DNA from: Stenotrophomonas sp. 610A2
GTDB taxonomy: Bacteria > Pseudomonadota > Gammaproteobacteria > Xanthomonadales > Xanthomonadaceae
NCBI RefSeq assembly: GCF_030549615.1
Contig: NZ_CP130832.1
Coordinates: forward strand, 1,302,001 to 1,366,000
Direction of reading: 5' to 3'
Length of the DNA: 64,000 nucleotides
Shown: positions 1 to 64,000 of the stretch, one piece after another
Numbering within the stretch: position 1 is the first letter of the stretch
How the letters are laid out: every line of letters begins with the position of its first letter
Translations under genes and position numbers: made by a program
Notes under the pieces: generated by a model
The model's database searches: none
The model's input: the letters and a program-made list of their open reading frames with translations, nothing else
What the model was told of the DNA's origin: nothing

Positions 1-134
1 AGCAAGGTGGTGATGCCGAACAGCACCGCCAGCACGCCGGGCAGCTGCAGCAGCAAGGGCAGTAGCGACAGTGCAGTGACCAGGTTGATCCAGAGGCGGC
101 TGCCGGCGCTCAGTGCGGGTGAGGGTGTCTTCAT
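1..134 (-). CDS. N-terminal fragment of a DUF3488/transglutaminase-like (TgpA-type) membrane protein
   Basis: Only the first 44 codons lie in the window. The reading frame opens with MKTPSPALSAGS and runs at once into a hydrophobic stretch (LWINLVTALSLLPLLLQL), as expected for the multi-pass N-terminus of TgpA-type proteins. Its ATG overlaps the DUF58 stop codon as ATGA, so the two genes are translationally coupled. MoxR, DUF58, then DUF3488/transglutaminase is a widely conserved order, and that context is the main reason for the name. The transglutaminase domain itself is outside the window, so the family assignment is an inference. Confidence 0.6.
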   Translation of the reverse strand, partial: MKTPSPALSAGSRLWINLVTALSLLPLLLQLPGVLAVLFGITTL

Positions 135-1087
135 GCGTCTGGCATCAGCGCCAAGGCGCGCAGGCAGAGGTGGCGATGGCTATCGCCACTGGCTGGCCCC
201 AGCGGTGGTTGCCCGGGCAGGCGCAGCTGGTAGCTGCGGCCTTCGCGTTCGGCATCATCCACCCAACGCGCAAGCCGTGAGATGCGGCGTTCGTGGGGCA
301 GGGCATGCAGCTGCTGCCAGTCCAATACCAGCTCGGCACCGTAGGGGCGTTCGTACTCGCGCACCAGTAATTCGTCGCGCCGCGCCGAGTGCTTCCAGGC
401 GATGCTGCGACGTGAGTCGCCGGTGCGGTAGGGGCGCATCTGCTGCAGTTCCTCGCCCTGCGGATGCACGCGCGTGCGGGTGGAAGCGCTGCCTGCATCC
501 GGCAACGGCGGTGCATTGGCTTCCGGCGCGGGATAGACCAGCAGGGTCGAATCCGGCCAGAACCATGCCCAGGCGCGGACCAGGCCGAGCGGCTGGGTGG
601 TCGCAACGCGGATGCGCCCTATATCCAGCCAACCGCGCCGAAGCGTTGGCAGCCACAGATCGGCTTCGGCCTGGCTGTCCTGTTCCAGATTGAGGTGGGT
701 CCTGGATTGCTTGTAGTCCAGTTGCAGGGCGCGGCGCGGGCGGCGGTCGCCACGCGCCAGCGCCAGGCGCAGGCGGATGGGATTGCCCGCAGCTACCGGG
801 TCGGCCGAAATGGCTTCCAGGCGCAGGCCGGATAGCTGCAGATGCGCCTGCACGGTGCTCGCCAGCGCGGTTGCGGCCAATACCAGCGCCAACAACAGCG
901 CCGGATTGTTGTTGTAGTTCAAGGCGCCCAGCACCATCACCGCGAGCAGCGCGGCCAGGAACAGGCCGAAGCCGGTTGGCAGCACGTAGATGCGGCGCCG
1001 GTCCAGCTGCATCGGCAGTTGTTCCGGCTGCCGTGGGCGGGCCAGAAACTGCAGTGATTGCAGGCGCTGCCGCAACGCTGCCAGCAC
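131..1087 (-). CDS. DUF58 domain-containing protein
   Basis: About 318 residues. Two hydrophobic segments lie near residues 38-80, followed by a soluble region. Near residues 220-250 is the DUF58 hallmark, with the core RPYRTGDSRRSIAWKHSARR. DUF58 proteins are VWA-like partners of MoxR AAA+ ATPases; the exact function is unknown. I prefer the GTG at 1087, one base after the MoxR stop and preceded by AGGTGG; an in-frame ATG at 1126 would overlap MoxR by 38 bases. The 3' end overlaps the next gene by 4 bases, so MoxR, DUF58 and the transglutaminase form one operon. Confidence 0.85.
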   Translation of the reverse strand: MLAALRQRLQSLQFLARPRQPEQLPMQLDRRRIYVLPTGFGLFLAALLAVMVLGALNYNNNPALLLALVLAATALASTVQAHLQLSGLRLEAISADPVAAGNPIRLRLALARGDRRPRRALQLDYKQSRTHLNLEQDSQAEADLWLPTLRRGWLDIGRIRVATTQPLGLVRAWAWFWPDSTLLVYPAPEANAPPLPDAGSASTRTRVHPQGEELQQMRPYRTGDSRRSIAWKHSARRDELLVREYERPYGAELVLDWQQLHALPHERRISRLARWVDDAEREGRSYQLRLPGQPPLGPASGDSHRHLCLRALALMPDA

Positions 1088-1088
1088 T

Positions 1089-2036
1089 TCAGTCCACCTG
1101 CACGCTGTGCAGGATGGTGCGGGCAAGCGTTGGACCGGAGGAGGCCTCCGCTTCGGCGACCAGGCGATGCCCGGCGACTGCGATGAACAAAGCTTGCACG
1201 TCTTCCGGAATCACATGGCGGCGACCCAGCAGCAGCGCATGTGCCTTGGCAGCGCGCAGCAAGGCGATACCGGCGCGCGGCGACAGGCCGACGCGCACGC
1301 CCGGATGCTGGCGGCTGCGGGTAAGCAGCGCCTGTACGTAATCGACCAATGCATCGCTGGCATGCACCTGGCTGACCGCGTCGCGCAGCATGCGGATGTC
1401 CTGCTCGGAAAGGCAGGGCGTAACCCGTGCGATGAGCTCGCGGCGGTCTTCCCCTGCCAGCAGGGCGCGCTCGGCCTCGGCATTGGGATAGCCCAGGGTC
1501 AGGCGCAGCAGGAAGCGATCCAGCTGTGAATCGGGCAGCGGGAAGGTGCCCGACATGTCGACCGGATTCTGGGTGGCGATCACAAAAAACGGATCCGGCA
1601 GCCGGTGAGTCACGCCATCCAACGTCACCTGCTGCTCGGCCATCGCCTCGAGCAGGGCGCTCTGCGTGCGCGGCGGCGCGCGATTGATTTCATCGGCCAG
1701 CAGCAGGTTGCAGAACACCGGGCCGGGATGGAACTGGAAGCTGCGGCTATGCGCTTCGTAGACCGAGATGCCGAGCACATCGGCAGGCAGCAGATCGGAG
1801 GTGAACTGCACGCGCTGGAACTGCAGGCCGAGGCTGGATGCCATCGCATGGGCCAGGGTGGTCTTGCCGAGGCCGGGCAGGTCTTCGATCAGCAGATGCC
1901 CGCCGGACAGCAGCGCGACAAAGGCCATGCGTACTTCCTGGGCCTTGCCCAGCAGTAGGGAATTGACCTGCTGTTGCGCTGCCGATAGGGACTGTAGTGT
2001 TACTTCGGTTAGCATTCCGGGCGGCGCCACTGTCAT
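1089..2036 (-). CDS. MoxR family AAA+ ATPase
   Basis: A 315-residue AAA+ ATPase. Walker A is DLPGLGKTT (around residues 52-60). Walker B is LLLADEINRAPP, followed by the MoxR-typical continuation RTQSALLEAM. The C-terminal lid region (SPRAGIALLRAAKAHALL) also fits MoxR. These proteins act as chaperone-like ATPases with VWA or DUF58 partners, and DUF58 is directly downstream. The start at MTVAPP lies only 34 bp from the start of the divergent glycosyltransferase; MLTEV at 2015 is an alternative. Any promoter must overlap coding sequence or the opposite promoter. Confidence 0.93.
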   Translation of the reverse strand: MTVAPPGMLTEVTLQSLSAAQQQVNSLLLGKAQEVRMAFVALLSGGHLLIEDLPGLGKTTLAHAMASSLGLQFQRVQFTSDLLPADVLGISVYEAHSRSFQFHPGPVFCNLLLADEINRAPPRTQSALLEAMAEQQVTLDGVTHRLPDPFFVIATQNPVDMSGTFPLPDSQLDRFLLRLTLGYPNAEAERALLAGEDRRELIARVTPCLSEQDIRMLRDAVSQVHASDALVDYVQALLTRSRQHPGVRVGLSPRAGIALLRAAKAHALLLGRRHVIPEDVQALFIAVAGHRLVAEAEASSGPTLARTILHSVQVD

Positions 2037-2070
2037 GGTCGTCTCGATTTTTGGTCTGAAGGAAGTGTAC

Positions 2071-3918
2071 GTGGCAATCAGGGGTGAGCAACGCGCATAC
2101 CTAACGTTCCTCGTGTTGTGGGTGCTGGTCACCACGACGAAAGTGCTGTTGGCTTCGCAATTGCCCCTTTTTGTGGACGAAGCGTTCTACTGGCAGGAAG
2201 GTCAGCATCTGGCCGCCGCCTATTCGGACCTGCCCGGCTTGACCGCATGGTTGACGCGGCTGGGTGTTGAAGTTGCTGGTAATCATCGTTTGGGTGTGCG
2301 CCTGCCGTTCCTGATCATGGGCGCGGCATTGCCGTGGATGGTTGCGGGTATCTGCAAGCGCTGGTTCGGCGTGCGCATGGGCTGGCGCGCGGGTTCGCTG
2401 GCCTTGTTGATGCCGTTGTCGGCGACGCTGGGCATCCTGGCGGTGCCGGATGTGCCGATGGCGATTGCCGCGCTGCTTTGCCTGGACGCTGGGGCGCGCC
2501 TGCTGCGTGGCGTGGGTGCTGGCGGTGCGCTGTTGCTGGCCGGCGGCTTGTTGATCGGCGCGCTGAGTCACTACCGTTTCATTGGCGTGATCGGCGTTGG
2601 TTTCATCGCGATGATGCTGTTGCCGGAAGGGCGCAGGGTGCTGCGCGATCCGCGTGTGTGGATTGCCTTGTCGGTAGGTGTTGCTGCGTGGCTGCCACTA
2701 TTGGCCTGGAACCTGGACAACCAGGACGCTGGGCTCAAGTTCCAGGTAATCGAGCGCCATCCCTGGGCATTCCATTCGGAAGGCTTGCTGTTCCTGGTGA
2801 TCCAGCCGCTGCTGGTGACTCCGCTGTTGTTCGCGGCGATGGTGGTGGTTGCGGGCAAGGGCCTGCGCAGCGTGCGGGGCGGATTCCATCACCTGCAATG
2901 GCGTTACTTCGCACTGGTCGGTGCGACTTCAACCTTGCTGATCTTCTTGCTTGGCTTCTTCACCGATGTGGAGCGGGTCAGCTTCCATTGGCCGCTGCCT
3001 GGCTACCTGGCGTTGCTGGTCTGCGTACCTGCACTGCTCAATCATTGGTCACGCGCCTGGCGGCGTGCCTTGTGGGTGCTGGCCTCGCTGGGGCTGGTGC
3101 TGGCCATGACTTACTACCTGTTCGCGGCCTCGCCCGCACTGCGTGAGCATTTGGCGGGCAGCAAGTACTACCCGCGCAACTTCGCCGGCTGGCAGCAGCT
3201 GGCAGAAGGCGTACGCGAAGAGCTCTCGGAGATGCCAGCCGATACCCAGTTGTTGGCGGGGAGCTTCAAGGTCGGCGCGGAGCTCGGTTTCCGTCTCGAC
3301 AACCCTTCAATCAAGGTGCTGCCGCATGCGCTCAATGACCGCCATGGACGCACCGCGCAGCTGGCCTTGTGGAAGCTGATCAGCGACGGCAGCCGCTCCA
3401 CGCCGGTGCTGCTGGTGCTGGCGCCGGGTGACCAGCGTTACCGCGATCTGCTTGATCGCTACCACAAGGTCTGCGAGCTGGTAGGGCCGTTGCCGCCGCC
3501 GAAAGTGATCTCGCTCGATCATGGTTTCCAGCGCTTCCTGTTGTTCCGCCTGCCGGCTGAAAAGCAGCAGGGGGCGTGCGTGACGCCGGCGATGGCGTGG
3601 GTGGAAACCCCGCTGGCTGGTCAGCTCGTGGATGGCACGCTGGACGTCACTGGCTGGGCGTTCAAGGACGGCGTTGGCCTGTCGCGTGTAGAGATGCTGC
3701 TCGATGGCCGCAGCGTGGGCGATGCCGTTTACGGGCGCGAATACGATGTGCGTCCGTCCTGGAAGATTTCCAACGATCCGCAGCATCCACGCACCGGCTT
3801 TGACGCACGCCTGGATACCTCGGGGCTGAAGCCTGGCACGCATTGGCTGGGCCTGCGCCTGCACGGCAACGACGGCAGCGTCGAAACCTGGGCCGAGCAG
3901 CCGTTCAAGACCAAATAG
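2071..3918 (+). CDS. GT39/ArnT-like membrane glycosyltransferase with C-terminal beta-rich domain
   Basis: 615 residues from a GTG preceded by AAGGAAG with 5-base spacing; a longer upstream frame exists but runs through moxR. The N-terminus has LFVDEAFYWQEG, with the acidic pair expected in the first periplasmic loop of polyprenyl-phosphate-sugar transferases, then YSDLPGLTAW and NHRLGVRLP. About ten hydrophobic segments follow to roughly residue 370. The last ~100 residues (from WVETPLAGQLVDG) are soluble and rich in beta-type sequence, ending LHGNDGSVETWAEQPF, and may be an Ig-like add-on. The family is known to move sugars from lipid carriers to envelope acceptors in the periplasm; the substrate here is unknown. 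Confidence 0.85.
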   Translation: MAIRGEQRAYLTFLVLWVLVTTTKVLLASQLPLFVDEAFYWQEGQHLAAAYSDLPGLTAWLTRLGVEVAGNHRLGVRLPFLIMGAALPWMVAGICKRWFGVRMGWRAGSLALLMPLSATLGILAVPDVPMAIAALLCLDAGARLLRGVGAGGALLLAGGLLIGALSHYRFIGVIGVGFIAMMLLPEGRRVLRDPRVWIALSVGVAAWLPLLAWNLDNQDAGLKFQVIERHPWAFHSEGLLFLVIQPLLVTPLLFAAMVVVAGKGLRSVRGGFHHLQWRYFALVGATSTLLIFLLGFFTDVERVSFHWPLPGYLALLVCVPALLNHWSRAWRRALWVLASLGLVLAMTYYLFAASPALREHLAGSKYYPRNFAGWQQLAEGVREELSEMPADTQLLAGSFKVGAELGFRLDNPSIKVLPHALNDRHGRTAQLALWKLISDGSRSTPVLLVLAPGDQRYRDLLDRYHKVCELVGPLPPPKVISLDHGFQRFLLFRLPAEKQQGACVTPAMAWVETPLAGQLVDGTLDVTGWAFKDGVGLSRVEMLLDGRSVGDAVYGREYDVRPSWKISNDPQHPRTGFDARLDTSGLKPGTHWLGLRLHGNDGSVETWAEQPFKTK

Positions 3919-3955
3919 CACCGCTTACCGCTGGCGGCAGCTCGACAAGCCATGG

Positions 3956-4046
3956 CCCGGGTAAGCCCAGCGCACCCTGGGCTGTTGGCGGAGAACCTGA
4001 GTTACCGGTAGATCACTGGTTCCCGGGTGTACTGGGCTTACCCGGG
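3956..4046. repeat. Large inverted repeat between convergent genes, likely bidirectional terminator or REP pair
   Basis: A perfect 15-bp inverted repeat, CCCGGGTAAGCCCAG at 3956-3970 and its complement at 4032-4046, encloses a second palindromic section (GCACCCTGGGCT). It lies between the convergent glycosyltransferase and yceF. A related element with the same CCCGGGTAAGC core is at 32721-32797, so this is a dispersed family, not only a local terminator. Confidence 0.75.
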
Positions 4047-4064
4047 CGATGGTGAAGCCACAGG

Positions 4065-4637
4065 CTAGGGCAGCTGATACCCGGCTTGTCGCAGCAGTTG
4101 GGAGGTCTTTATCAGCGGCAGGCCGATCAGGGCGGTGGGGTCGCTGTTGTCGATGGCCTCGAACAAGCTGATGCCCAGGCCTTCGCATTTGAAGCTGCCG
4201 GCGCAGTCCAGAGGCTGCTCGGCATCGATGTAGCGCTCGATCTCCGCCATCTGCAGGCTCCTGAAGCGCACGCGGGTGAGATCGGTGGCTTGCAGCTGCG
4301 CATCACCATCACTGAGGCACACGGCGGTATGGAACAGCACTTCATGGCCGGACATCGCCGCCAGCTGGGCGCAGGCCGCTTCACGGGTGCCGGGTTTGCC
4401 CAGCGGCTGCCCATTCAGCTCGGCCACCTGATCCGAGCCGATGGCCCAACTGCCGGGATGCTGACGGGCCACGGCAGCAGCTTTGGCGGCGGCAAGGCGG
4501 TGCGCCAGCGCAGCGGGCGGCTCGCCCGGAAGAGGGGTTTCGTCCACATCCGGAGCGGCTGAGCTGAACGAAATCCTGAGCCGGTTAAGCAACTCGGCGC
4601 GATATCGTGACGTGGAGGCGAGAATCAGGGGCTTCAT
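4065..4637 (-). CDS. yceF: Maf-like nucleotide pyrophosphatase YceF (Maf-2, m7GTP-type)
   Basis: 190 residues starting MKPLILASTSRYRAELL. The Maf signatures are present: LASTSRYR, APDVDETP, IGSDQV and a late CAGSFKCEGLG. It aligns along its full length with E. coli YceF, whose group hydrolyses modified nucleotides such as m7GTP, so it is probably a house-cleaning enzyme. As in E. coli it sits divergently next to yceD-rpmF, which supports YceF over the paralogue YhdE. The frame extends upstream to 4694, but the ATG at 4637 gives the conserved N-terminus. Confidence 0.93.
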   Translation of the reverse strand: MKPLILASTSRYRAELLNRLRISFSSAAPDVDETPLPGEPPAALAHRLAAAKAAAVARQHPGSWAIGSDQVAELNGQPLGKPGTREAACAQLAAMSGHEVLFHTAVCLSDGDAQLQATDLTRVRFRSLQMAEIERYIDAEQPLDCAGSFKCEGLGISLFEAIDNSDPTALIGLPLIKTSQLLRQAGYQLP

Positions 4638-4712
4638 GTGTAAAAATACGCAGCTCGGGACGGCCAGTCTGCTGCGCCACCCCCGGTCTGACAATGTTTC
4701 CGTCGCTTGGAT

Positions 4713-4741
4713 TTGACAGCGGCGTGGCTACTCCTTAACAT
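4713..4741 (+). promoter_or_regulatory. Candidate sigma-70 promoter of yceD-rpmF-fab operon
   Basis: TTGACA (4713-4718), a 17-bp spacer, then TAACAT (4736-4741, 4 of 6 consensus bases). The predicted transcript start falls near 4748, only a few bases before the yceD ATG at 4752. No Shine-Dalgarno sequence is seen there, so the message may be nearly leaderless. Confidence 0.5.
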
Positions 4742-4751
4742 TCTGCAGCTT

Positions 4752-5258
4752 ATGTCCGCGAACGTACCCGAATTGCTGGATGCTTGGCGGATGGTCATGG
4801 CGCGCAGGCGCTTTGATGGCCAGGTGCCTTTGTCCGAATTGACCCGCTTGCAGGGTCTGGTTGCCGATACTGAAGGCCAGTGCACGTATTCACTGGAGTT
4901 CGATCGAGACAGCATCTTGCAGGTGTCCTACGTCGATCTGACCATCGAGACCGAGCTGCCCTTGATCTGTCAGCGCACCATGCAGCGTTTCCTGCTGCCG
5001 GTGTCGATCAAGCAGCGCTTGGGCTTGATCAAGGACGAGGAAGAAGAATCTGCGCTTCCAGAGGAATACGAAGCGATGCTGGTGCCCGAAGACGGCAGCC
5101 TGCGTCCGCTGGACCTGGTGGAAGACGAGTTGGTGTTGGCGGTGCCGGTGGTAGCACTGGCACCTGGAAGCGAGGCAGTCGAACGTGACTTCACCGCGAC
5201 CGAAGAAGAATTGAGCAAGGCCAATCCCTTTGCGGCATTGGCGGCGCTGAAGAAATAA
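4752..5258 (+). CDS. yceD: YceD family protein (DUF177)
   Basis: 168 residues beginning MSANVPELLDAWRMVMARR. It carries the YceD pattern: N-terminal FDGQVPLSEL, a mid region with QCTYSLEFDRD and LPLICQRTMQRF, and an acidic C-terminal half. YceD is conserved directly upstream of rpmF and has been linked to 23S rRNA/ribosome assembly. An in-frame ATG at 4707 would add 15 residues overlapping the promoter. The gene ends about 108 bp before rpmF and is co-oriented with it. Confidence 0.92.
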   Translation: MSANVPELLDAWRMVMARRRFDGQVPLSELTRLQGLVADTEGQCTYSLEFDRDSILQVSYVDLTIETELPLICQRTMQRFLLPVSIKQRLGLIKDEEEESALPEEYEAMLVPEDGSLRPLDLVEDELVLAVPVVALAPGSEAVERDFTATEEELSKANPFAALAALKK

Positions 5259-5366
5259 TTGTGGCCGGTAATCGTCGGCGGCTGCGGCGAAAGCGAGTAG
5301 TGCTGGACGCTGGCGTCCTGTGCAATTAAACGACGAAGCAAACGAAACCGAGTTTGGAGCAATCCC

Positions 5367-5564
5367 ATGGCTGTGCAGAAATCCCGTGTTACCCCGTCCC
5401 GCCGCGGCATGCGTCGTGCCCACGACGCCCTGAGCGCAAAGCAGCTGTCCACCGATCCGACCACCGGTGAAGTGCACCTGCGTCACCACATCACTGCTGA
5501 CGGTTTCTACCGCGGCAAGAAGGTGATCACGACCAAGTCGACCCTGGTCGTCGAAGAAGATTGA
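5367..5564 (+). CDS. rpmF: 50S ribosomal protein L32
   Basis: 65 residues, [20 protein letters not shown] at the N-terminus, the standard bL32 opening with its [10 protein letters not shown] block, and a C-terminus [12 protein letters not shown]. It is a component of the large ribosomal subunit. The start is preceded by TTGGAGCAATCCC, giving a GGAG Shine-Dalgarno. It lies between yceD and fabH; plsX, which normally follows rpmF in E. coli, is missing from the 91-bp gap. Confidence 0.98.
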
Positions 5565-5655
5565 TTTGTGACGGCTGCCGCCACCAGAGTGTGGCGGTTG
5601 TTGCACCGATTCTTCCGGGGCCGCCTACGGGCGGCTTCGCGCAATAGGAAACAGC

Positions 5656-6621
5656 ATGAGCAAGCGGATCTACTCGAGGATCGCGGGCACTGGTAGTTAT
5701 TTGCCCGAGAAAGTGTTGACCAACGATGATCTGACCAAGATCGTCGAGACGACCAACGAGTGGATCGAGTCGCGCACGGGTATCCGTGAGCGGCACATCG
5801 CTGCCGAAGACGAGACCACCAGTGACCTGGGCTACCACGCCGCCGTGCGCGCGCTGGAAGCAGCAGGCATCGAGGCCTCGCAGCTGGACATGATCATCGT
5901 GGGTACGACCACGCCGGATCTGATCTTCCCGTCTACCGCTTGCTTGATCCAGGCCCGCCTTGGCGCGACCGGCTCGGCGGCGTTTGACGTCAATGCAGCA
6001 TGTTCGGGCTTCATCTTCGCCCTGAGCGTGGCTGACAAATTCATTCGCAGCGGTGATGCCAAGCACGTCCTGGTCATCGGTGCGGAAACCCTGACCCGTA
6101 TCGTTGACTGGACCGACCGCACCACCTGCGTGTTGTTCGGCGATGGCGCGGGGGCCGTCGTGCTCAAGGCCGACGAAGACACCGGCATTCTCAGCACCCA
6201 TCTGCATGCCGACGGCAGCAAGAAGGAGTTGCTGTGGGATCCGGTTGGCGTCTCGGTCGGCTTCGACAAGCCGGGCAAGATCAACATGAAGGGCAACGAC
6301 GTGTTCAAGTACGCCGTCAAGGCGCTGGACTCGGTTGTTGATGAGACCCTGCAGGCCAACGGCCTGGACAAGTCCGACCTGGATTGGCTGATCCCGCACC
6401 AGGCCAACCTGCGCATCATCGAAGCCACGGCCAAGCGCCTGGAAATGCCGATGGATCGCGTGGTGGTCACCGTCGACAAGCACGGCAACACCTCGTCGGG
6501 CTCGGTGCCGCTGGCATTGGACGCCGCGATCCGTTCGGGTCGTGTCGAGCGTGGCCAGTTGCTGCTGCTGGAAGCCTTCGGTGGCGGTTTCACCTGGGGC
6601 TCGGCGCTGCTGCGCTACTAA
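5656..6621 (+). CDS. fabH: Beta-ketoacyl-ACP synthase III
   Basis: 321 residues. It starts fatty-acid synthesis by condensing an acyl-CoA primer with malonyl-ACP. The catalytic triad of the KAS III class is visible: Cys116 in AACSGF, His248 in IPHQANLRI and Asn278 in [12 protein letters not shown]. The C-terminus ends [13 protein letters not shown], a typical FabH finish. The start is preceded by AGGAAAC. It is first of the fab genes here and is followed by a hairpin and a repeat-filled gap before fabD. Confidence 0.97.
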
Positions 6622-6646
6622 GCGTCTCCTGCAATACGTACACCGC

Positions 6647-6674
6647 ACGGGCAGCCAATGGCTGCCCGTTGTCG
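6647..6674 (+). terminator. Hairpin downstream of fabH
   Basis: ACGGGCAGCC, loop AAT, GGCTGCCCGT: a perfect 10-bp stem followed by TTGTCGTT. The T tract is weak, so termination may be partial, allowing read-through into fabD. Confidence 0.6.
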
Positions 6675-6688
6675 TTGGTGCCACCTGT

Positions 6689-7077
6689 ATGCCGAGCATG
6701 GCTCGGCATTGCGCTCCCTCCCTTTGCCGCAGGCAAGAGGAGGGTTGGGGAGGGGGCTTTGCGCTTCGCGGCTTACGCCGCTCCTACAGCGCAAAACCAG
6801 CCCGTAGTGCCGAGCCATGCTCGGCAGAGGCTTTACCGATAACGCCCCTGCCGAGCATGGCTCGGCACTACAGGTATACCTGCATCTGCGCGAGCACGTG
6901 CATGGCTCCCTACCTTTGCCGCAGGCAAGGGGAGGGTTGGGGAGGGTTGGGGAGGGGTGCTTTGCCGCCGTTGACGTCGCAGTGGCTTCGCGGCTTACGC
7001 CGCTCCTACAAAGAAAAGCCCGCATGCGCGCTAAGGGTTTACTGGTAACGCCCCTGCCGAGCATGGCTCGGCACTAC
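6689..7077. repeat. REP-type repeat island between fabH and fabD
   Basis: This 547-bp gap has no gene. It holds four GTAG/TGCCGAGC palindromes (6689-6709 without the GTAG head, 6804-6826, inverted copies 6849-6871 and 7055-7077). There are two CCCTCCCTTTGCC-type hairpins with a TTGGGGAGGGG tail (6714-6756, 6906-6958). Two single copies of the TGTAGGAGCGGCGTAAGC-type element are also present in inverted orientation (6763-6788, 6985-7010). The 6804/6849 pair faces head to head, the usual dimeric REP form. Confidence 0.85.
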
Positions 7078-7168
7078 AGGGCGGTGCTGCTGCATACGCG
7101 CCAGTACAGACGGGCGGGCGCTTTCGCGCTTATTATTCCGGCCTTCGATTGAAGCAGCAGAAGACCGC

Positions 7169-8113
7169 GTGACTGACTCCCGACTCGCTTTCGTATTCCC
7201 CGGCCAGGGCTCGCAATCCATTGGGATGTTGGCCGAACTGGCTGAATTGCATCCGCAGATCCGTGAAACCTTTGCCGAGGCCTCCGAAGGCGCGGGCGTC
7301 GATCTGTGGGCCTTGTCGCAGGGCGGCCCGGAAGAGCAGCTCAATCGCACCGAATTCACCCAGCCGGCGCTGCTGGCCGCCAGCATCGCCGTATGGCGCC
7401 TGTGGAATGCACAGGGCGGCGCACAGCCGGCGGTTCTGGCTGGTCACAGCCTTGGCGAGTACACCGCGCTGGTCGCTGCCGGCGCGCTGACGCTGCACGA
7501 CGGCGCACATCTGGTGCGCCTGCGTGGCCAGCTGATGCAGGACGCCGCCCCGACCGGCGTTGGCGCAATGGCCGCCGTGCTCGGCGCCGAAGACGCGCTG
7601 GTGCTGGACGTCTGCGCCGAGGCTGCTGGCAGCCAGGTCGTCGTCCCAGCCAATTTCAATTCGCCCGGTCAGATCGTGATCGGCGGCGACGCTGCCGCGG
7701 TCGACCGCGCCCTCGCGCTGTTGGCCGAGAAGGGCGTGCGCAAGGCGGTGAAGCTGGCCGTCAGCGTGCCGTCGCACACGCCGCTGATGCGCGAAGCCGC
7801 CAATCGCCTGGAAGCCGTGATGAACGGCCTGGCGTGGCAGCAGCCGGCCTTGCCGGTGGTGCAGAACGTGGATGCACAGGTGCATGACGGCGTGGACGCC
7901 ATCCGTCAGGCGCTGGTGCAGCAGCTGTACCAGCCGGTGCAGTGGACCGGTTGCGTGCAGGCGCTGGCCGCACGTGGTGTCAGCCGCGTCGCCGAATGCG
8001 GCCCGGGCAAGGTGCTGACCGGTCTGGTCAAGCGCATCGACAAGAACATCGAAGGCCGTTCGCTCGCCACCCCGGCAGACTTTGCCGGTGCGCTGGAAGA
8101 GTGGGCCAACTGA
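7169..8113 (+). CDS. fabD: Malonyl-CoA:ACP transacylase
   Basis: 314 residues from a GTG start, beginning TDSRLAFVFPGQGSQ. It loads malonyl groups onto acyl carrier protein. Active-site residues match the family: Ser94 in GHSLGEYTAL, Arg119 in RLRGQLMQ and His203 in VPSHTPLM. The length is normal. It stands 547 bp from fabH because of the repeat island, so an internal promoter is plausible; fabG follows after 85 bp. Confidence 0.97.
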   Translation: MTDSRLAFVFPGQGSQSIGMLAELAELHPQIRETFAEASEGAGVDLWALSQGGPEEQLNRTEFTQPALLAASIAVWRLWNAQGGAQPAVLAGHSLGEYTALVAAGALTLHDGAHLVRLRGQLMQDAAPTGVGAMAAVLGAEDALVLDVCAEAAGSQVVVPANFNSPGQIVIGGDAAAVDRALALLAEKGVRKAVKLAVSVPSHTPLMREAANRLEAVMNGLAWQQPALPVVQNVDAQVHDGVDAIRQALVQQLYQPVQWTGCVQALAARGVSRVAECGPGKVLTGLVKRIDKNIEGRSLATPADFAGALEEWAN

Positions 8114-8198
8114 GCAAGCGATCGCCGCGCGGGCGTAGCCTGCGCATGGTCATGATGGGCGCTGCGCGTGCGCGGTGCCATGCATACAAGGAACAGAT

Positions 8199-8942
8199 AT
8201 GAGCAAGCCATTGCAGGGTGAAATCGCGCTGGTAACCGGCGCAAGCCGCGGTATCGGTGCTGCCATTGCCGACGAACTGGCCGCGCTCGGCGCGACCGTC
8301 ATCGGCACCGCCACCACCGACAACGGCGCCGCCGCCATCGGTACGCGTCTGGCCGCAGTTGGCGGCCACGGCCGCGCACTGAACGTGACCGAGCCGGGCG
8401 CGGTGGATGCGCTGATCGACGCGGTGAGCAAGGAATTCGGTGCCATCAGCATCCTGGTCAACAACGCCGGCATCACCCGCGACAACCTGCTGATGCGTAT
8501 GAAGGACGAGGACTGGCAGGCCATCCTCGACACCAACCTGACCAGCGTTTACCGCACCTCCAAGGCGGTGATGCGCGGCATGATGAAGGCGCGCAAGGGC
8601 CGCATCATCAACATCGCTTCCGTCATCGGTGTCACCGGCAATGCCGGCCAGGCCAACTATGCGGCCGCCAAGGCTGGCATCATTGCGTTCTCCAAGTCGC
8701 TGGCCAAGGAAATCGGCAGCCGCGGCGTGACCGTCAACGTGGTCGCACCGGGCTTCATCGACACGGACATGACCAAGGATCTGCCCGAGGACGCCAAGTC
8801 GGCGATGCTCGGCCAGGTCGCGCTGGGCCGCCTCGGCGAGCCCGCAGACATCGCCAAGGCGGTGGCGTTCCTGGCCGGTCCGTCGGCCAGTTACATCACC
8901 GGCGAAACCCTTCACGTGAACGGCGGTTTGTACATGCCGTAA
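8199..8942 (+). CDS. fabG: 3-oxoacyl-ACP reductase
   Basis: 247 residues, start MSKPLQGEIA preceded by AAGGAAC. A short-chain dehydrogenase that reduces 3-ketoacyl-ACP with NADPH. The cofactor motif TGASRGIG is at residues 13-20, NNAG at 88-91, and the catalytic residues are Ser141, Tyr154 and Lys158 (YAAAK). The C-terminus ITGETLHVNGGLYM is typical of FabG. An ATG at 8175 is in frame but has no ribosome site. It sits between fabD and acpP, as in the standard cluster. Confidence 0.97.
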   Translation: MSKPLQGEIALVTGASRGIGAAIADELAALGATVIGTATTDNGAAAIGTRLAAVGGHGRALNVTEPGAVDALIDAVSKEFGAISILVNNAGITRDNLLMRMKDEDWQAILDTNLTSVYRTSKAVMRGMMKARKGRIINIASVIGVTGNAGQANYAAAKAGIIAFSKSLAKEIGSRGVTVNVVAPGFIDTDMTKDLPEDAKSAMLGQVALGRLGEPADIAKAVAFLAGPSASYITGETLHVNGGLYMP

Positions 8943-9022
8943 GCGTGGCGTGCAGGGAATGCACCCAAGTGGTTGATTGTCGCGGCTTTTTTGTTCAGAA
9001 ACACCGCCGCTACGGTTTCCAC

Positions 9023-9062
9023 TACACTATCCCACGGCCAGCCCTGGGGGCTGGCGTCTTTT
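9023..9062 (+). promoter_or_regulatory. Possible acpP promoter -10 and leader hairpin
   Basis: TACACT at 9023-9028 is a reasonable -10, with no convincing -35. It is followed by GCCAGCCC, loop TGG, GGGCTGGC (9037-9055) and GTCTTTT. The hairpin could end read-through from fabG or protect the 5' end of an acpP transcript; the sequence does not decide. Confidence 0.4.
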
Positions 9063-9093
9063 GAACCACTACTCCATCTGGAGCGATATCCTA

Positions 9094-9333
9094 ATGAGCA
9101 CCATCGAAGAACGCGTCAAGAAGATTGTTGTTGAGCAGCTTGGCGTCAAGGAAGAAGAAGTCACCACCAGCGCATCGTTCGTCGATGACCTGGGCGCAGA
9201 CTCGCTGGACACCGTCGAGCTGGTGATGGCGCTGGAAGAAGAGTTCGAGTGCGAAATCCCGGACGAAGAAGCTGAGAAGATCGGCACCGTCCAGGCTGCC
9301 ATCGACTACGTCAAGGCACACGTCAAGGCCTGA
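9094..9333 (+). CDS. acpP: Acyl carrier protein
   Basis: 79 residues, strongly acidic, beginning [17 protein letters not shown]. The phosphopantetheine attachment site is Ser37 in [11 protein letters not shown]. It carries growing acyl chains through the fab enzymes encoded around it. An in-frame ATG lies upstream at 8977, but the start at 9094 gives the conserved length and N-terminus. Hairpins on both sides suggest it is also made as a separate short transcript, as expected for one of the most abundant cell proteins. Confidence 0.98.
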
Positions 9334-9388
9334 TCCAGGTCTGACAAGGCGCGGTCGGCAAGCCTGTCTGCCGCGTTGCAAACCCATG

Positions 9389-9416
9389 GGGCCGCTGATG
9401 CGGCCCCGTGCTTTTA
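9389..9416 (+). terminator. Rho-independent-type terminator after acpP
   Basis: GGGGCCGC, loop TGAT, GCGGCCCC followed by GTGCTTTT. The perfect 8-bp GC stem with a short T run is probably a partial terminator that raises acpP output over fabF. Confidence 0.7.
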
Positions 9417-9456
9417 AGCTTGAATCTCCCCGCGTGCGGGGCCAGGAGAATCCGCA

Positions 9457-10719
9457 ATGAGTCGTCGCGTAGTTGTTACCGGCATGGGCATGGTGTCGCC
9501 GCTGGGCAATGATCTGGCCAGCAGCTGGGAAGGCATCATCAACGGCCGTTCGGGCATCGGCCCGCTGACGAATGTTGCAGATAACTATCTGGAACGTTTC
9601 ACCACCAAAATTGCAGGTGAGGTCAGGGATTTCGACATCACCGCCGACAACCCCTTGTTCGGCAAGTATCGGGTCAGTGGCAAGGATGCCAAGAAGATGG
9701 ACCCGTTCATCCATTACGGCCTGGGTGCCGCCTTCATGGCGCTGCACGACTCCGGCCTGGAAATCACCGACGCCAACGCTGAGCGCATTGGCGCCATCGT
9801 CGGTGCCGGCATCGGCGGCCTGCTCGGCATCGAAGAGCAGACCATCGAGTTCCACGAAGGCAAGAAGATCTCGCCGTTCTACGTGCCCAAGACCATCATC
9901 AACATGTTGCCGGGCCAGCTGAGCATCATCGCCGGGCTGAAGGGTCCGTCGTTCTCGGCAGTGTCGGCCTGCGCCACGTCCAACCATTCCATCGGAACGG
10001 CGATGCGCATGATCCAGTACGGCGACGCCGACGTGATGGTCGCCGGTGGCGCCGAGCGTGGCTCCTCGCCGACCGCACTGGGCGGCTTCTGCGCGATGAA
10101 GGCCATGTCCACCCGCAACGACGACCCGACCAAGGCCTCGCGTCCGTGGGACCAGGGCCGTGACGGCTTCGTACTGGGCGACGGTGCCGGCATCCTGATC
10201 CTGGAAGAGTACGAGCACGCCAAGGCGCGCGGCGCCAAGATCTACTGCGAGCTGGCTGGCTTCGGCGCAAGCTCCGACGCGTACCACATGACCGCCCCGA
10301 GCGAGAACGGCGAAGGCGCCGCCCGCTGCATGGTTGCGGCGATGAAGGACGCAGGCGTCACCCCGGAGCAGGTGGGCTACCTAAACGCACACGGCACCTC
10401 GACGCCGCTGGGCGACCTGGGCGAGACCATGGCGATGAAGACCGCCTTCGGCGAGCACGCCTACAAGATGCTGGTCAGCTCGACCAAGTCGATGACCGGC
10501 CACCTGCTGGGTGCAGCGGGCGGCGTGGAAGCGATCTTCTCGGTGATGGCGCTGAACACTGGCATCATCCCGCCGACGATCAACCTGGAAAACCCGAGCG
10601 AAGGCTGCGACCTGGACTACGTGCCGAACGTGGCCCGCAAGGCCGACGTGGACGTGGTGATGTCGAACGGCTTCGGCTTCGGCGGCACCAACGGCACGCT
10701 GGTGTTCAAGCGGATTTAA
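9457..10719 (+). CDS. fabF: Beta-ketoacyl-ACP synthase II
   Basis: 420 residues. It elongates acyl-ACP by decarboxylative condensation with malonyl-ACP. The Cys-His-His triad of the KAS I/II class is present: Cys172 in [11 protein letters not shown], His312 in [11 protein letters not shown] and His349 in [12 protein letters not shown]. It ends with the conserved [13 protein letters not shown]. The start has GCCAGGAGAATCCGCA upstream, an AGGAG ribosome site. It closes the fab part of the cluster and is separated from pabB by a repeat-rich 295-bp gap. Confidence 0.97.
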
Positions 10720-10768
10720 AGCGGCGTTTCGGCTTTGCTTGAGGCTTGCGCTTCCAGCATTGCTTGTA

Positions 10769-10818
10769 GCTCCCGCTCGTCGCTTTGCTTGAAGCTCCCG
10801 CTCGTCGCTTTGCTTGAA
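10769..10818 (+). repeat. Exact 25-bp tandem duplication
   Basis: Two identical back-to-back 25-bp units, 10769-10793 and 10794-10818, each starting GCTCCCGCTCGTCG, inside a run of GCTTTGCTTGA-like sequence. It looks like recent slippage in noncoding DNA. Confidence 0.9.
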
Positions 10819-10856
10819 GCTTTTGGCTGTTGCTTTGCTCAAGGCTTTGCTCAAAG

Positions 10857-10980
10857 CCCCTCTCCCGCAAGCGGGAGAGGGGTTGGGGTGAGGGCAGCTT
10901 TAACGCTCCAAAAGCTTTAATAGCTTTAAAAGCTCCCCTCATCCGCCCTTCGGGCACCTTCTCCCGCAGGCGGGAGAAGG
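10857..10980. repeat. Pair of CCCTCTCCCGC-type hairpin repeats
   Basis: CCCCTCTCCCGC and its complement form a tight hairpin at 10857-10882, followed by TTGGGGTGAGGG. A second, similar hairpin (CCTTCTCCCGC arms) is at 10957-10980. The same family recurs at 62491-62530. It fills most of the fabF-pabB gap and leaves no room for a gene. Confidence 0.8.
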
Positions 10981-11014
10981 GAACAGCCTGCATTTCTGAC
11001 ATTTCGGGCCCACG

Positions 11015-12367
11015 ATGCACATCCTCCCCCTGCACGCCGACACCGACCTGCTGGCGCTGCATCGGCTCGCACCGCATCGCTATCCGGTCCTGCTTGAATC
11101 CACCGCCGCCGGCAAGCTCGGCCAGTGGGACATGCTGCTGATCGCCAACGGCAGCCAACTCCTGCTCAACCCCGACGGCAGCTTGCAACGCGAAGACGGC
11201 AGCCCAGCCGAAGGCGACTTCCTCTCCGCACTCGATCGCGACTGGCAATCCCTGCGCCAAGCCCGCAACCCGATGGAAGCGGACATCCCGTTCCGTGGCG
11301 GCTGGGCCCTGCTGCTCGATTACGAACTGGCCCAGCAGATCGAACCCATCCTGCAGCTGCCACAACGCAGTGACGGCCTGCCAACCGCGATCGCACTACG
11401 CTGCCCAGCAGCGGTACTGCGCGAGCGCGACAGCGGCCGCTGCATCGCCATCGCCGAAGACGACGCAGCAGACCTGCTCAGCCAGCTCCAGCACGATCAA
11501 AGCGAAGCCGCACAGCTGCCAGCCTTGCCGCAGTGGAACGGCCCCAGCGCCATCAACGAAGACGCAGGCGAGCGCTTCACCGATGGCGTGCACAAGGTCA
11601 TCGACTACCTGCATGCAGGCGACGTCTTCCAGGTAAACCTGTCGCGCCGCTGGCAGGCGCAGTTCGACGCGCCGCTCGCACCCGAAGCGCTGTACGCGCG
11701 CCTGCGCACCGCAAACCCCGCACCCTTCGCTGGCCTGTTCACGGCCGCCGGCCGCGCCGTGGTCAGCTCCTCGCCGGAGCGTCTGGTCTCGGTCAGCGGC
11801 GATGTGGTGCAGACCCGCCCGATTGCTGGCACCCGCCCGCGCTTTGCAGGCGACGACGATGCCGCCCGAATCCAGGAACTGGTCGGCCATCCCAAGGAGC
11901 GCGCCGAGCACGTGATGCTGATCGACCTGGAGCGCAACGACCTCGGCCGCATCGCCGCACCCGGCAGCGTCGAGGTCGATGAACTGATGATCGTGGAGAG
12001 CTACGCCCACGTGCATCACATCGTCAGCAACGTGCGCGCACGCCTGCGCCCGGAAGTCACCCCGGGCGAAGTGATCGCGGCCACGTTCCCTGGCGGCACC
12101 ATCACCGGCTGCCCCAAGGTGCGCTGTATGGAGATCATCGCCGAGCTGGAACAGACCGCCCGTGGTGCCTATACCGGCGCCTTCGGCTGGCTGAACCGCG
12201 ATGGCGACATGGACCTGAACATCCTGATCCGCACCGCGGAAGTGCAGGGCAGCACCGCCAGCTTCCGTACCGGTGCCGGCATCGTGGTGGATTCGGTGGC
12301 TGATAAGGAATTGGACGAAACCCGGGCCAAGGCGCGCGGGCTATTGCGTGCGCTCGATCCACAATGA
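11015..12367 (+). CDS. pabB: Aminodeoxychorismate synthase component I-like chorismate-binding enzyme
   Basis: 450 residues. The C-terminal half (from about 190) is a full chorismate-binding domain: VFQVNLSRRW, SSSPERLVS, DLERNDLGR, ESYAHVHHIVSNV, FPGGTITGCPKVR and GAYTGAFGWL. Position in the fab/folate cluster and the chain length favour PabB, which makes 4-amino-4-deoxychorismate for folate. However, the PIKGT motif with the PabB-specific lysine reads PIAGTRPR here (Ala271), as in anthranilate synthase TrpE. PabC and the glutamine amidotransferase subunit are not encoded nearby. The function is therefore probable, not certain. Confidence 0.82.
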   Translation: MHILPLHADTDLLALHRLAPHRYPVLLESTAAGKLGQWDMLLIANGSQLLLNPDGSLQREDGSPAEGDFLSALDRDWQSLRQARNPMEADIPFRGGWALLLDYELAQQIEPILQLPQRSDGLPTAIALRCPAAVLRERDSGRCIAIAEDDAADLLSQLQHDQSEAAQLPALPQWNGPSAINEDAGERFTDGVHKVIDYLHAGDVFQVNLSRRWQAQFDAPLAPEALYARLRTANPAPFAGLFTAAGRAVVSSSPERLVSVSGDVVQTRPIAGTRPRFAGDDDAARIQELVGHPKERAEHVMLIDLERNDLGRIAAPGSVEVDELMIVESYAHVHHIVSNVRARLRPEVTPGEVIAATFPGGTITGCPKVRCMEIIAELEQTARGAYTGAFGWLNRDGDMDLNILIRTAEVQGSTASFRTGAGIVVDSVADKELDETRAKARGLLRALDPQ

Positions 12368-12439
12368 TGAACGCCGTTTTGGCTGGCGTTGCCGCCAGCG
12401 CGGTATCCTGCGCATCCACTATTTGAAGACGGGGTGACC

Positions 12440-13498
12440 ATGGCGGGTGCCAAGCGCGGATGTCTGTTGGTGCTGGCGGTGTTGTTGCTGCTGGTCGCCT
12501 TGGCAGGCGCAGGTGCGGCCTGGTTGTGGCAGCGGCAGGGCAGCTTTGCCGATGCGCCGCTGACCCCGTCCGAGCAGAGCGTCAGCATCGCCTCCGGTGA
12601 TTCGCTCAACAGCGTGCTGCGCAAGCTGCGCGCGGCCGGCGTCGACGAAGGTGACGACCTGCAATGGCAGCTGCTGGCCCGCCAGCTCGACGCCGCCGGC
12701 AAGCTGAAGATCGGCGAATACGCACTCGACCCGGCACTCACGCCGCGCCAGCTGCTGTTGAACATGCGCCAGGGCAAGGTGCTGCAATACCGCGTCACCA
12801 TCGTCGAAGGCTGGAACATCCGCCAGCTGCGTGCTGCCCTGGCGCGTGCGCAGCCGCTGCAGCACGAAACGACCGACCTGTCCGACACCGAGCTGATGGC
12901 CAAGATCGGCTTTGCCGACCAGCACCCGGAAGGCCGCTTCCTGCCGGAAACCTACATCTACCAGCGCGGCGACAGCGACGTGGACGTGCTCGAGCGCGCC
13001 CATGCTGCGATGGAGAAGGAACTGGATGCCGCCTGGGCCGAGCGCAGCGACGATCTGCCGCTGAAGTCGCCTTACGAGCTGCTGATCCTCGCCTCGATCA
13101 TCGAGAAGGAAACCGGCCTGGCCAGTGAGCGCCCGCAGATTGCCGGTGTGTTCGCGCGGCGCCTGAAGATGGGCATGCGCCTGCAGACCGACCCGACCGT
13201 GATCTACGGCATCGGCAGCGCCTACGACGGCAATATCCGCAAGGTGCACCTGACCACCGACACGCCGTACAACACCTATACCCGCGCCGGCCTCACGCCG
13301 ACGCCGATCGCCATGCCAGGCCGCGACGCGCTGCATGCCGCCGCCAAGCCGGCACCGGGCGATGCGCTGTACTTCGTCGCCGTCGGCGATGGCAGCGGCG
13401 CGCATGTGTTCTCCGCGTCCTATACCGATCACAACAGCGCCGTCGCCGAGTATTTGAAGCGGCTGCGTGCGAAGCGCAGCGAGGCGGCGGCGCAATGA
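12440..13498 (+). CDS. mltG: Endolytic murein transglycosylase
   Basis: 352 residues. One N-terminal membrane helix (about residues 8-30) anchors a periplasmic YceG domain. The catalytic glutamate is Glu222 in ASIIEKETGLASE, equivalent to E. coli Glu218; the following RLKMGMRLQTDPTVIYG and TPYNTYTRAGL blocks are family hallmarks. MltG cuts nascent glycan strands and so sets their length. The ATG at 12440 gives the normal start; a longer frame begins at 12389. In E. coli tmk lies between mltG and holB, but here only 34 bp separate them. Confidence 0.96.
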   Translation: MAGAKRGCLLVLAVLLLLVALAGAGAAWLWQRQGSFADAPLTPSEQSVSIASGDSLNSVLRKLRAAGVDEGDDLQWQLLARQLDAAGKLKIGEYALDPALTPRQLLLNMRQGKVLQYRVTIVEGWNIRQLRAALARAQPLQHETTDLSDTELMAKIGFADQHPEGRFLPETYIYQRGDSDVDVLERAHAAMEKELDAAWAERSDDLPLKSPYELLILASIIEKETGLASERPQIAGVFARRLKMGMRLQTDPTVIYGIGSAYDGNIRKVHLTTDTPYNTYTRAGLTPTPIAMPGRDALHAAAKPAPGDALYFVAVGDGSGAHVFSASYTDHNSAVAEYLKRLRAKRSEAAAQ

Positions 13499-13532
13499 GC
13501 GGCATGACTCGAATGATCTACAGGACGTCCCG

Positions 13533-14492
13533 ATGAGCGAAGCACTGGCCCCTTGGCAGCAGCGCGTCTATGACCAGACCGTGGCTGCACTGGACGTGGG
13601 CCGGCTCGGCCATGGCTTGCTGCTGTGCGGCCCGGCCGGCATGGGCAAGCGTGCGGTGGCGATGCGGCTGGCCGCGCATGTGCTCAACCACGGCGAGGAC
13701 GCGGCGGCACGCCAGCGCAACGCGCAGTTGATCGCCGCCGGCACCCACCCGGACCTGCAGTTCACCAGCTTCATCCCCAACAAGACCGGCGACAAGCTCC
13801 GCACCGAGATCGTCATCGAACAGGTGCGCGAGATCTCGCAGAAGCTGGCGTTGACCCCGCATTACGGCGTGGCCCAGGTGGTCATCGTCGATCCGGCCGA
13901 CGCCATCAACCGCGCCGCCTGCAATGCGTTGTTGAAGACGCTGGAAGAGCCATCGCCGGGCCGCTACCTGTGGCTGCTCAGTGCCGACCCGGCGCGCCTG
14001 CCGCAGACCATCCGCAGCCGCTGCCAGCGCCTCGAGTTCCGCATGCCGCCGCGTGAGGAAGCCATGGCCTGGCTGCAGTCGCGTGGCTATACCGAAGGCG
14101 TAGCGCGTGAAGCACTGGACGCCACCCGCGGCCACCCGGCATTGGCCGACCAGTGGCTGCAGGGTGAGGGCATGGCCCTGCGCCGGCAGGTGGCCAGCGA
14201 GCTGGAGCAGCTGCTGGCCGGCAAGCTGGGCAGCGTCGAGCTGGCCCAGCGCTGGACCGGCGACGACAACGCCGACCTGCGCCTGCGCCATGCCGCCGAC
14301 CTGGCACTGAAGAAAGCGGCCGACGGCTTGACCGATCCGGCCCGATTGAACAAGCTGGCTGCCTGGTTTGACGCCGCCAATCGCACCCGCGACCTGCTGC
14401 GCACCACCATCCGCGCCGACCTGGCCGTGGTGGAGCTGCTGCTGGCATGGGGCGCGGCCAACCAAGTGCAATCCAAGGGGACTATTCGATGA
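13533..14492 (+). CDS. holB: DNA polymerase III subunit delta prime
   Basis: 319 residues with an AAA+ fold: Walker-like GPAGMGKRA near the N-terminus, DPADAINRAACNALLKTLEEP (sensor/SRC region, residues about 115-135) and SRCQRLEF. Delta prime is a fixed part of the clamp loader. The four-cysteine zinc module that E. coli delta prime has just before the AGTHPD motif is absent; ARQRNAQLIAAGTHPDLQ stands there. The stop overlaps the pilZ start as ATGA, so the two are coupled. Confidence 0.93.
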   Translation: MSEALAPWQQRVYDQTVAALDVGRLGHGLLLCGPAGMGKRAVAMRLAAHVLNHGEDAAARQRNAQLIAAGTHPDLQFTSFIPNKTGDKLRTEIVIEQVREISQKLALTPHYGVAQVVIVDPADAINRAACNALLKTLEEPSPGRYLWLLSADPARLPQTIRSRCQRLEFRMPPREEAMAWLQSRGYTEGVAREALDATRGHPALADQWLQGEGMALRRQVASELEQLLAGKLGSVELAQRWTGDDNADLRLRHAADLALKKAADGLTDPARLNKLAAWFDAANRTRDLLRTTIRADLAVVELLLAWGAANQVQSKGTIR

Positions 14493-14842
14493 GTGCGACG
14501 AACGCCCGCCAGGGCATCCTTTCGCTGGCGGTAAAGGACAAGGCAGCGCTGTACGGCGCCTACATGCCGTTCGTGAAGAACGGTGGCGTCTTCGTGCCCA
14601 CGCCCAAGCGCTACTTCCTCGGCGACGAGGTGTTCCTGCTGCTGACCCTGCCGGACTCCAGCGAGCGCCTTCCGGTCGCCGGCAAGGTGGTCTGGGTCAC
14701 CCCGCTGGGCGCACAGGGCAACCGCCAGGCCGGCATCGGCGTGCAGCTGGCTGACGGCGTCGACGGCGAGGCCATCCGCAACAAGATCGAGACCCTGCTG
14801 GCTGGCACATCCAGCTCGGACAAGCCCACGCAGACGATGTGA
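14489..14842 (+). CDS. pilZ: Type IV pilus biogenesis protein PilZ
   Basis: 117 residues with a single PilZ domain. The RxxxR and (D/N)xSxxG motifs that bind cyclic di-GMP in YcgR-type proteins are missing; the corresponding part reads FVKNGGVFVPT. This is the class typified by P. aeruginosa PilZ and its Xanthomonas orthologue, which act in pilus assembly through the PilB ATPase and FimX and not as direct c-di-GMP sensors. It is coupled to holB by a 4-base overlap and sits at the end of the fab-holB cluster, a common Xanthomonad arrangement. Confidence 0.92.
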   Translation: MSATNARQGILSLAVKDKAALYGAYMPFVKNGGVFVPTPKRYFLGDEVFLLLTLPDSSERLPVAGKVVWVTPLGAQGNRQAGIGVQLADGVDGEAIRNKIETLLAGTSSSDKPTQTM

Positions 14843-14861
14843 AATCGTGTGAAGAAAGATG

Positions 14862-14889
14862 TTGACGTGTTCGCTCAGCCCCCTATAAT
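14862..14889 (+). promoter_or_regulatory. Promoter of tRNA-Val
   Basis: TTGACG (14862-14867), a 16-bp spacer and a perfect TATAAT (14884-14889). The GC-rich stretch AGCGGCCCGC just after the -10 resembles the discriminator of stringently controlled stable-RNA promoters. Confidence 0.85.
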
Positions 14890-14905
14890 GAGCGGCCCGC
14901 AACAC

Positions 14906-14980
14906 GGGCGGTTAGCTCAGCGGTAGAGCATTGCCTTCACACGGCAAGGGTCACAGGTTCGATCCCTGTACCGCCCACCA
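14906..14980 (+). tRNA. tRNA-Val (CAC)
   Basis: A 75-nt gene including an encoded CCA. Acceptor GGGCGGT pairs with ACCGCCC, the D arm reads AGCTCAGCGGTAGAGC and the T arm is CACAGGTTCGATCCCTGT. The anticodon loop is TTCACAC with anticodon CAC at 14938-14940, decoding GUG valine. Confidence 0.97.
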
Positions 14981-15002
14981 TCAAAATTTGAGTGTTGCAG
15001 AC

Positions 15003-15026
15003 AAAACCGGCGAAAGCCGGTTTTTT
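15003..15026 (+). terminator. Terminator of tRNA-Val
   Basis: AAAACCGGC, GAAA tetraloop, GCCGGTTTT with a T-rich end (TTTTTT). A clean intrinsic terminator 22 bp after the tRNA. The 250 bp beyond it hold no supported gene. Confidence 0.92.
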
Positions 15027-15278
15027 CGTAAGCGCAGTACGCAATTCCTTGCTGGTGCCTGAGGAAACATGCGCGGGTTGCCAGATTTGTCGGACATAAC
15101 TTCGCAAGAAGTCCGATGATCCGACGTGGTTTCCTTGGAATGCTCGGTGGGATAGTCCTGCGTCGCAGGACTTGGTTGGTTGCGCCGGGACTTATCGCCC
15201 TGCTGGCGGGCAGCGGAGGATGGCCGGGTTGCGGGAGGCGGCCGGGACGAATCGAAGGGTGGAAGCATGATTCAGCAC

Positions 15279-15824
15279 CTACGAGTAGTCGCCGACATGA
15301 CCGGTGAACATGATGTCGATCTTGTCCAAACACTGGCTGGAAGCCGTTTGTGCTGCCATCAGGCGCTCATAGAACTTCCTGTAGGATCTGACTCGAGCGT
15401 GGTCGGCCTCGGTTTCTGCTAGTTCCCTAGCCCGATAGATGTTGAAGACCACGGCGCTGGCCTTCTCTCTTGCATCGCCAAGCGATCTAAGGCTGCCGGA
15501 AAGGATGTCTACCGATTTGTGGTTGATCAACTGCTGCGCGAGCGGGCCAATCGGCCCAGACTCGCCACCGAAACTCACTGGCGATTCTTCCCTGAGTATT
15601 GTGGCAATCAATCGACCGATGTCTTGCACATGGGGGAGCATCTGGGCAGCGGCTGCGACGCTATTGGCATGATCGTCAGCCGTCTTTTGCTTTTTTGTTG
15701 ATCGCGACTGAAGCGCTGGGACAAGCAGCGCGACAACAATGGCGACGACGGAAGCAACGGCTTGAAACCAAGCAGCCTGCACTTCGGGTTTGAGTGCGCA
15801 CCAACCAACAAGTTCACAGTCCAT
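15279..15824 (-). CDS. Hypothetical single-pass membrane protein
   Basis: 181 residues from the ATG at 15824, chosen because AGGGGG stands 6 bases upstream; an earlier start at 15854 is in frame. One strong membrane helix (about residues 19-38, FQAVASVVAIVVALLVPALQ) is followed by a charged, largely helical cytoplasmic part. I recognise no family. By eye it is less GC-rich than its neighbours, and it stands alone behind a tRNA gene, so it may be an accessory gene. No integrase or duplicated tRNA end is visible. Confidence 0.6.
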   Translation of the reverse strand: MDCELVGWCALKPEVQAAWFQAVASVVAIVVALLVPALQSRSTKKQKTADDHANSVAAAAQMLPHVQDIGRLIATILREESPVSFGGESGPIGPLAQQLINHKSVDILSGSLRSLGDAREKASAVVFNIYRARELAETEADHARVRSYRKFYERLMAAQTASSQCLDKIDIMFTGHVGDYS

Positions 15825-16142
15825 GTAGTTCCCCCTATTCAGTGGGGCAAGCATGAAGCGCGGAAACTAAATCAGCAATGCTGTGTAAGCCGCCGACGGC
15901 CATGTATGCGTTGTGCTAACCGGGCCAAGCTACGGGATCAGGTTGGCTTTTGTTGGTGTCGCTTCTTATCGTGTTGGCGCTGAAGTTGGGGGCGTATCAG
16001 TGAATGCCCCTTTTGCTGCTCCCGGGCACAGTCTGATTTCTTCCGCACCTATCTCAGTAAGTGTGGGCAGCTAGTCGGATTCGGCCTTCCTTAAGCATCT
16101 ATGCTGGGATGCCTGAATGATCAGGCCAACAAGGAAAGTGGC
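15825..16142. other. Gene-free AT-richer stretch
   Basis: About 318 bp with no convincing gene, tRNA or repeat. The base composition is AT-richer than the core genome, as in the two small genes flanking it. The last bases hold the AAGGAAAG ribosome site of the next gene. Confidence 0.5.
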
Positions 16143-16337
16143 ATGAAGAAGTGGATCAAGCGCGTTGTTGCGTGTGGCTTCCTTTCGATGGCTGCCTTTG
16201 GTGGTACGGCCTCGGCCTCATGGTGTGGAACGCCGTGTGTGACGTCGTACAACGCCTGCATTGCGCGCGGTACTGCGCCTGAGAAGTGCGAGGCGATTCT
16301 TGAAGCATGTCTGGAAGGGTTGTGCCCCAATGGCTGA
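16143..16337 (+). CDS. Small secreted cysteine-rich peptide of unknown function
   Basis: 64 residues, start preceded by AAGGAAAG. A typical signal peptide (MKKWIKRVVACGFLSMAAF) ends in ASA before SWCGTP, leaving a mature peptide of about 38 residues with six cysteines spaced C-x3-C-x6-C-x10-C-x6-C-x4-C. This spacing suits three disulfides, possibly in a helical hairpin. I recognise no family. It is monocistronic, with a terminator behind it. A secreted effector, a bacteriocin-like peptide or an envelope structural peptide are all possible. Confidence 0.7.
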   Translation: MKKWIKRVVACGFLSMAAFGGTASASWCGTPCVTSYNACIARGTAPEKCEAILEACLEGLCPNG

Positions 16338-16406
16338 GCATTCCCTGCATCATTGAGGTGAGGGGACAGGCTCGGCATGACGCCGAGTCTTGTCCTCAGA
16401 TAAACG

Positions 16407-16431
16407 AAAGCCGGCCTAGCGTCGGCTTTTT
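16407..16431 (+). terminator. Terminator after the cysteine-rich peptide gene
   Basis: AAAGCCG and CGGCTTT form the stem around GCCTAGCGT, with a T-rich end (CTTTTTCCC). It lies about 70 bp after the stop codon. Confidence 0.7.
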
Positions 16432-16562
16432 CCCATTTCACTCCGCTTTCCGCGCCCGGCAGGCTATCTTTGCCGCGGGTCGCTGGCGACCCATTCATTT
16501 CGCGGTGGTTCCGGCCTGGCGCGGTGCGCTTCCGGGACTGTTGGGTCTTTCAGGAGAGTGAA

Positions 16563-17612
16563 GTGGCAAATGTAGGGAAGCGGCGTCTGGGCAGTGTTGT
16601 GCGTGGCGTCGGTCGGGTCCTGTTGGCGTTCCTGTGTCTGTGCATCGGTATCTGGGGCGGGTTTGCGCTGTGGTACCAGTTCCCCGGCAATGTGGTGGCC
16701 AAGGTCGTGGCGATCCTGGTGTGGTGCGTGCCCAGCATCTGGGCGATCCGCGCGGGTTTCGGGCCGCTGCGGCGCTGGCATTCGCTGGCGGTGTTCGGGG
16801 CGCTGTTTGCGGTGATGCTGATCTGGTGGGCGACCATCGACCCGCAACAGGACCGGGCCTGGGCCGATGACGTGGCGCAGCCGCTGCATGCGCGCATCGA
16901 GGGGGACCGCCTGATCATCGACAACGTGCGCAACTTCCGTTGGCGGACCGAGACCGACTATGACGTGCGCTGGGAAGCGCGCGAGTACGATCTGTCGCAG
17001 GTGCAGTCGGTGGACATGATCCTGTCCTATTGGATGGGCCCGGCGATTGCGCACACGCTGGTGTCGTTCGGTTTTGCCGATGGCCGCCAGCTGGTGTTCT
17101 CGCTGGAGATCCGCAAGGAGCGGGGCGAATCGTTCTCGGCGCTGGGTGGCTTCTTCCGCAAGTTCGAGGCGGTGTTGGTGGCCTCGGATGAGCGCGACAT
17201 CGTGCTGACGCGCAGCAATGTGCGCGGCGAGGATGTCTATCTGTACCGGCTGCATGGGCTGAGCCTGGATAAGATGCGCGATCTGCTGCGCTTCTACGTG
17301 GACCGCGCGCAGCAGCTGGAACAGGCACCGCGCTTCTACAACACGCTGACCAGCAACTGCACCACGGTGGTGTTCGAGCTGATGCGCCGCATCCAGCCCA
17401 ATCTGCCGCTGGATTACCGCCTGCTGGCCTCCGGCTATCTGGCCGAATACGCCGCCGACGTCGGTGGGCTGACCCCGGGCGTGCCGCTGGCGACTCTGCA
17501 ACAATCGGGGCGTATAACGCTGCGTGCACGCGAAGCGGGCGATGTGGCTGATTTCTCTTCCCGGATACGCGCAGGCGTACCCGGCATTCCAGCACCAGGA
17601 ACCAACCCATGA
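16563..17612 (+). CDS. DUF4105 (Lnb N-terminal periplasmic domain) membrane protein
   Basis: 349 residues from a GTG with AGGAG 6 bases upstream (16552-16556); an earlier frame at 16470 lacks a ribosome site. Three hydrophobic segments lie within the first ~90 residues, then a periplasmic DUF4105 domain with WEAREYDLSQVQSVDM and the cysteine motif YNTLTSNCTTVVFELMRR. The Cys fits a papain/NlpC-like catalytic centre. DUF4105 is the N-terminal part of the Lnb lipoprotein transacylase, though stand-alone proteobacterial members have no proven role. It is coupled by ATGA overlap to a lipoprotein hydrolase. Confidence 0.85.
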   Translation: MANVGKRRLGSVVRGVGRVLLAFLCLCIGIWGGFALWYQFPGNVVAKVVAILVWCVPSIWAIRAGFGPLRRWHSLAVFGALFAVMLIWWATIDPQQDRAWADDVAQPLHARIEGDRLIIDNVRNFRWRTETDYDVRWEAREYDLSQVQSVDMILSYWMGPAIAHTLVSFGFADGRQLVFSLEIRKERGESFSALGGFFRKFEAVLVASDERDIVLTRSNVRGEDVYLYRLHGLSLDKMRDLLRFYVDRAQQLEQAPRFYNTLTSNCTTVVFELMRRIQPNLPLDYRLLASGYLAEYAADVGGLTPGVPLATLQQSGRITLRAREAGDVADFSSRIRAGVPGIPAPGTNP

Positions 17613-19570
17613 CCCACACCCCGCAGACATGGATACGCCGGTTGTTGCCGGTGGTCGCGGTAATGGCGCTGCTGCTGTCCAGCGGCTGCGCCATGGTGAA
17701 GATGAAAGCGGTGAGTAACACCGATTACGTGATGCTCAAGCGTGGCGACATCCTCAGCACCGGCAAGCTCAGTGCCTTGTCGCAGGAGTCGCTGTCGGTC
17801 ATCGGCTTGACCGAAAGTGACTGCAGCAAGGACCTGCCGACCTGCCGGCAGACGGTGGCCACCAACGACGGCCTGCAGTCCGAGCAGCGCCTGTCCACGC
17901 TGGCCGAGCTGTGGATGCAGCAGGCCTTGGCGCTCACTCCCAAAGCCAAGGGCAACGAGCCCATCGAGCTGCCGCCGGCGGCGCTGGATGCCTGGCTGGA
18001 AACCGCACGCTATTCCTATCTCTACCTGTTCTTCAGTGGCCGCAGCCCGGCGCAGCGCGCCCTGGAAGACCGGCTTACCCAGGTGCGGGATTACTACAAC
18101 TACGCCACCGAGCAGGCGGCCTCGGTGGTGTTCCAGCGTACGCGTGCGCGCGCGCTGGAAGGGCAGGACATTACCCTGCCGGTGCAGGTGGACAACTGGA
18201 CCATCAGCACGAAGTTCGATGAGCTCAAGTTCGAGGGTGTGCCCAGGCAACTGGTAGCTGCATCCTCGGTGAGTTTTGCCGGGCTGCGCAGTTCCTACCG
18301 TCGCGATGGCTTCGGTGCCGAGCTGGTGGCGATGATGGAAGCGCCAGCGCTGGCGCAGGCGATTGAAGTTGAAGAACGCAAGCAAAACCTCCCGGTTTAC
18401 AGCGAGATGCCCGCGGTCAACGTGACCGCTGTGCTGAACTTCAGCGGCAATACGCTGGAAGAAATACTGGCAACCCGGCAGGTGCAGTTGGAGGCTTATT
18501 CGCCCGACCTCAGCAGCATCCAGATGCGCGGCCAGGAAGTGCCGCTGGCGGCCAACTTCACTGCCGCCTACGGCCTGTGGCTTGCCCAATCCGGCTTCGC
18601 CACAGAATCACTGCGCACCTTGTTCGGCCGTGGCGAAGGCATCCGTGAGCCGCATATCTACCTGATGCAGCCCTACGATCCGAACAAGCGCATCATCTTC
18701 ATGTTGCATGGCCTGGCCAGCAGCCCGGAGGCCTGGGTGAACCTGGCCAACGAGATCATGGGCGACGAGGAAATGCGCGAGCATTACCAGGTGTGGTCGG
18801 TGTATTACCCGACCAATGCGCCGATCGCCTTGAACCGGTACACCATCAGCAAGGCCTTCAACAGCACGCTGCATCACTTCGATCCCAAGGGCACGGCGCC
18901 GGCATCGCACGACATGGTGTTCATTGGCCACAGCATGGGCGGGGTGATCGCGCGGCTGATGCTCAGTGACTCGGGCGATGTGCTGTGGGAAAACACCCGC
19001 CAGCGCTACAACCTGCAGGGCGAGCGCTTGGCGCGGGTCGAAGCCAAGCTCGGGCCGGTGCTGCATTTTACTCCGCAGCCGAATGTGGAGCGGGCGATTT
19101 TCCTGGCCTCACCGCACAAGGGCACGGATGCGGCCGGCAACCGGCTCGGCCGTTTGATCGGCAGGCTGGTGCGCTTGCCGCTGACGATTCTTGGTGCCTT
19201 TGGCGACGCCTTCATGGCGCTGCAGGACCCGGGCGAAGCTGATGGCAAGAAGCCCAAGGAACCGGTGATCACCAACAGCATCGAGAACCTGAAGGCCAGT
19301 GATCCCTTCATCGAGGCGTCCTCGGCGCTGCCCATCCAACCGGGCCTGAAGTACCACTCGATCATCGCCAAGCGCAAAGCCGAGGTGCCGACTGCGCAGT
19401 CCGACGATGGGCTGGTGCCGTACTGGAGCGCGCATCTGGATGGTGCGCTGTCGGAGAAGGTGATCGTGTCCGGCCACAGCGTGCAGGAAACGCCGGAAGC
19501 GGTGCTGGAAGTGCGCCGCATCCTGCGCCAGGACCTGCTGGAAGTGGAAGGCGTGGACGCTGCGCACTGA
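17609..19570 (+). CDS. Outer-membrane or periplasmic alpha/beta-hydrolase lipoprotein
   Basis: 653 residues. The signal peptide ends in the lipobox LSSGC, so Cys27 is the lipidated residue. An all-helical N-terminal half of unknown type (to about 340) precedes an alpha/beta-hydrolase domain: oxyanion region MLHGLASSPEAW, nucleophile Ser442 in GHSMGG, a possible acid in SDDGLVPYW and His in VSGHSVQETPEAV. A lipase or esterase role is likely; the substrate is unknown. The start overlaps the DUF4105 stop by 4 bases, so the two probably work together in the envelope. Confidence 0.85.
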   Translation: MTHTPQTWIRRLLPVVAVMALLLSSGCAMVKMKAVSNTDYVMLKRGDILSTGKLSALSQESLSVIGLTESDCSKDLPTCRQTVATNDGLQSEQRLSTLAELWMQQALALTPKAKGNEPIELPPAALDAWLETARYSYLYLFFSGRSPAQRALEDRLTQVRDYYNYATEQAASVVFQRTRARALEGQDITLPVQVDNWTISTKFDELKFEGVPRQLVAASSVSFAGLRSSYRRDGFGAELVAMMEAPALAQAIEVEERKQNLPVYSEMPAVNVTAVLNFSGNTLEEILATRQVQLEAYSPDLSSIQMRGQEVPLAANFTAAYGLWLAQSGFATESLRTLFGRGEGIREPHIYLMQPYDPNKRIIFMLHGLASSPEAWVNLANEIMGDEEMREHYQVWSVYYPTNAPIALNRYTISKAFNSTLHHFDPKGTAPASHDMVFIGHSMGGVIARLMLSDSGDVLWENTRQRYNLQGERLARVEAKLGPVLHFTPQPNVERAIFLASPHKGTDAAGNRLGRLIGRLVRLPLTILGAFGDAFMALQDPGEADGKKPKEPVITNSIENLKASDPFIEASSALPIQPGLKYHSIIAKRKAEVPTAQSDDGLVPYWSAHLDGALSEKVIVSGHSVQETPEAVLEVRRILRQDLLEVEGVDAAH

Positions 19571-19578
19571 GCCTGTGG

Positions 19579-19596
19579 CGGGCTGCGTGCAGCCCG
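19579..19596. terminator. Possible terminator between convergent genes
   Basis: CGGGCTGC, loop GT, GCAGCCCG: an 8-bp perfect stem in the 102-bp gap between the hydrolase lipoprotein and the convergent MFS gene. There is no T run. Confidence 0.35.
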
Positions 19597-19672
19597 GGCA
19601 ATGGATCAGGCCGGAGAGCGTCGCGCTGAGCTGCGACGCAGGAGATAGCTGAGCTGCGTGATCGAGCGCTGC

Positions 19673-21034
19673 TCAGCCGATGCGGCGACCAACCACGGTT
19701 GCCAATCCGGCCAACAGCAGGGTCACCACGAAGCACAGCAGATAGCCGGTGGTTTCATTGCCGCCGACCGTTGTGGCAAACAGCGAGCCGGAGATCGCCA
19801 GCGTCGATGCCACCGCGATGCCTTCGCTCAGCTGCAAGGCCGAGCTGTTTGCACCTTGCTCGTGCGGCGCCGACAGTGACAAGGTCAGCACCGACAGGCT
19901 GGGGTAGATCAGGCCCATGCCCAGCCCGGTCAGCGCCCAGCCGGCAAGCGCCAGCATCAAGGGCACGCCCGGATACAGCGTGAGCACGGAAATCAGCAGG
20001 CCTGCCAGCATCAGCCAGGTGCCGGCCTGCAGCATGTGAGTGCGGCGCCAACCGAAGTGCTGGTGGCCTTGCATCCATGAGCCGGAGAACCAGCCCAGCG
20101 CACCCAGGCTGAGCGCTGCGCCGGCCCACAGCGGTGACAGGTCGCGCTCGCGCTGCAGCAGCAATGGCAGGAAGGCTTCGGCGCCAAAGAAGGCCGACGC
20201 GGCAATGCCACGCAAGGCGATCACGCTGGGCAGGCCGCGGCGCAGCAGCAAGCTGCCGCTGGGCAGCAGATGACGCGCGCAGAAAATCAAAGCGATCACT
20301 GCCACCGTCATCACCGCCAGCGCCTGCATGCCCTGCAGCTGTCCGCCGACATACAGCAACAGCGCGGCCAGCGCCGTGCCTATCGCCCAGCGCACCACTG
20401 GCCGCTGCTCGACATCGCGACGGATGCTGGTTTGGGTACTGCGCAAGGCCGGCAACAGCAGCCAGGCCGCCGGCAAGGCCAACACCGGCACGATGAGGAA
20501 GACCCAGCGCCAGCTCAGGTGCTGCACGATCAGTCCGCTCAGGCTTGGGCCGATCAGCGAGGGCACCACCCAGCCAGCGGAGAAGGCTGCGAATACCTTG
20601 GGGCGCAGCGCTTCCGGATAGGTGCGCGCAACCAGCACATACAGCGACACCGAGATCGCGCCGATGCCGACGCCCTGTAGCAGGCGGCCGACGATCAATA
20701 CATCCATGCGCGGCGCCAAACCGGCCAGCAGCAGGCCAATCAGGAAGCTGCCCAGGCCCAGCCACAACGGTCGTGCCGGACCTTGCTGGTCGCACATGCG
20801 GCCGGCCAGGGTCATGCCGATCACGCTGGTGGCCAGTGCACCGCCGAAGGCCAGCGCGTACAGGCGTAGTCCGTCCAAGGCCTCGGCCACGCTCGGCATT
20901 GCGGCGGCCACGGCCAGCGCCTCGAAGGCGATCAGCGAGATCAGCGCAACCATTCCGAAGGTGGTAGCACGGTACTGCGGGGCGAGGATGGAGGTGCTTG
21001 CCGGCGGGGCCGAGGCGATGCTTTGGGAACTCAT
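19673..21034 (-). CDS. MFS transporter, probably a SoxR-controlled drug or redox-compound exporter
   Basis: 453 residues with about 14 hydrophobic segments. An early motif, MCDQQGPARPLWLG, matches the cytoplasmic loop 2-3 signature of the major facilitator superfamily in degenerate form. Proton-driven export of toxic compounds is the commonest role of this group. The start MSSQSIA at 21034 fits best; the frame extends to 21082. Its promoter region contains a SoxR-type palindrome shared with the divergent soxR gene, so redox-cycling drugs are a likely inducer class. Confidence 0.85.
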   Translation of the reverse strand: MSSQSIASAPPASTSILAPQYRATTFGMVALISLIAFEALAVAAAMPSVAEALDGLRLYALAFGGALATSVIGMTLAGRMCDQQGPARPLWLGLGSFLIGLLLAGLAPRMDVLIVGRLLQGVGIGAISVSLYVLVARTYPEALRPKVFAAFSAGWVVPSLIGPSLSGLIVQHLSWRWVFLIVPVLALPAAWLLLPALRSTQTSIRRDVEQRPVVRWAIGTALAALLLYVGGQLQGMQALAVMTVAVIALIFCARHLLPSGSLLLRRGLPSVIALRGIAASAFFGAEAFLPLLLQRERDLSPLWAGAALSLGALGWFSGSWMQGHQHFGWRRTHMLQAGTWLMLAGLLISVLTLYPGVPLMLALAGWALTGLGMGLIYPSLSVLTLSLSAPHEQGANSSALQLSEGIAVASTLAISGSLFATTVGGNETTGYLLCFVVTLLLAGLATVVGRRIG

Positions 21035-21082
21035 GATGCGACGCTGCTGCTTGAGTTGCGGCTGGGGGGCGTGCAGCATCAC

Positions 21083-21102
21083 ACCTCAACCATGGTTGAG
21101 GT
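21083..21102. promoter_or_regulatory. SoxR-type operator between MFS gene and soxR
   Basis: A perfect 20-bp palindrome, ACCTCAACC / GGTTGAGGT around AT, keeps the CCTCAA...TTGAGG arms known from SoxR sites. On the minus strand it sits between a TTGACC -35 (21105-21100) and a weak GATGCT -10 with 19-bp spacing, the overlong spacer typical of MerR-family activated promoters. The plus-strand edge is 3-6 bp from the soxR start, suggesting autorepression. Confidence 0.82.
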
Positions 21103-21108
21103 CAAGTG

Positions 21109-21543
21109 ATGTCCACGCGGGAACTGAGTGTAGGTGAAGTGGCCAAGCGCAGCGGTGTTGCGGTATCGGCCTTGCACTTCTATGAGCGCAAGGGACTGAT
21201 CCGGAGCCAGCGCACCGCCGGTAACCAGCGGCGATTCCAGAGTGATGTGCTGCGTCGGCTGGCGTTGATCCAGGCCGCACAGCGGGTGGGCATGCCGCTG
21301 CAGGCGGTGGCCGAGCGCCTGGCGGAACTGCCGGAAGGGCGCGCGCCCACAAAGGCTGACTGGGCGAAGATGTCCGCGCGCTGGCGCAAGGAGCTGGATG
21401 AGCGCATCGCGACATTGCAGTTCATGCGCGACCAGCTCAGCGATTGCATTGGCTGCGGTTGCCTGTCGTTGAAGCGCTGCGGCCTGCTGAATCCGCAGGA
21501 CGTGCTGGGGCAGCGAGGCGAAGGCCCGCAACGCGTGGGCTAG
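21109..21543 (+). CDS. soxR: Redox-sensitive MerR-family regulator SoxR
   Basis: 144 residues from the ATG at 21109 (a GTG sits directly before it). The N-terminal winged helix VGEVAKRSGVAVSALHFYE is MerR-type. A dimerisation helix is followed by the [2Fe-2S] cluster motif CIGCGCLSLKRC, with Cys113, Cys116, Cys118 and Cys124 spaced as in E. coli SoxR. Oxidation of the cluster switches on target promoters. No soxS is nearby; as in Pseudomonas, SoxR probably acts directly on exporters, here the divergent MFS gene. Confidence 0.96.
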   Translation: MSTRELSVGEVAKRSGVAVSALHFYERKGLIRSQRTAGNQRRFQSDVLRRLALIQAAQRVGMPLQAVAERLAELPEGRAPTKADWAKMSARWRKELDERIATLQFMRDQLSDCIGCGCLSLKRCGLLNPQDVLGQRGEGPQRVG

Positions 21544-21606
21544 CGTTGCGAGACGGGATAGGCAAGCTGCCGGGTATCGGACGACACGCCAGCAGTGCAT
21601 GCTGCC

Positions 21607-21629
21607 CGGGCCACGGTGCGTGGCCCGGA
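21607..21629. terminator. Bidirectional hairpin between convergent soxR and roadblock gene
   Basis: CCGGGCCACG, loop GTG, CGTGGCCCGG: a perfect 10-bp stem midway between the two convergent stop codons. No T run on either side. Confidence 0.5.
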
Positions 21630-21633
21630 TGCA

Positions 21634-22041
21634 TCAGATTTCCGCTTCGATCGCCGGCATCGCCAGACGCGAGCGGGTCAGTACCATGCCGAGGTTGGCG
21701 GTGCGGCGGCAGACGAACACCATCACGTAGTCCGGGTAGCGCTTGCCGCGCATGAAGACGTGGATCAGGTTTTCGCTGTTGACGATGATTTCCTGGAAGT
21801 AATGTGCGCCTTCCTGGTCTTCCAGGCCGCGTGCGCGGCGGAACATCTGCTCGATGCTGCGGATGTTCGGGCCCTGGTACAGATCGGCGGTAGCCGCGGC
21901 GACCAGATCCAGCACTTCGCGCGGATGCGAATCCACGGTGCGTACCGACAGCAGCATGCCGGAGCTGATATCGACGTAGCCGGCGGCCACGCATTCGGGG
22001 ATGGAGGCAACGGATTGCTGCAGGGTGGTGTCGAGCGACAT
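21634..22041 (-). CDS. Roadblock/LC7-like small protein
   Basis: 135 residues from the ATG at 22041, which has AAGGA 7 bases upstream. The pattern AAGYVDISSGMLLSVRTV, then a helix, then YFQEIIVNSENLIHVFMRG and DYVMVFVCRRTANLGMVL resembles the roadblock/profilin-like fold, members of which regulate small GTPases or scaffold kinases. The assignment is from sequence pattern only. It lies 83 bp downstream of the ABC-phosphatase fusion in the same direction, so they are probably co-transcribed and may form one module. Confidence 0.6.
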   Translation of the reverse strand: MSLDTTLQQSVASIPECVAAGYVDISSGMLLSVRTVDSHPREVLDLVAAATADLYQGPNIRSIEQMFRRARGLEDQEGAHYFQEIIVNSENLIHVFMRGKRYPDYVMVFVCRRTANLGMVLTRSRLAMPAIEAEI

Positions 22042-22124
22042 GGGGGAATCCTTGCGGAAGGGGGGAGAAAAGGAATAGCGATGCCCGCAGGCCGCAGTGC
22101 GACCCGGCATCACTCAGGGGTTGA

Positions 22125-23534
22125 TCAATCGCAGGCGCGTATCAGCAGGTTTTCTTCCAGTGCATGCAGCAGGTCTTCCTGCTCCTGCGACTGCACGAAA
22201 CCCGGGTCCAAGGTGCGCAGGCGGCGCAGCGCTTCATCGGCGGTGAGCCCTTCGCGGATCAGCCACGCGGCCAACACCATGCCGGTGCGGCCAAGGCCGG
22301 CCAGGCAGTGCACGGCGACGACTTCGCCTTCGCGCAACATCACCTCGATCTTGGCCAGCAGCAGCTTGGCCCACAGCAAGGGCGGTGCGCCGCGGTCAAC
22401 GATGCCCAGGTGGTAGCTGCGCAGACCGAAAGCTGCCAAGCGTTCAGCCGACATCTCGCGTTCGGTGAGGTTGACCAGCATGGTCACGCCCATGCCACGC
22501 AGCAAGGCCAGATCGTGATCTATGGCGAATACCACGCCGGGCATCGGGCAGCCGGCGAGCTTGCCCGGCACCAGCCAGTGGAAGCCATTGGGGCCGCGCC
22601 GTGAGGGCGTGGCGGAAAGACGGACTGGTGCAGGTGTAGATGCTGGCAACGGACGAGCAATGGAAGTCTCGGCTGCGGCGCCGACAGCTCGGCCTGGTGA
22701 TTTCTCAGCGATGACAACTGGTGCAGGCGCGGCCACACCATCGGCCAGTTCCTCGGGACGTGCATCCGGTGCCGGTACATGGCAGCTGCCGGTGCGCAGG
22801 AACTGCGCCAGCACAGCGTGCTGCCCGCGATTGGCAAAGAAGGCCTCCACGGGTGCATCAACCTGTATCTGGCCGCCGGCCAGCAGAATCACCCGCGAAG
22901 CGATACGTCGGGCCTGGCCTTGATGGTGCAGGCTGACCAGGCAGCAGTGCGTGGCGGACAGGCGCTCTATCAGTGTGAGCACGGCTTCGGCGTCGGTCGA
23001 CTCCAGTTCGCTGGTCGGCTCGTCGATCAATAGCAGCGGACTGCCGCTGAAGGCGGCGCGCAGGATGGCGACCTGGCGGGCGAGTCCGCGCGGCAGGTCG
23101 ATCACCCGCTGCTGCAGATGCGCGGCTACAGCGGTGGCGCCCAGGGCCTGCAGGCGCGCGTCGATCTGTTCGCGCAATGCCTGTGGCTTGTTGCCTGATT
23201 GCGGGCGCAGCGCGGCGCTGAGGTTCTCCAGTACGCTGAAGCCAAGTTCGCGTGCGTGTTGTTGGACCAAAACCGGCGGTTGGGTCGTGTTGGCCAGCGG
23301 CTTGCCCTGGAACAGCAACGTGCCCCAGCGCTCGCCATGTGCATTGCTTTGCCCGGACAGCGCCTGCAGCAACGAGGACTTGCCGGTGCCGCCCGGGCCC
23401 ATCAACACCACGATGCCGGTACCGCTGATGCTCAGATCAATAGATGCCAACACAGTGCGTTGGCCACGGCGCATGCCCCAGCCTTGCAGCTGCAGCAACG
23501 GAGTAGGGGAGTTGTGGACTGGCAAGTACGTCAC
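22125..23534 (-). CDS. Fusion of an ABC-type ATPase and a dual-specificity (tyrosine) phosphatase
   Basis: 469 residues, GTG start. Residues 10-245 form an ABC nucleotide-binding domain: Walker A GPGGTGKS (46-53), Walker B LLLIDEP (167-173) and an H-loop at His203. The signature motif is degenerate, DLPRGLARQ instead of LSGGQ. A Pro/Ala-rich linker (about 250-315) leads to a cysteine phosphatase domain, with general acid Asp380 in GIVDRGAPP and the P-loop HCLAGLGRTG (Cys410, Arg416). No membrane-spanning part or permease gene is near, so it is probably a soluble signalling protein. Both domains look active; the combination is unusual and its role is unknown. Confidence 0.85.
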   Translation of the reverse strand: MTYLPVHNSPTPLLQLQGWGMRRGQRTVLASIDLSISGTGIVVLMGPGGTGKSSLLQALSGQSNAHGERWGTLLFQGKPLANTTQPPVLVQQHARELGFSVLENLSAALRPQSGNKPQALREQIDARLQALGATAVAAHLQQRVIDLPRGLARQVAILRAAFSGSPLLLIDEPTSELESTDAEAVLTLIERLSATHCCLVSLHHQGQARRIASRVILLAGGQIQVDAPVEAFFANRGQHAVLAQFLRTGSCHVPAPDARPEELADGVAAPAPVVIAEKSPGRAVGAAAETSIARPLPASTPAPVRLSATPSRRGPNGFHWLVPGKLAGCPMPGVVFAIDHDLALLRGMGVTMLVNLTEREMSAERLAAFGLRSYHLGIVDRGAPPLLWAKLLLAKIEVMLREGEVVAVHCLAGLGRTGMVLAAWLIREGLTADEALRRLRTLDPGFVQSQEQEDLLHALEENLLIRACD

Positions 23535-23807
23535 TCTGCCCGTCGCAAACCCGTTTCTGGGGCCTGCGCGGAATTGGAAAGGCGGTCAGTATGGTTTGTG
23601 TTAATTCCATGTCAATTTGACTTTGTGATGTGCGCGCGCAGGCTGCATCAGACGCGCAGGCAGCGACCTGTTCGCAGCTGCGCGGTCATATCAAATTGAT
23701 TGGGAAAGGAAATGCGTGCATTTCCGGCAGCGTTGCAAACGCCATTTCCAACGACGAATACGGCGTTGGAGCGCTGAACAAGACGATGCTTATTGTTTCA
23801 GCGGGAT

Positions 23808-24269
23808 TCAGAAATTCCGCTCGAAACCCACGTTTCCTGCGCCTGCATCTGCAGTGATCTGCAGGTCGATGCGCAGTTGATCGCGCGGATGTGCATCGAG
23901 TACGCCGATCAGATCTGTGTACTCGCCGGTACGCACGGCACGCAATTCAATCTGCTGACGTTTGCCGGAGAGATCGGTGGCGACGGCCTGCACCTTGCCG
24001 TCTGTTGGCAGTTCTTCGCCTTGCGCGAGTTGCCGCAGGGCGACCACCAGCAGTGCGCGGTCGGCTTCGCGCTGCACCTGATAGCTGCGTGCCACGGCAT
24101 CGTTCATCGCCAGCGTTGGCAGCAGGTTGTAGTGCACGCGCAGCTTGCCGAGGTCGGTGTGGCTGGGTTGCGCTTGTTGGATGACGGCTGCGCGCGGGGA
24201 GGGCTCTGCGGAACAGGCGGCGAGGGTAAGCAGCAGGGTGGAGGACAGCGTTAGGGCGAACCGGGGCAT
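23808..24269 (-). CDS. DUF4426 domain-containing lipoprotein
   Basis: 153 residues. The signal peptide ends in LAAC, so Cys19 is a lipidation site. The mature part has LGKLRVHYNLLPTLAM and SYQVQREADRALLVVAL, the DUF4426 pattern. The family is often found near proC/yggS in gammaproteobacteria, and that neighbourhood is kept here, though a repeat-filled gap separates it from proC. Function unknown. The start at 24269 is chosen to give a proper signal peptide; the frame is open further upstream to 24392. Confidence 0.8.
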   Translation of the reverse strand: MPRFALTLSSTLLLTLAACSAEPSPRAAVIQQAQPSHTDLGKLRVHYNLLPTLAMNDAVARSYQVQREADRALLVVALRQLAQGEELPTDGKVQAVATDLSGKRQQIELRAVRTGEYTDLIGVLDAHPRDQLRIDLQITADAGAGNVGFERNF

Positions 24270-24343
24270 GGTGTTGGTGTCCTTGGGCTGTGGTGTTGGA
24301 TTGGGCTTTTTTGATTGCTTGAAAGCTACAAGGCTTCGCCTTG

Positions 24344-24460
24344 CCCCTCTCCCGAACCCCCGCTCCGCGCCCCGGCCCTTGCGCCAGCGCAAGGGCGTTC
24401 GATGGGCAGCGAACCGGCGGTTCGCAAGCTGCCCCTCTCACCCCACAAGGGGAGAAGGGC
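24344..24460. repeat. ~115-bp dispersed repeat, copy 1
   Basis: A compound palindromic element containing CCCCGGCCC, a GCGCCAGCGC hairpin, a GCGAACC/GGTTCGC stem and a terminal pyrimidine-rich/purine-rich stem. The same succession, diverged in places, occurs at 62602-62716. It separates proC from the DUF4426 gene. Confidence 0.75.
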
Positions 24461-24495
24461 TTGGTATTGCGTGCAACTTGCAGCGTTCTTGCTGC

Positions 24496-25341
24496 TCAAT
24501 CGTTCGCTGCAGACAGTTCCTTGCCGCGTTTCGCCGCAGCATCAATGGCGCGCGCTGTCAGTGCTTCAAAGCCGCCGGCCTGGAAGGTTTCTATCGCTGC
24601 CTGGGTTGTGCCGCCCGGCGAGGTGACGCGGCGACGTAGTTCGGCCGGGGCTTCGCCGGCTTCGGTCAGCATCCGTGCGGCGCCGAGGACGGTTTCGAGT
24701 ACCAGTGTGCGTGCCGCGTCCGCCGGCAGGCCTTGTTCCAGTGCAGCGGCTTCCATCGCTTCGGCCAGCAGGAAAATATAGGCCGGGCCGCTGCCGGAGA
24801 CGGCGGTCACTGCGTCCATCTGTGCTTCGTCATCGATCCAGACGGTGCGGCCGGCGCTGGCAAGCAGCTGTTCGGTCTGCGAGCGCTGGGCAGCGGACAC
24901 GCGCGGATTGGCGAACAGGCCGGTGACGCCTGCGCCCAATAGGGCGGGAGTGTTGGGCATGGCACGGACGACGGCCTGGTTGCCGCCGAGCCAGCGCTCC
25001 AACTGTGCGGCGGTGATGCCGGCGGCGATCGATGCGACTACCGGTTGCTGGCTGGCGGCAACCGGACTCAGTGCTTCGCAGACCGAGCGCATCACCTGCG
25101 GCTTGACCGCCATCAGCCATAGTCCGGCATGCGCCGCGGCGGCTTCAGCGGCGTTGTAGGTATGCACGCCGAAGTCCTGCGCCAGCGCCTCGCGCAGGGC
25201 GGCGACCGGTTCGGCGACATGGATGCGGCTGGCGGCCATGCCGCGACGCAGCAAACCAGCGATCAGGCTGCGCGCCATGTTGCCGCCGCCGATGAAGGCG
25301 ACATCTGTGTCGGGGAGGTCTGGGTGCATGTTGCTGGTCAT
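24496..25341 (-). CDS. proC: Pyrroline-5-carboxylate reductase
   Basis: 281 residues, last step of proline synthesis (reduces pyrroline-5-carboxylate with NAD(P)H). The N-terminal Rossmann motif is VAFIGGGNMARSLIAGL. VRAMPNTPALLGAGVTGL is the substrate-side signature, and AVSGSGPAYIFLLAEAM plus VTSPGGTTQAAIETF are the ProC C-terminal hallmarks. The start MTSNMHPD at 25341 is preferred; MHPD at 25329 is possible. yggS is directly upstream (19-bp gap), the usual yggS-proC operon. Confidence 0.96.
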   Translation of the reverse strand: MTSNMHPDLPDTDVAFIGGGNMARSLIAGLLRRGMAASRIHVAEPVAALREALAQDFGVHTYNAAEAAAAHAGLWLMAVKPQVMRSVCEALSPVAASQQPVVASIAAGITAAQLERWLGGNQAVVRAMPNTPALLGAGVTGLFANPRVSAAQRSQTEQLLASAGRTVWIDDEAQMDAVTAVSGSGPAYIFLLAEAMEAAALEQGLPADAARTLVLETVLGAARMLTEAGEAPAELRRRVTSPGGTTQAAIETFQAGGFEALTARAIDAAAKRGKELSAAND

Positions 25342-25360
25342 CAATCCGATCTCACTGCGA

Positions 25361-26032
25361 TCAAGGGGTGGGGCGCTGGCCGAACAAGGCGGTGCCGACC
25401 CGGACCATGGTCGAGCCGGCGGCGATGGCTTCGGCAAAGTCACTGCTCATGCCCATCGAAAGTGTATCGACCCGCGGGTGGTGCGCGGCCAGATCGGTAA
25501 ACAAGGCCTGCATCCGCGCGAACGCGGCCTGCCGCTTGGCCGCTTCCGGGAACGGTGCCGGGATCGCCATCAGGCCGCGCAGGCAGAGCCGCGGTTCGCC
25601 AGCGATGGCTTCGGCCAAGGCGTTTACCTGCTCCGGGGCGCAGCCGTGCTTGCTGTCCTCGTCGTCGATGTTGACCTGGATCAGCACGTTGAGGGGGGGC
25701 AAAGCGGACGGGCGGGCCTTGGCCAAAGCGGTGACCAGCTTGCCCCGGTCAACGGTCTGCACCCAGTCGAAGACCTGTGCGGCCAGCTCGGCCTTGTTGG
25801 ACTGCAGGTGGCCGATCAGGTGCCACTCCAGGCCCAGCCCGGCCAGCTCGGTGATCTTGGCGGCAGCCTCCTGCACATAGTTTTCACCAAAGGCGCGCTG
25901 TCCTTGGGCGGCCAGGCCGGCCACCGCCGCTGCCGGCTGCAGCTTGGAAACGGCCAGCAGGCGGACCGCCCGGGAGGGGCTGGAAGCAGCGTCGATCTGC
26001 TGGCGGAGGGTGGCTAAAGGTACCGTTTGCAA
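25361..26032 (-). CDS. yggS: Pyridoxal phosphate homeostasis protein (YggS/PLPBP)
   Basis: 223 residues from a TTG start with AGAGG 9 bases upstream; no ATG fits. It is a single-domain alanine-racemase-like barrel that binds PLP through Lys30 in AVSKLQP. Other family blocks are FGENYVQEA, WHLIGHLQSNK, SMGMSSDFAEAI and VRVGTALFG. It balances the B6 vitamer pool and has no known enzymatic activity. It is co-oriented with proC and divergent from pilT, with 86 bp between the starts. Confidence 0.95.
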   Translation of the reverse strand: MQTVPLATLRQQIDAASSPSRAVRLLAVSKLQPAAAVAGLAAQGQRAFGENYVQEAAAKITELAGLGLEWHLIGHLQSNKAELAAQVFDWVQTVDRGKLVTALAKARPSALPPLNVLIQVNIDDEDSKHGCAPEQVNALAEAIAGEPRLCLRGLMAIPAPFPEAAKRQAAFARMQALFTDLAAHHPRVDTLSMGMSSDFAEAIAAGSTMVRVGTALFGQRPTP

Positions 26033-26058
26033 AACATCAACCTCTTACGTGGGAAGGC

Positions 26059-26064
26059 TATACT
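26059..26064 (+). promoter_or_regulatory. Candidate -10 element for pilT
   Basis: TATACT 55 bp before the pilT ATG, in the yggS-pilT divergent gap. No good -35 at standard spacing, so this is tentative. No sigma-54 -24/-12 pair is seen. Confidence 0.35.
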
Positions 26065-26118
26065 GCCCGCCAGGGGAAACACCTTACATATACTCGCAAC
26101 GCAGGGGACAGAGCGCGT

Positions 26119-27156
26119 ATGGATATCGCTGAACTTTTGGCGTTCTCGGTCAAGAACAAGGCCTCGGACCTCCACCTCTCCGCTGGCCTGCCGCCGATGA
26201 TCCGCGTGGACGGTGACGTCCGTCGCATCAACATCCCGGCCCTGGACCACAAACAAGTGCACGCGCTGGTGTACGACATCATGTCGGACAAGCAGCGTCG
26301 TGATTACGAAGAATTCCTCGAGGTCGACTTCTCGTTCGAGATTCCCTCGCTGGCGCGCTTCCGTGTCAACGCGTTCAACCAGAACCGCGGTGCCGGTGCG
26401 GTGTTCCGTACCATTCCCTCGGAAGTGCTGACGCTGGAAGACCTGGCCTGCCCGCCGATCTTCCGTGAGTTGATCGAACAGCCGCAGGGTCTGATCCTGG
26501 TCACCGGCCCGACCGGTTCGGGCAAGTCGACCACGCTGGCGGCGATGATCGACCACATCAACAAGAACGAATACGGTCACATCCTCACCGTCGAGGATCC
26601 GATCGAATTCGTGCACACCTCGCAGAAGTGCCTGATCAACCAGCGCGAAGTGCACCGCGATACGCACGGCTTCAACGAAGCACTGCGTTCGGCCTTGCGT
26701 GAAGACCCGGACATCATCCTGGTCGGCGAATTGCGTGACCTTGAGACCATCCGCCTGGCACTGACCGCGGCAGAAACCGGTCACCTGGTGTTCGGCACCC
26801 TGCATACCAGCTCGGCGGCCAAGACCATCGACCGTATCATCGACGTGTTCCCGGCCGGCGAAAAGCCGATGGTGCGCTCGATGCTGTCCGAGTCGCTGCG
26901 TGCGGTCATCTCGCAGGCACTGCTCAAGCGCGTTGGTGGTGGCCGTGTGGCCTCGCACGAAATCATGGTGGCAACACCGGCTATCCGTAACCTGATCCGC
27001 GAAGACAAGGTGGCGCAGATGTACTCGTCCATCCAGACCGGCCAGCAGGTGGGCATGCAGACGCTGGACCAGAACCTGCAGGATCTGGTCAAGCGCAGTC
27101 TGGTCACGCGCAACCAGGCCAAGGAATACGCCAAGGACAAGCGTCTGTTCGAGTAA
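26119..27156 (+). CDS. pilT: Type IV pilus retraction ATPase PilT
   Basis: 345 residues. It powers pilus depolymerisation for twitching and DNA uptake. Walker A GPTGSGKS is at 130-137, followed by the Asp box (ILTVEDPIEF), Walker B (IILVGELRDLETI) and His box (TGHLVFGTLHT). The C-terminal AIRNLIREDK block, needed for retraction in PilT proteins, is intact. The N-terminal PAS-like part starts MDIAELLAFSVKNKASDLHL. pilU follows after 112 bp. Confidence 0.98.
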   Translation: MDIAELLAFSVKNKASDLHLSAGLPPMIRVDGDVRRINIPALDHKQVHALVYDIMSDKQRRDYEEFLEVDFSFEIPSLARFRVNAFNQNRGAGAVFRTIPSEVLTLEDLACPPIFRELIEQPQGLILVTGPTGSGKSTTLAAMIDHINKNEYGHILTVEDPIEFVHTSQKCLINQREVHRDTHGFNEALRSALREDPDIILVGELRDLETIRLALTAAETGHLVFGTLHTSSAAKTIDRIIDVFPAGEKPMVRSMLSESLRAVISQALLKRVGGGRVASHEIMVATPAIRNLIREDKVAQMYSSIQTGQQVGMQTLDQNLQDLVKRSLVTRNQAKEYAKDKRLFE

Positions 27157-27268
27157 TTCCAGGTTTCGGGATTAGAGATTCGGAATTCGGGATTCGCAAA
27201 AGCCGGAATCGACGGGGCGCCGTGGAGTCATCCCACGCCCTGTCCCGGCTCTCCATCGGGAGCCAGAC

Positions 27269-28399
27269 ATGAGCACTATTGATTTCACCTCGTTCCTCAA
27301 GCTGATGGCGCACCAGAAGGCGTCGGACCTTTTCATCACCGCCGGCATGCCGCCGTCGATGAAGGTCAACGGCAAGCTGTCACCGATCACCCAGACACCG
27401 CTGACGGCGCAGCAAAGCCGCGACATGGTGCTCAACGTGATGACGCCGTCGCAGCGCGAGGAATTCGAGAAAACCCACGAATGCAACTTCGCCATCGGCG
27501 TCTCCGGCGTGGGTCGCTTCCGTGTGAGCTGCTTCTACCAGCGCAACCAGGTGGGCATGGTGCTGCGTCGCATCGAGACGCGCATTCCCACCGTGGAAGA
27601 GCTGAACCTGCCGCCGGTGATCAAGACGCTGGCGATGACCAAGCGCGGCATCATCCTGTTCGTCGGCGCCACCGGTACCGGCAAGTCGACCTCGCTGGCA
27701 GCGATGATCGGCTACCGCAACCAGAACTCGACCGGCCACATCATCACCATCGAAGACCCGATCGAATTCGTGCACAAGCATGAAGGCTGCATCGTGACCC
27801 AGCGCGAAGTCGGCATCGATACCGACAGCTGGGAAGCGGCGTTGAAGAACACGCTGCGGCAGGCGCCGGACGTGATCATGATCGGCGAAATCCGTACCCG
27901 CGAGGGCATGGATCACGCGGTTGCGTTCGCTGAAACCGGTCACCTGGTGCTGGCCACGCTGCATGCCAACAACGCCAACCAGGCGATGGATCGCATCATC
28001 AACTTCTTCCCGGAAGATCGCCGCAATCAGCTGTTGATGGATCTGTCGCTGAACCTGAAGGGTGTGGTCGCGCAGCAGCTGGTGCCGACCCCGGACGGCA
28101 AGAGCCGCCGCGTGGCGATGGAAATCCTGCTGGGCACGCCGCTGGTGCAGGACTACATCCGCGATGGCGAAGTGCACAAGCTGAAGGAAGTGATGAAGGA
28201 TTCCGTGCAGTTGGGCATGAAGACCTTCGACCAGAGCCTGTTCGAGCTGTACCAGGCCGGCGAGATCAGCTACGACGACGCCTTGCGTTACGCCGACTCG
28301 CAGAACGAGGTGCGCCTGCGCATCAAGCTGTCGCAGGGCGGTGATGCCAAGACCTTGTCGCAGGGTCTGGACGGCGTGGAGATTGCCGAGGTTCGCTGA
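27269..28399 (+). CDS. pilU: PilT-dependent accessory retraction ATPase PilU
   Basis: 376 residues, a PilT paralogue with a longer C-terminus. Walker A GATGTGKS is at 133-140, with IITIEDPIEFVHKHEGC, VIMIGEIRTREGM and TGHLVLATLHANNANQAMDR. The last LGTPLVQDYIRDGEVHKLKE and an extended tail distinguish PilU from PilT. PilU adds force to PilT-driven retraction. The start is preceded by GGGAGCCAGAC. It shares the orientation of pilT and is followed by a strong terminator. Confidence 0.97.
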   Translation: MSTIDFTSFLKLMAHQKASDLFITAGMPPSMKVNGKLSPITQTPLTAQQSRDMVLNVMTPSQREEFEKTHECNFAIGVSGVGRFRVSCFYQRNQVGMVLRRIETRIPTVEELNLPPVIKTLAMTKRGIILFVGATGTGKSTSLAAMIGYRNQNSTGHIITIEDPIEFVHKHEGCIVTQREVGIDTDSWEAALKNTLRQAPDVIMIGEIRTREGMDHAVAFAETGHLVLATLHANNANQAMDRIINFFPEDRRNQLLMDLSLNLKGVVAQQLVPTPDGKSRRVAMEILLGTPLVQDYIRDGEVHKLKEVMKDSVQLGMKTFDQSLFELYQAGEISYDDALRYADSQNEVRLRIKLSQGGDAKTLSQGLDGVEIAEVR

Positions 28400-28421
28400 G
28401 TCTGGCGGGTTTGGTGGTTTG

Positions 28422-28456
28422 AAAAGCCGCTCCTTTTTGGGGCGGCTTTTTTGTTT
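28422..28456 (+). terminator. Terminator after pilU
   Basis: AAAAGCCGC and GCGGCTTTTTT arms around TCCTTTTTGGG, with a long T tract. A strong intrinsic terminator 22 bp after the stop codon. Confidence 0.92.
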
Positions 28457-28463
28457 TGGGGGC

Positions 28464-28680
28464 AAGAGCAAGATCAACAGCAAGATCAAGAGCACCCCTC
28501 CCGAACCCTCCCCTTCGCTGCGCGAAAGGGAGGGGCCAGAGCCAGAGCCAAAGCGAAAGGGAAAGCGAAAGCAGAAGCCGAAATCCAGGCTGAGGCCGCT
28601 CTTCCCCCTCCCTTTCGCGTAGCGAAGGGGAGGGCCGGGGAGGGGTGCTCTTGCTCTTGCTCTCGCTTTTGCTATTGCTC
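28464..28680. repeat. Long fold-back repeat with two opposed GC hairpins
   Basis: Two CCCTCCC/TTCGC-type hairpin elements face each other (28494-28535 inverted, 28604-28646). Outside them are complementary low-complexity runs: GAGCAAGATCAA-like on the left, TTGCTCTTGCTCTCGC on the right. Between them is a purine-rich run of AAAGCGAAA-type repeats. The whole stretch can fold back on itself. No gene is seen in the 316-bp gap. Confidence 0.7.
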
Positions 28681-28715
28681 CCAGCTCCCGCTCAACTCAA
28701 TAGCATCCTGGCAAT

Positions 28716-29252
28716 TTACCGCCCCATCCAAGCCGGCCCAATCGCCGCAATCTTCACCATCACCGGGCAATCCTCCCGGTGCGCCCCGGGCAGGTAGCCC
28801 AGGCTCATCAAAAATTCACCGGTGATCTCGCCACCGGTGAACCGGAACGTCTTCTTGAACAGCTTCACCCACTCCGGCTTGGTCAGCGGGTGGTGCGCAT
28901 CCAGCCACTGCGCAAAGCCGCCATGGGACGCACGCAGCCCCTGGATCACCTGCGCGTTATGGATCGCCGCCAGCACCTTGAGCCGGTTGCGGATGATGCT
29001 GGCGTCGGCCATCAACCGGGCGATATCCGCTTCCCCATAGGCCGCCACCGCGTCCACATCGAAGCCGCTGTAGGCACTGCGGAAGCCTTCACGCTTGCGC
29101 AGGATGGTTTCCCAGCTCAAACCGGCCTGGTTGATCTCCAGCAGCAGGCGTTCGAAGAGCTCGCGTTCATCGCGCTGCGGAAAGCCGTACTCGTTCTCGT
29201 GGTACGGCCCGTGCACGGGGTGGCCCGGGGCGAAATCACAGTAGTAGGTCAT
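28716..29252 (-). CDS. tag: DNA-3-methyladenine glycosylase I family protein
   Basis: 178 residues from the ATG at 29252. It matches the Tag family: YHENEYGFPQRDERELFERL, INQAGLSWETILRKREGF and DASIIRNRLKVLAAIHNA. The zinc-snap residues of Tag are all present: Cys5, His18, His158 and Cys162. Tag removes 3-methyladenine from alkylated DNA in base excision repair. The protein is slightly shorter than E. coli Tag, and its extreme N-terminus (MTYYCDFAPGHP) differs, so a divergent Tag-like subgroup is possible. It is divergent from yqgE. Confidence 0.87.
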   Translation of the reverse strand: MTYYCDFAPGHPVHGPYHENEYGFPQRDERELFERLLLEINQAGLSWETILRKREGFRSAYSGFDVDAVAAYGEADIARLMADASIIRNRLKVLAAIHNAQVIQGLRASHGGFAQWLDAHHPLTKPEWVKLFKKTFRFTGGEITGEFLMSLGYLPGAHREDCPVMVKIAAIGPAWMGR

Positions 29253-29329
29253 CGGCGTCTCCGCGTTAAGGAAGCCCGGATTATCGCCGCTACGAGGCGG
29301 CGGACGGCCGCAGCCGGTAGAATGCAGAC

Positions 29330-29896
29330 ATGTCTGCGCTGTCACCACCTCTATCCAACCATCTGCTGGTGGCACTGCCATCGCTTGTCGATCCACTGTT
29401 CGCCCGCAGCGTGGCCCTGATCTGCCAGCACGATGACAACGGCGCCATGGGCGTCGTGGTCAACCAACCCTCCGATTTCACCCTGGGCGATGTGTTCGCG
29501 CAGATGGAGATCGATACCGACGACGGCGACCTGCGCGCCGTACCTGTGCTCAATGGCGGCCCGGTGCACACCGAGCGCGGTTTCGTCATCCATGACGATG
29601 CCCGCGCATGGGATTCCAGCCTGAAAGTGGCCGATGGTCTTTATCTGACCACCTCCCGCGACATCCTCGAGGCGATGGCCCGTGGCGAAGGCCCGCGCAA
29701 TGCGCTGGTCACGCTTGGCTGTGCCGGCTGGAGCGAAGGGCAGTTGGAGCAGGAGCTGGCCGACAACAGCTGGCTGACCGTGCCTGCCGATGCCACCGTA
29801 TTGTTCGAAACGCCGCTGGACGAGCGCTGGCAGCTTGCCGGCTCGCGGATCGGTGTGGATCTGTTCCTGGTCACCGGGTACAGCGGCCGTGCCTGA
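29330..29896 (+). CDS. yqgE: YqgE/AlgH family protein
   Basis: 188 residues. Conserved blocks are [50 protein letters not shown] and [18 protein letters not shown]. The molecular function is unproven; the AlgH name comes from a Pseudomonas alginate phenotype. It is nearly always next to yqgF, and here the two overlap by 8 bases, as they do with pyrB behind them in many gammaproteobacteria. Confidence 0.95.
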
Positions 29897-30356
29897 GTCC
29901 AGCGCACTTTCCACCAGCAGCACGGTCCTGGGTTTCGATGTCGGCTCGCGCCGCATCGGCGTTGCCATCGGCAGCTCGCTGGGCGTGGGCGCGCGCGCCC
30001 TCGCGGTGATCGATGTACATGGCAATGGCCCGGACTGGAACGCGCTGGACAAGCTGCAAAAGGAATGGCGGCCGCAGGGCATGATCGTCGGCGATCCGCT
30101 CACCCTGGAAGGCGAGGACCAGCCCAACCGCAAGCGCGCGCACGCCTTTGCCAGGCAGTTGCAGCAGCGCTACAAGGTGCCGGTGTTGCTGGTGGACGAA
30201 CGTTCCAGCTCGGTCGAGGCCGCGCAGCGCTTTGCCGTGGAGCGCGCCGAAGGCCGCAAGCGCCGCCGCGATGCCGCCAACCTCGACGCCGTTGCCGCCG
30301 CTGTCATCATCGAGCGCTGGTTGTCGGCGCCGCACGAAGCCACCCCTATTTCCTGA
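29889..30356 (+). CDS. yqgF: Holliday junction resolvase-like RNase YqgF (RuvX)
   Basis: 155 residues from a GTG inside the yqgE tail. RNase H-like fold with the acidic active site: Asp17 in [12 protein letters not shown], Glu in [12 protein letters not shown] and Asp in [13 protein letters not shown]. YqgF acts in 16S rRNA 5'-end processing, with a Holliday-junction role suggested from its fold. The frame is open upstream to 29790, but that part overlaps yqgE. pyrB starts 17 bases after its stop. Confidence 0.93.
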
Positions 30357-30373
30357 CTGTCGAAGACCCTGCC

Positions 30374-31324
30374 ATGACCGCTTCGCAACTTGATGCCCAA
30401 GGACGCCTGCGCCACCTGCTGACCCTGGATGGTTTGCCGCGGGAAACCCTGCTGCAGCTGCTCGACCGTGCCGGCCAGATCCGCGATGCTGCGGTCGGCC
30501 GTATCAACAACAAGCGCGCGGTGCTGGCTGGCACTGGTGTTTGCACGCTGTTCTTCGAACCTTCCACCCGCACCCGCAGCTCATTCCAGCTGGCGGCGCA
30601 GCGGCTGGGCGCGGACGTGTTGAATTTCGACGCATCCACCTCCTCGACCCGCAAGGGCGAAACCGCCTGTGACACGCTGAAGAACCTGGAAGCGATGGGC
30701 GTGCGCGGTTTCATCGTGCGCCACCCGGATGATGGTGCGGTGGCTGAACTGGCGGGTGCTGCAGGTGAAGGCACTGCCCTGATCAACGCCGGCGATGGCC
30801 GCAGCTCGCATCCGACCCAGGGCCTGCTCGACATGCTGACCCTGCGTCAGGCCAAGGGCAGTGATTTCTCCAAGCTGAAAGTGGTGATCGTCGGCGACGT
30901 GAAGCATTCGCGCGTGGCCCGTACCGACCTGTTGGCGATGCGTACGCTGGGCGTCGGCGAGATCCGCGTCTGCGGCCCGCAATCGCTGTTGCCGGAGGAT
31001 GGAATCCTGGATGGCTGCGTGGTTGGGCAGGATTTCGACGCGATGCTGGAAGGCGTTGATGCGCTGATGATGCTGCGTCTGCAGCGCGAGCGCATGGAAG
31101 AAGGCCTGGTGCCGTCGCTGGAGCAGTACCACGCCGAATACGGCCTCAACAACGAGCGCCTGAAGCGCGCGGCCAAGGACGCAGCAGTGCTGCACCCGGG
31201 CCCGATCAACCGCGGCGTGGAGGTCACCGACGAAGTGGCCGACGGCCCGCAGTCCTGGGTGTTGCGCCAGGTTGCCAATGGTGTTGCCGTGCGCATGGCG
31301 GTGCTGGAAACCCTGTTGGGTTGA
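30374..31324 (+). CDS. pyrB: Aspartate carbamoyltransferase catalytic subunit
   Basis: 316 residues. It condenses carbamoyl phosphate and aspartate in pyrimidine synthesis. The carbamoyl-phosphate loop is FFEPSTRTRSSF (Ser64-Thr67). Other key blocks are FDASTSSTRKGET, GDGRSSHPTQGLLDMLTL, VGDVKHSRVARTD and HPGPINRGVE. It lies at the end of yqgE-yqgF-pyrB. No pyrI or pyrC-like partner is next to it; a repeat island follows. Confidence 0.97.
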   Translation: MTASQLDAQGRLRHLLTLDGLPRETLLQLLDRAGQIRDAAVGRINNKRAVLAGTGVCTLFFEPSTRTRSSFQLAAQRLGADVLNFDASTSSTRKGETACDTLKNLEAMGVRGFIVRHPDDGAVAELAGAAGEGTALINAGDGRSSHPTQGLLDMLTLRQAKGSDFSKLKVVIVGDVKHSRVARTDLLAMRTLGVGEIRVCGPQSLLPEDGILDGCVVGQDFDAMLEGVDALMMLRLQRERMEEGLVPSLEQYHAEYGLNNERLKRAAKDAAVLHPGPINRGVEVTDEVADGPQSWVLRQVANGVAVRMAVLETLLG

Positions 31325-31350
31325 TCGCTGCCGGCTAGGCCGCTGCTTGT

Positions 31351-31604
31351 CCCCCTCCCTTGCGCCGAAGGCGGAGGGGAGGGCTGGGGAGGGGTTGGCT
31401 TTTGAGGCTTTCAAACATTGCCAGCTTCGCGGCTTACGCCGCTCCTACAACAGCAGGTTGGGATTGCGTGATGCCCCAGTGTAGAGCCGAGCCACGCTCG
31501 GCTGGGGCTCTACCGGGAATGCCCCTGCCGAGCATGGCTCGGCACTACGCAGCTGCGCTGGGGCATTACCGGTAAAGCCTCTGCCGAGCATGGCTCGGCA
31601 CTAC
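31351..31604. repeat. REP-type repeat island after pyrB
   Basis: The 288-bp gap holds a CCCCTCCC-type hairpin with GGGGAGGGG tail (31351-31395) and one TGTAGGAGCGGCGTAAGC-type element in inverted orientation (31424-31449). Three GTAG palindromes follow: 31481-31503 with variant GAGCCGAGC/GCTCGGCT arms, and inverted copies 31526-31548 and 31582-31604. No gene. Confidence 0.85.
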
Positions 31605-31612
31605 CTGGGTGG

Positions 31613-32350
31613 CTAAGGCTTTCCTGCCTGGCGCTTGCGTTGCTGCTGGATGTAGGTCATTTCGTTCTCGGCGACCTTGTTGCCGGGTTCCAGTGCCAAT
31701 GACTCTTCGTATGCTGTCTGGGCTGCGTCCAGGTCACCCAGCTCGATCAAGGCATAGCCGGTTCCGCGTAGTGCCAGCGCCTCGGCGTACGCTGCTTCAG
31801 GATGGCTGCGGGTCAATGCCAGCGCCTGCTGGTAACTGCTCAGCGCTGCCGACCAGTCCTTGCTCATGTTCAGCGCCGCACCGCGTTCGGTCAGCGCTTC
31901 CGGTTCATAGGGCGCGGTTGCATGGGCCTTGTCCAGCCATCGTATTGCCTGCGCCGCATCGCGCAGTTCCACGGCGATGTAGCCCAGCTGGATGTAGACG
32001 TTGGCACAGGCGCTGTCCAGCCAGTCGATGGGCTCGCCGTCGCCGTGATCGCGCAGGTAAAGCTCGTATTGCCGCTGGGTGCGGAAGCTCAGCGAACGCC
32101 GTCCTGGCGCTGCACGGTAAGCGTCACATTGGCGCGCGGCGTCGAGTAGCACGGCTTTGGCCTGGGCATGCTCGCCTTTCACATTCAGGGTGCCGGCCTC
32201 CTGTACGGAAGCACGCAACTCCTTGCCCAGCGCTGGCTCACCTGGCTGCGAGTAGATCTGTGTGGTGCTGAGCGTGACCGGATCGACGGGGTCGTCAGCA
32301 AGTGCGTTGGCGCAGGCCAACGTCAGGGCAATACAAAGCAGATAACGCAT
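31613..32350 (-). CDS. Secreted tetratricopeptide-repeat protein
   Basis: 245 residues. A signal peptide (MRYLLCIALTLACANALA) precedes DDPVDP. From about residue 110 there are three TPR-like helix pairs: ANVYIQLGYIAVELRDAAQA, LTERGAALNMSKDWSAALSS and LRGTGYALIELGDLDAAQTA, each with the small/large residue rhythm of TPRs. The family is thought to mediate protein contacts; the partner is unknown. It is a single gene between a REP island and a zinc-ribbon gene. Confidence 0.8.
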   Translation of the reverse strand: MRYLLCIALTLACANALADDPVDPVTLSTTQIYSQPGEPALGKELRASVQEAGTLNVKGEHAQAKAVLLDAARQCDAYRAAPGRRSLSFRTQRQYELYLRDHGDGEPIDWLDSACANVYIQLGYIAVELRDAAQAIRWLDKAHATAPYEPEALTERGAALNMSKDWSAALSSYQQALALTRSHPEAAYAEALALRGTGYALIELGDLDAAQTAYEESLALEPGNKVAENEMTYIQQQRKRQAGKP

Positions 32351-32427
32351 ACGTCCCCCGCGCAGCGATGTGGAGGCCAGCGTAGCCGGAGCCGCGGCGA
32401 ATCGGTAGGGGGCTCCGGTGCAGGCGC

Positions 32428-32691
32428 TTAGCTGCGCGGTGCCATTGCCAGGATTGCCAGCTGCTGCTGGGCTTCTTCATTGCCAGCTGCGGCAGCGGCC
32501 TGCACCTGGGCCAGGTCCGGGTGTTGCACTACCAGCAGCGGGTATTCGCATTCGGGGCAGGCGTATTCGGTCTGCTCGTCGTGCAGCTCCATTTCCATCT
32601 GCCGTGAGCTGCCCTTCCATTCGCAGGCAGGGCAGTTGTGCAGCTCTTCGCGCCAGCCGGTCTGGTAGTAGTCGTTTACGGTGATGGTCAT
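32428..32691 (-). CDS. Small zinc-ribbon protein of unknown function
   Basis: 87 residues from the ATG at 32691 (MTITVNDYYQTGWREELH). Two CPxC knuckles, CPAC and CPEC, about 25 residues apart, indicate one zinc ribbon. The C-terminal part is helical and Gln/Ala-rich. I recognise no named family; a cytoplasmic role is likely because no signal peptide is present. Confidence 0.75.
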   Translation of the reverse strand: MTITVNDYYQTGWREELHNCPACEWKGSSRQMEMELHDEQTEYACPECEYPLLVVQHPDLAQVQAAAAAGNEEAQQQLAILAMAPRS

Positions 32692-32720
32692 GGGCAGGGC
32701 CTGGAACAAGAGCGGTAAAT

Positions 32721-32797
32721 GTAGCCCGGGTAAGCGGAAGCGCACCCGGGAGTTCTTCGCGGAAAGCCCCGGGTGCGCTGGCGCTTACCCGGGCTAC
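32721..32797. repeat. GTAG-headed large inverted repeat upstream of the zinc-ribbon gene
   Basis: GTAGCCCGGGTAAGC (32721-32735) and its exact complement (32783-32797), with an inner GCACCCGGG/CCCGGGTGC stem. It is the same family as the element at 3956-4046. It lies between mgtE and the zinc-ribbon gene, both on the minus strand, and may end mgtE transcription. Confidence 0.8.
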
Positions 32798-32807
32798 GGC
32801 TCTGTGA

Positions 32808-34169
32808 CTAATGCAGCAGCACCAGCGTGGCCAGGCCGAGGAAGGTGAAGAAGCCCATCGAGTCGGTGACTGCGGTCAGGAAGATGCCGCTGGCCAACGC
32901 CGGGTCGAACCCCAGACGTTTCAACGTCAACGGCACCAGCACGCCGGCCGATGCGGCGAACAATAGATTGAAGGTCAGCGCGATCGCGATAACCAGCGAC
33001 AGTCCCGGCATATGGAACCACGCCAATACGATCAGGCCGAGCACGGTGCCCAGCACCACGCCATTGAGCAAGGCCACGCGCAGCTCTTTCCACAGCAGGG
33101 TGCGTGCATTGGAAGCGCCAACCTGGCCCAACGCCAGACCGCGGATCATCAGCGCAAGCACCTGGGTGCCGGCGTTGCCGCCAAGGCCGGCGACGATCGG
33201 CATCAGCACCGCCAGCGCCACCAGCTTGTCGATGGTGCCTTCGAAATGGCCAACCACGCTGGAGGCGAGGAAGGCGGTGCACAGGTTCACCGAGAGCCAC
33301 ATCAGGCGGCGGCGCATGGCGCGCCAGACCGGGCTGAACAGATCTTCGTCCTCGTCCAGACCGGCCGCGCCCAAGGCCTGGTGATCGGCCTGGCCACGGA
33401 TGATGTCGACCACGTCATCGATGGTGATGCGGCCGATCAGGATGTTGTTGTCATCCACCACCGGTGCCGAGACCCAGTCATGATCGGAGAACTGGCGGGC
33501 CACTTCGTCGGCGCTTTCGCCCACGTCGATGGCTGGCTGTTCGTCGTCGATCAGGCGGTTGATCGGGGTGGTGTCTTCGTGGGTGACCAGCGAGGCCAGC
33601 GACAGCCTGCCCAGGTACTGGTGGCGACGGCTGACCACGAACAGGTGATCGGTGTGGTCCGGCAGTTCGCCGCGCAGGCGCAGGTAGCGCAGCACCACAT
33701 CGACGTTGACGTCGGCGCGCACGGTGACCACGTCCGGGTTCATCAAGCGGCCGGCGGTATCTTCCGGATAGGACAGCACCTGCTCGAGCCGCTCGCGGTT
33801 CTCGCGATCCATCGACTTGAGCACTTCGTCGATGACGGTGTCGGGCAGGTCTTCGACCAGATCGGCAAGATCGTCGATGTCCAGGTCTTCGACCGCGGCG
33901 ATGATCTCGTCCGCGTCCATGTCCGCCAGCAGGCTTTCGCGCACGTCTTCACCGACATGCACCAGCACCTCACCATCGTCCTCGGCATCGACCAGGCCCC
34001 ACACCACTTCGCGCTTGCCTGGCGGCAGCGATTCGAGCAGGTTGCCGATTTCGGCCGGCGACAAGGTGTTGACCAGGCGCCGCACCGGGCCAAGACGGCC
34101 GCTGTCCAACGCATCGGAAAGCAGGCGCAGCTGGCGTGCGGTCTTGTCGTGGCGTACGGCTTCGGCCAT
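32808..34169 (-). CDS. mgtE: Magnesium transporter MgtE
   Basis: 453 residues. An N-terminal MgtE helical domain (SPAEIGNLLESLPPGKREVV), two CBS domains (about 135-255, including MNPDVVTVRADVNVDVVL and VSAPVVDDNNILIGRI) and five membrane helices. The pore segment has the signature GLGGNAGTQ. The cytoplasmic domains are known to gate the channel in response to magnesium. The start at 34169 follows GGGAG. It is 118 bp downstream of ptsP in the same direction, a pairing seen in several proteobacterial PTS clusters. Confidence 0.95.
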   Translation of the reverse strand: MAEAVRHDKTARQLRLLSDALDSGRLGPVRRLVNTLSPAEIGNLLESLPPGKREVVWGLVDAEDDGEVLVHVGEDVRESLLADMDADEIIAAVEDLDIDDLADLVEDLPDTVIDEVLKSMDRENRERLEQVLSYPEDTAGRLMNPDVVTVRADVNVDVVLRYLRLRGELPDHTDHLFVVSRRHQYLGRLSLASLVTHEDTTPINRLIDDEQPAIDVGESADEVARQFSDHDWVSAPVVDDNNILIGRITIDDVVDIIRGQADHQALGAAGLDEDEDLFSPVWRAMRRRLMWLSVNLCTAFLASSVVGHFEGTIDKLVALAVLMPIVAGLGGNAGTQVLALMIRGLALGQVGASNARTLLWKELRVALLNGVVLGTVLGLIVLAWFHMPGLSLVIAIALTFNLLFAASAGVLVPLTLKRLGFDPALASGIFLTAVTDSMGFFTFLGLATLVLLH

Positions 34170-34287
34170 GCGCAGCTCCCGGTGTGGTGATGGCCGCAGT
34201 CCGTGGCGACCTGGCGCCAACGGCGGTGTTTAGCCCGCCATTATCACGTGCGACGCGCGCGCTTGCATACAACCGGTATTGCCGGAA

Positions 34288-36006
34288 TCAGTTTCCGGCG
34301 GACCCGGTGATCCAGCGTTCAATGCCGCGGCGGTCGCGTGCAGCCAACAACTGCGGGGCCTGCAGGCGCAGCTCGGCCAGGTTCACCTCACGGATGGCAC
34401 GTCGTACCTCCAGCAAGGTGGCCGGGTGCAGGCTGAACTCGGTCAGCCCCAAGGCTAGCAGCAGGGCTGTCATGCGCGCGTCACCTGCCATTTCACCGCA
34501 GACCGCCACTGGCGTGTCATGCCGCTGGGCGGTATCGATCACCTGGTACAGCAGTCGCAGTACCGCCGGATGCAGGGGTGAGTACAGCTCGGCCACGGCG
34601 TCGTTGTTGCGGTCGGCAGCGAGCAGGTACTGGACCAGATCGTTGGTGCCGATCGACAGGAAGTCGACCTGGTCGATGAAGGTCTCCAGTGCGATCGCCG
34701 CCGCCGGCACCTCGATCATCGCCCCGACCGGGATGTTCTCCGCGACTTCATGGCCATCATTGCGCAGGATCGCGGCCAGCCGCGACAACCGCCGGCGCAC
34801 CGCCATGATTTCCTCGCGGGTGGTCAGCATCGGCACCAGGATGCGCAGCGGGCCGTAGCCGGAGGCACGCAGGATCGCCCGCAGCTGGGTGTCGGAGACT
34901 TTGGGGCGGGCCAGTGACAGGCGTACGCCACGCAGGCCCAGGGCAGGGTTTTCTTCGCTGCTGAGTACCAGACCGGTGCGGTCGGCCTTGTCGGCACCCA
35001 GGTCCAGGGTGCGGATGGTGACCGGACGGCCGCTCATGCCCAGCACGGTGTCGCGGTAAACGCGGAACTGTTCTTCTTCGTCAGGCAGCTGGTTGCGCTG
35101 CATGAACAGGAATTCGGTGCGGTACAGGCCGAGGCCACGGGCACCCAGCGCATGCGCCTGGGCCACGTCATCATGCGACTCGGCATTGGCCAGCAGGGTG
35201 ATCTCCGCGCCATCGAGGGTGCGGGTGGGCTTTGCCCGCAAACGGCCGAGCTCGCGTTGCTCGCGGGCCAGTTCGCGTTGGCGCAGGCGGTATTGGCGCA
35301 GGTCGTCCGGGGCCGGATCGACCACGATCTCGCCGCTGACGCCGTCCAGGATCAATACATCGCCGTCGCTGACTTTCTGCAGCACCGAGGTTGCAGCCAC
35401 CACCAGCGGCATATGCAGGCTGCGCGCAAGGATGGCGCTGTGCGAGAGCACGCTGCCGGCACTGCTGACGATGCCGACCACGCCCTGCGCCTGCAGCTGC
35501 GCCAGTTCCGACGGAGCAACGTTCTCGCAGACCAGGATCTCGCCGGCCAGCCCCTTCATGGTGGTGGTGCGTTTATGCAGGAAGGACTGGATGCGACCGA
35601 TCACATGGTCCAGGTCGTCCATCCGGCTCTTCAGGTAGGCATCTTCCATGCCCTCGAACACCTTGGCCAGGCGGTCACGCTGGATGCGCAGGGCATGACT
35701 GGCGCTGTAGCGCTTGCTGCGCACCAGTTCGTCCAGCGCGGTCAGCAGTTCGGGGTCGTCCAGCAGCATGGCGTGCAGGTCGAGGAACTCGCCTACTTCC
35801 GCGGGCAGTGCGCCCTGCAGGCGGGTGCGCAGCTCGCGCATTTCCTGGCGCGCTGCATCGGTGGCACGGTGCAGCCGTTCCAGCTCGTGTTCCACCGCAG
35901 CCGCGGCGACGCGCTTTTCACCAATATCCTGCACGTGCGGCAGGCGTACGCGGGCACGGCCGAGCGCGCTGCCACGGGAAGCGGGCAGGCCCGATAAACG
36001 GGTCAT
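34288..36006 (-). CDS. ptsP: Phosphoenolpyruvate-protein phosphotransferase (PTS enzyme I)
   Basis: 572 residues, the length of plain enzyme I; the N-terminal GAF domain of EI-Ntr is absent. The phospho-acceptor is His189 in GSVLSHSAILARSL, at the same position as in E. coli EI. The PEP-binding part has GLYRTEFLFM, DFLSIGTNDLVQY and the catalytic Cys in VAVCGEMAGD. It passes phosphate from PEP to HPr, encoded 49 bases upstream. With no sugar permease in the cluster it probably serves regulation. Confidence 0.94.
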   Translation of the reverse strand: MTRLSGLPASRGSALGRARVRLPHVQDIGEKRVAAAAVEHELERLHRATDAARQEMRELRTRLQGALPAEVGEFLDLHAMLLDDPELLTALDELVRSKRYSASHALRIQRDRLAKVFEGMEDAYLKSRMDDLDHVIGRIQSFLHKRTTTMKGLAGEILVCENVAPSELAQLQAQGVVGIVSSAGSVLSHSAILARSLHMPLVVAATSVLQKVSDGDVLILDGVSGEIVVDPAPDDLRQYRLRQRELAREQRELGRLRAKPTRTLDGAEITLLANAESHDDVAQAHALGARGLGLYRTEFLFMQRNQLPDEEEQFRVYRDTVLGMSGRPVTIRTLDLGADKADRTGLVLSSEENPALGLRGVRLSLARPKVSDTQLRAILRASGYGPLRILVPMLTTREEIMAVRRRLSRLAAILRNDGHEVAENIPVGAMIEVPAAAIALETFIDQVDFLSIGTNDLVQYLLAADRNNDAVAELYSPLHPAVLRLLYQVIDTAQRHDTPVAVCGEMAGDARMTALLLALGLTEFSLHPATLLEVRRAIREVNLAELRLQAPQLLAARDRRGIERWITGSAGN

Positions 36007-36055
36007 TGCTGCCGGCTCCACACGATGGCTGCAGCTGCGCGCGCGGCCTGTGGCA

Positions 36056-36325
36056 TCAGTTGTCCTCGTCGAAACGACGCTCGAACAGCGCAGCAACTGC
36101 CTCCAGTGCGGCCGCTTCGTCTTCGCCGTCCACGCGCACCGTTACCGGCGTGCCTTGGGCGGCGGCCAGCAACATCACGCCCATGATGCTCTTGGCGTTG
36201 ACCTCGCGGCCCTTGGCCACAAGCGTGGCGTTGGAGCGGAAGGCAGACAGCACCTGCACCAGTTTGGCGGTGGCCCGGGCATGCAGCCCCAGCCGGTTGG
36301 AAACCATGAGTTCTTGTTCAAGCAT
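36056..36325 (-). CDS. ptsH: Phosphocarrier protein HPr
   Basis: 89 residues. The EI-dependent phosphorylation site is His15 in GLHARATAKLV; the regulatory site is Ser46 in EVNAKSIMGVMLLAA, which fits the HPr kinase encoded in the same cluster. The start at 36325 lies inside the end of the EIIA gene (8-base overlap). It feeds ptsN and the mannose-type EIIA of this operon. Confidence 0.96.
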   Translation of the reverse strand: MLEQELMVSNRLGLHARATAKLVQVLSAFRSNATLVAKGREVNAKSIMGVMLLAAAQGTPVTVRVDGEDEAAALEAVAALFERRFDEDN

Positions 36326-36710
36326 CGTCGGTGATGACTCCATTGCGAGCGCCCGCCGCCGCAGTGGCGGGCAGTTGGTCCAATCCCTGTTCCGGATAGT
36401 TCATTACCCGCAGCAACATCGCCAGACTCAATCCCGATACGCGCTTGGTAGGCGTGCCCAGGCGTGCCAGTTTGCCGGCAAGATTGCTCGGGCTGGCGCC
36501 ATACAGATCGGTCAGTATCAACACGCCGCCTTCGCCTTCCACCCGCCGCATCGCCGCGGAAGCGGCAGGCAGCAGGGCATCCAGGTCGGCGTCGAAAGGC
36601 ACTTCGAACGCTTCTGTCTTCAGCGGCAATTGCCGCAACAAGGCGGTCGTCACTTCCAGCAGGGAAGTGCCGACACCGGTATGAGTTACTAGGAGAATGC
36701 CGCAGGTCAT
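36318..36710 (-). CDS. PTS EIIA component, mannose/fructose family
   Basis: 130 residues. His10 in LVTHTGVGTSLLE is the expected phosphorylated histidine, and LTDLYGASPSNLAGKLA is the family's second motif. It is a lone EIIA-Man without IIB, IIC or IID nearby. Such orphan EIIA proteins accompany HPr and HprK in many proteobacteria and are thought to act in regulation. It overlaps ptsH by 8 bases and follows rapZ by 98 bp. Confidence 0.92.
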   Translation of the reverse strand: MTCGILLVTHTGVGTSLLEVTTALLRQLPLKTEAFEVPFDADLDALLPAASAAMRRVEGEGGVLILTDLYGASPSNLAGKLARLGTPTKRVSGLSLAMLLRVMNYPEQGLDQLPATAAAGARNGVITDDA

Positions 36711-36808
36711 CCCTGAACGTTAACAGGTCAGGCCAAGTCCGCGATAGCGCTTAAATCTGTCTTCTGTGTGCCATTCAGTGCCTGCGTGGTGATTGCGCAG
36801 GCAGGTGT

Positions 36809-37687
36809 TCAATCCTGTTCGCGATGGAAGGTGGCCACGTCCTGCCAGCCCTGCTCGCGTGCATGCCGGGCCAGCCGCTCGGCCAGGTAGACCGAACGGT
36901 GTTTGCCGCCGGTGCAGCCGAAGGCGACGGTGACATAACTGCGGGTCTCGCTGCCCAGCTTCGGCAGCCAGGTGTCGAGCAGATCCTGCAGCTGGGTGAC
37001 GTAGCGCACCACCTCGGGCTGGGCATCCAGGTATTCGCGGACTTCGCGGTCACGCCCGGTCAGCGAGCGCAGTTCCGGGTCCCAATGCGGATTGGGCAGC
37101 ACCCTTGCGTCGAAGACGAAATCGGCCTCGGCCGGCACGCCGCGCTTGTAGGCGAAGGACTCGAACAGCAGCGACAGCTTGCTCTCGTGGCTGAGGGCAA
37201 ACTCGGTGATCACCCGACGGCGCAGCTGGTGCACGTTGAGGCGGGTGGTGTCGATGATGGCATCGGCTTCGCGGCGCAGCGGGGCGGTCAGCTCGCGCTC
37301 GCGGGTGATGGCTTCCGGCAGCGACAGGCCGAGATGGCTCAGCGGATGGCGGCGACGGGTGTCCGCATAGCGGGCCAGCAAGGTGTCGTCGTCGGCTTCG
37401 AAGAACAGCAGGCGCGCCTCGATGCCGTATTCCTGTGCGGTCTTGCGCCAAACAGCCAGCTGGCTGAGGTCGCTGCGGCCACGCACGTCGATGCCGACCA
37501 CCAGCCGCTGCGGCCGGGTTTCCTCGCGTTCGCCCAAGACGCCGCGCACGAACTCCGGCAGCAGGTTTACCGGGATGTTGTCCGAGCAGTAGTAATCCAG
37601 GTCTTCAAAGGTCTTCAAGGCCACCGACTTGCCCGAACCGGACAGGCCGCTGACGATGATCAGTACCGATGCAGGGTGCGCACTCAT
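36809..37687 (-). CDS. rapZ: RNase adapter protein RapZ
   Basis: 292 residues. N-terminal Walker A GLSGSGKS (14-21). The C-terminal half has the RapZ blocks [30 protein letters not shown] and [20 protein letters not shown]. In enterobacteria RapZ directs glmZ sRNA to RNase E and so controls GlmS and UDP-GlcNAc supply; whether an sRNA partner exists here cannot be seen. Its start overlaps the hprK stop by 4 bases. Confidence 0.95.
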
Positions 37688-38634
37688 GAACTGCGTTGCT
37701 CCAGCAGGTTGCTATGGCGGGCGATGAACATCGCCGCCGGGTCGATGCCCTTGGTGCGCAGGATGTGCAGGCGGGTGGCGGCCTCGGTCAGCACCGCCAG
37801 GTTGCGCCCGGGCATCACCGGCAGGGTGATCAGCGGCACGTCCAGGTCGAGCACGTGGCGCTTGCCGGAATCGCCGGTCAGGCGTTCATAGCCATAGCTG
37901 CTGGGTTCGGTCATCGGCTTGGTCAGGTGGACGATGAGGCGAAGGTACTTGTTCTTCTTTACAGACGTGTCACCGAACATCTGACGGACATTCAGTACGC
38001 CCAGCCCGCGCACTTCCAGCAGGTCCTGCAGCAGCTCAGGGCAGGTGCCGTCGAGCACGTCCGGGGCGATCTGGGTGAATTCGGGGGCGTCATCGGCGAC
38101 CAGCCGGTGGCCGCGGGACAGCAGCTCCAACGCCAGCTCGCTCTTGCCCGAGCCAGCCTCACCGGTGATCAGCACGCCGATGGAGTAGATCTCCATGAAT
38201 ACGCCATGCAGGATCACCCGCGGCGCCAGCGTGCGGGCCAGGTGGTAGCTGAGGTGGTTGAGCAGCTCATGGCCACGGCGCGGCGACACCCACAGCGGCG
38301 TCTGCGATTCATCGGCGGCCGAGCGCAGGTCTTCCGGGCAGCCGTGGCTCTTGGTGATGACCAGCGCCAGCGGCCGGGCCTGGATGATGCGCTCGATCAC
38401 TTCCCAGCGCTGGCGGGCATCCAGTGAGTCCAGCCAGGTCAGTTCCTCGGTACCGAGGATCTGCACTTTGTTCGGGTAGATGGTGTTGAGGTAGCCGGCC
38501 AGCGAGGGCCGCCGCGAGACCGTGTTGCCGGCCTCCAGCTCCCGTTGCGCGCCGGCATGGCCGGCGACCCAGCGCAGGTCGAGCTTCTCGCGCTGCTGGT
38601 CGAAGAGTTCCTGGGCGGTGATGCTGGTATTCAT
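37684..38634 (-). CDS. hprK: HPr kinase/phosphorylase
   Basis: 316 residues. Walker A is [12 protein letters not shown], followed by [11 protein letters not shown] and the HprK signature [11 protein letters not shown]. It phosphorylates or dephosphorylates HPr on Ser46, coupling energy state to PTS flux. The enzyme is best known from Firmicutes but occurs in proteobacteria of this group with rapZ and ptsN. Coupled to ptsN upstream (4-base overlap) and rapZ downstream. Confidence 0.96.
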
Positions 38635-39083
38635 CCGCTACGCGCCTGCTGCGGGTTGATGATGATGTCTTTGAGGGTCTGCGCATCGGGGGCAACGCGC
38701 AGTGCCTGACGGATGTCGGCGTCGGAGAAGATCTCCGCCAGCTCGGACAGCAGCATCAGGTGTTGGTGGGTGTAATGCGCCGGCACGGCCATCGCGAAGA
38801 CCAGGTCGACCGGTTCGTCGCCGCCAAAATCAACGGGTTCCTGCAGTCGCAGCAGGGCGCCGCGTGGTTCCTGCAAGGTGTCCGAGCGCCCGTGGGGAAT
38901 GGCGATGCCGTGGCCAATGGCGGTGCTGCCGACGTTTTCACGCTCGCGCAGGCTTAAAAACAGGCTGTCCGCGCCGGCCTCTCGACAGGCGAGCAGGCGG
39001 GAAGCGGCAATAAGGGTGCTGTCTCGATCAGCGACCGCGAGTACCTGGGTACTCACGGCCGCCATCAGGTCGGTCAACGGCAT
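38631..39083 (-). CDS. ptsN: PTS nitrogen regulatory EIIA (EIIA-Ntr)
   Basis: 150 residues. The phosphorylated histidine is His64 in [27 protein letters not shown] and [19 protein letters not shown] are typical of EIIA-Ntr. It is not a sugar transporter part but a phosphorylation-dependent regulator, for example of potassium uptake. Placed between hpf and hprK in the rpoN cluster. Confidence 0.95.
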
Positions 39084-39108
39084 GCTGGCTTACGGCTGGG
39101 TATAAAGA

Positions 39109-39423
39109 TCAGCCATTGTCGCGCAGAGCATGCGATGCGTGGGGAAGATGCTTTTCCTTGTGCTTTATGACCAGTCGGTCGAGCTTGTCGGCCAGTACGT
39201 CGATGGCTGCGTACATGGTGGGTTCGGCAGCATCGGCGTGCAGGGTGCGCCCGGGTAAATTCACCGTGGCGACGACGAGGTAGTCAGGCTTGCGGGTGGA
39301 CAACTGGACTCGTACTTCGCAGTGCTGGTCGAAATGTCGACCCAGCCGCTCCAGCTTTGTTTCCACGTACTCCTTCAGGGCAGGCGTGACTTCAACTTGC
39401 TGGCCATACGTCTCGATACGCAT
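39109..39423 (-). CDS. hpf: Short ribosome hibernation-promoting factor
   Basis: 104 residues, an S30AE-family protein: MRIETYGQQVEVTPALKEYV, KPDYLVVATVNLPGRTLHAD and DMYAAIDVLADKL-like region (MYAAIDVLADKLDRLVIKHK). It lacks the long C-terminal dimerisation domain, so it is the short form that works with RMF-type factors. It lies directly downstream of rpoN (58-bp gap), the conserved position. Confidence 0.95.
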   Translation of the reverse strand: MRIETYGQQVEVTPALKEYVETKLERLGRHFDQHCEVRVQLSTRKPDYLVVATVNLPGRTLHADAAEPTMYAAIDVLADKLDRLVIKHKEKHLPHASHALRDNG

Positions 39424-39481
39424 CGGATTCCTCCTGTGGTTCGGGGTTGCCTAATGAACCCTGCGCTGCTCAACGAATGCT

Positions 39482-40912
39482 TCAGGCGATGCGGACGCGT
39501 TCGTGGGAGGCACAGATGTTCATGGCCTCACGATACTTCGCAACGGTGCGGCGCGCTACCGGTATGCCACTTGTTTTGAGCATTTCAGCCAGCTTGGCGT
39601 CAGAAAGCGGTTTGCGCGGGTTTTCCGCATCGATCAGGTTGCGGATCATCGACTGGATGGCGGTGCTGGAAGCCTCGCCACCGCCTTCGGTATCGATGCC
39701 GGAGGCAAAGAAGGCGCGCAGCGGCAGGGTGCCGCGCGGGGTGCGCACGTACTTGCGGGCGATGGCTCGCGAAATGGTGGATTCGTGCAGTTCCAGCTCA
39801 CCGGCGATTTCACGCAGCGTTAGCGGACGCAGCGCCTGTTCGCCGAATTCCAGGAAGCCGGCCTGGTGATGCAGCAGGCTGTTGACCACCCGCAGCAGGG
39901 TTTCGCCACGGGCCTGCAGGCTCTTCAACAGCCATCGTGCCTCCTGCAGCTGTGCGCGCAGATAGCTGGCGTCGGCATCGCCGCAGCGGCGGATCAGTTG
40001 TTCGTAGCTTTGATTGATGACCACCCTGGGGCCAGCGTGCCCGGCCAGCGCACAGCGCCAGATGCCGCGCTGGCGCCAGACCACGCAATCGGGCACGACG
40101 TAGGTGTCAGAAGTTATCTGCCCCAGTTGCTTGCCCGGACGCGGGTCGAGTGAGCGCAGCAGCTGCACGGCTTCTTCGACGTCGGCAACAGGCTGTTTCA
40201 GTTCCTGCGCGATGCCGCTGATGCCGGCGCGCGGCAAGCGCTCCAGTGGGCCATCGGCGATACGTCGGGCCAGGGCAAGAGCAGGGGTTTGGCAGGGCAG
40301 TACGTCCAGCTGCAGGCCCAGGCACTCGCCGAGCGTGCGCGCACCAACGCCAGCCGGGTCGAAGCGCTGGATCTGGCGTAGCACCGCCACGATCTCGTCT
40401 TCGTCGGCATGGATTTCGGGCAGCAGCGTCTGCGCGATTGCCGACAAGGGCTCGCGCAGATAGCCGTCTTCATCCAATGCATCAATCAAGGCCACGCCGA
40501 TGGCGCGATCACACGGACCCAGGTGGGTCAGGTGCAGCTGCCACAGCAGGTGGTCGGCGAGGGTGTCGCCGTCTTCAGCCTGTTCGCGTTCGTCGTCTTC
40601 GTCGCCATCGAAGGAACCGGAGCGAGCACTGCTCCAGTCTTCATCGCCGCCGTCCCAATCTTCGCCGTCGGCGTTGATCTCGCCTTGCGCGGGATCGATC
40701 GGTGCATCGTCGTTGGCGCTGCTTGCGGGCGCGTCGTCGCCGTCACTGCCTTCGGCATTCTCGGCCCATTCCAGCAGTGGATTGGTTTCCACTGCCTCGG
40801 TGAGTTCAAGCTCGAGCTCGGTGCTGGACATCTGCAGCAGCCGTATGGCCTGACGCAACTGCGGCGTCATCACCAGGCTCTGTCCCATCGATGTCTGCAG
40901 CCGAGCTTTCAT
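39482..40912 (-). CDS. rpoN: RNA polymerase sigma-54 factor
   Basis: 476 residues. Region I is Gln/Leu-rich (MTPQLRQAIRLLQMS), region II is strongly acidic (about 50-115), and region III ends with the DNA-binding helix-turn-helix and the RpoN box ARRTVAKYRE. It directs transcription of activator-dependent promoters, such as pilus and nitrogen genes. Position between lptB and hpf is classic. The acidic region is long but within the family range. Confidence 0.98.
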   Translation of the reverse strand: MKARLQTSMGQSLVMTPQLRQAIRLLQMSSTELELELTEAVETNPLLEWAENAEGSDGDDAPASSANDDAPIDPAQGEINADGEDWDGGDEDWSSARSGSFDGDEDDEREQAEDGDTLADHLLWQLHLTHLGPCDRAIGVALIDALDEDGYLREPLSAIAQTLLPEIHADEDEIVAVLRQIQRFDPAGVGARTLGECLGLQLDVLPCQTPALALARRIADGPLERLPRAGISGIAQELKQPVADVEEAVQLLRSLDPRPGKQLGQITSDTYVVPDCVVWRQRGIWRCALAGHAGPRVVINQSYEQLIRRCGDADASYLRAQLQEARWLLKSLQARGETLLRVVNSLLHHQAGFLEFGEQALRPLTLREIAGELELHESTISRAIARKYVRTPRGTLPLRAFFASGIDTEGGGEASSTAIQSMIRNLIDAENPRKPLSDAKLAEMLKTSGIPVARRTVAKYREAMNICASHERVRIA

Positions 40913-40953
40913 GCCTGTTCCGTTCGGGTAGGGGCCCGACGTGGCGCTGCGAC

Positions 40954-41673
40954 TCAGAGGGTGAAAGCGTCCCCCAGGTAAACACGGCGTACGTCAGTAT
41001 TGGCAAGCAGATCTTCCGGTGCCCCCTGCGCCAGTACGCTGCCTTCAGCGAGGATATACGCCCGGTCGCAGATTCCCAAGGTTTCGCGCACATTGTGGTC
41101 GGTGATCAACACACCAATGCCGCGTTGCTTGAGGTGGGTCACGATGCGCTGGATCTCGCCGACCGAGATCGGGTCGACGCCGGCGAACGGTTCGTCAAGC
41201 AGGATCATGCGTGGCTTGGCAGCCAGCGCGCGGGCGATTTCGCAGCGACGGCGTTCACCGCCGGACAGGCTGGCGCCGGTCTGGTCGGCGACATGGCTGA
41301 TCTGCAGTTCTTCCAGCAGCGAGGACAGCTCGCGCTCGCGGCCGGCGTTGTCCAGGTCGGTGCGCAGTTCCAGCACCAGGCGGATGTTGTCGGCCACGCT
41401 GAGCTTGCGGAACACCGACGGCTCCTGCGGCAGATAACCCACACCGAGCTTTGCGCGCTCGTACATCGGCTCGGAGGTGATGTCCTTGCCGTCGAGCACG
41501 ATGCTGCCAGCATCGGCGGCGACCAGGCCGACGATCATGTAGAAGCAGGTGGTCTTGCCGGCACCATTGGGGCCGAGCACGCCGACCACTTCGCCGGCAT
41601 CCAGGGTCAGCCCGAAGTCCTTGACGACTTCGCGGTTCTTGTAGCGCTTGCGCAGGCCTTGGGCGACGAGCAT
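40954..41673 (-). CDS. lptB: LPS export ABC transporter ATP-binding protein LptB
   Basis: 239 residues. Walker A GPNGAGKT (34-41), signature LSGGERRR, Walker B MILLDEP with [12 protein letters not shown], and H-loop ITDHNVRET. It powers extraction of lipopolysaccharide from the inner membrane with LptFG (encoded elsewhere) and LptC. Its ATG overlaps the lptA stop by one base (TAATG), so lptA and lptB are coupled. Confidence 0.98.
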
Positions 41674-42203
41674 TACTTGGCCTCTCCCGCCGCTGCCGGC
41701 GCCTTGTTCTTGGGCTGGATCACGGTGCGCACGCGGGTGCCGTCGCCGCCGCTCTGCATCGCACCGCTGCGGGTGTTGTAGACCATGCGCTGGCCAGCGT
41801 TGGTGCCGCGCTCGGATTCAACCTTGTAGTTGCCGGTGAGCACGATGACTTCGGTGGCGACGTTGTAATCCAGGTTGTCGGCGCGGGCATTCATCCAGGT
41901 GTTGTCGTCCATCTGCTGCTTCAACGTGGCCTGCTTGCCAACCAGCACGACGCGCTCGGTTTCGCCGTTTTTCTGGATGACGTCGGCGGTGTCGGCGTGG
42001 ATTTCCAAGGTGCCTTGGGTGATCACCACATTGCCGCTGAAACGGCATTTGCCGTTGTCACCGACCATGTTGCAGTCACTGTTGGTCGAGTCGATGGTCA
42101 TCGCCTGGTTGCGATCTGAGGACTTGGCCGACGCCATGCCGGGCACGAGCAGGGCGGCGAGCAGGGTGATCGACGCGAGCTTAGCGGGCAGCACTGGGTT
42201 CAT
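41673..42203 (-). CDS. lptA: LPS transport periplasmic protein LptA
   Basis: 176 residues. Signal peptide with cleavage after GMASA. The mature OstA-like domain has [36 protein letters not shown] and a beta-jellyroll rhythm. It bridges LptC and LptDE, carrying LPS across the periplasm. The start at 42203 gives the signal peptide; the longer frame to 42269 is inside lptC. Overlaps lptC by 23 bases. Confidence 0.93.
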
Positions 42204-42747
42204 AGCGGGTCTTGACCTGGGAAAGGAGTGAATACTGCTGGGATTTGAGGTTGGCACGGAAGCCGACACCGGTCTGTGACAGGCCCGGGCGGGTCAGCGT
42301 GACCAGGCCCTCGGTGCGCGCCAGATCCTGCTCGGTCAGCACATCCAGGGCATCGGTGCGGAAGGTGGTTGGCGGGGTCTTGCCGTCCTTGGGGCTGTCG
42401 CCGGCGACGTTGCCGCGCAGGCGCAGTTCTTCGCCCTTGGGGCTGACCCAGCCGGTGTCTGCGCGCAGTTCCCAGTGCTGGCCGGCGGCGTCGGGCAACA
42501 GGAACAGCGGCTTGCTGATGGTCGAGGTCTGGTCGGCGCGGCTGCGTGCCATCGATGGCGCGCGCAGGGTCACCGACTCGTGGCCTTCCTTGTCCAGGGT
42601 GACGATCTCGAAGTCGGTCAGGGTGAAATCGGTGCTGCCTTGCTCGATGGCCGAGGGCGCGGTGCTGGCGCGGTTACGCCATGCCGACCAGCCGCTGAGC
42701 AGCGCCGCCAGCAGCAGACCAATGCCAAGAACCGAACGCCAGTTCAT
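42181..42747 (-). CDS. lptC: LPS export system protein LptC
   Basis: 188 residues. A single N-terminal membrane helix (MNWRSVLGIGLLLAALLSGW) and a periplasmic LptC domain with DFTLTDFEIVTLDKEGH and TFRTDALDVLTEQDLARTEG. It links LptBFG to LptA. Starts at the last base of the kdsC stop region (1-base overlap) and runs into lptA, so kdsC-lptC-lptA-lptB are tightly coupled. Confidence 0.93.
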   Translation of the reverse strand: MNWRSVLGIGLLLAALLSGWSAWRNRASTAPSAIEQGSTDFTLTDFEIVTLDKEGHESVTLRAPSMARSRADQTSTISKPLFLLPDAAGQHWELRADTGWVSPKGEELRLRGNVAGDSPKDGKTPPTTFRTDALDVLTEQDLARTEGLVTLTRPGLSQTGVGFRANLKSQQYSLLSQVKTRYEPSAAR

Positions 42748-43292
42748 CAGGAGAACCTCGCCAGGACTGCGTCCAGTTTGCCCTGCGCGGCGAGCAGCAC
42801 GTCACACAGCTCGCGCGCTGCGCCACGGCCACCTTCGGCACGGGTCTGCCAGTGCACGCGTTCGGCGATCCACGGATGCGCATCGGCCGGTGCCACCGCC
42901 AGGCCGACCGCGCACAGCGGCGCCAGATCGGGAAGGTCATCGCCCATGAAGGCGACCTGGTCCAGGCCGATCCCGTGCTGTTCGCACAGGGCACGCACGC
43001 TGGCCAGCTTGTCACCGACCGCGATCTGGGTGTCGATGCCCAGATCGGCGCCGCGGCGCTGCGCCGACAGGCTGTTGCGGGCGGTGATCAGCACCGGGTG
43101 GATGCCGTGCTGCTGCAGCAGCTTCAGGCCCAGCCCGTCCTGCACGTAATAGGCCTTGCTCTCGTTGCCCGCGTGGTCATAGAACAGCCGGCCGTCGGTC
43201 AGGGTGCCGTCCACGTCAAAGCAGGCCAGGCGGATGGCGCTGGCGGTGGCATGCAGATTGGCGGGGAAAAGATCGAGCGGCGAGTAGGGCAT
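42747..43292 (-). CDS. kdsC: 3-deoxy-D-manno-octulosonate 8-phosphate phosphatase
   Basis: 181 residues, a C0-type HAD phosphatase. Motif I is FDVDGTLTDG, motif II LITARNS, the lysine is in VGDKLASV, and motif III is FMGDDLPDLA. It makes Kdo for the LPS core from Kdo-8-phosphate, after kdsA (not here). The first ~18 residues precede the core and are poorly conserved. kdsD is 63 bp upstream. Confidence 0.95.
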   Translation of the reverse strand: MPYSPLDLFPANLHATASAIRLACFDVDGTLTDGRLFYDHAGNESKAYYVQDGLGLKLLQQHGIHPVLITARNSLSAQRRGADLGIDTQIAVGDKLASVRALCEQHGIGLDQVAFMGDDLPDLAPLCAVGLAVAPADAHPWIAERVHWQTRAEGGRGAARELCDVLLAAQGKLDAVLARFS

Positions 43293-43355
43293 GGGCAGGC
43301 AGTATCCGTTGCGGCAGGTCGGGTGTTTGGCCCGAGGTCGTTGATTGTGCGGGGT

Positions 43356-44357
43356 TTAGACCACTTTTGCCCGCAACAGGTCATGAATGTTCAGGGCGCC
43401 GACGGGGTGATTGTCGCCGTCGACCACGATCAAGCCATTGATCTTGTGGGTTTCCAGCAGCCGCGCGGCCTCGGCGGCGAGCTGGTCGGCGCCGATGGTG
43501 CGCGGGTTGCGGGTCATCACCTGGGCGATGCTGGCGGTGCGCACGTCCAGATCGGTATCCAGGGCGCGGCGCAGGTCGCCGTCGGTGAACAGACCGACCA
43601 GCTTGCCCTGGGCGTCGACCACGGCGGTCATGCCCAGCCGCTTGCGGCTCATTTCCATCAGTGCCTGGCTGAGGCTGGCATCGTCGCTGACGCTGGGCAG
43701 GTCGTCACCGCCGTGCATCACATCGGTGATGTGCAGCAGCAGACGCCGGCCGAGGCTGCCGGCCGGGTGTGAACGGGCGAAGTCGTCGGCGGTAAAGCCG
43801 CGCGCATCCAGCAAGGCCACGGCCAGCGCATCGCCCATCGCCAACGAGGCGGTGGTGCTGGAGGTCGGGGCCAGGGCCAGCGGGCAGGCCTCGTGGTCCA
43901 CGTTCACGTCCAGATGCACGTCGGCAGCCAATGCCAGGCTCGATTGCGGCTTGCCGGTCATGGAAATCAGTGGATTGCCCTGGCGCTTGAATACCGGCAG
44001 CAGGGTCAGTACTTCATCCGATTCACCCGAATAGGACAGCGCCAAAACCACGTCATCTTCGGTGATCATGCCCAGATCGCCGTGACCGGCCTCACCAGGG
44101 TGCACATAGAACGACGGCGTGCCGGTGGAGGCCAGGGTCGCGGCGATCTTGCGCGCGATATGCCCGGATTTGCCCATGCCGGTGGTGACCACGCGGCCGC
44201 GGGAAGCCAGTACCAGGCGGCAGGCGGCGGCGAATTCGGCGCCGATGCGACCGCCGACCCGGTCCAGCTCGTCGCGCTCGATCTCGAACACTCGGTGACC
44301 ACTGGCCACCAGATCGGCGTCGCGCAATGTATCCAGGGAAAGCGGGGAAGCAGCCAT
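43356..44357 (-). CDS. kdsD: Arabinose-5-phosphate isomerase KdsD
   Basis: 333 residues. An N-terminal SIS domain (about 40-170) has TGMGKSGHIARKIAATLAST and ALSYSGESDEVLTLLP. Two C-terminal CBS repeats follow (MTRNPRTIGADQLA, GLIVVDGDNHPVGALNIHD). It converts ribulose-5-phosphate to arabinose-5-phosphate, the first step of Kdo synthesis. It is the first gene of the minus-strand cluster and diverges from ibaG. Confidence 0.96.
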   Translation of the reverse strand: MAASPLSLDTLRDADLVASGHRVFEIERDELDRVGGRIGAEFAAACRLVLASRGRVVTTGMGKSGHIARKIAATLASTGTPSFYVHPGEAGHGDLGMITEDDVVLALSYSGESDEVLTLLPVFKRQGNPLISMTGKPQSSLALAADVHLDVNVDHEACPLALAPTSSTTASLAMGDALAVALLDARGFTADDFARSHPAGSLGRRLLLHITDVMHGGDDLPSVSDDASLSQALMEMSRKRLGMTAVVDAQGKLVGLFTDGDLRRALDTDLDVRTASIAQVMTRNPRTIGADQLAAEAARLLETHKINGLIVVDGDNHPVGALNIHDLLRAKVV

Positions 44358-44409
44358 ACGGATGCCACTCGGATAGTAGAATGGGGGTTCATTTTATTAG
44401 GAAAGCGCT

Positions 44410-44640
44410 TTGGACGCCGAGACCATCCGAAATCTGATCGAAGCCGGCCTGCCGGGCGCCCGCGCCGACGTGCACGGCGACGACGGGGTGCACTTCGAGG
44501 CCACGGTGATCTGCGAGGCATTCGCCGGCAAGATGCCGTTGGCGCGCCACCGCATGGTGTATGCGACGCTGGGCGACCTGATGGGCGGCGCAATCCACGC
44601 GCTCGCGCTGAAAACCGTCACTCCGGGTGAAGCCGGCTGA
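44410..44640 (+). CDS. ibaG: BolA/IbaG family protein
   Basis: 76 residues from a TTG with AGGAAAG 4 bases upstream; no ATG fits. A single BolA domain: ETIRNLIEAGLPGA, HFEATVICEAFAGKMPLARH and YATLGDLMGGAIHALALKT. IbaG proteins bind monothiol glutaredoxins and iron-sulfur clusters. As in E. coli (yrbA/ibaG-murA), it lies directly before murA. Confidence 0.92.
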   Translation: MDAETIRNLIEAGLPGARADVHGDDGVHFEATVICEAFAGKMPLARHRMVYATLGDLMGGAIHALALKTVTPGEAG

Positions 44641-46259
<1,619 letters not shown>

Positions 46260-46268
46260 CAGCAGCCT

Positions 46269-46291
46269 GTAGCGCCGAGCCATGCTCGGCA
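46269..46291 (+). repeat. GTAG palindrome (SMAG-like) after the EF-hand gene
   Basis: GTAG followed by CGCCGAGC and GCTCGGCA arms. One single unit, 10 bp after the stop codon. Confidence 0.75.
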
Positions 46292-46302
46292 GAAGCACTA
46301 CC

Positions 46303-46334
46303 GAGGCGCCCTAAAACGGGCGCCTCTTTTTTTT
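46303..46334 (+). terminator. Strong terminator of ibaG-murA-EF-hand operon
   Basis: GAGGCGCCC and GGGCGCCTC arms around TAAAAC, followed by eight T residues. Confidence 0.95.
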
Positions 46335-46524
46335 GTAGGAGCGGCGTAAGCCGCGAAGCTGACGATTCATCAGATCGTAGATTGGTGCTGTCTTGATAGT
46401 GCAGGCTTCGCGGCTTACGCCGCTCCCACAAAAAAGAGCGTGGGCCGACGGTTATCGGCAAGGCCCCTGCCGAGCATGGCTCGGCACTACCTGTTCCCTC
46501 CCTTTCGCGTAGCGAAGGGGAGGG
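46334..46524. repeat. REP doublet plus SMAG-like and CCCTCCC-type repeats
   Basis: A head-to-head pair of TGTAGGAGCGGCGTAAGC-type elements (46334-46360 and 46405-46430) is followed by an inverted GTAG palindrome (46468-46490). A CCCTCCCTTTCGC hairpin ends the gap (46496-46524). No gene. Confidence 0.85.
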
Positions 46525-46539
46525 TGGCGTACCTGGGGC

Positions 46540-47223
46540 TTACTGGATCGACTTGATGGTCAGGTCCAGTGCGTCCTGGCCATTCTCACGCTGCAGCAGG
46601 CGCGCCGGTACCGGCATGCCGGGGACGATCCAGGCGATCTGTTCCTTGTTGCCGTCCACGCGCGACACCTTGGTGGCTTCCTGCTGCTTGCCGCCGATGG
46701 TCATGTTTTCCTTGCCGATCACCCGATAGGTCATCGGCTTGATGCGGCCATCGTCGACCATGCGGTAGTTCAGCGGCTTGCCGTCGGCGACATCGCGGGC
46801 GATGGCCAGGTTGATCAGCAGTGCGTCCATGTCGCCGTTCTGCAGGCGGATCGGGCCGCTGCGATCGGGCTTCACGTCACCAGTCCAGGTGGCCTGGTTG
46901 CTGTTCCAGTCATAGCGCGCATCTACCTGCTTGCGCTTGATCAACACCACCGAACGGTCGTGGCTGCTGAGCGGACGCAGCTTGCCGCCGTGCTCGTCGA
47001 ACACGGTGGCCTGGCTCAGGTCGGCCATTGGATTCTTGATCTGCAGGCTGTAACGCCATTGGTTGTTACCGGCCGCGGCAACCGTCATCACACCGTTGGC
47101 CTGCATGCCCATGTAGCTGGCCTGGTAATTGGCGGTGAATGGCTCGATGGCCAATGCCGGCAAGCTGGCCGCGGCCAAGGTGGCGACGACGAGGAAACGC
47201 AGGGGGCTACGGGAAAGCTTCAT
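46540..47223 (-). CDS. Secreted DUF3108 protein, paralogue A
   Basis: 227 residues. Signal peptide with cleavage after LPALA. The mature part has FTANYQASYMGMQANGVMTV and later QIAWIVPGMPVPARLLQREN, typical of DUF3108, a beta-rich periplasmic domain of unknown function. It stands 2 bases after a second DUF3108 gene with the same closing pattern (LLQRENGQDALDL versus ILQRKDGQDEIDL), so the pair comes from duplication and is co-transcribed. Confidence 0.88.
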   Translation of the reverse strand: MKLSRSPLRFLVVATLAAASLPALAIEPFTANYQASYMGMQANGVMTVAAAGNNQWRYSLQIKNPMADLSQATVFDEHGGKLRPLSSHDRSVVLIKRKQVDARYDWNSNQATWTGDVKPDRSGPIRLQNGDMDALLINLAIARDVADGKPLNYRMVDDGRIKPMTYRVIGKENMTIGGKQQEATKVSRVDGNKEQIAWIVPGMPVPARLLQRENGQDALDLTIKSIQ

Positions 47224-47225
47224 GC

Positions 47226-48014
47226 TCAGGCTCCTTGGTATTCGATCAGGCGCAGGTCGATCTCATCCTGGCCATCTTTGCGTTGCAGGATGCGCACCGG
47301 CGTGGGTACGCCGTTGGCAATCCAGAGGATGGTTTCATCATTGCCGCCATTGGTGCGGTACACCCGCAAGGCGTCATAGCTGAGATCACCCACCTGCACG
47401 TTTTCGGTGGTGTCGGCGGCCCGGTACTCGTATTGACGGACCCGGCCGACATCGACATAGCGGTACTGCAATGCCTGGCCAGGGCGCGCATCGCGCATCA
47501 GCGACAGGTTCAACACCAGCGCACTCTGGTCGCCGCGCTGCAGTGGAATGGGGCGCTGTCGGTCTTCCTTCAGGTCACCCTGCCACTGCGCGGTACCGGC
47601 CTGCCAGTTATAGACGCCGGTGACTTTCTTGCTCATGAACAGGGCTTTCTTGACCGTGCTCTGGCTCAACGGCGTGTAAACGGCGCCCTCGTTGTTGAAG
47701 ACATTGCTCTGCTCGATGTTCAGGCCGAGCACGCTGGCAAAGCCGCGCTTGCCGCGCACCGCCAAGTCCACCCGCCACTGGCTGTCGCTGTTGTGGACCA
47801 CGCGCATGGTGGCATCGCCGGCCTCCTTGCCCTTGTAGAAGGCCTGGTAAGTAGCGACGAAAGGCTCCAAGGCCGGCGGGGTCCATTCCAGTGCCGGCAA
47901 TGCCGGTGCAACCGGGGCCTGCGCAGGCGCGGGTGCCGGCGTTTCCTGGGCGTGGCTGACGGCCGATACCAGCAAAGCGGTCAAAACCATTGGTTTGAAA
48001 AGCGCTATGGCCAT
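47226..48014 (-). CDS. Secreted DUF3108 protein, paralogue B
   Basis: 262 residues from the ATG at 48014, giving a signal peptide (MVLTALLVSAVSHAQ core), then a Pro/Ala-rich spacer (TPAPAPAQAPVAPALPA). The DUF3108 domain begins EPFVATYQAFYKGKEAGDA and ends VPTPVRILQRKDGQDEIDL. Function unknown; probably periplasmic. Start choice is uncertain because no clear ribosome site is visible; a GTG at 48056 is in frame. Confidence 0.85.
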   Translation of the reverse strand: MAIALFKPMVLTALLVSAVSHAQETPAPAPAQAPVAPALPALEWTPPALEPFVATYQAFYKGKEAGDATMRVVHNSDSQWRVDLAVRGKRGFASVLGLNIEQSNVFNNEGAVYTPLSQSTVKKALFMSKKVTGVYNWQAGTAQWQGDLKEDRQRPIPLQRGDQSALVLNLSLMRDARPGQALQYRYVDVGRVRQYEYRAADTTENVQVGDLSYDALRVYRTNGGNDETILWIANGVPTPVRILQRKDGQDEIDLRLIEYQGA

Positions 48015-48076
48015 GCGAGGAAGAGGGCAGGAGAGAGGGAGATCATGCCAAACCACACATCAGCAGCATGTGCGGA

Positions 48077-48736
48077 TCAGCGGCGGAGGGTTCCGGCGGA
48101 ATCTAGGCGCAATGGACTAAACAGGGACTGACCGTCGCATTGAACCACGCCGTCCTGTTCAGCCACGCGGCCGGCGACCAATAGCTGAACGCTGGCCAGC
48201 AGCAGCGGGTGCTCCACCGCCAGCACGCGTTTGGCCAGGGTTTCGGCGCTGTCGTTGGCCAGTACGGGCACCCGTGCCTGCGCGATCACCGCGCCAGCAT
48301 CCAGTTCCGGCACCACGAAATGCACGCTGGCACCGTGCTCGGTGTGGCCGCCGGCAATGGCCTGGGCATGGGTATGCAGCCCTTTGTGCAGTGGCAGCAG
48401 TGAGGGGTGGATGTTGATCAGGCGGCCACTGAAGCGCTGCACGAAGTTGGCGCCCAGGATGCGCATGTAGCCGGCGCAGATGATCCAGTCCGGCTGGCTT
48501 GCAGCCAGCGCATCAGCCAATGCACTGTCGAAAGCCTCGCGGTCGGCGAAATCCTTGGGGGAGCGTGCCCAGCGCTGCGCGGGCGGCACTTTTGCCAGCG
48601 CGACAGCTTCTGGCTTGTCGGAGAACACGCCGACAATCTGCGCATCCAGCTGGCCTGCGGCAATTGCATCAAGCAGGCACTGCAGGTTGCTACCACGCCC
48701 GGAGGCAAGCACGGCTAGGCGTGGCGAGGCACTCAT
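48077..48736 (-). CDS. purN: Phosphoribosylglycinamide formyltransferase
   Basis: 219 residues. Uses 10-formyl-THF to formylate GAR in purine synthesis. The N-terminal phosphate loop is LASGRGSNLQCLL; the active site is His in INIHPSLLPL and Asp in VHFVVPELDAG. The start at 48736 overlaps the DUF2238 gene by 4 bases; the open frame further upstream (to 49096) is inside that gene. Third gene of purM-DUF2238-purN. Confidence 0.96.
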   Translation of the reverse strand: MSASPRLAVLASGRGSNLQCLLDAIAAGQLDAQIVGVFSDKPEAVALAKVPPAQRWARSPKDFADREAFDSALADALAASQPDWIICAGYMRILGANFVQRFSGRLINIHPSLLPLHKGLHTHAQAIAGGHTEHGASVHFVVPELDAGAVIAQARVPVLANDSAETLAKRVLAVEHPLLLASVQLLVAGRVAEQDGVVQCDGQSLFSPLRLDSAGTLRR

Positions 48737-49341
48737 GCGCGGGATTTCCGCAGCAGCGGCCACAGCGCAAGACTGCCCAGCGTGGCCAGCAGCATGTCGG
48801 CATGTGCGTCCCAGATGTCGCCCTGCTGGCCGTTGTAGGCCTCGGCAGCTTCCGGTGACAGCGCAAGCGCGATGCCCCATTCCAACCATTCGTAGGCCAG
48901 GCTGGTGCACATGATGGTCATCACCGCCAAGGTGAAGGCCTGGCCAACGCGTAGCGCCGGCCAGGTGCGGCGGGCCAATTGGGTCAGCGCCGGGGTGAAG
49001 CAGATGCCGTACAGCAGGTGGATCAGCCGATCGAAATGATTGCGCTCCCAGCCGAACGCGGCATTCGGCGACCAGCCGAACAATGCCTGCGCCCATTGGT
49101 CATATGGGATGTTGGAGTACAGCCAACGGGCGCCAATGCAGTGCAGGATGATGAAGCCGCAGATGGCCGCGAACGCGCCGCTACCCAAGGGCCAGCGGCG
49201 GTCCACCCACCACAGCGCGAGCAGGCCGAGCACGGTCAGCGAGCTGTGCAGGGCCTGTTCGACAGGCCATAGCGGTTTGATCCAGGTGAGCGCGAATACA
49301 ACAAGCACGCCGATGAAGGCGGCCTTCTTGGCGGCTGTCAT
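48733..49341 (-). CDS. DUF2238 (YjdF-like) membrane protein
   Basis: 202 residues with about six hydrophobic segments. The conserved parts are WERNHFDRLIHLLYG and SLAYEWLEWGIAL, with several charged residues in the membrane region, and QQGDIWDAHADMLLATLG near the end. Function unknown. It starts 12 bases after purM and overlaps purN, so it sits inside a purine operon with no evident link to it. Confidence 0.9.
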   Translation of the reverse strand: MTAAKKAAFIGVLVVFALTWIKPLWPVEQALHSSLTVLGLLALWWVDRRWPLGSGAFAAICGFIILHCIGARWLYSNIPYDQWAQALFGWSPNAAFGWERNHFDRLIHLLYGICFTPALTQLARRTWPALRVGQAFTLAVMTIMCTSLAYEWLEWGIALALSPEAAEAYNGQQGDIWDAHADMLLATLGSLALWPLLRKSRA

Positions 49342-49353
49342 GTAGGCGTTGGC

Positions 49354-50424
49354 TCAGCCGATGTGGACGCGTTCAGCGCCGTTTTCAGCCACCACTTCAC
49401 CAATCTGCCAATGCGCCAGCTCCAGGGTGTCCAGCGTGGCATTGATGGCGGCAACCTGGTCGGCCGGCACCAGCAGCACGAAGCCGATACCGCAGTTGAA
49501 GGTGCGCCACATTTCGCTGTCAGCCACATTGCCTTCGCGCTGCAGCCACTGGAATACCGGCGGCAGGGTCCAGCTGCTGGCGTCGATGTTCAGGCCCAGG
49601 CCTTCCGGCACCACGCGGATGATGTTCTCGGTCAGGCCGCCGCCGGTGACGTGGGCCATGCCGTGCACGGCTGCGCCATGGGTCTTGAGCAGCGACAGGA
49701 TCGGCTTGACGTACAGGCGGGTCGGCGCCATCAGCGCATCGACCAGCTTGACGCCGTCTTCCAGCACCAGCTCGGCCGGGCTGCCGGCGCGCTCATAGAT
49801 GCGGCGGACCAGCGAGTAGCCGTTGGAGTGGGGACCGGAGGAGGCAATGCCGATCAGCACGTCGCCGAGGGCAACGGCCGAGCCGTCCTTGAGTTCGCTC
49901 TTCTCGACGCCGGCGACGGTGAAGCCGGCCAGGTCGTACTCGCCCGGGGCGTACATGTCGGGCATTTCGGCGGTTTCGCCGCCGATCAGCGCGCAACCGG
50001 CCTCGGTGCAGCCATTGGCGATGCCGCCGACCACGGCCGCGGCGGTGTCGATGTCGAGCTTGCCGGTGGCGAAATAATCCAGGAAGAACAGCGGTTCAGC
50101 ACCCTGCACGAGCACGTCGTTGACGCACATGGCGACCAGATCGATGCCGATGGTGTCGTGGCGGCCGAGCTGTTGTGCCAGCTTCAGCTTGGTGCCGACG
50201 CCGTCGGTACCGGAGACCAATACCGGCTCGCGGTACTTGTTGGAGAGGTCGAACAGGGCGCCAAAGCCACCCAGTCCGCCCATCACCTCCGGGCGGAAGC
50301 TGCGCTTTACCAGCGGCTTGATGCGCTCGACCAGTTCGTTGCCCGCGTCGATGTCGACACCGGCGTCACGGTAGGTCAGGGGGGAGTTGGCAGAGGTCGA
50401 GGGGCTGGTCACTGGCGGCTGCAC
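49354..50424 (-). CDS. purM: Phosphoribosylformylglycinamidine cyclo-ligase
   Basis: 356 residues from GTG (another GTG at 50412). AIR synthetase signatures: [58 protein letters not shown] and [11 protein letters not shown]. It closes the imidazole ring of purines with ATP. Heads the purM-DUF2238-purN operon and diverges from the DUF2066 gene, 85 bp between starts. Confidence 0.97.
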
Positions 50425-50509
50425 TGGCGGGGTGAACGGTCGATTTTAACAGGCCACGTTGGCGTGAAGGCCCCATTCGGGCAACAATTCCCTCCGGAAT
50501 CGTCGAGCA

Positions 50510-51643
50510 ATGGAAATTTCAATGCGCCGCAGCCTGGTCACAATCCTGTTTCTGGCGCTCTGCCTGCCAATTTCGTTGGTGCAGGCACAGTCGTCCGGCA
50601 TGCGTACCGAAGGGGACGTAGCCGGCGCCCGCAGTGCCTATGAGGCCGAGGTGCCGGTCAACAGCCAAAGCGAGGCCGATCGCAACGGCGGGCTGGCGCG
50701 TGCGCTGGGCGCGGTGCTGGCCAAGCTGTCCGGCGACCGCAGCGCGCTGGCGCGGCCGGGCGTGGCGCAGGCGCTGCGCAGCGCAAAAGACATGGTCGAG
50801 GGCTACGACTACCGCCAGGACCAGAGCGTGAGCGCCAGTGGCGCGCCGAGCTTCCGCACCATGTTGGTGGCGCGCTTCCGCCAGGATGATGTCGACGGGC
50901 TGGTCGCCGCGCTGGGCTTGCCGGTGTGGCCGCAGCCGCGCCCGAAGCCGGTGGTCTGGCTGGCCATCGATGATGGCAGTGGCCCGCGCCTGGTCGGTGT
51001 GCCGCAGTCCAATGCGGCGCGGCCGCTGCTGGACCGCGCGGTCGAGCGCGGCTTCAAGCTCGGGCTGCCTGCAGGTGGCGCGGCTGAACAAGCCCTGGTG
51101 GGCGCGATCTGGCGCCAGGACACCGCCGCGGTTGCGCGGGCCTCGGCACGTTATTCGCCGCCGATGCAGCTGGTGGGCAAGCTGTACCGCGGCAAGGGCG
51201 GTGGTTGGGTCGCAGATTGGGTGTTCGTCGACAACGGCCGTGAGCTGTCCAAATGGACGACGACCGACGGCGATGCGCGGCGGGCGATGATTGGTGGTGC
51301 CGATGGTGCCGCCGATGCGCTGGTACGTCGCTATGCCAAGGCCCCGGTGGGCGGCGCGGCAGGTGTTTACCGGATCGTGGTCAGTGGCATCCGCAGTGCG
51401 GACGACTACCTGCGCCTTGCGGCCACCTTGCAGCGAGTGGCGGTGGTCAAGTCGATCGTGCCGATCCAGGCCTCGGGCGACCGCCTGGAGCTGGATGTCG
51501 AGCTGATGAGCGGCCTGCCGGGCTTCAACCGCATGCTGGGCAGCGACGCTGCGCTGCAGCCGGTGGGTGCGGTAGCTGACGATGATGCCGATGCCGGTAC
51601 CGAACAGAACACCAGTCGCCGCGCGGAGTACCGCATTCGATGA
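50510..51643 (+). CDS. Secreted DUF2066 protein
   Basis: 377 residues. Signal peptide ending LVQAQ. The DUF2066 region has YEAEVPVNSQSEADRNGGLA and a run of small residues around VLAKLSGDRSAL. The function is unknown. Conserved order DUF2066-perM-hda next to purM is seen across gammaproteobacteria, including Pseudomonas. The ATG at 50522 (MRRSLVT) is an alternative start with GGAA upstream. Overlaps perM by 4 bases. Confidence 0.88.
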   Translation: MEISMRRSLVTILFLALCLPISLVQAQSSGMRTEGDVAGARSAYEAEVPVNSQSEADRNGGLARALGAVLAKLSGDRSALARPGVAQALRSAKDMVEGYDYRQDQSVSASGAPSFRTMLVARFRQDDVDGLVAALGLPVWPQPRPKPVVWLAIDDGSGPRLVGVPQSNAARPLLDRAVERGFKLGLPAGGAAEQALVGAIWRQDTAAVARASARYSPPMQLVGKLYRGKGGGWVADWVFVDNGRELSKWTTTDGDARRAMIGGADGAADALVRRYAKAPVGGAAGVYRIVVSGIRSADDYLRLAATLQRVAVVKSIVPIQASGDRLELDVELMSGLPGFNRMLGSDAALQPVGAVADDDADAGTEQNTSRRAEYRIR

Positions 51644-52815
51644 GTACCGACACAGCGGAAATGGAAATCGCGCTGTTCCTGCGCCGTGTCAAATGGGTGG
51701 TTTTGACTGCTTTTGGACTGTGGGTGATGTGGTTGTTGGCACCGGTGCTGACCCCGTTCGTGGTCGCGCTGATGCTGGCCTGGCTGGGCGATCCGCTGGT
51801 GGACCGGCTGGAGGCCCGTGGTCGTTCGCGCAACACCGCGGTGGTGCTGGTGTTCGTGTTGATGATCCTGTTGCTGGCCTTGGCGCTGCTGATCCTGGTG
51901 CCCTTGATCCAGCGCCAGATCATCACCTTGATCGCTGCCTTGCCGCAGGGGCAGGACTGGCTGATGAGCACGGCGATCCCGTGGCTGGAGCAGAAAACCG
52001 GGTTGGAAATCATGGCCTGGCTGGATCCGGGGCGTTTGTTCGAGTGGGTGCGCAGCCATTGGCAGCAGGCCGGTGGCGTCGCCACCACCTTCTTCGGCTA
52101 CGTGTCGCGCTCGGGCTTTGCGATGGTGGCCTGGGTGATCAACCTGGCCTTGCTGCCGATCCTGGCCTATTACTTCCTGCGCGACTGGGACAAGCTGGTC
52201 GAGCGGGTTGCATCGATGATCCCGCGCAACCATATCGAGGTGGTGTCGCGTCTGGCGCGTGAATCCAACGACGTGCTGGGTGCCTTCATCCGCGGCCAGA
52301 TCGTGGTGATGATTGCGCTTGGCATCGTCTACGCAGCGGGCCTCAGCCTGGTTGGCCTGAATCTGGGGCTGTTGATCGGCCTGGTCGCTGGCTTGATCAG
52401 CTTCATTCCTTACCTGGGGGCAACCACCGGCGTGGTGATGGCGGTGCTGGCCGCACTGGTGCAATCGCAGGGCTTTGACCTGCAGTTGCTGGTGTTGGTT
52501 GGTGTGGTCTTCACCGTTGGCCAGCTGCTGGAAAGCTATGTGCTGACGCCGCGCATCGTCGGTGACAAAATTGGCCTGCATCCGGTTGCGGTGATTTTCG
52601 CGGTTATGGCAGGTGGCCAGTTGTTTGGCTTCCTGGGAATGCTGCTGGCCCTGCCAGCGGCGGCGGTGATCAACGTCCTGTTGCGTTATGCGCACCAGCG
52701 TTATCGCCAAAGTGAGTTGTATGCCGGCCACGGGCCGACGATTGTGTTGGATCCGCGCAGCCTTGATGTGTCGGCGGACCTGAGCATCGTGTCGAAGGAT
52801 GTAGAACCTAAGTGA
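51640..52815 (+). CDS. perM: PerM/AI-2E family membrane transporter
   Basis: 391 residues, eight hydrophobic segments. The family signature FIPYLGATTGVV and the loop LNLALLPILAYYFLRDWDKL are clear. Members include AI-2 exporter TqsA and PerM; some act as sodium/proton antiporters. The substrate here is unknown. It is coupled to DUF2066 upstream and hda downstream, both by 4-base overlaps. Confidence 0.9.
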   Translation: MSTDTAEMEIALFLRRVKWVVLTAFGLWVMWLLAPVLTPFVVALMLAWLGDPLVDRLEARGRSRNTAVVLVFVLMILLLALALLILVPLIQRQIITLIAALPQGQDWLMSTAIPWLEQKTGLEIMAWLDPGRLFEWVRSHWQQAGGVATTFFGYVSRSGFAMVAWVINLALLPILAYYFLRDWDKLVERVASMIPRNHIEVVSRLARESNDVLGAFIRGQIVVMIALGIVYAAGLSLVGLNLGLLIGLVAGLISFIPYLGATTGVVMAVLAALVQSQGFDLQLLVLVGVVFTVGQLLESYVLTPRIVGDKIGLHPVAVIFAVMAGGQLFGFLGMLLALPAAAVINVLLRYAHQRYRQSELYAGHGPTIVLDPRSLDVSADLSIVSKDVEPK

Positions 52816-53513
52816 GTGTGCCGCAGTTACCGCTGGCCTTGCGTTACCCGCCAGACCAGCGCTTTGAAACCTTCATCGGTGCGCCCGACGGCGCGCTGGC
52901 GCAGTTGCGCGCCGTCGCCAATGGTGACAGCCAGGATTGGATCTATCTGGTTGGCGCTGGTGCTACCGGCAAGACGCATCTGGCCCTGGCAACCTGCGCC
53001 GCTGCACTGCAGGCCGGGCGCCGCCCTGCATACCTGCCACTGCAGGCAGCGGGGACGCGCCTGCAGGATGCATTGGAAGCGCTGGAAGGGCACGACGTGC
53101 TGGCGCTGGACGGGCTGGAATATGTTGCTGGCCGACGCGAGCAGGAGGTGACCCTGTTCGAGTTCCACAACCGCGCGCGCGCTGCCGACGTGACCGTGAT
53201 CTATACCTCGCGCCTGCCGCCCGATGGCTTGGGACTGGTACTGCCAGATCTGCGCTCACGGCTGTCGCAGTGCAGCCGCATCACCCTGGAGCCGTTGGAT
53301 GCCGAAGGCCGTGGCGCGGTGCTGCGTGAGCGTTCGGTGCGGCGCGGATTGGTGATGGACGAAGCAACGCTGGACTGGTTGCTGACCCGCACCGGGCGCG
53401 ACCTGAGCGGGCTGGTGAGCTTGTTGGAACGGCTGGACCGCGAATCGCTTGCAGCAAAGAAGCGGATCACCATGCCGTTCCTGAAGCGGGTGCTGGAGAA
53501 TGGGCCGGGTTGA
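52812..53513 (+). CDS. hda: DnaA regulatory inactivator Hda
   Basis: 233 residues from GTG within the perM stop. A DnaA-like AAA+ domain: N-terminal clamp-binding motif QLPLAL (residues 5-10), Walker A GAGATGKT (48-55) and Walker B DVLALDGLEYVAG. C-terminal helical lid with LTRTGRDLSGLVSLLERLD. With the sliding clamp it stimulates ATP hydrolysis by DnaA, limiting re-initiation. Its position after perM is conserved. Confidence 0.94.
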   Translation: MSVPQLPLALRYPPDQRFETFIGAPDGALAQLRAVANGDSQDWIYLVGAGATGKTHLALATCAAALQAGRRPAYLPLQAAGTRLQDALEALEGHDVLALDGLEYVAGRREQEVTLFEFHNRARAADVTVIYTSRLPPDGLGLVLPDLRSRLSQCSRITLEPLDAEGRGAVLRERSVRRGLVMDEATLDWLLTRTGRDLSGLVSLLERLDRESLAAKKRITMPFLKRVLENGPG

Positions 53514-53522
53514 GGGCTGTTT

Positions 53523-53922
53523 TGTAGGAGTGGCATCAGCCGCGAAGCAGATGTCATATCCGCAAGAAAGATGCCTGCGATTGCAGGCATTTTTGTATCC
53601 GAGCTGTCAGCGGCTTCGCGGTTTACACCGCTCCCACAAACGAATGGTGGACGCGGCTTTTGTAGGAGCGGCGTCAGCCGCGAAGCTGGTACTGCATCCG
53701 TAAACAAAAAAGACGTGCAATTGCAAGCATCTCTGGGTCGGAACCTTCGCTAGTTTCGCGGCTTACGCCGCTCCTACAAGAGCTCCGGTGTGCCGCTTCA
53801 GCTTTTGTGGGAGCGGCATCAGCCGTGAAGCTGGATTTGCGTCCGTAAGCGAAGATGCCTGCGGTTGCAGGCATCTTTGGGTCTGAAACTTCAGTGGCTT
53901 CGCGGCTTACGCCGCTCCTACA
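53523..53922. repeat. Three tandem BIME-like modules (~117 bp each)
   Basis: Modules at 53523-53638 (116 bp), 53661-53778 (118 bp) and 53806-53922 (117 bp). Each has a forward TGTAGGAGCGGC...GCCGCGAAGC element, a middle with its own small palindrome (ATGCCTGC...GCAGGCAT in copies 1 and 3, decayed in copy 2), and the inverted element at the end. The middles are clearly related, so whole modules were copied. The last three bases region supplies the murU stop. No gene. Confidence 0.92.
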
Positions 53923-54622
53923 ACAAAAGCTGGGATTCCAGTTGCTGCAGGCGCTCGGGGGTGCCTACGTCGGTCCAACGGCCTTGGTGATGCTGGCCGC
54001 TGATGCCGTCGCTGGCCATCGCTGCGCGCAGCAAGGGAGCGAGCTTGAAGCGCGGTGGTGTTTCCGCGCTGCCATCGGCATTGCCAATCACTGCCTGCCA
54101 GCCCTGCAGCAGCTGCGGTCGATATATGCCGATGCCGGCAAAGGTCAACCGCGCTTGTTCGCCGTTGTCGTGCAATCGGCCATCGGTATCCAGAATGAAA
54201 TCACCACGCGGGTGCTGCACGGGATTGTCGACCATGACCAGGTGCGCATTGCCCCTCGGTTCGCGCGGAAGATCGGCGAAATCAAAGTCGCTCCAGATAT
54301 CGCCATTGACCGCCAGGAACGGCGCCTCGCCGAGCAGTGGCAGTGCATTGTGCATGCCACCGCCGGTTTCCAGCGGCACCGGTCCTTCGTAGAGATAGTG
54401 CAGGCGCAGGTTCCAGCGACTGCCGTCGCCCAGTTTTTCCGGGAATTGCGTCGCCAACCAACTGGTGTTGACCACCACATCGCTGACGCCCAGCGCAGCC
54501 AGACGTTGCAGATGCCATTCAATCAAGGGCACGCCTGCGACAGCGAGCAGCGGCTTGGGCGTGTGATCGGTAAGTGGGCGCATGCGCTCGCCCAGCCCGG
54601 CAGCGAAGATCAGTGCCTTCAT
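53918..54622 (-). CDS. murU: N-acetylmuramate alpha-1-phosphate uridylyltransferase
   Basis: 234 residues, a sugar nucleotidyltransferase: AAGLGERMRPLTDHTPKPLL, then GGGMHNALPLLG and FLAVNGDIW. With AmgK (next gene upstream) it converts recycled MurNAc to UDP-MurNAc, bypassing de novo synthesis and its fosfomycin-sensitive step MurA. The gene overlaps amgK by 4 bases. The stop codon TAG lies inside the terminal REP element, so the C-terminus (ESQLLL) has been fixed by repeat insertion or abutment. Confidence 0.93.
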   Translation of the reverse strand: MKALIFAAGLGERMRPLTDHTPKPLLAVAGVPLIEWHLQRLAALGVSDVVVNTSWLATQFPEKLGDGSRWNLRLHYLYEGPVPLETGGGMHNALPLLGEAPFLAVNGDIWSDFDFADLPREPRGNAHLVMVDNPVQHPRGDFILDTDGRLHDNGEQARLTFAGIGIYRPQLLQGWQAVIGNADGSAETPPRFKLAPLLRAAMASDGISGQHHQGRWTDVGTPERLQQLESQLLL

Positions 54623-55629
54623 GCGGAAGCCTTGGCGGCCATCGCCGGTTTGAAGCGGCGTTCGAACAGATCCTGCAACGGCGCCAGTTCCGGATAGCGT
54701 GGCAGCACTTCATCCAGATAATTGATGAAGCGCGGTGCGTCTTCGAAGTAATGGCCCTTGCCATCGCGATCACGCAGGCGCACGAAGATGCCGAGGATTT
54801 TCAGGTGGCGCTGCACGCCCATCCAGTCGGCATCACGCAGGAACTGCGGCCACGGCCGGATCGGCAGGCCGGCGGCGGAAGCGCGGGCGTGATAGCGGGC
54901 CAGCCACGCATCCACTTTTTCCAGCGGCCAGCTCAGGAATGCATCCTTGAACAAGCTGGCCGGATCGTAGGCGATCGGGCCGCTGACCAGGTCCTGGAAA
55001 TCCAGCACCGCCGGGCCGCCTTCGACTGGCATCAGGTTGCGCGGCATGAAGTCGCGGTGGGTCAGTACCTGTGGCTGGTTCAGGGCGTTATCCATCAAAC
55101 GCCGCTGCACCAGTTGCAACTGCTCGCTCTCACCGCAGTCCAGGGTCAGGCCGAGGTGGCGCTGCACGAACCATTCTTCAAACAGGCCGGCATCGCGTTG
55201 CAGCAGTGCCTCGCCGAACGCACCCATGCCTTCCGGTACCGGAATCTGCTGCAGGCGGATCAGCTGCGCGAAGCTGGCATCGAACCATGCATCGGCCGTG
55301 TCGTCGGTGATGAAGCGTGCCAGGGTGGGCCCGCCGAGGTCTTCCAGCAGCAGGAAGCCATTGTCGAGGTCGCGTGCCAGTACCTGCGGCACGCGCACGC
55401 CACGCGGCTCCAGCAGATCGTGCATGCGCAGCCACGGTCGCACATCTTCCAGCCCCGGCGGCGAGTCCATCACGATGTGGCTGCCGCGCATGCTGTTGCT
55501 GCGCCAATAACTGCGGAAACCGGCATCGACCGATGCGCGCTCCAGTGTGGTTGCGGGGTCGCCAAGTGCGGTGGCGGCCCACTGCAGGCGTTGTTCGGTG
55601 CGCAGTGGATCGGAAGCGGGATCGTTCAT
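54619..55629 (-). CDS. amgK: N-acetylmuramate/N-acetylglucosamine anomeric kinase
   Basis: 336 residues of the aminoglycoside-phosphotransferase fold. The catalytic loop is LTHRDFMPRNLMP, the metal site VLDFQDLVSGPIAYD, and LLLEDLGGPTLARF is the hinge region. AmgK phosphorylates MurNAc and GlcNAc at the anomeric position; MurU then makes the UDP-sugar. The ATG at 55629 is chosen; GTG at 55635 is two codons earlier. Confidence 0.93.
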   Translation of the reverse strand: MNDPASDPLRTEQRLQWAATALGDPATTLERASVDAGFRSYWRSNSMRGSHIVMDSPPGLEDVRPWLRMHDLLEPRGVRVPQVLARDLDNGFLLLEDLGGPTLARFITDDTADAWFDASFAQLIRLQQIPVPEGMGAFGEALLQRDAGLFEEWFVQRHLGLTLDCGESEQLQLVQRRLMDNALNQPQVLTHRDFMPRNLMPVEGGPAVLDFQDLVSGPIAYDPASLFKDAFLSWPLEKVDAWLARYHARASAAGLPIRPWPQFLRDADWMGVQRHLKILGIFVRLRDRDGKGHYFEDAPRFINYLDEVLPRYPELAPLQDLFERRFKPAMAAKASA

Positions 55630-55675
55630 GGACACTACAAAGTTGCGGCGCCCGCAGGCGCCGTTGGAGAAGGAA

Positions 55676-55951
55676 TCAGCGCTTCTTGCCGCCGCTGATC
55701 AGGCGCAGCAGCGCCAGCAACACGATTGCACCGAGGACGGCGCCAACGAAGCCGGCCGGCTGGCCTGCCGAATACCAGCCCATCTCACGGCCGAACCAGC
55801 CGGCGAATACCGCGCCGGCGACGCCGAGCACGATGGTCAGCAGGCATCCCATGCGGTTGTTGCCGGGCATGAAGAAGCGCCCCAGCAAGCCGACGAAGAA
55901 GCCGATCAGGATGATGTACAGCCAGCTGTCGCTGCCAAACAGTCCGCTCAT
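55676..55951 (-). CDS. GlsB/YeaQ/YmgE family membrane protein
   Basis: 91 residues, three hydrophobic helices with the glycine-rich family pattern: LIGFFVGLLGRFFMPG, MGCLLTIVLGVAGAVFAGWFG and FVGAVLGAIVLLALLRLI. Known as transglycosylase-associated or stress-linked proteins; function not defined. Stands alone between amgK and the dipeptidase, same strand. Confidence 0.9.
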   Translation of the reverse strand: MSGLFGSDSWLYIILIGFFVGLLGRFFMPGNNRMGCLLTIVLGVAGAVFAGWFGREMGWYSAGQPAGFVGAVLGAIVLLALLRLISGGKKR

Positions 55952-56030
55952 GTTCTTGTCCGTACCTGAGAAAAACGCAGCCTAGCAAGGCCAGGCTGCG
56001 TTCGTCATCAAACCATCAGGCGCTGGCCGA

Positions 56031-57524
56031 TCAGCAGCAGCCGTGGCCACCGTGGCGGGTGCCACTGTCGGCGGCCACCGGCGAACCGCTGGTCTCGCCA
56101 CGCAGGCTGGCGGCGTGGTGGTCGAACAGCACCTTGGACACGCAGGAGGTGACGCGCTTGCCCATCGGGATGTGCAGGAACTCGTTCGGGCCGTGTGCAT
56201 TGGAATGCGGGCCGAGCACGCCGGTGATCATGAACTGCGCACCCGGGAACTTCTCACCCAGCATGCCCATGAACGGAATCGAGCCGCCTTCGCCCATGTA
56301 CATCGCCGGCTTGCCGAAGAAAGCCTGGCTGGCGTCGTCGATGGACTGTTCCAGCCACGGTGCCATTGCCGGTGCGTTCCAGCCGGTGGAAGCCTTTTCC
56401 AGATCCAGGCTGACGTGGGCGCCGTTCGGCGGATCACGCAGCAGGGCTTCCTTCAGCAGTTCGCCGCAGGCCTTGCCATTGGCGGTCGGCGGCAGGCGCA
56501 GCGACAGCTTCACCGAGGTTTCCGGGCGCAGCACGTTGCCGGCCGATTCCAGCGGCGGCATGCCGCCAATGCCGGTCACCGACAGGGCAGGGCGCCAGGT
56601 ACGGTTGAGCACCAGTTCGGTCAGCTCCTCGCTCATCGGCTTGAGGCCATCGACCAGCGGGAACTTGTCGAAGATGGCGGTATCGACCACGTCGGCAGCG
56701 CGCTTGGCCTGTTCCAGACGCTCGGCCGGGACTTCAACGTGCAGGCCATCGAGCAGGATGCGGCCGGTCTTTTCGTCCTCGATGCGCGACAGCAGCTGGC
56801 GCAGCAGGCGGAAGCTGGACGGCACCACGCCGGAGGCGTCACCGGAGTGCACGCCTTCGTTGAGCACCTTGACGGTGAAGTTGCCGCCGGTCAGGCCGCG
56901 CAGCGAGGTGGTGCACCACAGCTGGTCGTAGTTGGCGCAGCCCGAATCCAGGCACACCACCAACGACGGCTGGCCGATGCGATCGGCCAGGTGGTCGACA
57001 TAGGCCGGCAGATCGTAGGAGCCGGATTCTTCGCAGGCTTCGATCAGGATCACGCAGCGGGCGTGCGGCAGGCCTTGTTCCTGCAGCGCCAGCACTGCGG
57101 CCAGCGAGCCGAAGATGGCGTAGCCGTCATCAGCGCCGCCGCGGCCGTACAGCTTGTCGCCGCGCAGCACCGGAATCCACGGGCCGAGGTCGTCGTCCCA
57201 GCCGGTCATTTCTGGCTGCTTGTCCAGGTGGCCGTAGAGCAGGACGGTGTCGTCGCCGGTTTCCGGGCCGGTGGCCGGGATTTCCAGGAACAGCAACGGG
57301 GTACGCCCTTCCAGGCGAACCACCTCGACCTGCAGGCCGGGGATGGTCTGCGCCTTGGCCCAGTTCTCCATCAGGGTGACGGCCTGTTCCATATAGCCGT
57401 TGGCGACCCAATTGGCGTCGAACATCGGCGATTTATTGGGGATACGGATGTAATCGACCAGTTGCGGAACGATGTCGCTGTCCCACTTGTCGCTGAGAAA
57501 TTGGCCGATCTTGGCGCTGTCCAT
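56031..57524 (-). CDS. M20 family dipeptidase/carboxypeptidase
   Basis: 497 residues from the ATG at 57524, which has GGAGAT 4 bases upstream. A zinc peptidase with the metal-site series LLYGHLDKQPE, GRGGADDGYAIFG, ILIEACEESGS, VVCLDSG and HSNAHGPNEFLHIP. A dimerisation domain is inserted between residues about 210 and 400. It probably cleaves dipeptides. The last residues, TRHGGHGCC, form a His/Cys tail that is not part of the catalytic core. It diverges from comEA. Confidence 0.93.
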   Translation of the reverse strand: MDSAKIGQFLSDKWDSDIVPQLVDYIRIPNKSPMFDANWVANGYMEQAVTLMENWAKAQTIPGLQVEVVRLEGRTPLLFLEIPATGPETGDDTVLLYGHLDKQPEMTGWDDDLGPWIPVLRGDKLYGRGGADDGYAIFGSLAAVLALQEQGLPHARCVILIEACEESGSYDLPAYVDHLADRIGQPSLVVCLDSGCANYDQLWCTTSLRGLTGGNFTVKVLNEGVHSGDASGVVPSSFRLLRQLLSRIEDEKTGRILLDGLHVEVPAERLEQAKRAADVVDTAIFDKFPLVDGLKPMSEELTELVLNRTWRPALSVTGIGGMPPLESAGNVLRPETSVKLSLRLPPTANGKACGELLKEALLRDPPNGAHVSLDLEKASTGWNAPAMAPWLEQSIDDASQAFFGKPAMYMGEGGSIPFMGMLGEKFPGAQFMITGVLGPHSNAHGPNEFLHIPMGKRVTSCVSKVLFDHHAASLRGETSGSPVAADSGTRHGGHGCC

Positions 57525-57758
57525 CTGGATCTCCGGTAGCAATGTCAGGTGCAACCATTCTACGCCGCTCCCTTGTTTGGCGGGTCTGCGGTGGTTTCAT
57601 CGATGAGTTCTTGTAGGACTTTTCCTACAGAGGCCCGGGCTGTTGGCTGGCTGTTTGCCAAACCCGCTGCGGATATTCTGGATTCATGTGGCGCGGGACA
57701 CTGATTCGGCCGGCGGGAGAGCCAGCCAATCAGCCACCAAGTCACAAGGAGTACAGCG

Positions 57759-58091
57759 ATGAAGCTTTTTACCGTAACGCTGCAGTCTCTGATTCTCGCA
57801 TTGGTATTGACCCTTACGGCACACGCCACGGACAAGGTCGATATCAATACCGCCTCCGCGGCGGAGCTGAATCAGGTGTTGGTGAACGTCGGCCCTTCCA
57901 AGGCGCAGGCGATCATTGAACACAGACAGGCCAACGGGCCATTCAAAAGTGTCGAGGAACTGGCACTGGTGAAAGGAATCGGATTGAAGACGGTCGAACG
58001 GAATCGTGACCTGATCGAAGCAAGGGCCGGAGCTGCTCCTGCCAAGAGTGCTACCGGGACGGTAGCTGCGCAGCCGGTTGAGAGGCGCTGA
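57759..58091 (+). CDS. comEA: ComEA family helix-hairpin-helix DNA-binding protein
   Basis: 110 residues. A strong AAGGAGT ribosome site stands 6 bases before the ATG. Signal peptide (MKLFTVTLQSLILALVLTLT, AHA cleavage), then a double helix-hairpin-helix domain: DINTASAAELNQVLVNVGPSKA and ELALVKGIGLKTVE. Such proteins bind incoming DNA in the periplasm during natural transformation, which fits the pilT/pilU retraction genes of this chromosome. The C-terminal Ala/Thr-rich tail is short. Confidence 0.9.
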   Translation: MKLFTVTLQSLILALVLTLTAHATDKVDINTASAAELNQVLVNVGPSKAQAIIEHRQANGPFKSVEELALVKGIGLKTVERNRDLIEARAGAAPAKSATGTVAAQPVERR

Positions 58092-58256
58092 GCGGAAGGA
58101 ATCGAATAGTGAACCGTCAGGATGACGGATCACCAGGAACCCGAAAAGGGCAGGACGCTGGGGGCTGGAAGGATGCCAACAAGGATGTGAGGTCGTCCGG
58201 TGTTGCACAGTGACGTGCAGCCGGGCGATTTTTCTGTCTGTGCTCTTTGGAAACGG

Positions 58257-58290
58257 CAAGGCCCGGGGAAACCCGGGCCTTGCTGGCTTT
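58257..58290 (+). terminator. Terminator-type hairpin downstream of comEA
   Basis: CAAGGCCCGGG, GAAA tetraloop, CCCGGGCCTTG: a perfect 11-bp stem, followed by CTGGCTTTTGGG. It is 166 bp after comEA; the stretch between shows no gene. Confidence 0.7.
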
Positions 58291-58393
58291 TGGGCGCTGG
58301 GCCGAAATCTGGATCTGATATTCCGGATCCGTAACAGCTGGAATCCGAGCCTTTCGGCTCCGCTGCCCGGCTGTTGCCGCGGCTGCGGTTGTT

Positions 58394-58492
58394 TGTGGGA
58401 GCGGCGTCAGCCGCGAAGCTGGTGGTGGTTGTGGCGATTGTCAGTTGGCGATCTGATTTTGTATCAGCTTCGCGGCTGACGCCGCTCCTACA
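58394..58492. repeat. REP doublet (BIME-like) in comEA-gntP gap
   Basis: Forward element 58394-58420 (TGTGGGAGCGGCGTCAGC...) and inverted element 58466-58492, with a 45-bp unrelated middle. Same family as 46334-46430 and 53523-53922. The rest of the 500-bp gap holds only the hairpin at 58257. Confidence 0.87.
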
Positions 58493-58591
58493 AAAAGCTG
58501 GTCCGTGCGTGGTCTATTTGGCCTGGTTGATTCGGCTACGAAATCTTGTCGCGGTTGAATGCCCCGGTTTTGGGCCAGGGCGAGCCGAGGC

Positions 58592-59998
58592 TTAAACCAA
58601 GCCGGTCGCGTAATACACGCCGATGATCGCGAACACCGCCAGGGTCTTGATGATGGTGATGGCGAAGATGTCCTTGTAGGACTGGCGGTGGGTGAGGCCG
58701 GTGACGGCAAGCACGGTGATCACCGCGCCGTTATGCGGCAGCGTGTCCATGCCGCCGGAGGCCATCGACGCCACACGATGCAGCACTTCCATCGGAATGC
58801 CTGCAGCCTGCGCATTGGCGATGAAGCTGTCGGCCATTGCTGCCAGCGCGATGCTCATGCCACCCGAAGCCGAGCCGGTGATGCCGGCCATGGCGGTAAC
58901 CGAAACCGCTTCGTTGACCAGCGGATTCGGGATCGAGCCCAGTGCGTTGGCGACAACCAGGAAGCCGGGCAGGGCGGCAATCACCGCGCCAAAACCATAT
59001 TCGGAGGCGGTGTTCATCGAGGCCAGCATGGCGCCGCCGATGGCCGATTTGGTGCCTTCGGCAAACGAGGCCACCACCGGCTTCCAGGCGAAAGCAATGA
59101 CGCTGAGGATGCCCAGCAACAACGCCCCTTGCACGGCCCAGATGGCGCCCAGCTTGGAGACTTCCTGCACCACCGGTGCCGGGTTGCCGATCACGGCTGG
59201 AATGAAGGACTGGGTTTCACCGTAGAAGCCGGGAATCCAGCGGGTCAGCAGGAAGTTGGCCACGCCGACCAGGATCAACGGGGTGATGGCGATCAGTGGG
59301 TGCGCGAGATTCTGGCCTTGGAAGGGCTCTGGCTCGTTGCGCAGTTCCTCGTTGGCGCCTGCATAGCCCTCGCCATTGCGTACCGCTACACGGCGGCGCC
59401 ATTCCAGGTAGCTCATGCCCAGGATCAGGATCACCACGGTGCCGATCACGCCCAGCCACGGCGCGGCCCAGCTGTTGGTGCCGAAGAACGCAGAGGGAAT
59501 GATGTTCTGGATCTGCGGCGTGCCCGGCAGCGCATCCATGGTGAAGGTGAAAGCACCCAGTGCGATGGTGCCGGGAATCAGTCGCTTGGGGATGTTGCTC
59601 TGGCGGAACAGCTCGGCGGCAAACGGGTAGACCGCGAACACAACCACGAACAGCGATACACCGCCGTAGGTGAGCAGCGCACAGACCAGCACGATCGACA
59701 GCATTGCGCGCTTGGCGCCAACCAGCTTGATGGTGGCGCTGACGATGGACTTGGAGAAACCCGAGACCTCGATCAGCTTGCCGAACACCGCGCCCAGCAC
59801 GAACACCGGGAAGTACAGCTTGAGGAAGCCGACCATCTTGTCCATGAACAAGCCGGTGAACATCGGCTGCACCAGCGTGGGATCGGTCAGCAGCACTGCG
59901 CCCAGCGCCGCCACCGGCGCGAACAGGATCACGCTGTAGCCGCGGTAGGCGACGAACATCAGGAAGCACAGGGCCGCCAATACGATCAGAAACGACAT
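58592..59998 (-). CDS. GntP family permease
   Basis: 468 residues, about 12-14 hydrophobic segments. GntP-family blocks are LTYGGVSLFVVVFAVYPFA, LGAFTFTMDALPGTPQIQN and a late MASGGMDTLPHNGAVITVL. Members carry gluconate, related sugar acids or 3-hydroxybutyrate; the exact substrate is not readable. The TPQIQNIIPSAFFGT region resembles the 3-hydroxybutyrate-type subgroup more than gluconate permeases, but that is weak. It diverges from a TonB-dependent receptor with 161 bp between. Confidence 0.87.
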   Translation of the reverse strand: MSFLIVLAALCFLMFVAYRGYSVILFAPVAALGAVLLTDPTLVQPMFTGLFMDKMVGFLKLYFPVFVLGAVFGKLIEVSGFSKSIVSATIKLVGAKRAMLSIVLVCALLTYGGVSLFVVVFAVYPFAAELFRQSNIPKRLIPGTIALGAFTFTMDALPGTPQIQNIIPSAFFGTNSWAAPWLGVIGTVVILILGMSYLEWRRRVAVRNGEGYAGANEELRNEPEPFQGQNLAHPLIAITPLILVGVANFLLTRWIPGFYGETQSFIPAVIGNPAPVVQEVSKLGAIWAVQGALLLGILSVIAFAWKPVVASFAEGTKSAIGGAMLASMNTASEYGFGAVIAALPGFLVVANALGSIPNPLVNEAVSVTAMAGITGSASGGMSIALAAMADSFIANAQAAGIPMEVLHRVASMASGGMDTLPHNGAVITVLAVTGLTHRQSYKDIFAITIIKTLAVFAIIGVYYATGLV

Positions 59999-60159
59999 TC
60001 ACAGCTCCCCGGCCAATACATTGCCGGCGAGTATCAGGACGAAGTGCGGCCCGGCCCACTGTACGAAGGGACTATACGCGGCCGGCTAACGCTCCATTAA
60101 CGTGCGCTCCATGGCGACATTCGTGTGTCGCAACGTCATACCCGGGAGGAGGGAGACCA

Positions 60160-62400
60160 ATGAAGCGCAAGTATCTGAGTATCGCCATCGGTGGCATTCT
60201 GTTGGCACCGGCCGCATTCGTGCAGGCACAGGAACAGCAGGCGGTGCCGGCTGGCACGCAGGCCACGCAGCTGGATGAAGTGACCGTGACCGCGCGTCGT
60301 CGCACGGAGTCCATCCAGGACGTACCGGTTGCGGTCAGCGCCTTCGGCGAGGAGCAGATCAAGGATCTGCAGGCCTCGACCGTGGAAGGCCTGCAGGGCG
60401 CCGTGCCCAACATGAACATCGCCCAGGGCCGTGGCTCGGCAAACAGCGTCAACGTCTTCATCCGCGGCATCGGCCAGCCCGACGCGCTGCAGACCTTCGA
60501 CCCGGGCGTTGGCATGTACGTGGACGACGTCTACTACTCGCGCATCAACGGTGCCTTGTTCTCGCTGTTCGACATCCAGCAGCTGGAAGTGCTGCGCGGC
60601 CCGCAGGGCACGCTGTACGGCAAGAACTCCACCGGCGGCGCGATCAAGCTGACCACCAAGAATCCCTTCGACAATGAAGGCGGTGCAGTGGAAGTAACCG
60701 CTGGTGACTACGGTCGTCTGGAAGGTCGCTTCTATGTCTCTGGCAAGCTGAGCGATACGCTGGCTGGCAGCATCGCGGGCGCCAAGATCACCAATGACGG
60801 TTACGTCAAGGATGCGGTCACCGGCAAGCGCTACAACGACGACGATACCGAGGCGTTCCGCGCCAAGCTGGCGTACAAGCCGACCGACAATTTCAGCGCG
60901 GTGCTGTCGCTGGATACCACCAAGCAGGATGCCGCGCTGACCCTGGGCCGGCCAATGGCGGATCTGCGCCAGAGCAGCCTCGCTCCGGTCGGTGTGATCG
61001 TGCTGCAGCCGGGCGAAACCGGTGAGTGGAATCGTCGCGCACAGACCTCGTTCCAGAATGGCGAAGGCCAGTACCTGAAGCATTCCGGCGCCTCGCTGGC
61101 GATGGACTGGGATATCAACGAACAGTTCACGCTGAAGAGCATCACGTCCTACCGCAAGCTCAAGACCGAGTCGTATATCGACATCGACGCCTCCGAGTAC
61201 GAGCTGGGCGACGTACTGGTGGCGCTGGACCAGAACCAGAAGAGCCAGGAATTCCAGCTGCATTACGACAACGGCTCCAATGTGCACGCGACCTTTGGCG
61301 CGTACTACATGAAAGAGAACGTGCCGTCGTACCAGGAGGCTTACGCTGACGATCTGTTCTCGTTCCTGGGTGCCAAGGTGCCGTTCCTGCGCACCATCGA
61401 TGATGACCTGACCACCACGTCCACCGCTGCATTCGCGCACGTGAACTGGGAATTCGTGCCGACCTGGACCGTCGCTGCTGGCGTGCGCTGGACCAAGGAC
61501 AAGAAAGACTACGATCGTTCCACCAGCACCTTCTGGGGCGCCCCGTTTGCCAGCTTGAACGGCACCGTGGCATTCGACGCCAAGGCCTCGTGGACGGCGG
61601 TGACCCCGTCGATCAGCCTGCAGAAGGAATTCAGCGACAACCTGATGGGCTATGTGTCGGCCAACCGCGGCTTCAAGTCGGGTGGCTTCAACGGCCGCGC
61701 CAACACCGTGTATGACACCCAACACGCCAAGTTCGATCCGGAATACGTGTGGACCTACGAGCTGGGCCTGAAGGGCAGCAGCGCCGATCACCGCCTGCGC
61801 GGTACCGCGACGGCGTTCTACAGCAACTACAGCGACTTCCAGGCCCGTGTGTCGCAGGACGTTGGTACTTTCCCGGTGTTGAATGCGGCCAAGCTCAACA
61901 TCAAGGGCATCGAGCTGGAAGGCAGCGCGTTGCTGGGCGAGGCGACCACGCTGAGCGCGCAGCTGGGCTGGATGGATGCCAAGTACGACAGCTTCGAGGA
62001 CTTCCGCCTCGATCCGTCGTACGCCGGCTACGACCCGACCGTGAACCACGACCACGTGCCGTTCTCGCCGGATTGGACCGCACGCGTCGCCCTGCAGCAT
62101 GTGTTCTCGCTGGGTGACAGCGGCAGTCTGACCTTTGGCGGTGACGTCTCCTATCGCGGCGACACCTGGTTGTCGGTGGATAACCGTGACGTGCTGAGCC
62201 AGGACGCTTACACCCTGGTGGGCGCCTACGGCGTATGGGATTCGTCGCAGCTGACCTGGCAGATCCGTGCCGGCGTGCGCAACCTGACCGACAAGCAGTA
62301 CAAGACCGAAGGTCAGGAGTTCGCCAGCGTCGGCAACATCCAGACCGCGTATTACGGTCTGCCACGCAACTGGTATGTGTCGGTGCGTTACAACTTCTGA
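60160..62400 (+). CDS. TonB-dependent outer-membrane receptor
   Basis: 746 residues. Signal peptide with AFVQAQ cleavage, a TonB box (LDEVTVTARRR), plug domain (about 50-160) with VLRGPQGTLYGKNSTGGAI, and a 22-strand barrel ending in the outer-membrane signature WYVSVRYNF (terminal Phe). The subgroup resembles receptors for carbohydrates, aromatic or unknown organic ligands more than classical siderophore receptors, but the ligand cannot be read. The start has GGGAGGAGGGAG upstream. The divergent GntP permease may take the same substrate across the inner membrane. Confidence 0.93.
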   Translation: MKRKYLSIAIGGILLAPAAFVQAQEQQAVPAGTQATQLDEVTVTARRRTESIQDVPVAVSAFGEEQIKDLQASTVEGLQGAVPNMNIAQGRGSANSVNVFIRGIGQPDALQTFDPGVGMYVDDVYYSRINGALFSLFDIQQLEVLRGPQGTLYGKNSTGGAIKLTTKNPFDNEGGAVEVTAGDYGRLEGRFYVSGKLSDTLAGSIAGAKITNDGYVKDAVTGKRYNDDDTEAFRAKLAYKPTDNFSAVLSLDTTKQDAALTLGRPMADLRQSSLAPVGVIVLQPGETGEWNRRAQTSFQNGEGQYLKHSGASLAMDWDINEQFTLKSITSYRKLKTESYIDIDASEYELGDVLVALDQNQKSQEFQLHYDNGSNVHATFGAYYMKENVPSYQEAYADDLFSFLGAKVPFLRTIDDDLTTTSTAAFAHVNWEFVPTWTVAAGVRWTKDKKDYDRSTSTFWGAPFASLNGTVAFDAKASWTAVTPSISLQKEFSDNLMGYVSANRGFKSGGFNGRANTVYDTQHAKFDPEYVWTYELGLKGSSADHRLRGTATAFYSNYSDFQARVSQDVGTFPVLNAAKLNIKGIELEGSALLGEATTLSAQLGWMDAKYDSFEDFRLDPSYAGYDPTVNHDHVPFSPDWTARVALQHVFSLGDSGSLTFGGDVSYRGDTWLSVDNRDVLSQDAYTLVGAYGVWDSSQLTWQIRAGVRNLTDKQYKTEGQEFASVGNIQTAYYGLPRNWYVSVRYNF

Positions 62401-62440
62401 TGAGGGAGCCGGTGACGGCTCGCTGACCGGAACGCAAGGC

Positions 62441-62469
62441 AGCCCTTTCCCGCATGGCGGGGAAGGGCT
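62441..62469 (+). terminator. Terminator of the TonB-dependent receptor gene
   Basis: AGCCCTTTCCCGC and GCGGGGAAGGGCT around ATG, followed by TTTTGC. About 40 bp after the stop codon. Confidence 0.75.
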
Positions 62470-62490
62470 TTTGCTGTTGCTGTTGCTTGA

Positions 62491-62716
62491 AGCCCCTCTC
62501 CCGCCTGCGGGAGAGGGGCTGGGGTGAGGGCAGCTTTTGCTGTTGGCTTTGAAGCTCTGACTTGTGATGCAAAAGCTAGAAAGCAAATTGCTGGCGAACC
62601 GCACCCTCACCCCAACCCCCGCCCCGCGCCCCGGCCCCCGCGCCAGCGCGAGGGCGCTCGACGAAGGGCGAACCTATGGTTCGCAAACGCATCTTCTCGC
62701 CCCGAAGGGAGAGGGG
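62491..62716. repeat. CCCTCTCCCGC hairpin plus ~115-bp dispersed repeat, copy 2
   Basis: A hairpin of the 10857 family lies at 62491-62530. Then comes a second copy (62602-62716) of the compound repeat at 24344-24460, with the same order of GCGCCAGCGC hairpin, CGAACC/GGTTCG stem and a terminal C-rich/G-rich stem. The gap to the next gene holds nothing else. Confidence 0.75.
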
Positions 62717-62804
62717 CTTTGAGCAAGACCTTCAGGCTTTTCAACGCTTCATCCTCTGCGCTTAACTCCGTATCCTGCCAAGCAGCTTCCGGGAAACGCT
62801 TTCC

Positions 62805-64000
62805 ATGTTGAGTCTGGTAACAGTGGCCTTGGCGGGCCTGGCCTGGCTGGCCCTGATGTTCGGCGTGGCGCTGTACGGCGAACGCCGGCCGACGGCATTC
62901 GCGCGCCATTGGCGGCACATCTACACCTTGTCGCTGGCAGTGCACTGCACCTCCTGGACCTTCTACGGCACGGTCACCCAGGCCGCACGCCACGGCTGGC
63001 CGCTGCCGCCGACCTTCGTCGGCGCCATCCTGTTCTATGCGCTGGCGATCGGCGTGATGATGCGCCTGGTGCGACTGGCGCGCGAAACCAATGCCACCTC
63101 GCTGGCCGACCTGATCGCTGCGCGACTGGGCCGCGATGCCTGGCTGGCGGCGACGGTGACGCTGGTGACCGTGCTGGGCTTGATTCCCTATATCGCCCTG
63201 CAGCTCAAGGCGGTGGCGATGAGCTTCGGCATGATCACCTCGCGCGCGGTCGAGGCCGGGCAGGGCGGTTCGATCTGGCAGGACAGCGCCTTGTACGTGG
63301 CGCTGGCCATGGCCTTGTTCGCGATGCTGTTCGGTGCGCGCCGTGCCGATGCCTCCGAGCACAATCGCGGATTGGTGCTGGCGATGGCGGCCGAGTCGGT
63401 GTTCAAACTTGGTGCGATGCTCGCACTGGGCGTGTTCGTGTGGTTAGGGCTCAAGGGTATTCCCAGTGCACCACCGGTGCCGGTCAGCGCGCAGGAAGGT
63501 GGCTTCATTCCGCTGGTGATACTCGGTGGCCTGGCGATGTTCCTGCTGCCGCATCAGTTCCATGTCGGTGTGGTCGAATGCCGCGATCCGGCCGATGTGC
63601 GTACCGCGCGCTGGTTGTTCCCCTTGTACCTGCTGTTGATCGCCTTGCCGATCCTGCCTTTGGCGCGCGCAGGCACGGTACTGCTCGGCAACAGCGTGCC
63701 TACCGATATGTATACGCTGGCCTTGCCGTTCGCCGCTGGTCACGAAGGCGTGGCGCTGTTCGCTTTCCTCGGCGGCTTGAGCGCGGCTACCGGCATGGTG
63801 GTGGTGAGCACGCTGACCTTGAGCCTGATGATCGGCAACCACTGGTTCGCACCGGGCCTGGTGCGCAGTGCCTGGGCGCGTGCTGGTGGTGGTGATCACC
63901 GGCGCGAACTGGTCTGGCTGCGGCGCGCCGGCATCTGCGTGATCATGCTGGCGGCTTGGGGTTATAGCCGGCTGATTGGGGGCGGCAATGTGCTGGCCGA
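62805..64000 (+). CDS. N-terminal part of a CbrA-like sodium/solute-symporter sensor kinase (cut by window end)
   Basis: 398 codons are visible with no stop before the window edge. The frame starts MLSLVTVALAGLAWL and shows about ten membrane helices of the SLC5/SSS type: WTFYGTVTQAARHGWPLPP, TSLADLIAARLGRDAWLAAT, FLLPHQFHVGVVECRDP and LGGLSAATGMVVVSTLTLS. The N-terminal CTSWTFYG and FLLPHQFHV pattern matches the transporter part of CbrA-type histidine kinases better than plain PutP. The PAS, kinase and receiver domains would lie beyond the window, so the sensor assignment is an inference. Confidence 0.72.
   Translation, partial: MLSLVTVALAGLAWLALMFGVALYGERRPTAFARHWRHIYTLSLAVHCTSWTFYGTVTQAARHGWPLPPTFVGAILFYALAIGVMMRLVRLARETNATSLADLIAARLGRDAWLAATVTLVTVLGLIPYIALQLKAVAMSFGMITSRAVEAGQGGSIWQDSALYVALAMALFAMLFGARRADASEHNRGLVLAMAAESVFKLGAMLALGVFVWLGLKGIPSAPPVPVSAQEGGFIPLVILGGLAMFLLPHQFHVGVVECRDPADVRTARWLFPLYLLLIALPILPLARAGTVLLGNSVPTDMYTLALPFAAGHEGVALFAFLGGLSAATGMVVVSTLTLSLMIGNHWFAPGLVRSAWARAGGGDHRRELVWLRRAGICVIMLAAWGYSRLIGGGNVLA

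What the first reader, a model, noticed from the sequence alone, without database searches (positions are those of the whole stretch)
21634..23534. ABC ATPase fused to a dual-specificity phosphatase, with a roadblock-like partner
One 469-residue frame joins a complete ABC nucleotide-binding domain (Walker A GPGGTGKS, Walker B LLLIDEP, degenerate signature DLPRGLARQ) to a cysteine phosphatase domain with both the P-loop HCLAGLGRTG and a general-acid Asp. No permease is fused or adjacent. A roadblock-like gene, of a fold that often regulates NTPases, follows 83 bp downstream. An ATPase, phosphatase and scaffold together suggest a soluble signalling module whose switch and target are unknown.
Basis: partly seen in the sequence, partly recalled or inferred. 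Interest (0 to 1): 0.75.

Follow-up and report, generated by a model that had tools for sequence, protein, structure and literature searches.

The report
Roadblock-paired ABC-ATPase/phosphatase signalling module
A bacterial protein that joins an ATP-binding switch to a protein phosphatase is nearly always encoded next to an unusually conserved roadblock-fold protein, and in some relatives the pair sits inside a small-GTPase operon of the kind linked to cell polarity and pili, so it looks like an overlooked soluble signalling module.

Summary
Window 22125-23534(-) is one open frame: ABC nucleotide-binding domain, disordered linker, complete Cys-phosphatase domain. Key ATP-site and phosphatase residues are kept in 39-40 of 40 aligned fusions, but the LSGGQ glycine pair in none. 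The partner R (21634-22041) matches no Pfam family, yet its model is roadblock-fold. In 79 of the 80 best R loci the fusion or a piece of it lies beside R, in either gene order. In 18 of 80 a small GTPase is there too; 21 of 80 match a ferredoxin-globin profile. More distant R proteins sit with an unrelated metallophosphoesterase (9 of 11 hand-picked contexts; 12 of 25 small loci). The window's pair lies near pilT-pilU, as in a second clade. Best reading: an ATP-gated phosphatase controlled by R, working in or derived from MglA/MglB-type signalling, with type IV pili or surface motility the likeliest output. Fold, linkage and residues are shown; binding, gating, substrate and output are inferred.

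The parts
22125..23534 (-). ABC ATPase - dual-specificity phosphatase fusion, 469 aa (GTG start)
   Evidence: Open frame; Pfam hits; AlphaFold mean pLDDT 88.4 with a stretch under 50 at residues 280-311
22785..23507 (-). ABC nucleotide-binding domain (residues about 10-250)
23376..23399 (-). Walker A GPGGTGKS (residues 46-53)
   Evidence: G46, G51, K52, S53 in 40 of 40 aligned fusions
23019..23024 (-). Walker B D171-E172
   Evidence: 40 of 40
22599..22784 (-). Linker (residues 251-312), preceded by the conserved QFLRTGSC stretch
   Evidence: G249 40 of 40, C251 34 of 40; pLDDT under 50 at 280-311
22128..22598 (-). Cys-based dual-specificity phosphatase domain (residues 313-469)
   Evidence: phmmer of residues 310-469: 3.1e-23 to PDB 25xa, 4.6e-18 to DUSP23 4erc
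22395..22397 (-). General-acid Asp380
   Evidence: 40 of 40; the role is assigned from family knowledge
22281..22310 (-). Phosphatase P-loop HCLAGLGRTG (residues 409-418)
   Evidence: H409, C410, G413, G415, R416, T417, G418 in 40 of 40
21634..22041 (-). R: divergent roadblock-fold protein, 135 aa (ATG start)
   Evidence: No Pfam match; roadblock fold; fusion or a piece of it beside R in 79 of 80 loci
26119..28399 (+). Context only: pilT (26119-27156) and pilU (27269-28399), divergent from yggS-proC-DUF4426 gene-fusion-R
   Evidence: Pfam T2SSE for both (the names pilT and pilU are recalled). Relatives of both near R in 15 of 80 loci, in two clades of the tree

Best explanation
The pair is a soluble phospho-signalling switch. 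The ABC domain binds ATP, and ATP-driven pairing or opening, together with binding of an R dimer, controls the attached phosphatase, which removes phosphate from a protein of the polarity or type IV pilus system. In some relatives it works inside a small-GTPase operon of MglA/MglB type, often with a ferredoxin-globin protein as a possible gas or redox input. In the window's lineage the pair has no GTPase beside it and lies near pilT-pilU, while two GTPase/roadblock gene sets lie elsewhere in the genome. Shown: domain identity, catalytic residues, lost LSGGQ glycines, roadblock fold of R, near-obligate R-fusion linkage, GTPase-operon context, recurrence of a phosphatase gene near R. Inferred: that R binds the fusion, that R forms dimers, that ATP gates the phosphatase, that the substrate is a protein, that the GTPases are MglA-type, and that the output is type IV pili or surface motility.
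For: Fusion conserved. Key residues kept in 39-40 of 40, LSGGQ glycine pair in 0 of 40. Linkage in 79 of 80 loci; 72 of 72 scored pairs on one strand, 55 as fusion-R and 17 as R-fusion; adjacency that survives a swap of gene order argues for function. R changes slowest: median pairwise identity 68%, against 42% fusion, 48% GTPase, 42% canonical roadblock (11 GTPase-bearing loci chosen of 18; roadblock in 10). GTPase in 18 of 80 loci, of which 15 have a canonical roadblock and 14 a match to the winged-helix-type protein. Divergent R with a metallophosphoesterase: 9 of 11 larger contexts, 12 of 25 small loci; none of the 11 has the fusion, and the five R loci of that search with the fusion show no metallophosphoesterase within 1.5 kb. 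pilT-pilU relatives near R in two separate clades. PilO, a type IVa pilus marker, in 46 of 47 R-bearing genomes tested and 244 of 321 class genomes; Fisher p 1.8e-4, not corrected for kinship.
Against: No interaction or activity was measured and no complex was modelled. No GTPase lies beside the pair in the window, and 6 of 24 pair-only genomes tested have no match to the cassette GTPase. The window genome has no match to the globin chimera. The genome of L145, a Myxococcales MAG, has R and a fusion but no PilO match. In Ruegeria plasmids R lies with dynamin genes and no fusion. L125 has R without the fusion. In one Marinobacter locus the second fusion copy (L138:6591-7958) has Gln where His409 stands. 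2 of 11 divergent-R contexts have neither phosphatase nor GTPase. yggS, proC, pilT and pilU are neighbours also in genomes without the pair, so the site may simply tolerate insertions. R-bearing genomes are related and were chosen by hand.
Confidence: 0.5

Rival explanations
1. Same module, but the output is not pili: a gas or redox-sensing pathway (ferredoxin-globin input) acting on transcription or metabolism; the pilT neighbourhood is incidental.
For: Ferredoxin-globin profile matched in 21 of 80 loci, 11 with and 10 without a GTPase; four of them, plus two earlier relatives, Pfam-checked. Genome-wide a strong match (E 1e-50 or better) is in 8 of 9 GTPase-cassette genomes and 4 of 24 pair-only genomes (Fisher p 2.8e-4 without correction for kinship). 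A protoglobin, an ODP-family protein and a two-globin protein lie within some kb of divergent R genes. Weak winged-helix hits, below Pfam's cut-off, in one cassette protein.
Against: The window genome has no match, and of nine other pair-bearing Stenotrophomonas genomes only one has the globin part; the pilT-pilU neighbourhood occurs in two clades.
Confidence: 0.25
2. The ABC domain is the ATPase of a real transporter whose permease is encoded elsewhere, and the phosphatase domain regulates uptake.
For: The NBD resembles importer ATPases and MlaF.
Against: No permease adjacent in the window; LSGGQ glycine pair in 0 of 40; linkage to roadblock and GTPase genes is not a habit of transport operons (general knowledge).
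Confidence: 0.1
3. A toxin or phage-defence element; sources name some relatives 'phosphatase domain-containing putative toxin'.
For: Names; best Pfam match is Tc-R-P, a polymorphic-toxin phosphatase; patchy distribution, R in 9 of 149 family genomes; the fusion has PADLOC hits, best mad3 9.2e-13.
Against: No delivery domain found; the PADLOC stretches all lie in the ABC part; R has no match in 50,697 phage records; R is strongly conserved, unlike most immunity proteins (general knowledge).
Confidence: 0.05

Closest known systems
Group 3 MglA systems (Wuichet and Sogaard-Andersen, PMC4316618)
   Same: Cassettes in relatives hold comparable parts: a protein with a possible C-terminal winged helix, a small GTPase and MglB-like roadblock proteins (passages, and section 18). 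Passages of PMC11112851 say group 3 mglA occurs in Stenotrophomonas and Xanthomonas.
   Different: In that text the word 'phosphatase' occurs 0 times and section 18 describes no ABC-phosphatase gene; its supplements were not seen. The window's pair has no adjacent GTPase or canonical roadblock.
MglA/MglB/MglC polarity module of Myxococcus
   Same: R has the fold of MglB and MglC; that module controls type IV pili (starts of abstracts of PMC9481161 and PMC7519303).
   Different: Identity only about 11-24% in structural alignments; GTPase binding not tested; no ABC-phosphatase there as far as recalled.
Streptomyces conservons (CvnA-D)
   Same: Roadblock protein, small GTPase and further regulators in one operon (start of abstract of PMC13343842).
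   Different: Conservons have a histidine-kinase-like CvnA; none was seen as a regular part of the 18 GTPase-bearing loci.
MlaF-MlaB
   Same: Precedent, recalled, for a small soluble protein that binds and regulates an ABC ATPase; MlaF is among the best fold matches.
   Different: MlaB is a STAS protein and MlaF serves a membrane transporter (recalled).
DUSP23 / atypical dual-specificity phosphatases
   Same: Phosphatase domain matches DUSP23 at 4.6e-18 with Cys, Arg and acid Asp.
   Different: Here fused behind an ABC ATPase, a pairing not met in the listings.

Membership tests
Roadblock/LC7 (Robl_LC7, PF03259) | Roadblock fold | tested here: met
Roadblock/LC7 (Robl_LC7, PF03259) | Sequence match to the Pfam profile | tested here: not met
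   No family at E up to 1; in the own-genome PF03259 search two other loci match and R does not; hhalign with 7 canonical relatives gives 47.8% probability
ABC-type ATPase | Walker A, Walker B with catalytic Glu, Q-loop, H-loop | tested here: met
   K52, D171, E172, H203 40 of 40; Q92 39 of 40
ABC-type ATPase | LSGGQ signature | tested here: not met
   Gly pair at 149-150 in 0 of 40; Ser148 with Gly150 in 1 of 40
ABC transporter | Permease fused or adjacent | tested here: not met
   None among the ORFs of 17000-28000 or in the Pfam scans; an unlinked permease cannot be excluded
Dual-specificity phosphatase | CX5R P-loop, general acid, family sequence match | tested here: met
   D380, C410, R416 40 of 40
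Dual-specificity phosphatase | Activity on phosphoproteins | not testable with these tools
   Needs an assay
Group 3 MglA system | Adjacent GTPase and MglB-like protein in the window | tested here: not met
   Absent beside the pair; such genes lie elsewhere in the genome
Group 3 MglA system | Same parts around relatives of the pair | tested here: inconclusive
   GTPase in 18 of 80 loci, 15 of them with canonical roadblock, 14 with the winged-helix-type protein; the GTPases were not placed in an MglA tree and the receiver-like half was not tested
Polymorphic toxin (Tc-R-P) | Delivery domains ahead of a C-terminal toxin | tested here: not met
   Only ABC/ATPase and phosphatase families in the 25 listed of 28 Pfam hits

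The most novel reading that the evidence does not exclude
R defines an unrecognised roadblock family whose constant business is to control a phosphatase in small-GTPase signalling. Two unrelated phosphatases fill the same place: a Cys phosphatase fused to an ABC ATPase in beta- and gammaproteobacteria, and a calcineurin-like metallophosphoesterase in more distant lineages. Together with the globin and pilus links this would be a general phosphatase arm of bacterial MglA-type polarity and energy-taxis signalling, with the ABC domain acting as an ATP timer rather than a transport motor.
Probability: 0.35. Interest if true: 0.85.

Novelty: new variant of a known kind. Interest (0 to 1): 0.65.

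Why it matters
MglA-type GTPases and their roadblock partners set polarity and pilus placement in Myxococcus, but in most bacteria little is known of what they talk to. A conserved phosphatase and an ATPase in the same operons gives a concrete, testable arm: what is dephosphorylated, and does ATP binding time it. The recurrence of two unrelated phosphatases near R would make that arm general. R also shows that a roadblock family can be missed by current sequence profiles.

Tried and rejected
Defence or phage origin: PADLOC hits lie in the ABC part; PHROGs gave two ABC-transporter families (best 2e-28), one of unknown function over the ABC part, and a weak one labelled thymidylate synthase over residues 374-457 (4.7e-6); R had no phage match. 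Recent foreign origin by base composition: GC 64.9% against 64.1% for the window. Sequence route to roadblock: Pfam, NCBIfam and PDB profile searches failed, so the fold was used. Print: no paper on the fusion or R was seen in the listings; these cover open-licence PMC texts, and searches listed 19 of 20, 12 of 84 and 15 of 42 papers. Only passages and one section of PMC4316618 and passages of PMC11112851 were read; other papers were seen as listings.

What counts rest on: one search kept the best 80 of 228 R loci; the loci are oriented and cut by contig ends. PilO was tested in genomes of 47 and the GTPase and globin in genomes of 33 of the 80, chosen by hand for lineage and contig length (the globin search added the window genome and four others). 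The 40 rows of A3 and 39 of A4 were hand-picked. L134 (cut) and L145 (1192 aa) were left out of the tree. One GTPase sequence read in the wrong frame (L065) was left out of the profile. The winged-helix-type profile joined two groups that I judged alike by eye. L098 has a full-length, open fusion by tblastn that my ORF step missed; why was not found out. One ferredoxin-globin hit (L109) is cut at a contig end and shows only the ferredoxin. R queries at 21634-22044 carried one codon upstream of the ATG. The 11 divergent-R contexts are hand-picked from the 30 loci. Foldseek and VIA rows for the fusion are filled by the ABC domain, so the phosphatase rests on sequence and model confidence. Gene names pilT, pilU, yggS and proC are recalled; one search gives Pfam families that fit them.

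Full report

IS IT INTACT. In an alignment of 40 fusions, window included, K52, D171, E172, H203, D380, C410 and R416 are kept in 40 of 40 and Q92 in 39 of 40. The two glycines of LSGGQ are found in 0 of 40. ATP binding and phosphatase chemistry are therefore expected, but the usual transporter-type sandwich is doubtful (inference). Exceptions seen outside these 40: the second Marinobacter copy L138:6591-7958 has Gln for His409, and L080 looks split into two overlapping frames.

THE PAIR IS NEAR-OBLIGATE. A scan of genome contigs with R confirmed 228 relatives, of which the best 80 were kept. A frame matching both fusion domains was scored in 72, a phosphatase piece in 3 and nothing in 5. A tblastn check of these eight found the fusion beside R in all but L125: six pieces at contig ends and one full-length open copy in L098. 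That makes 79 of 80. All 72 scored pairs are on one strand, 55 as fusion-R and 17 as R-fusion.

OPERON CONTEXT. In 18 of 80 loci a small GTPase is present; 15 of the 18 also have a canonical roadblock and 14 the winged-helix-type protein, most often in the order winged-helix type, GTPase, fusion, R, roadblock (examples Marinobacter, Halospina, Derxia, Pseudomaricurvus). Wuichet and Sogaard-Andersen describe Group 3 MglA systems as a receiver-like/winged-helix protein, MglA and one or two MglB (PMC4316618, section 18); 'phosphatase' occurs 0 times in that text. A ferredoxin-globin profile matches in 21 of 80 loci, 11 with and 10 without a GTPase; four of them were Pfam-checked. In a tree of 72 fusions a 52-row clade (SH-aLRT 100) holds all rows without a GTPase nearby except L143 and the second Marinobacter copy; GTPase presence needs 3 changes (quick method, with long branches flagged).

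A SECOND PHOSPHATASE. A phylum-wide search found R relatives in 35 of 398 genomes. Twelve larger contexts were fetched: one (L197) has the fusion. Of the 11 with divergent R (55-77 bits), 9 hold a protein with a calcineurin-like phosphoesterase half (Pfam-checked in three), 8 a GTPase match (one weak), and none the fusion; L190 and L191 have neither. In the 25 small divergent-R loci of the same search, 12 show the phosphoesterase and 18 a canonical roadblock within about 1.5 kb. The five loci with close R (199 bits or more, window included) have the fusion and no phosphoesterase within that distance. R was also found in five Ruegeria plasmids at 36-39% identity; in one, Pfam shows four dynamin-family proteins and a protein kinase around it, and a second shows the same annotated order. 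In one genome of the window's family a distant R lies with a GTPase-like protein and an ABC ATPase without a phosphatase domain.

THE WINDOW'S OWN CASE. Here the pair has no local GTPase. The genome has two GTPase/roadblock loci elsewhere. The pair follows yggS, proC and a DUF4426 gene beside divergent pilT-pilU. Relatives of pilT-pilU lie near R in 15 of 80 loci, in two separate clades, Stenotrophomonas/Frateuria and Hydrogenophaga/Rhodoferax, needing 2 changes on the tree (L134 not in it), with opposite order of R and fusion. Four other genomes of the window's genus keep yggS-proC on one side and merR-MFS on the other with no pair between. PilO occurs in 46 of 47 R-bearing genomes and in 244 of 321 class genomes, which include a few R-bearing ones; Fisher p 1.8e-4 ignores kinship.

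LIMITS. Of 24 pair-only genomes 6 have no GTPase match, and in several others the match is weak (E about 1e-14); all 9 GTPase-cassette genomes match. So the pair can work without this GTPase or uses a more distant one. The globin goes with the GTPase cassette rather than with the pair: 8 of 9 against 4 of 24 genomes at E 1e-50 or better, and none in the window genome. No activity, binding or complex was tested. The pilus link rests on position and co-occurrence only.

VERDICT. A real, conserved module, not described in the papers searched. Best filed as a new variant of MglA/MglB-type roadblock signalling with an ATPase-phosphatase arm.

Noticed in passing
L157:2901-14209 (Ruegeria plasmid): An R relative among four dynamin-family genes, two proteins without a Pfam family and a protein kinase; a second Ruegeria plasmid (L158) shows the same annotated order.
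   Followed up: partly
L145:4325-7903: In a Myxococcales MAG the fusion frame is 1192 aa, with an N-terminal extension and, by eye, two ABC domains, the second with a degraded Walker A.
   Followed up: no
L055:5034-7765: GTPase-like protein, distant R (27% identity) and an ABC ATPase without a phosphatase domain in a row.
   Followed up: partly
L189, L192-L196, L198-L200: Divergent R relatives near a protein whose C-terminal half is a calcineurin-like phosphoesterase (Pfam-checked in L189, L192, L194) and whose N-terminal half has no Pfam match and looks kinase-like by eye.
   Followed up: partly
L123:9008-10600, L138:15197-16057 and 19 further loci: A ferredoxin-globin chimera with an HHW motif and a C-terminal cysteine cluster recurs near the module.
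   Followed up: partly
L064:6761-9306 and L065:7883-9071 (window genome): Two unlinked GTPase/roadblock gene sets, the first with a 318-aa protein between them that resembles the cassette winged-helix-type protein.
   Followed up: partly
window 28323-28691: Frame rich in Ser-Lys repeats after pilU; a similar one lies in L064 at 16328-16729.
   Followed up: no
window 21600-24400: The stretch between proC and merR is a variable site: in two same-genus genomes looked at (L152, L154) a LysR-type gene (Pfam-checked in L152) and another frame stand there.
   Followed up: partly
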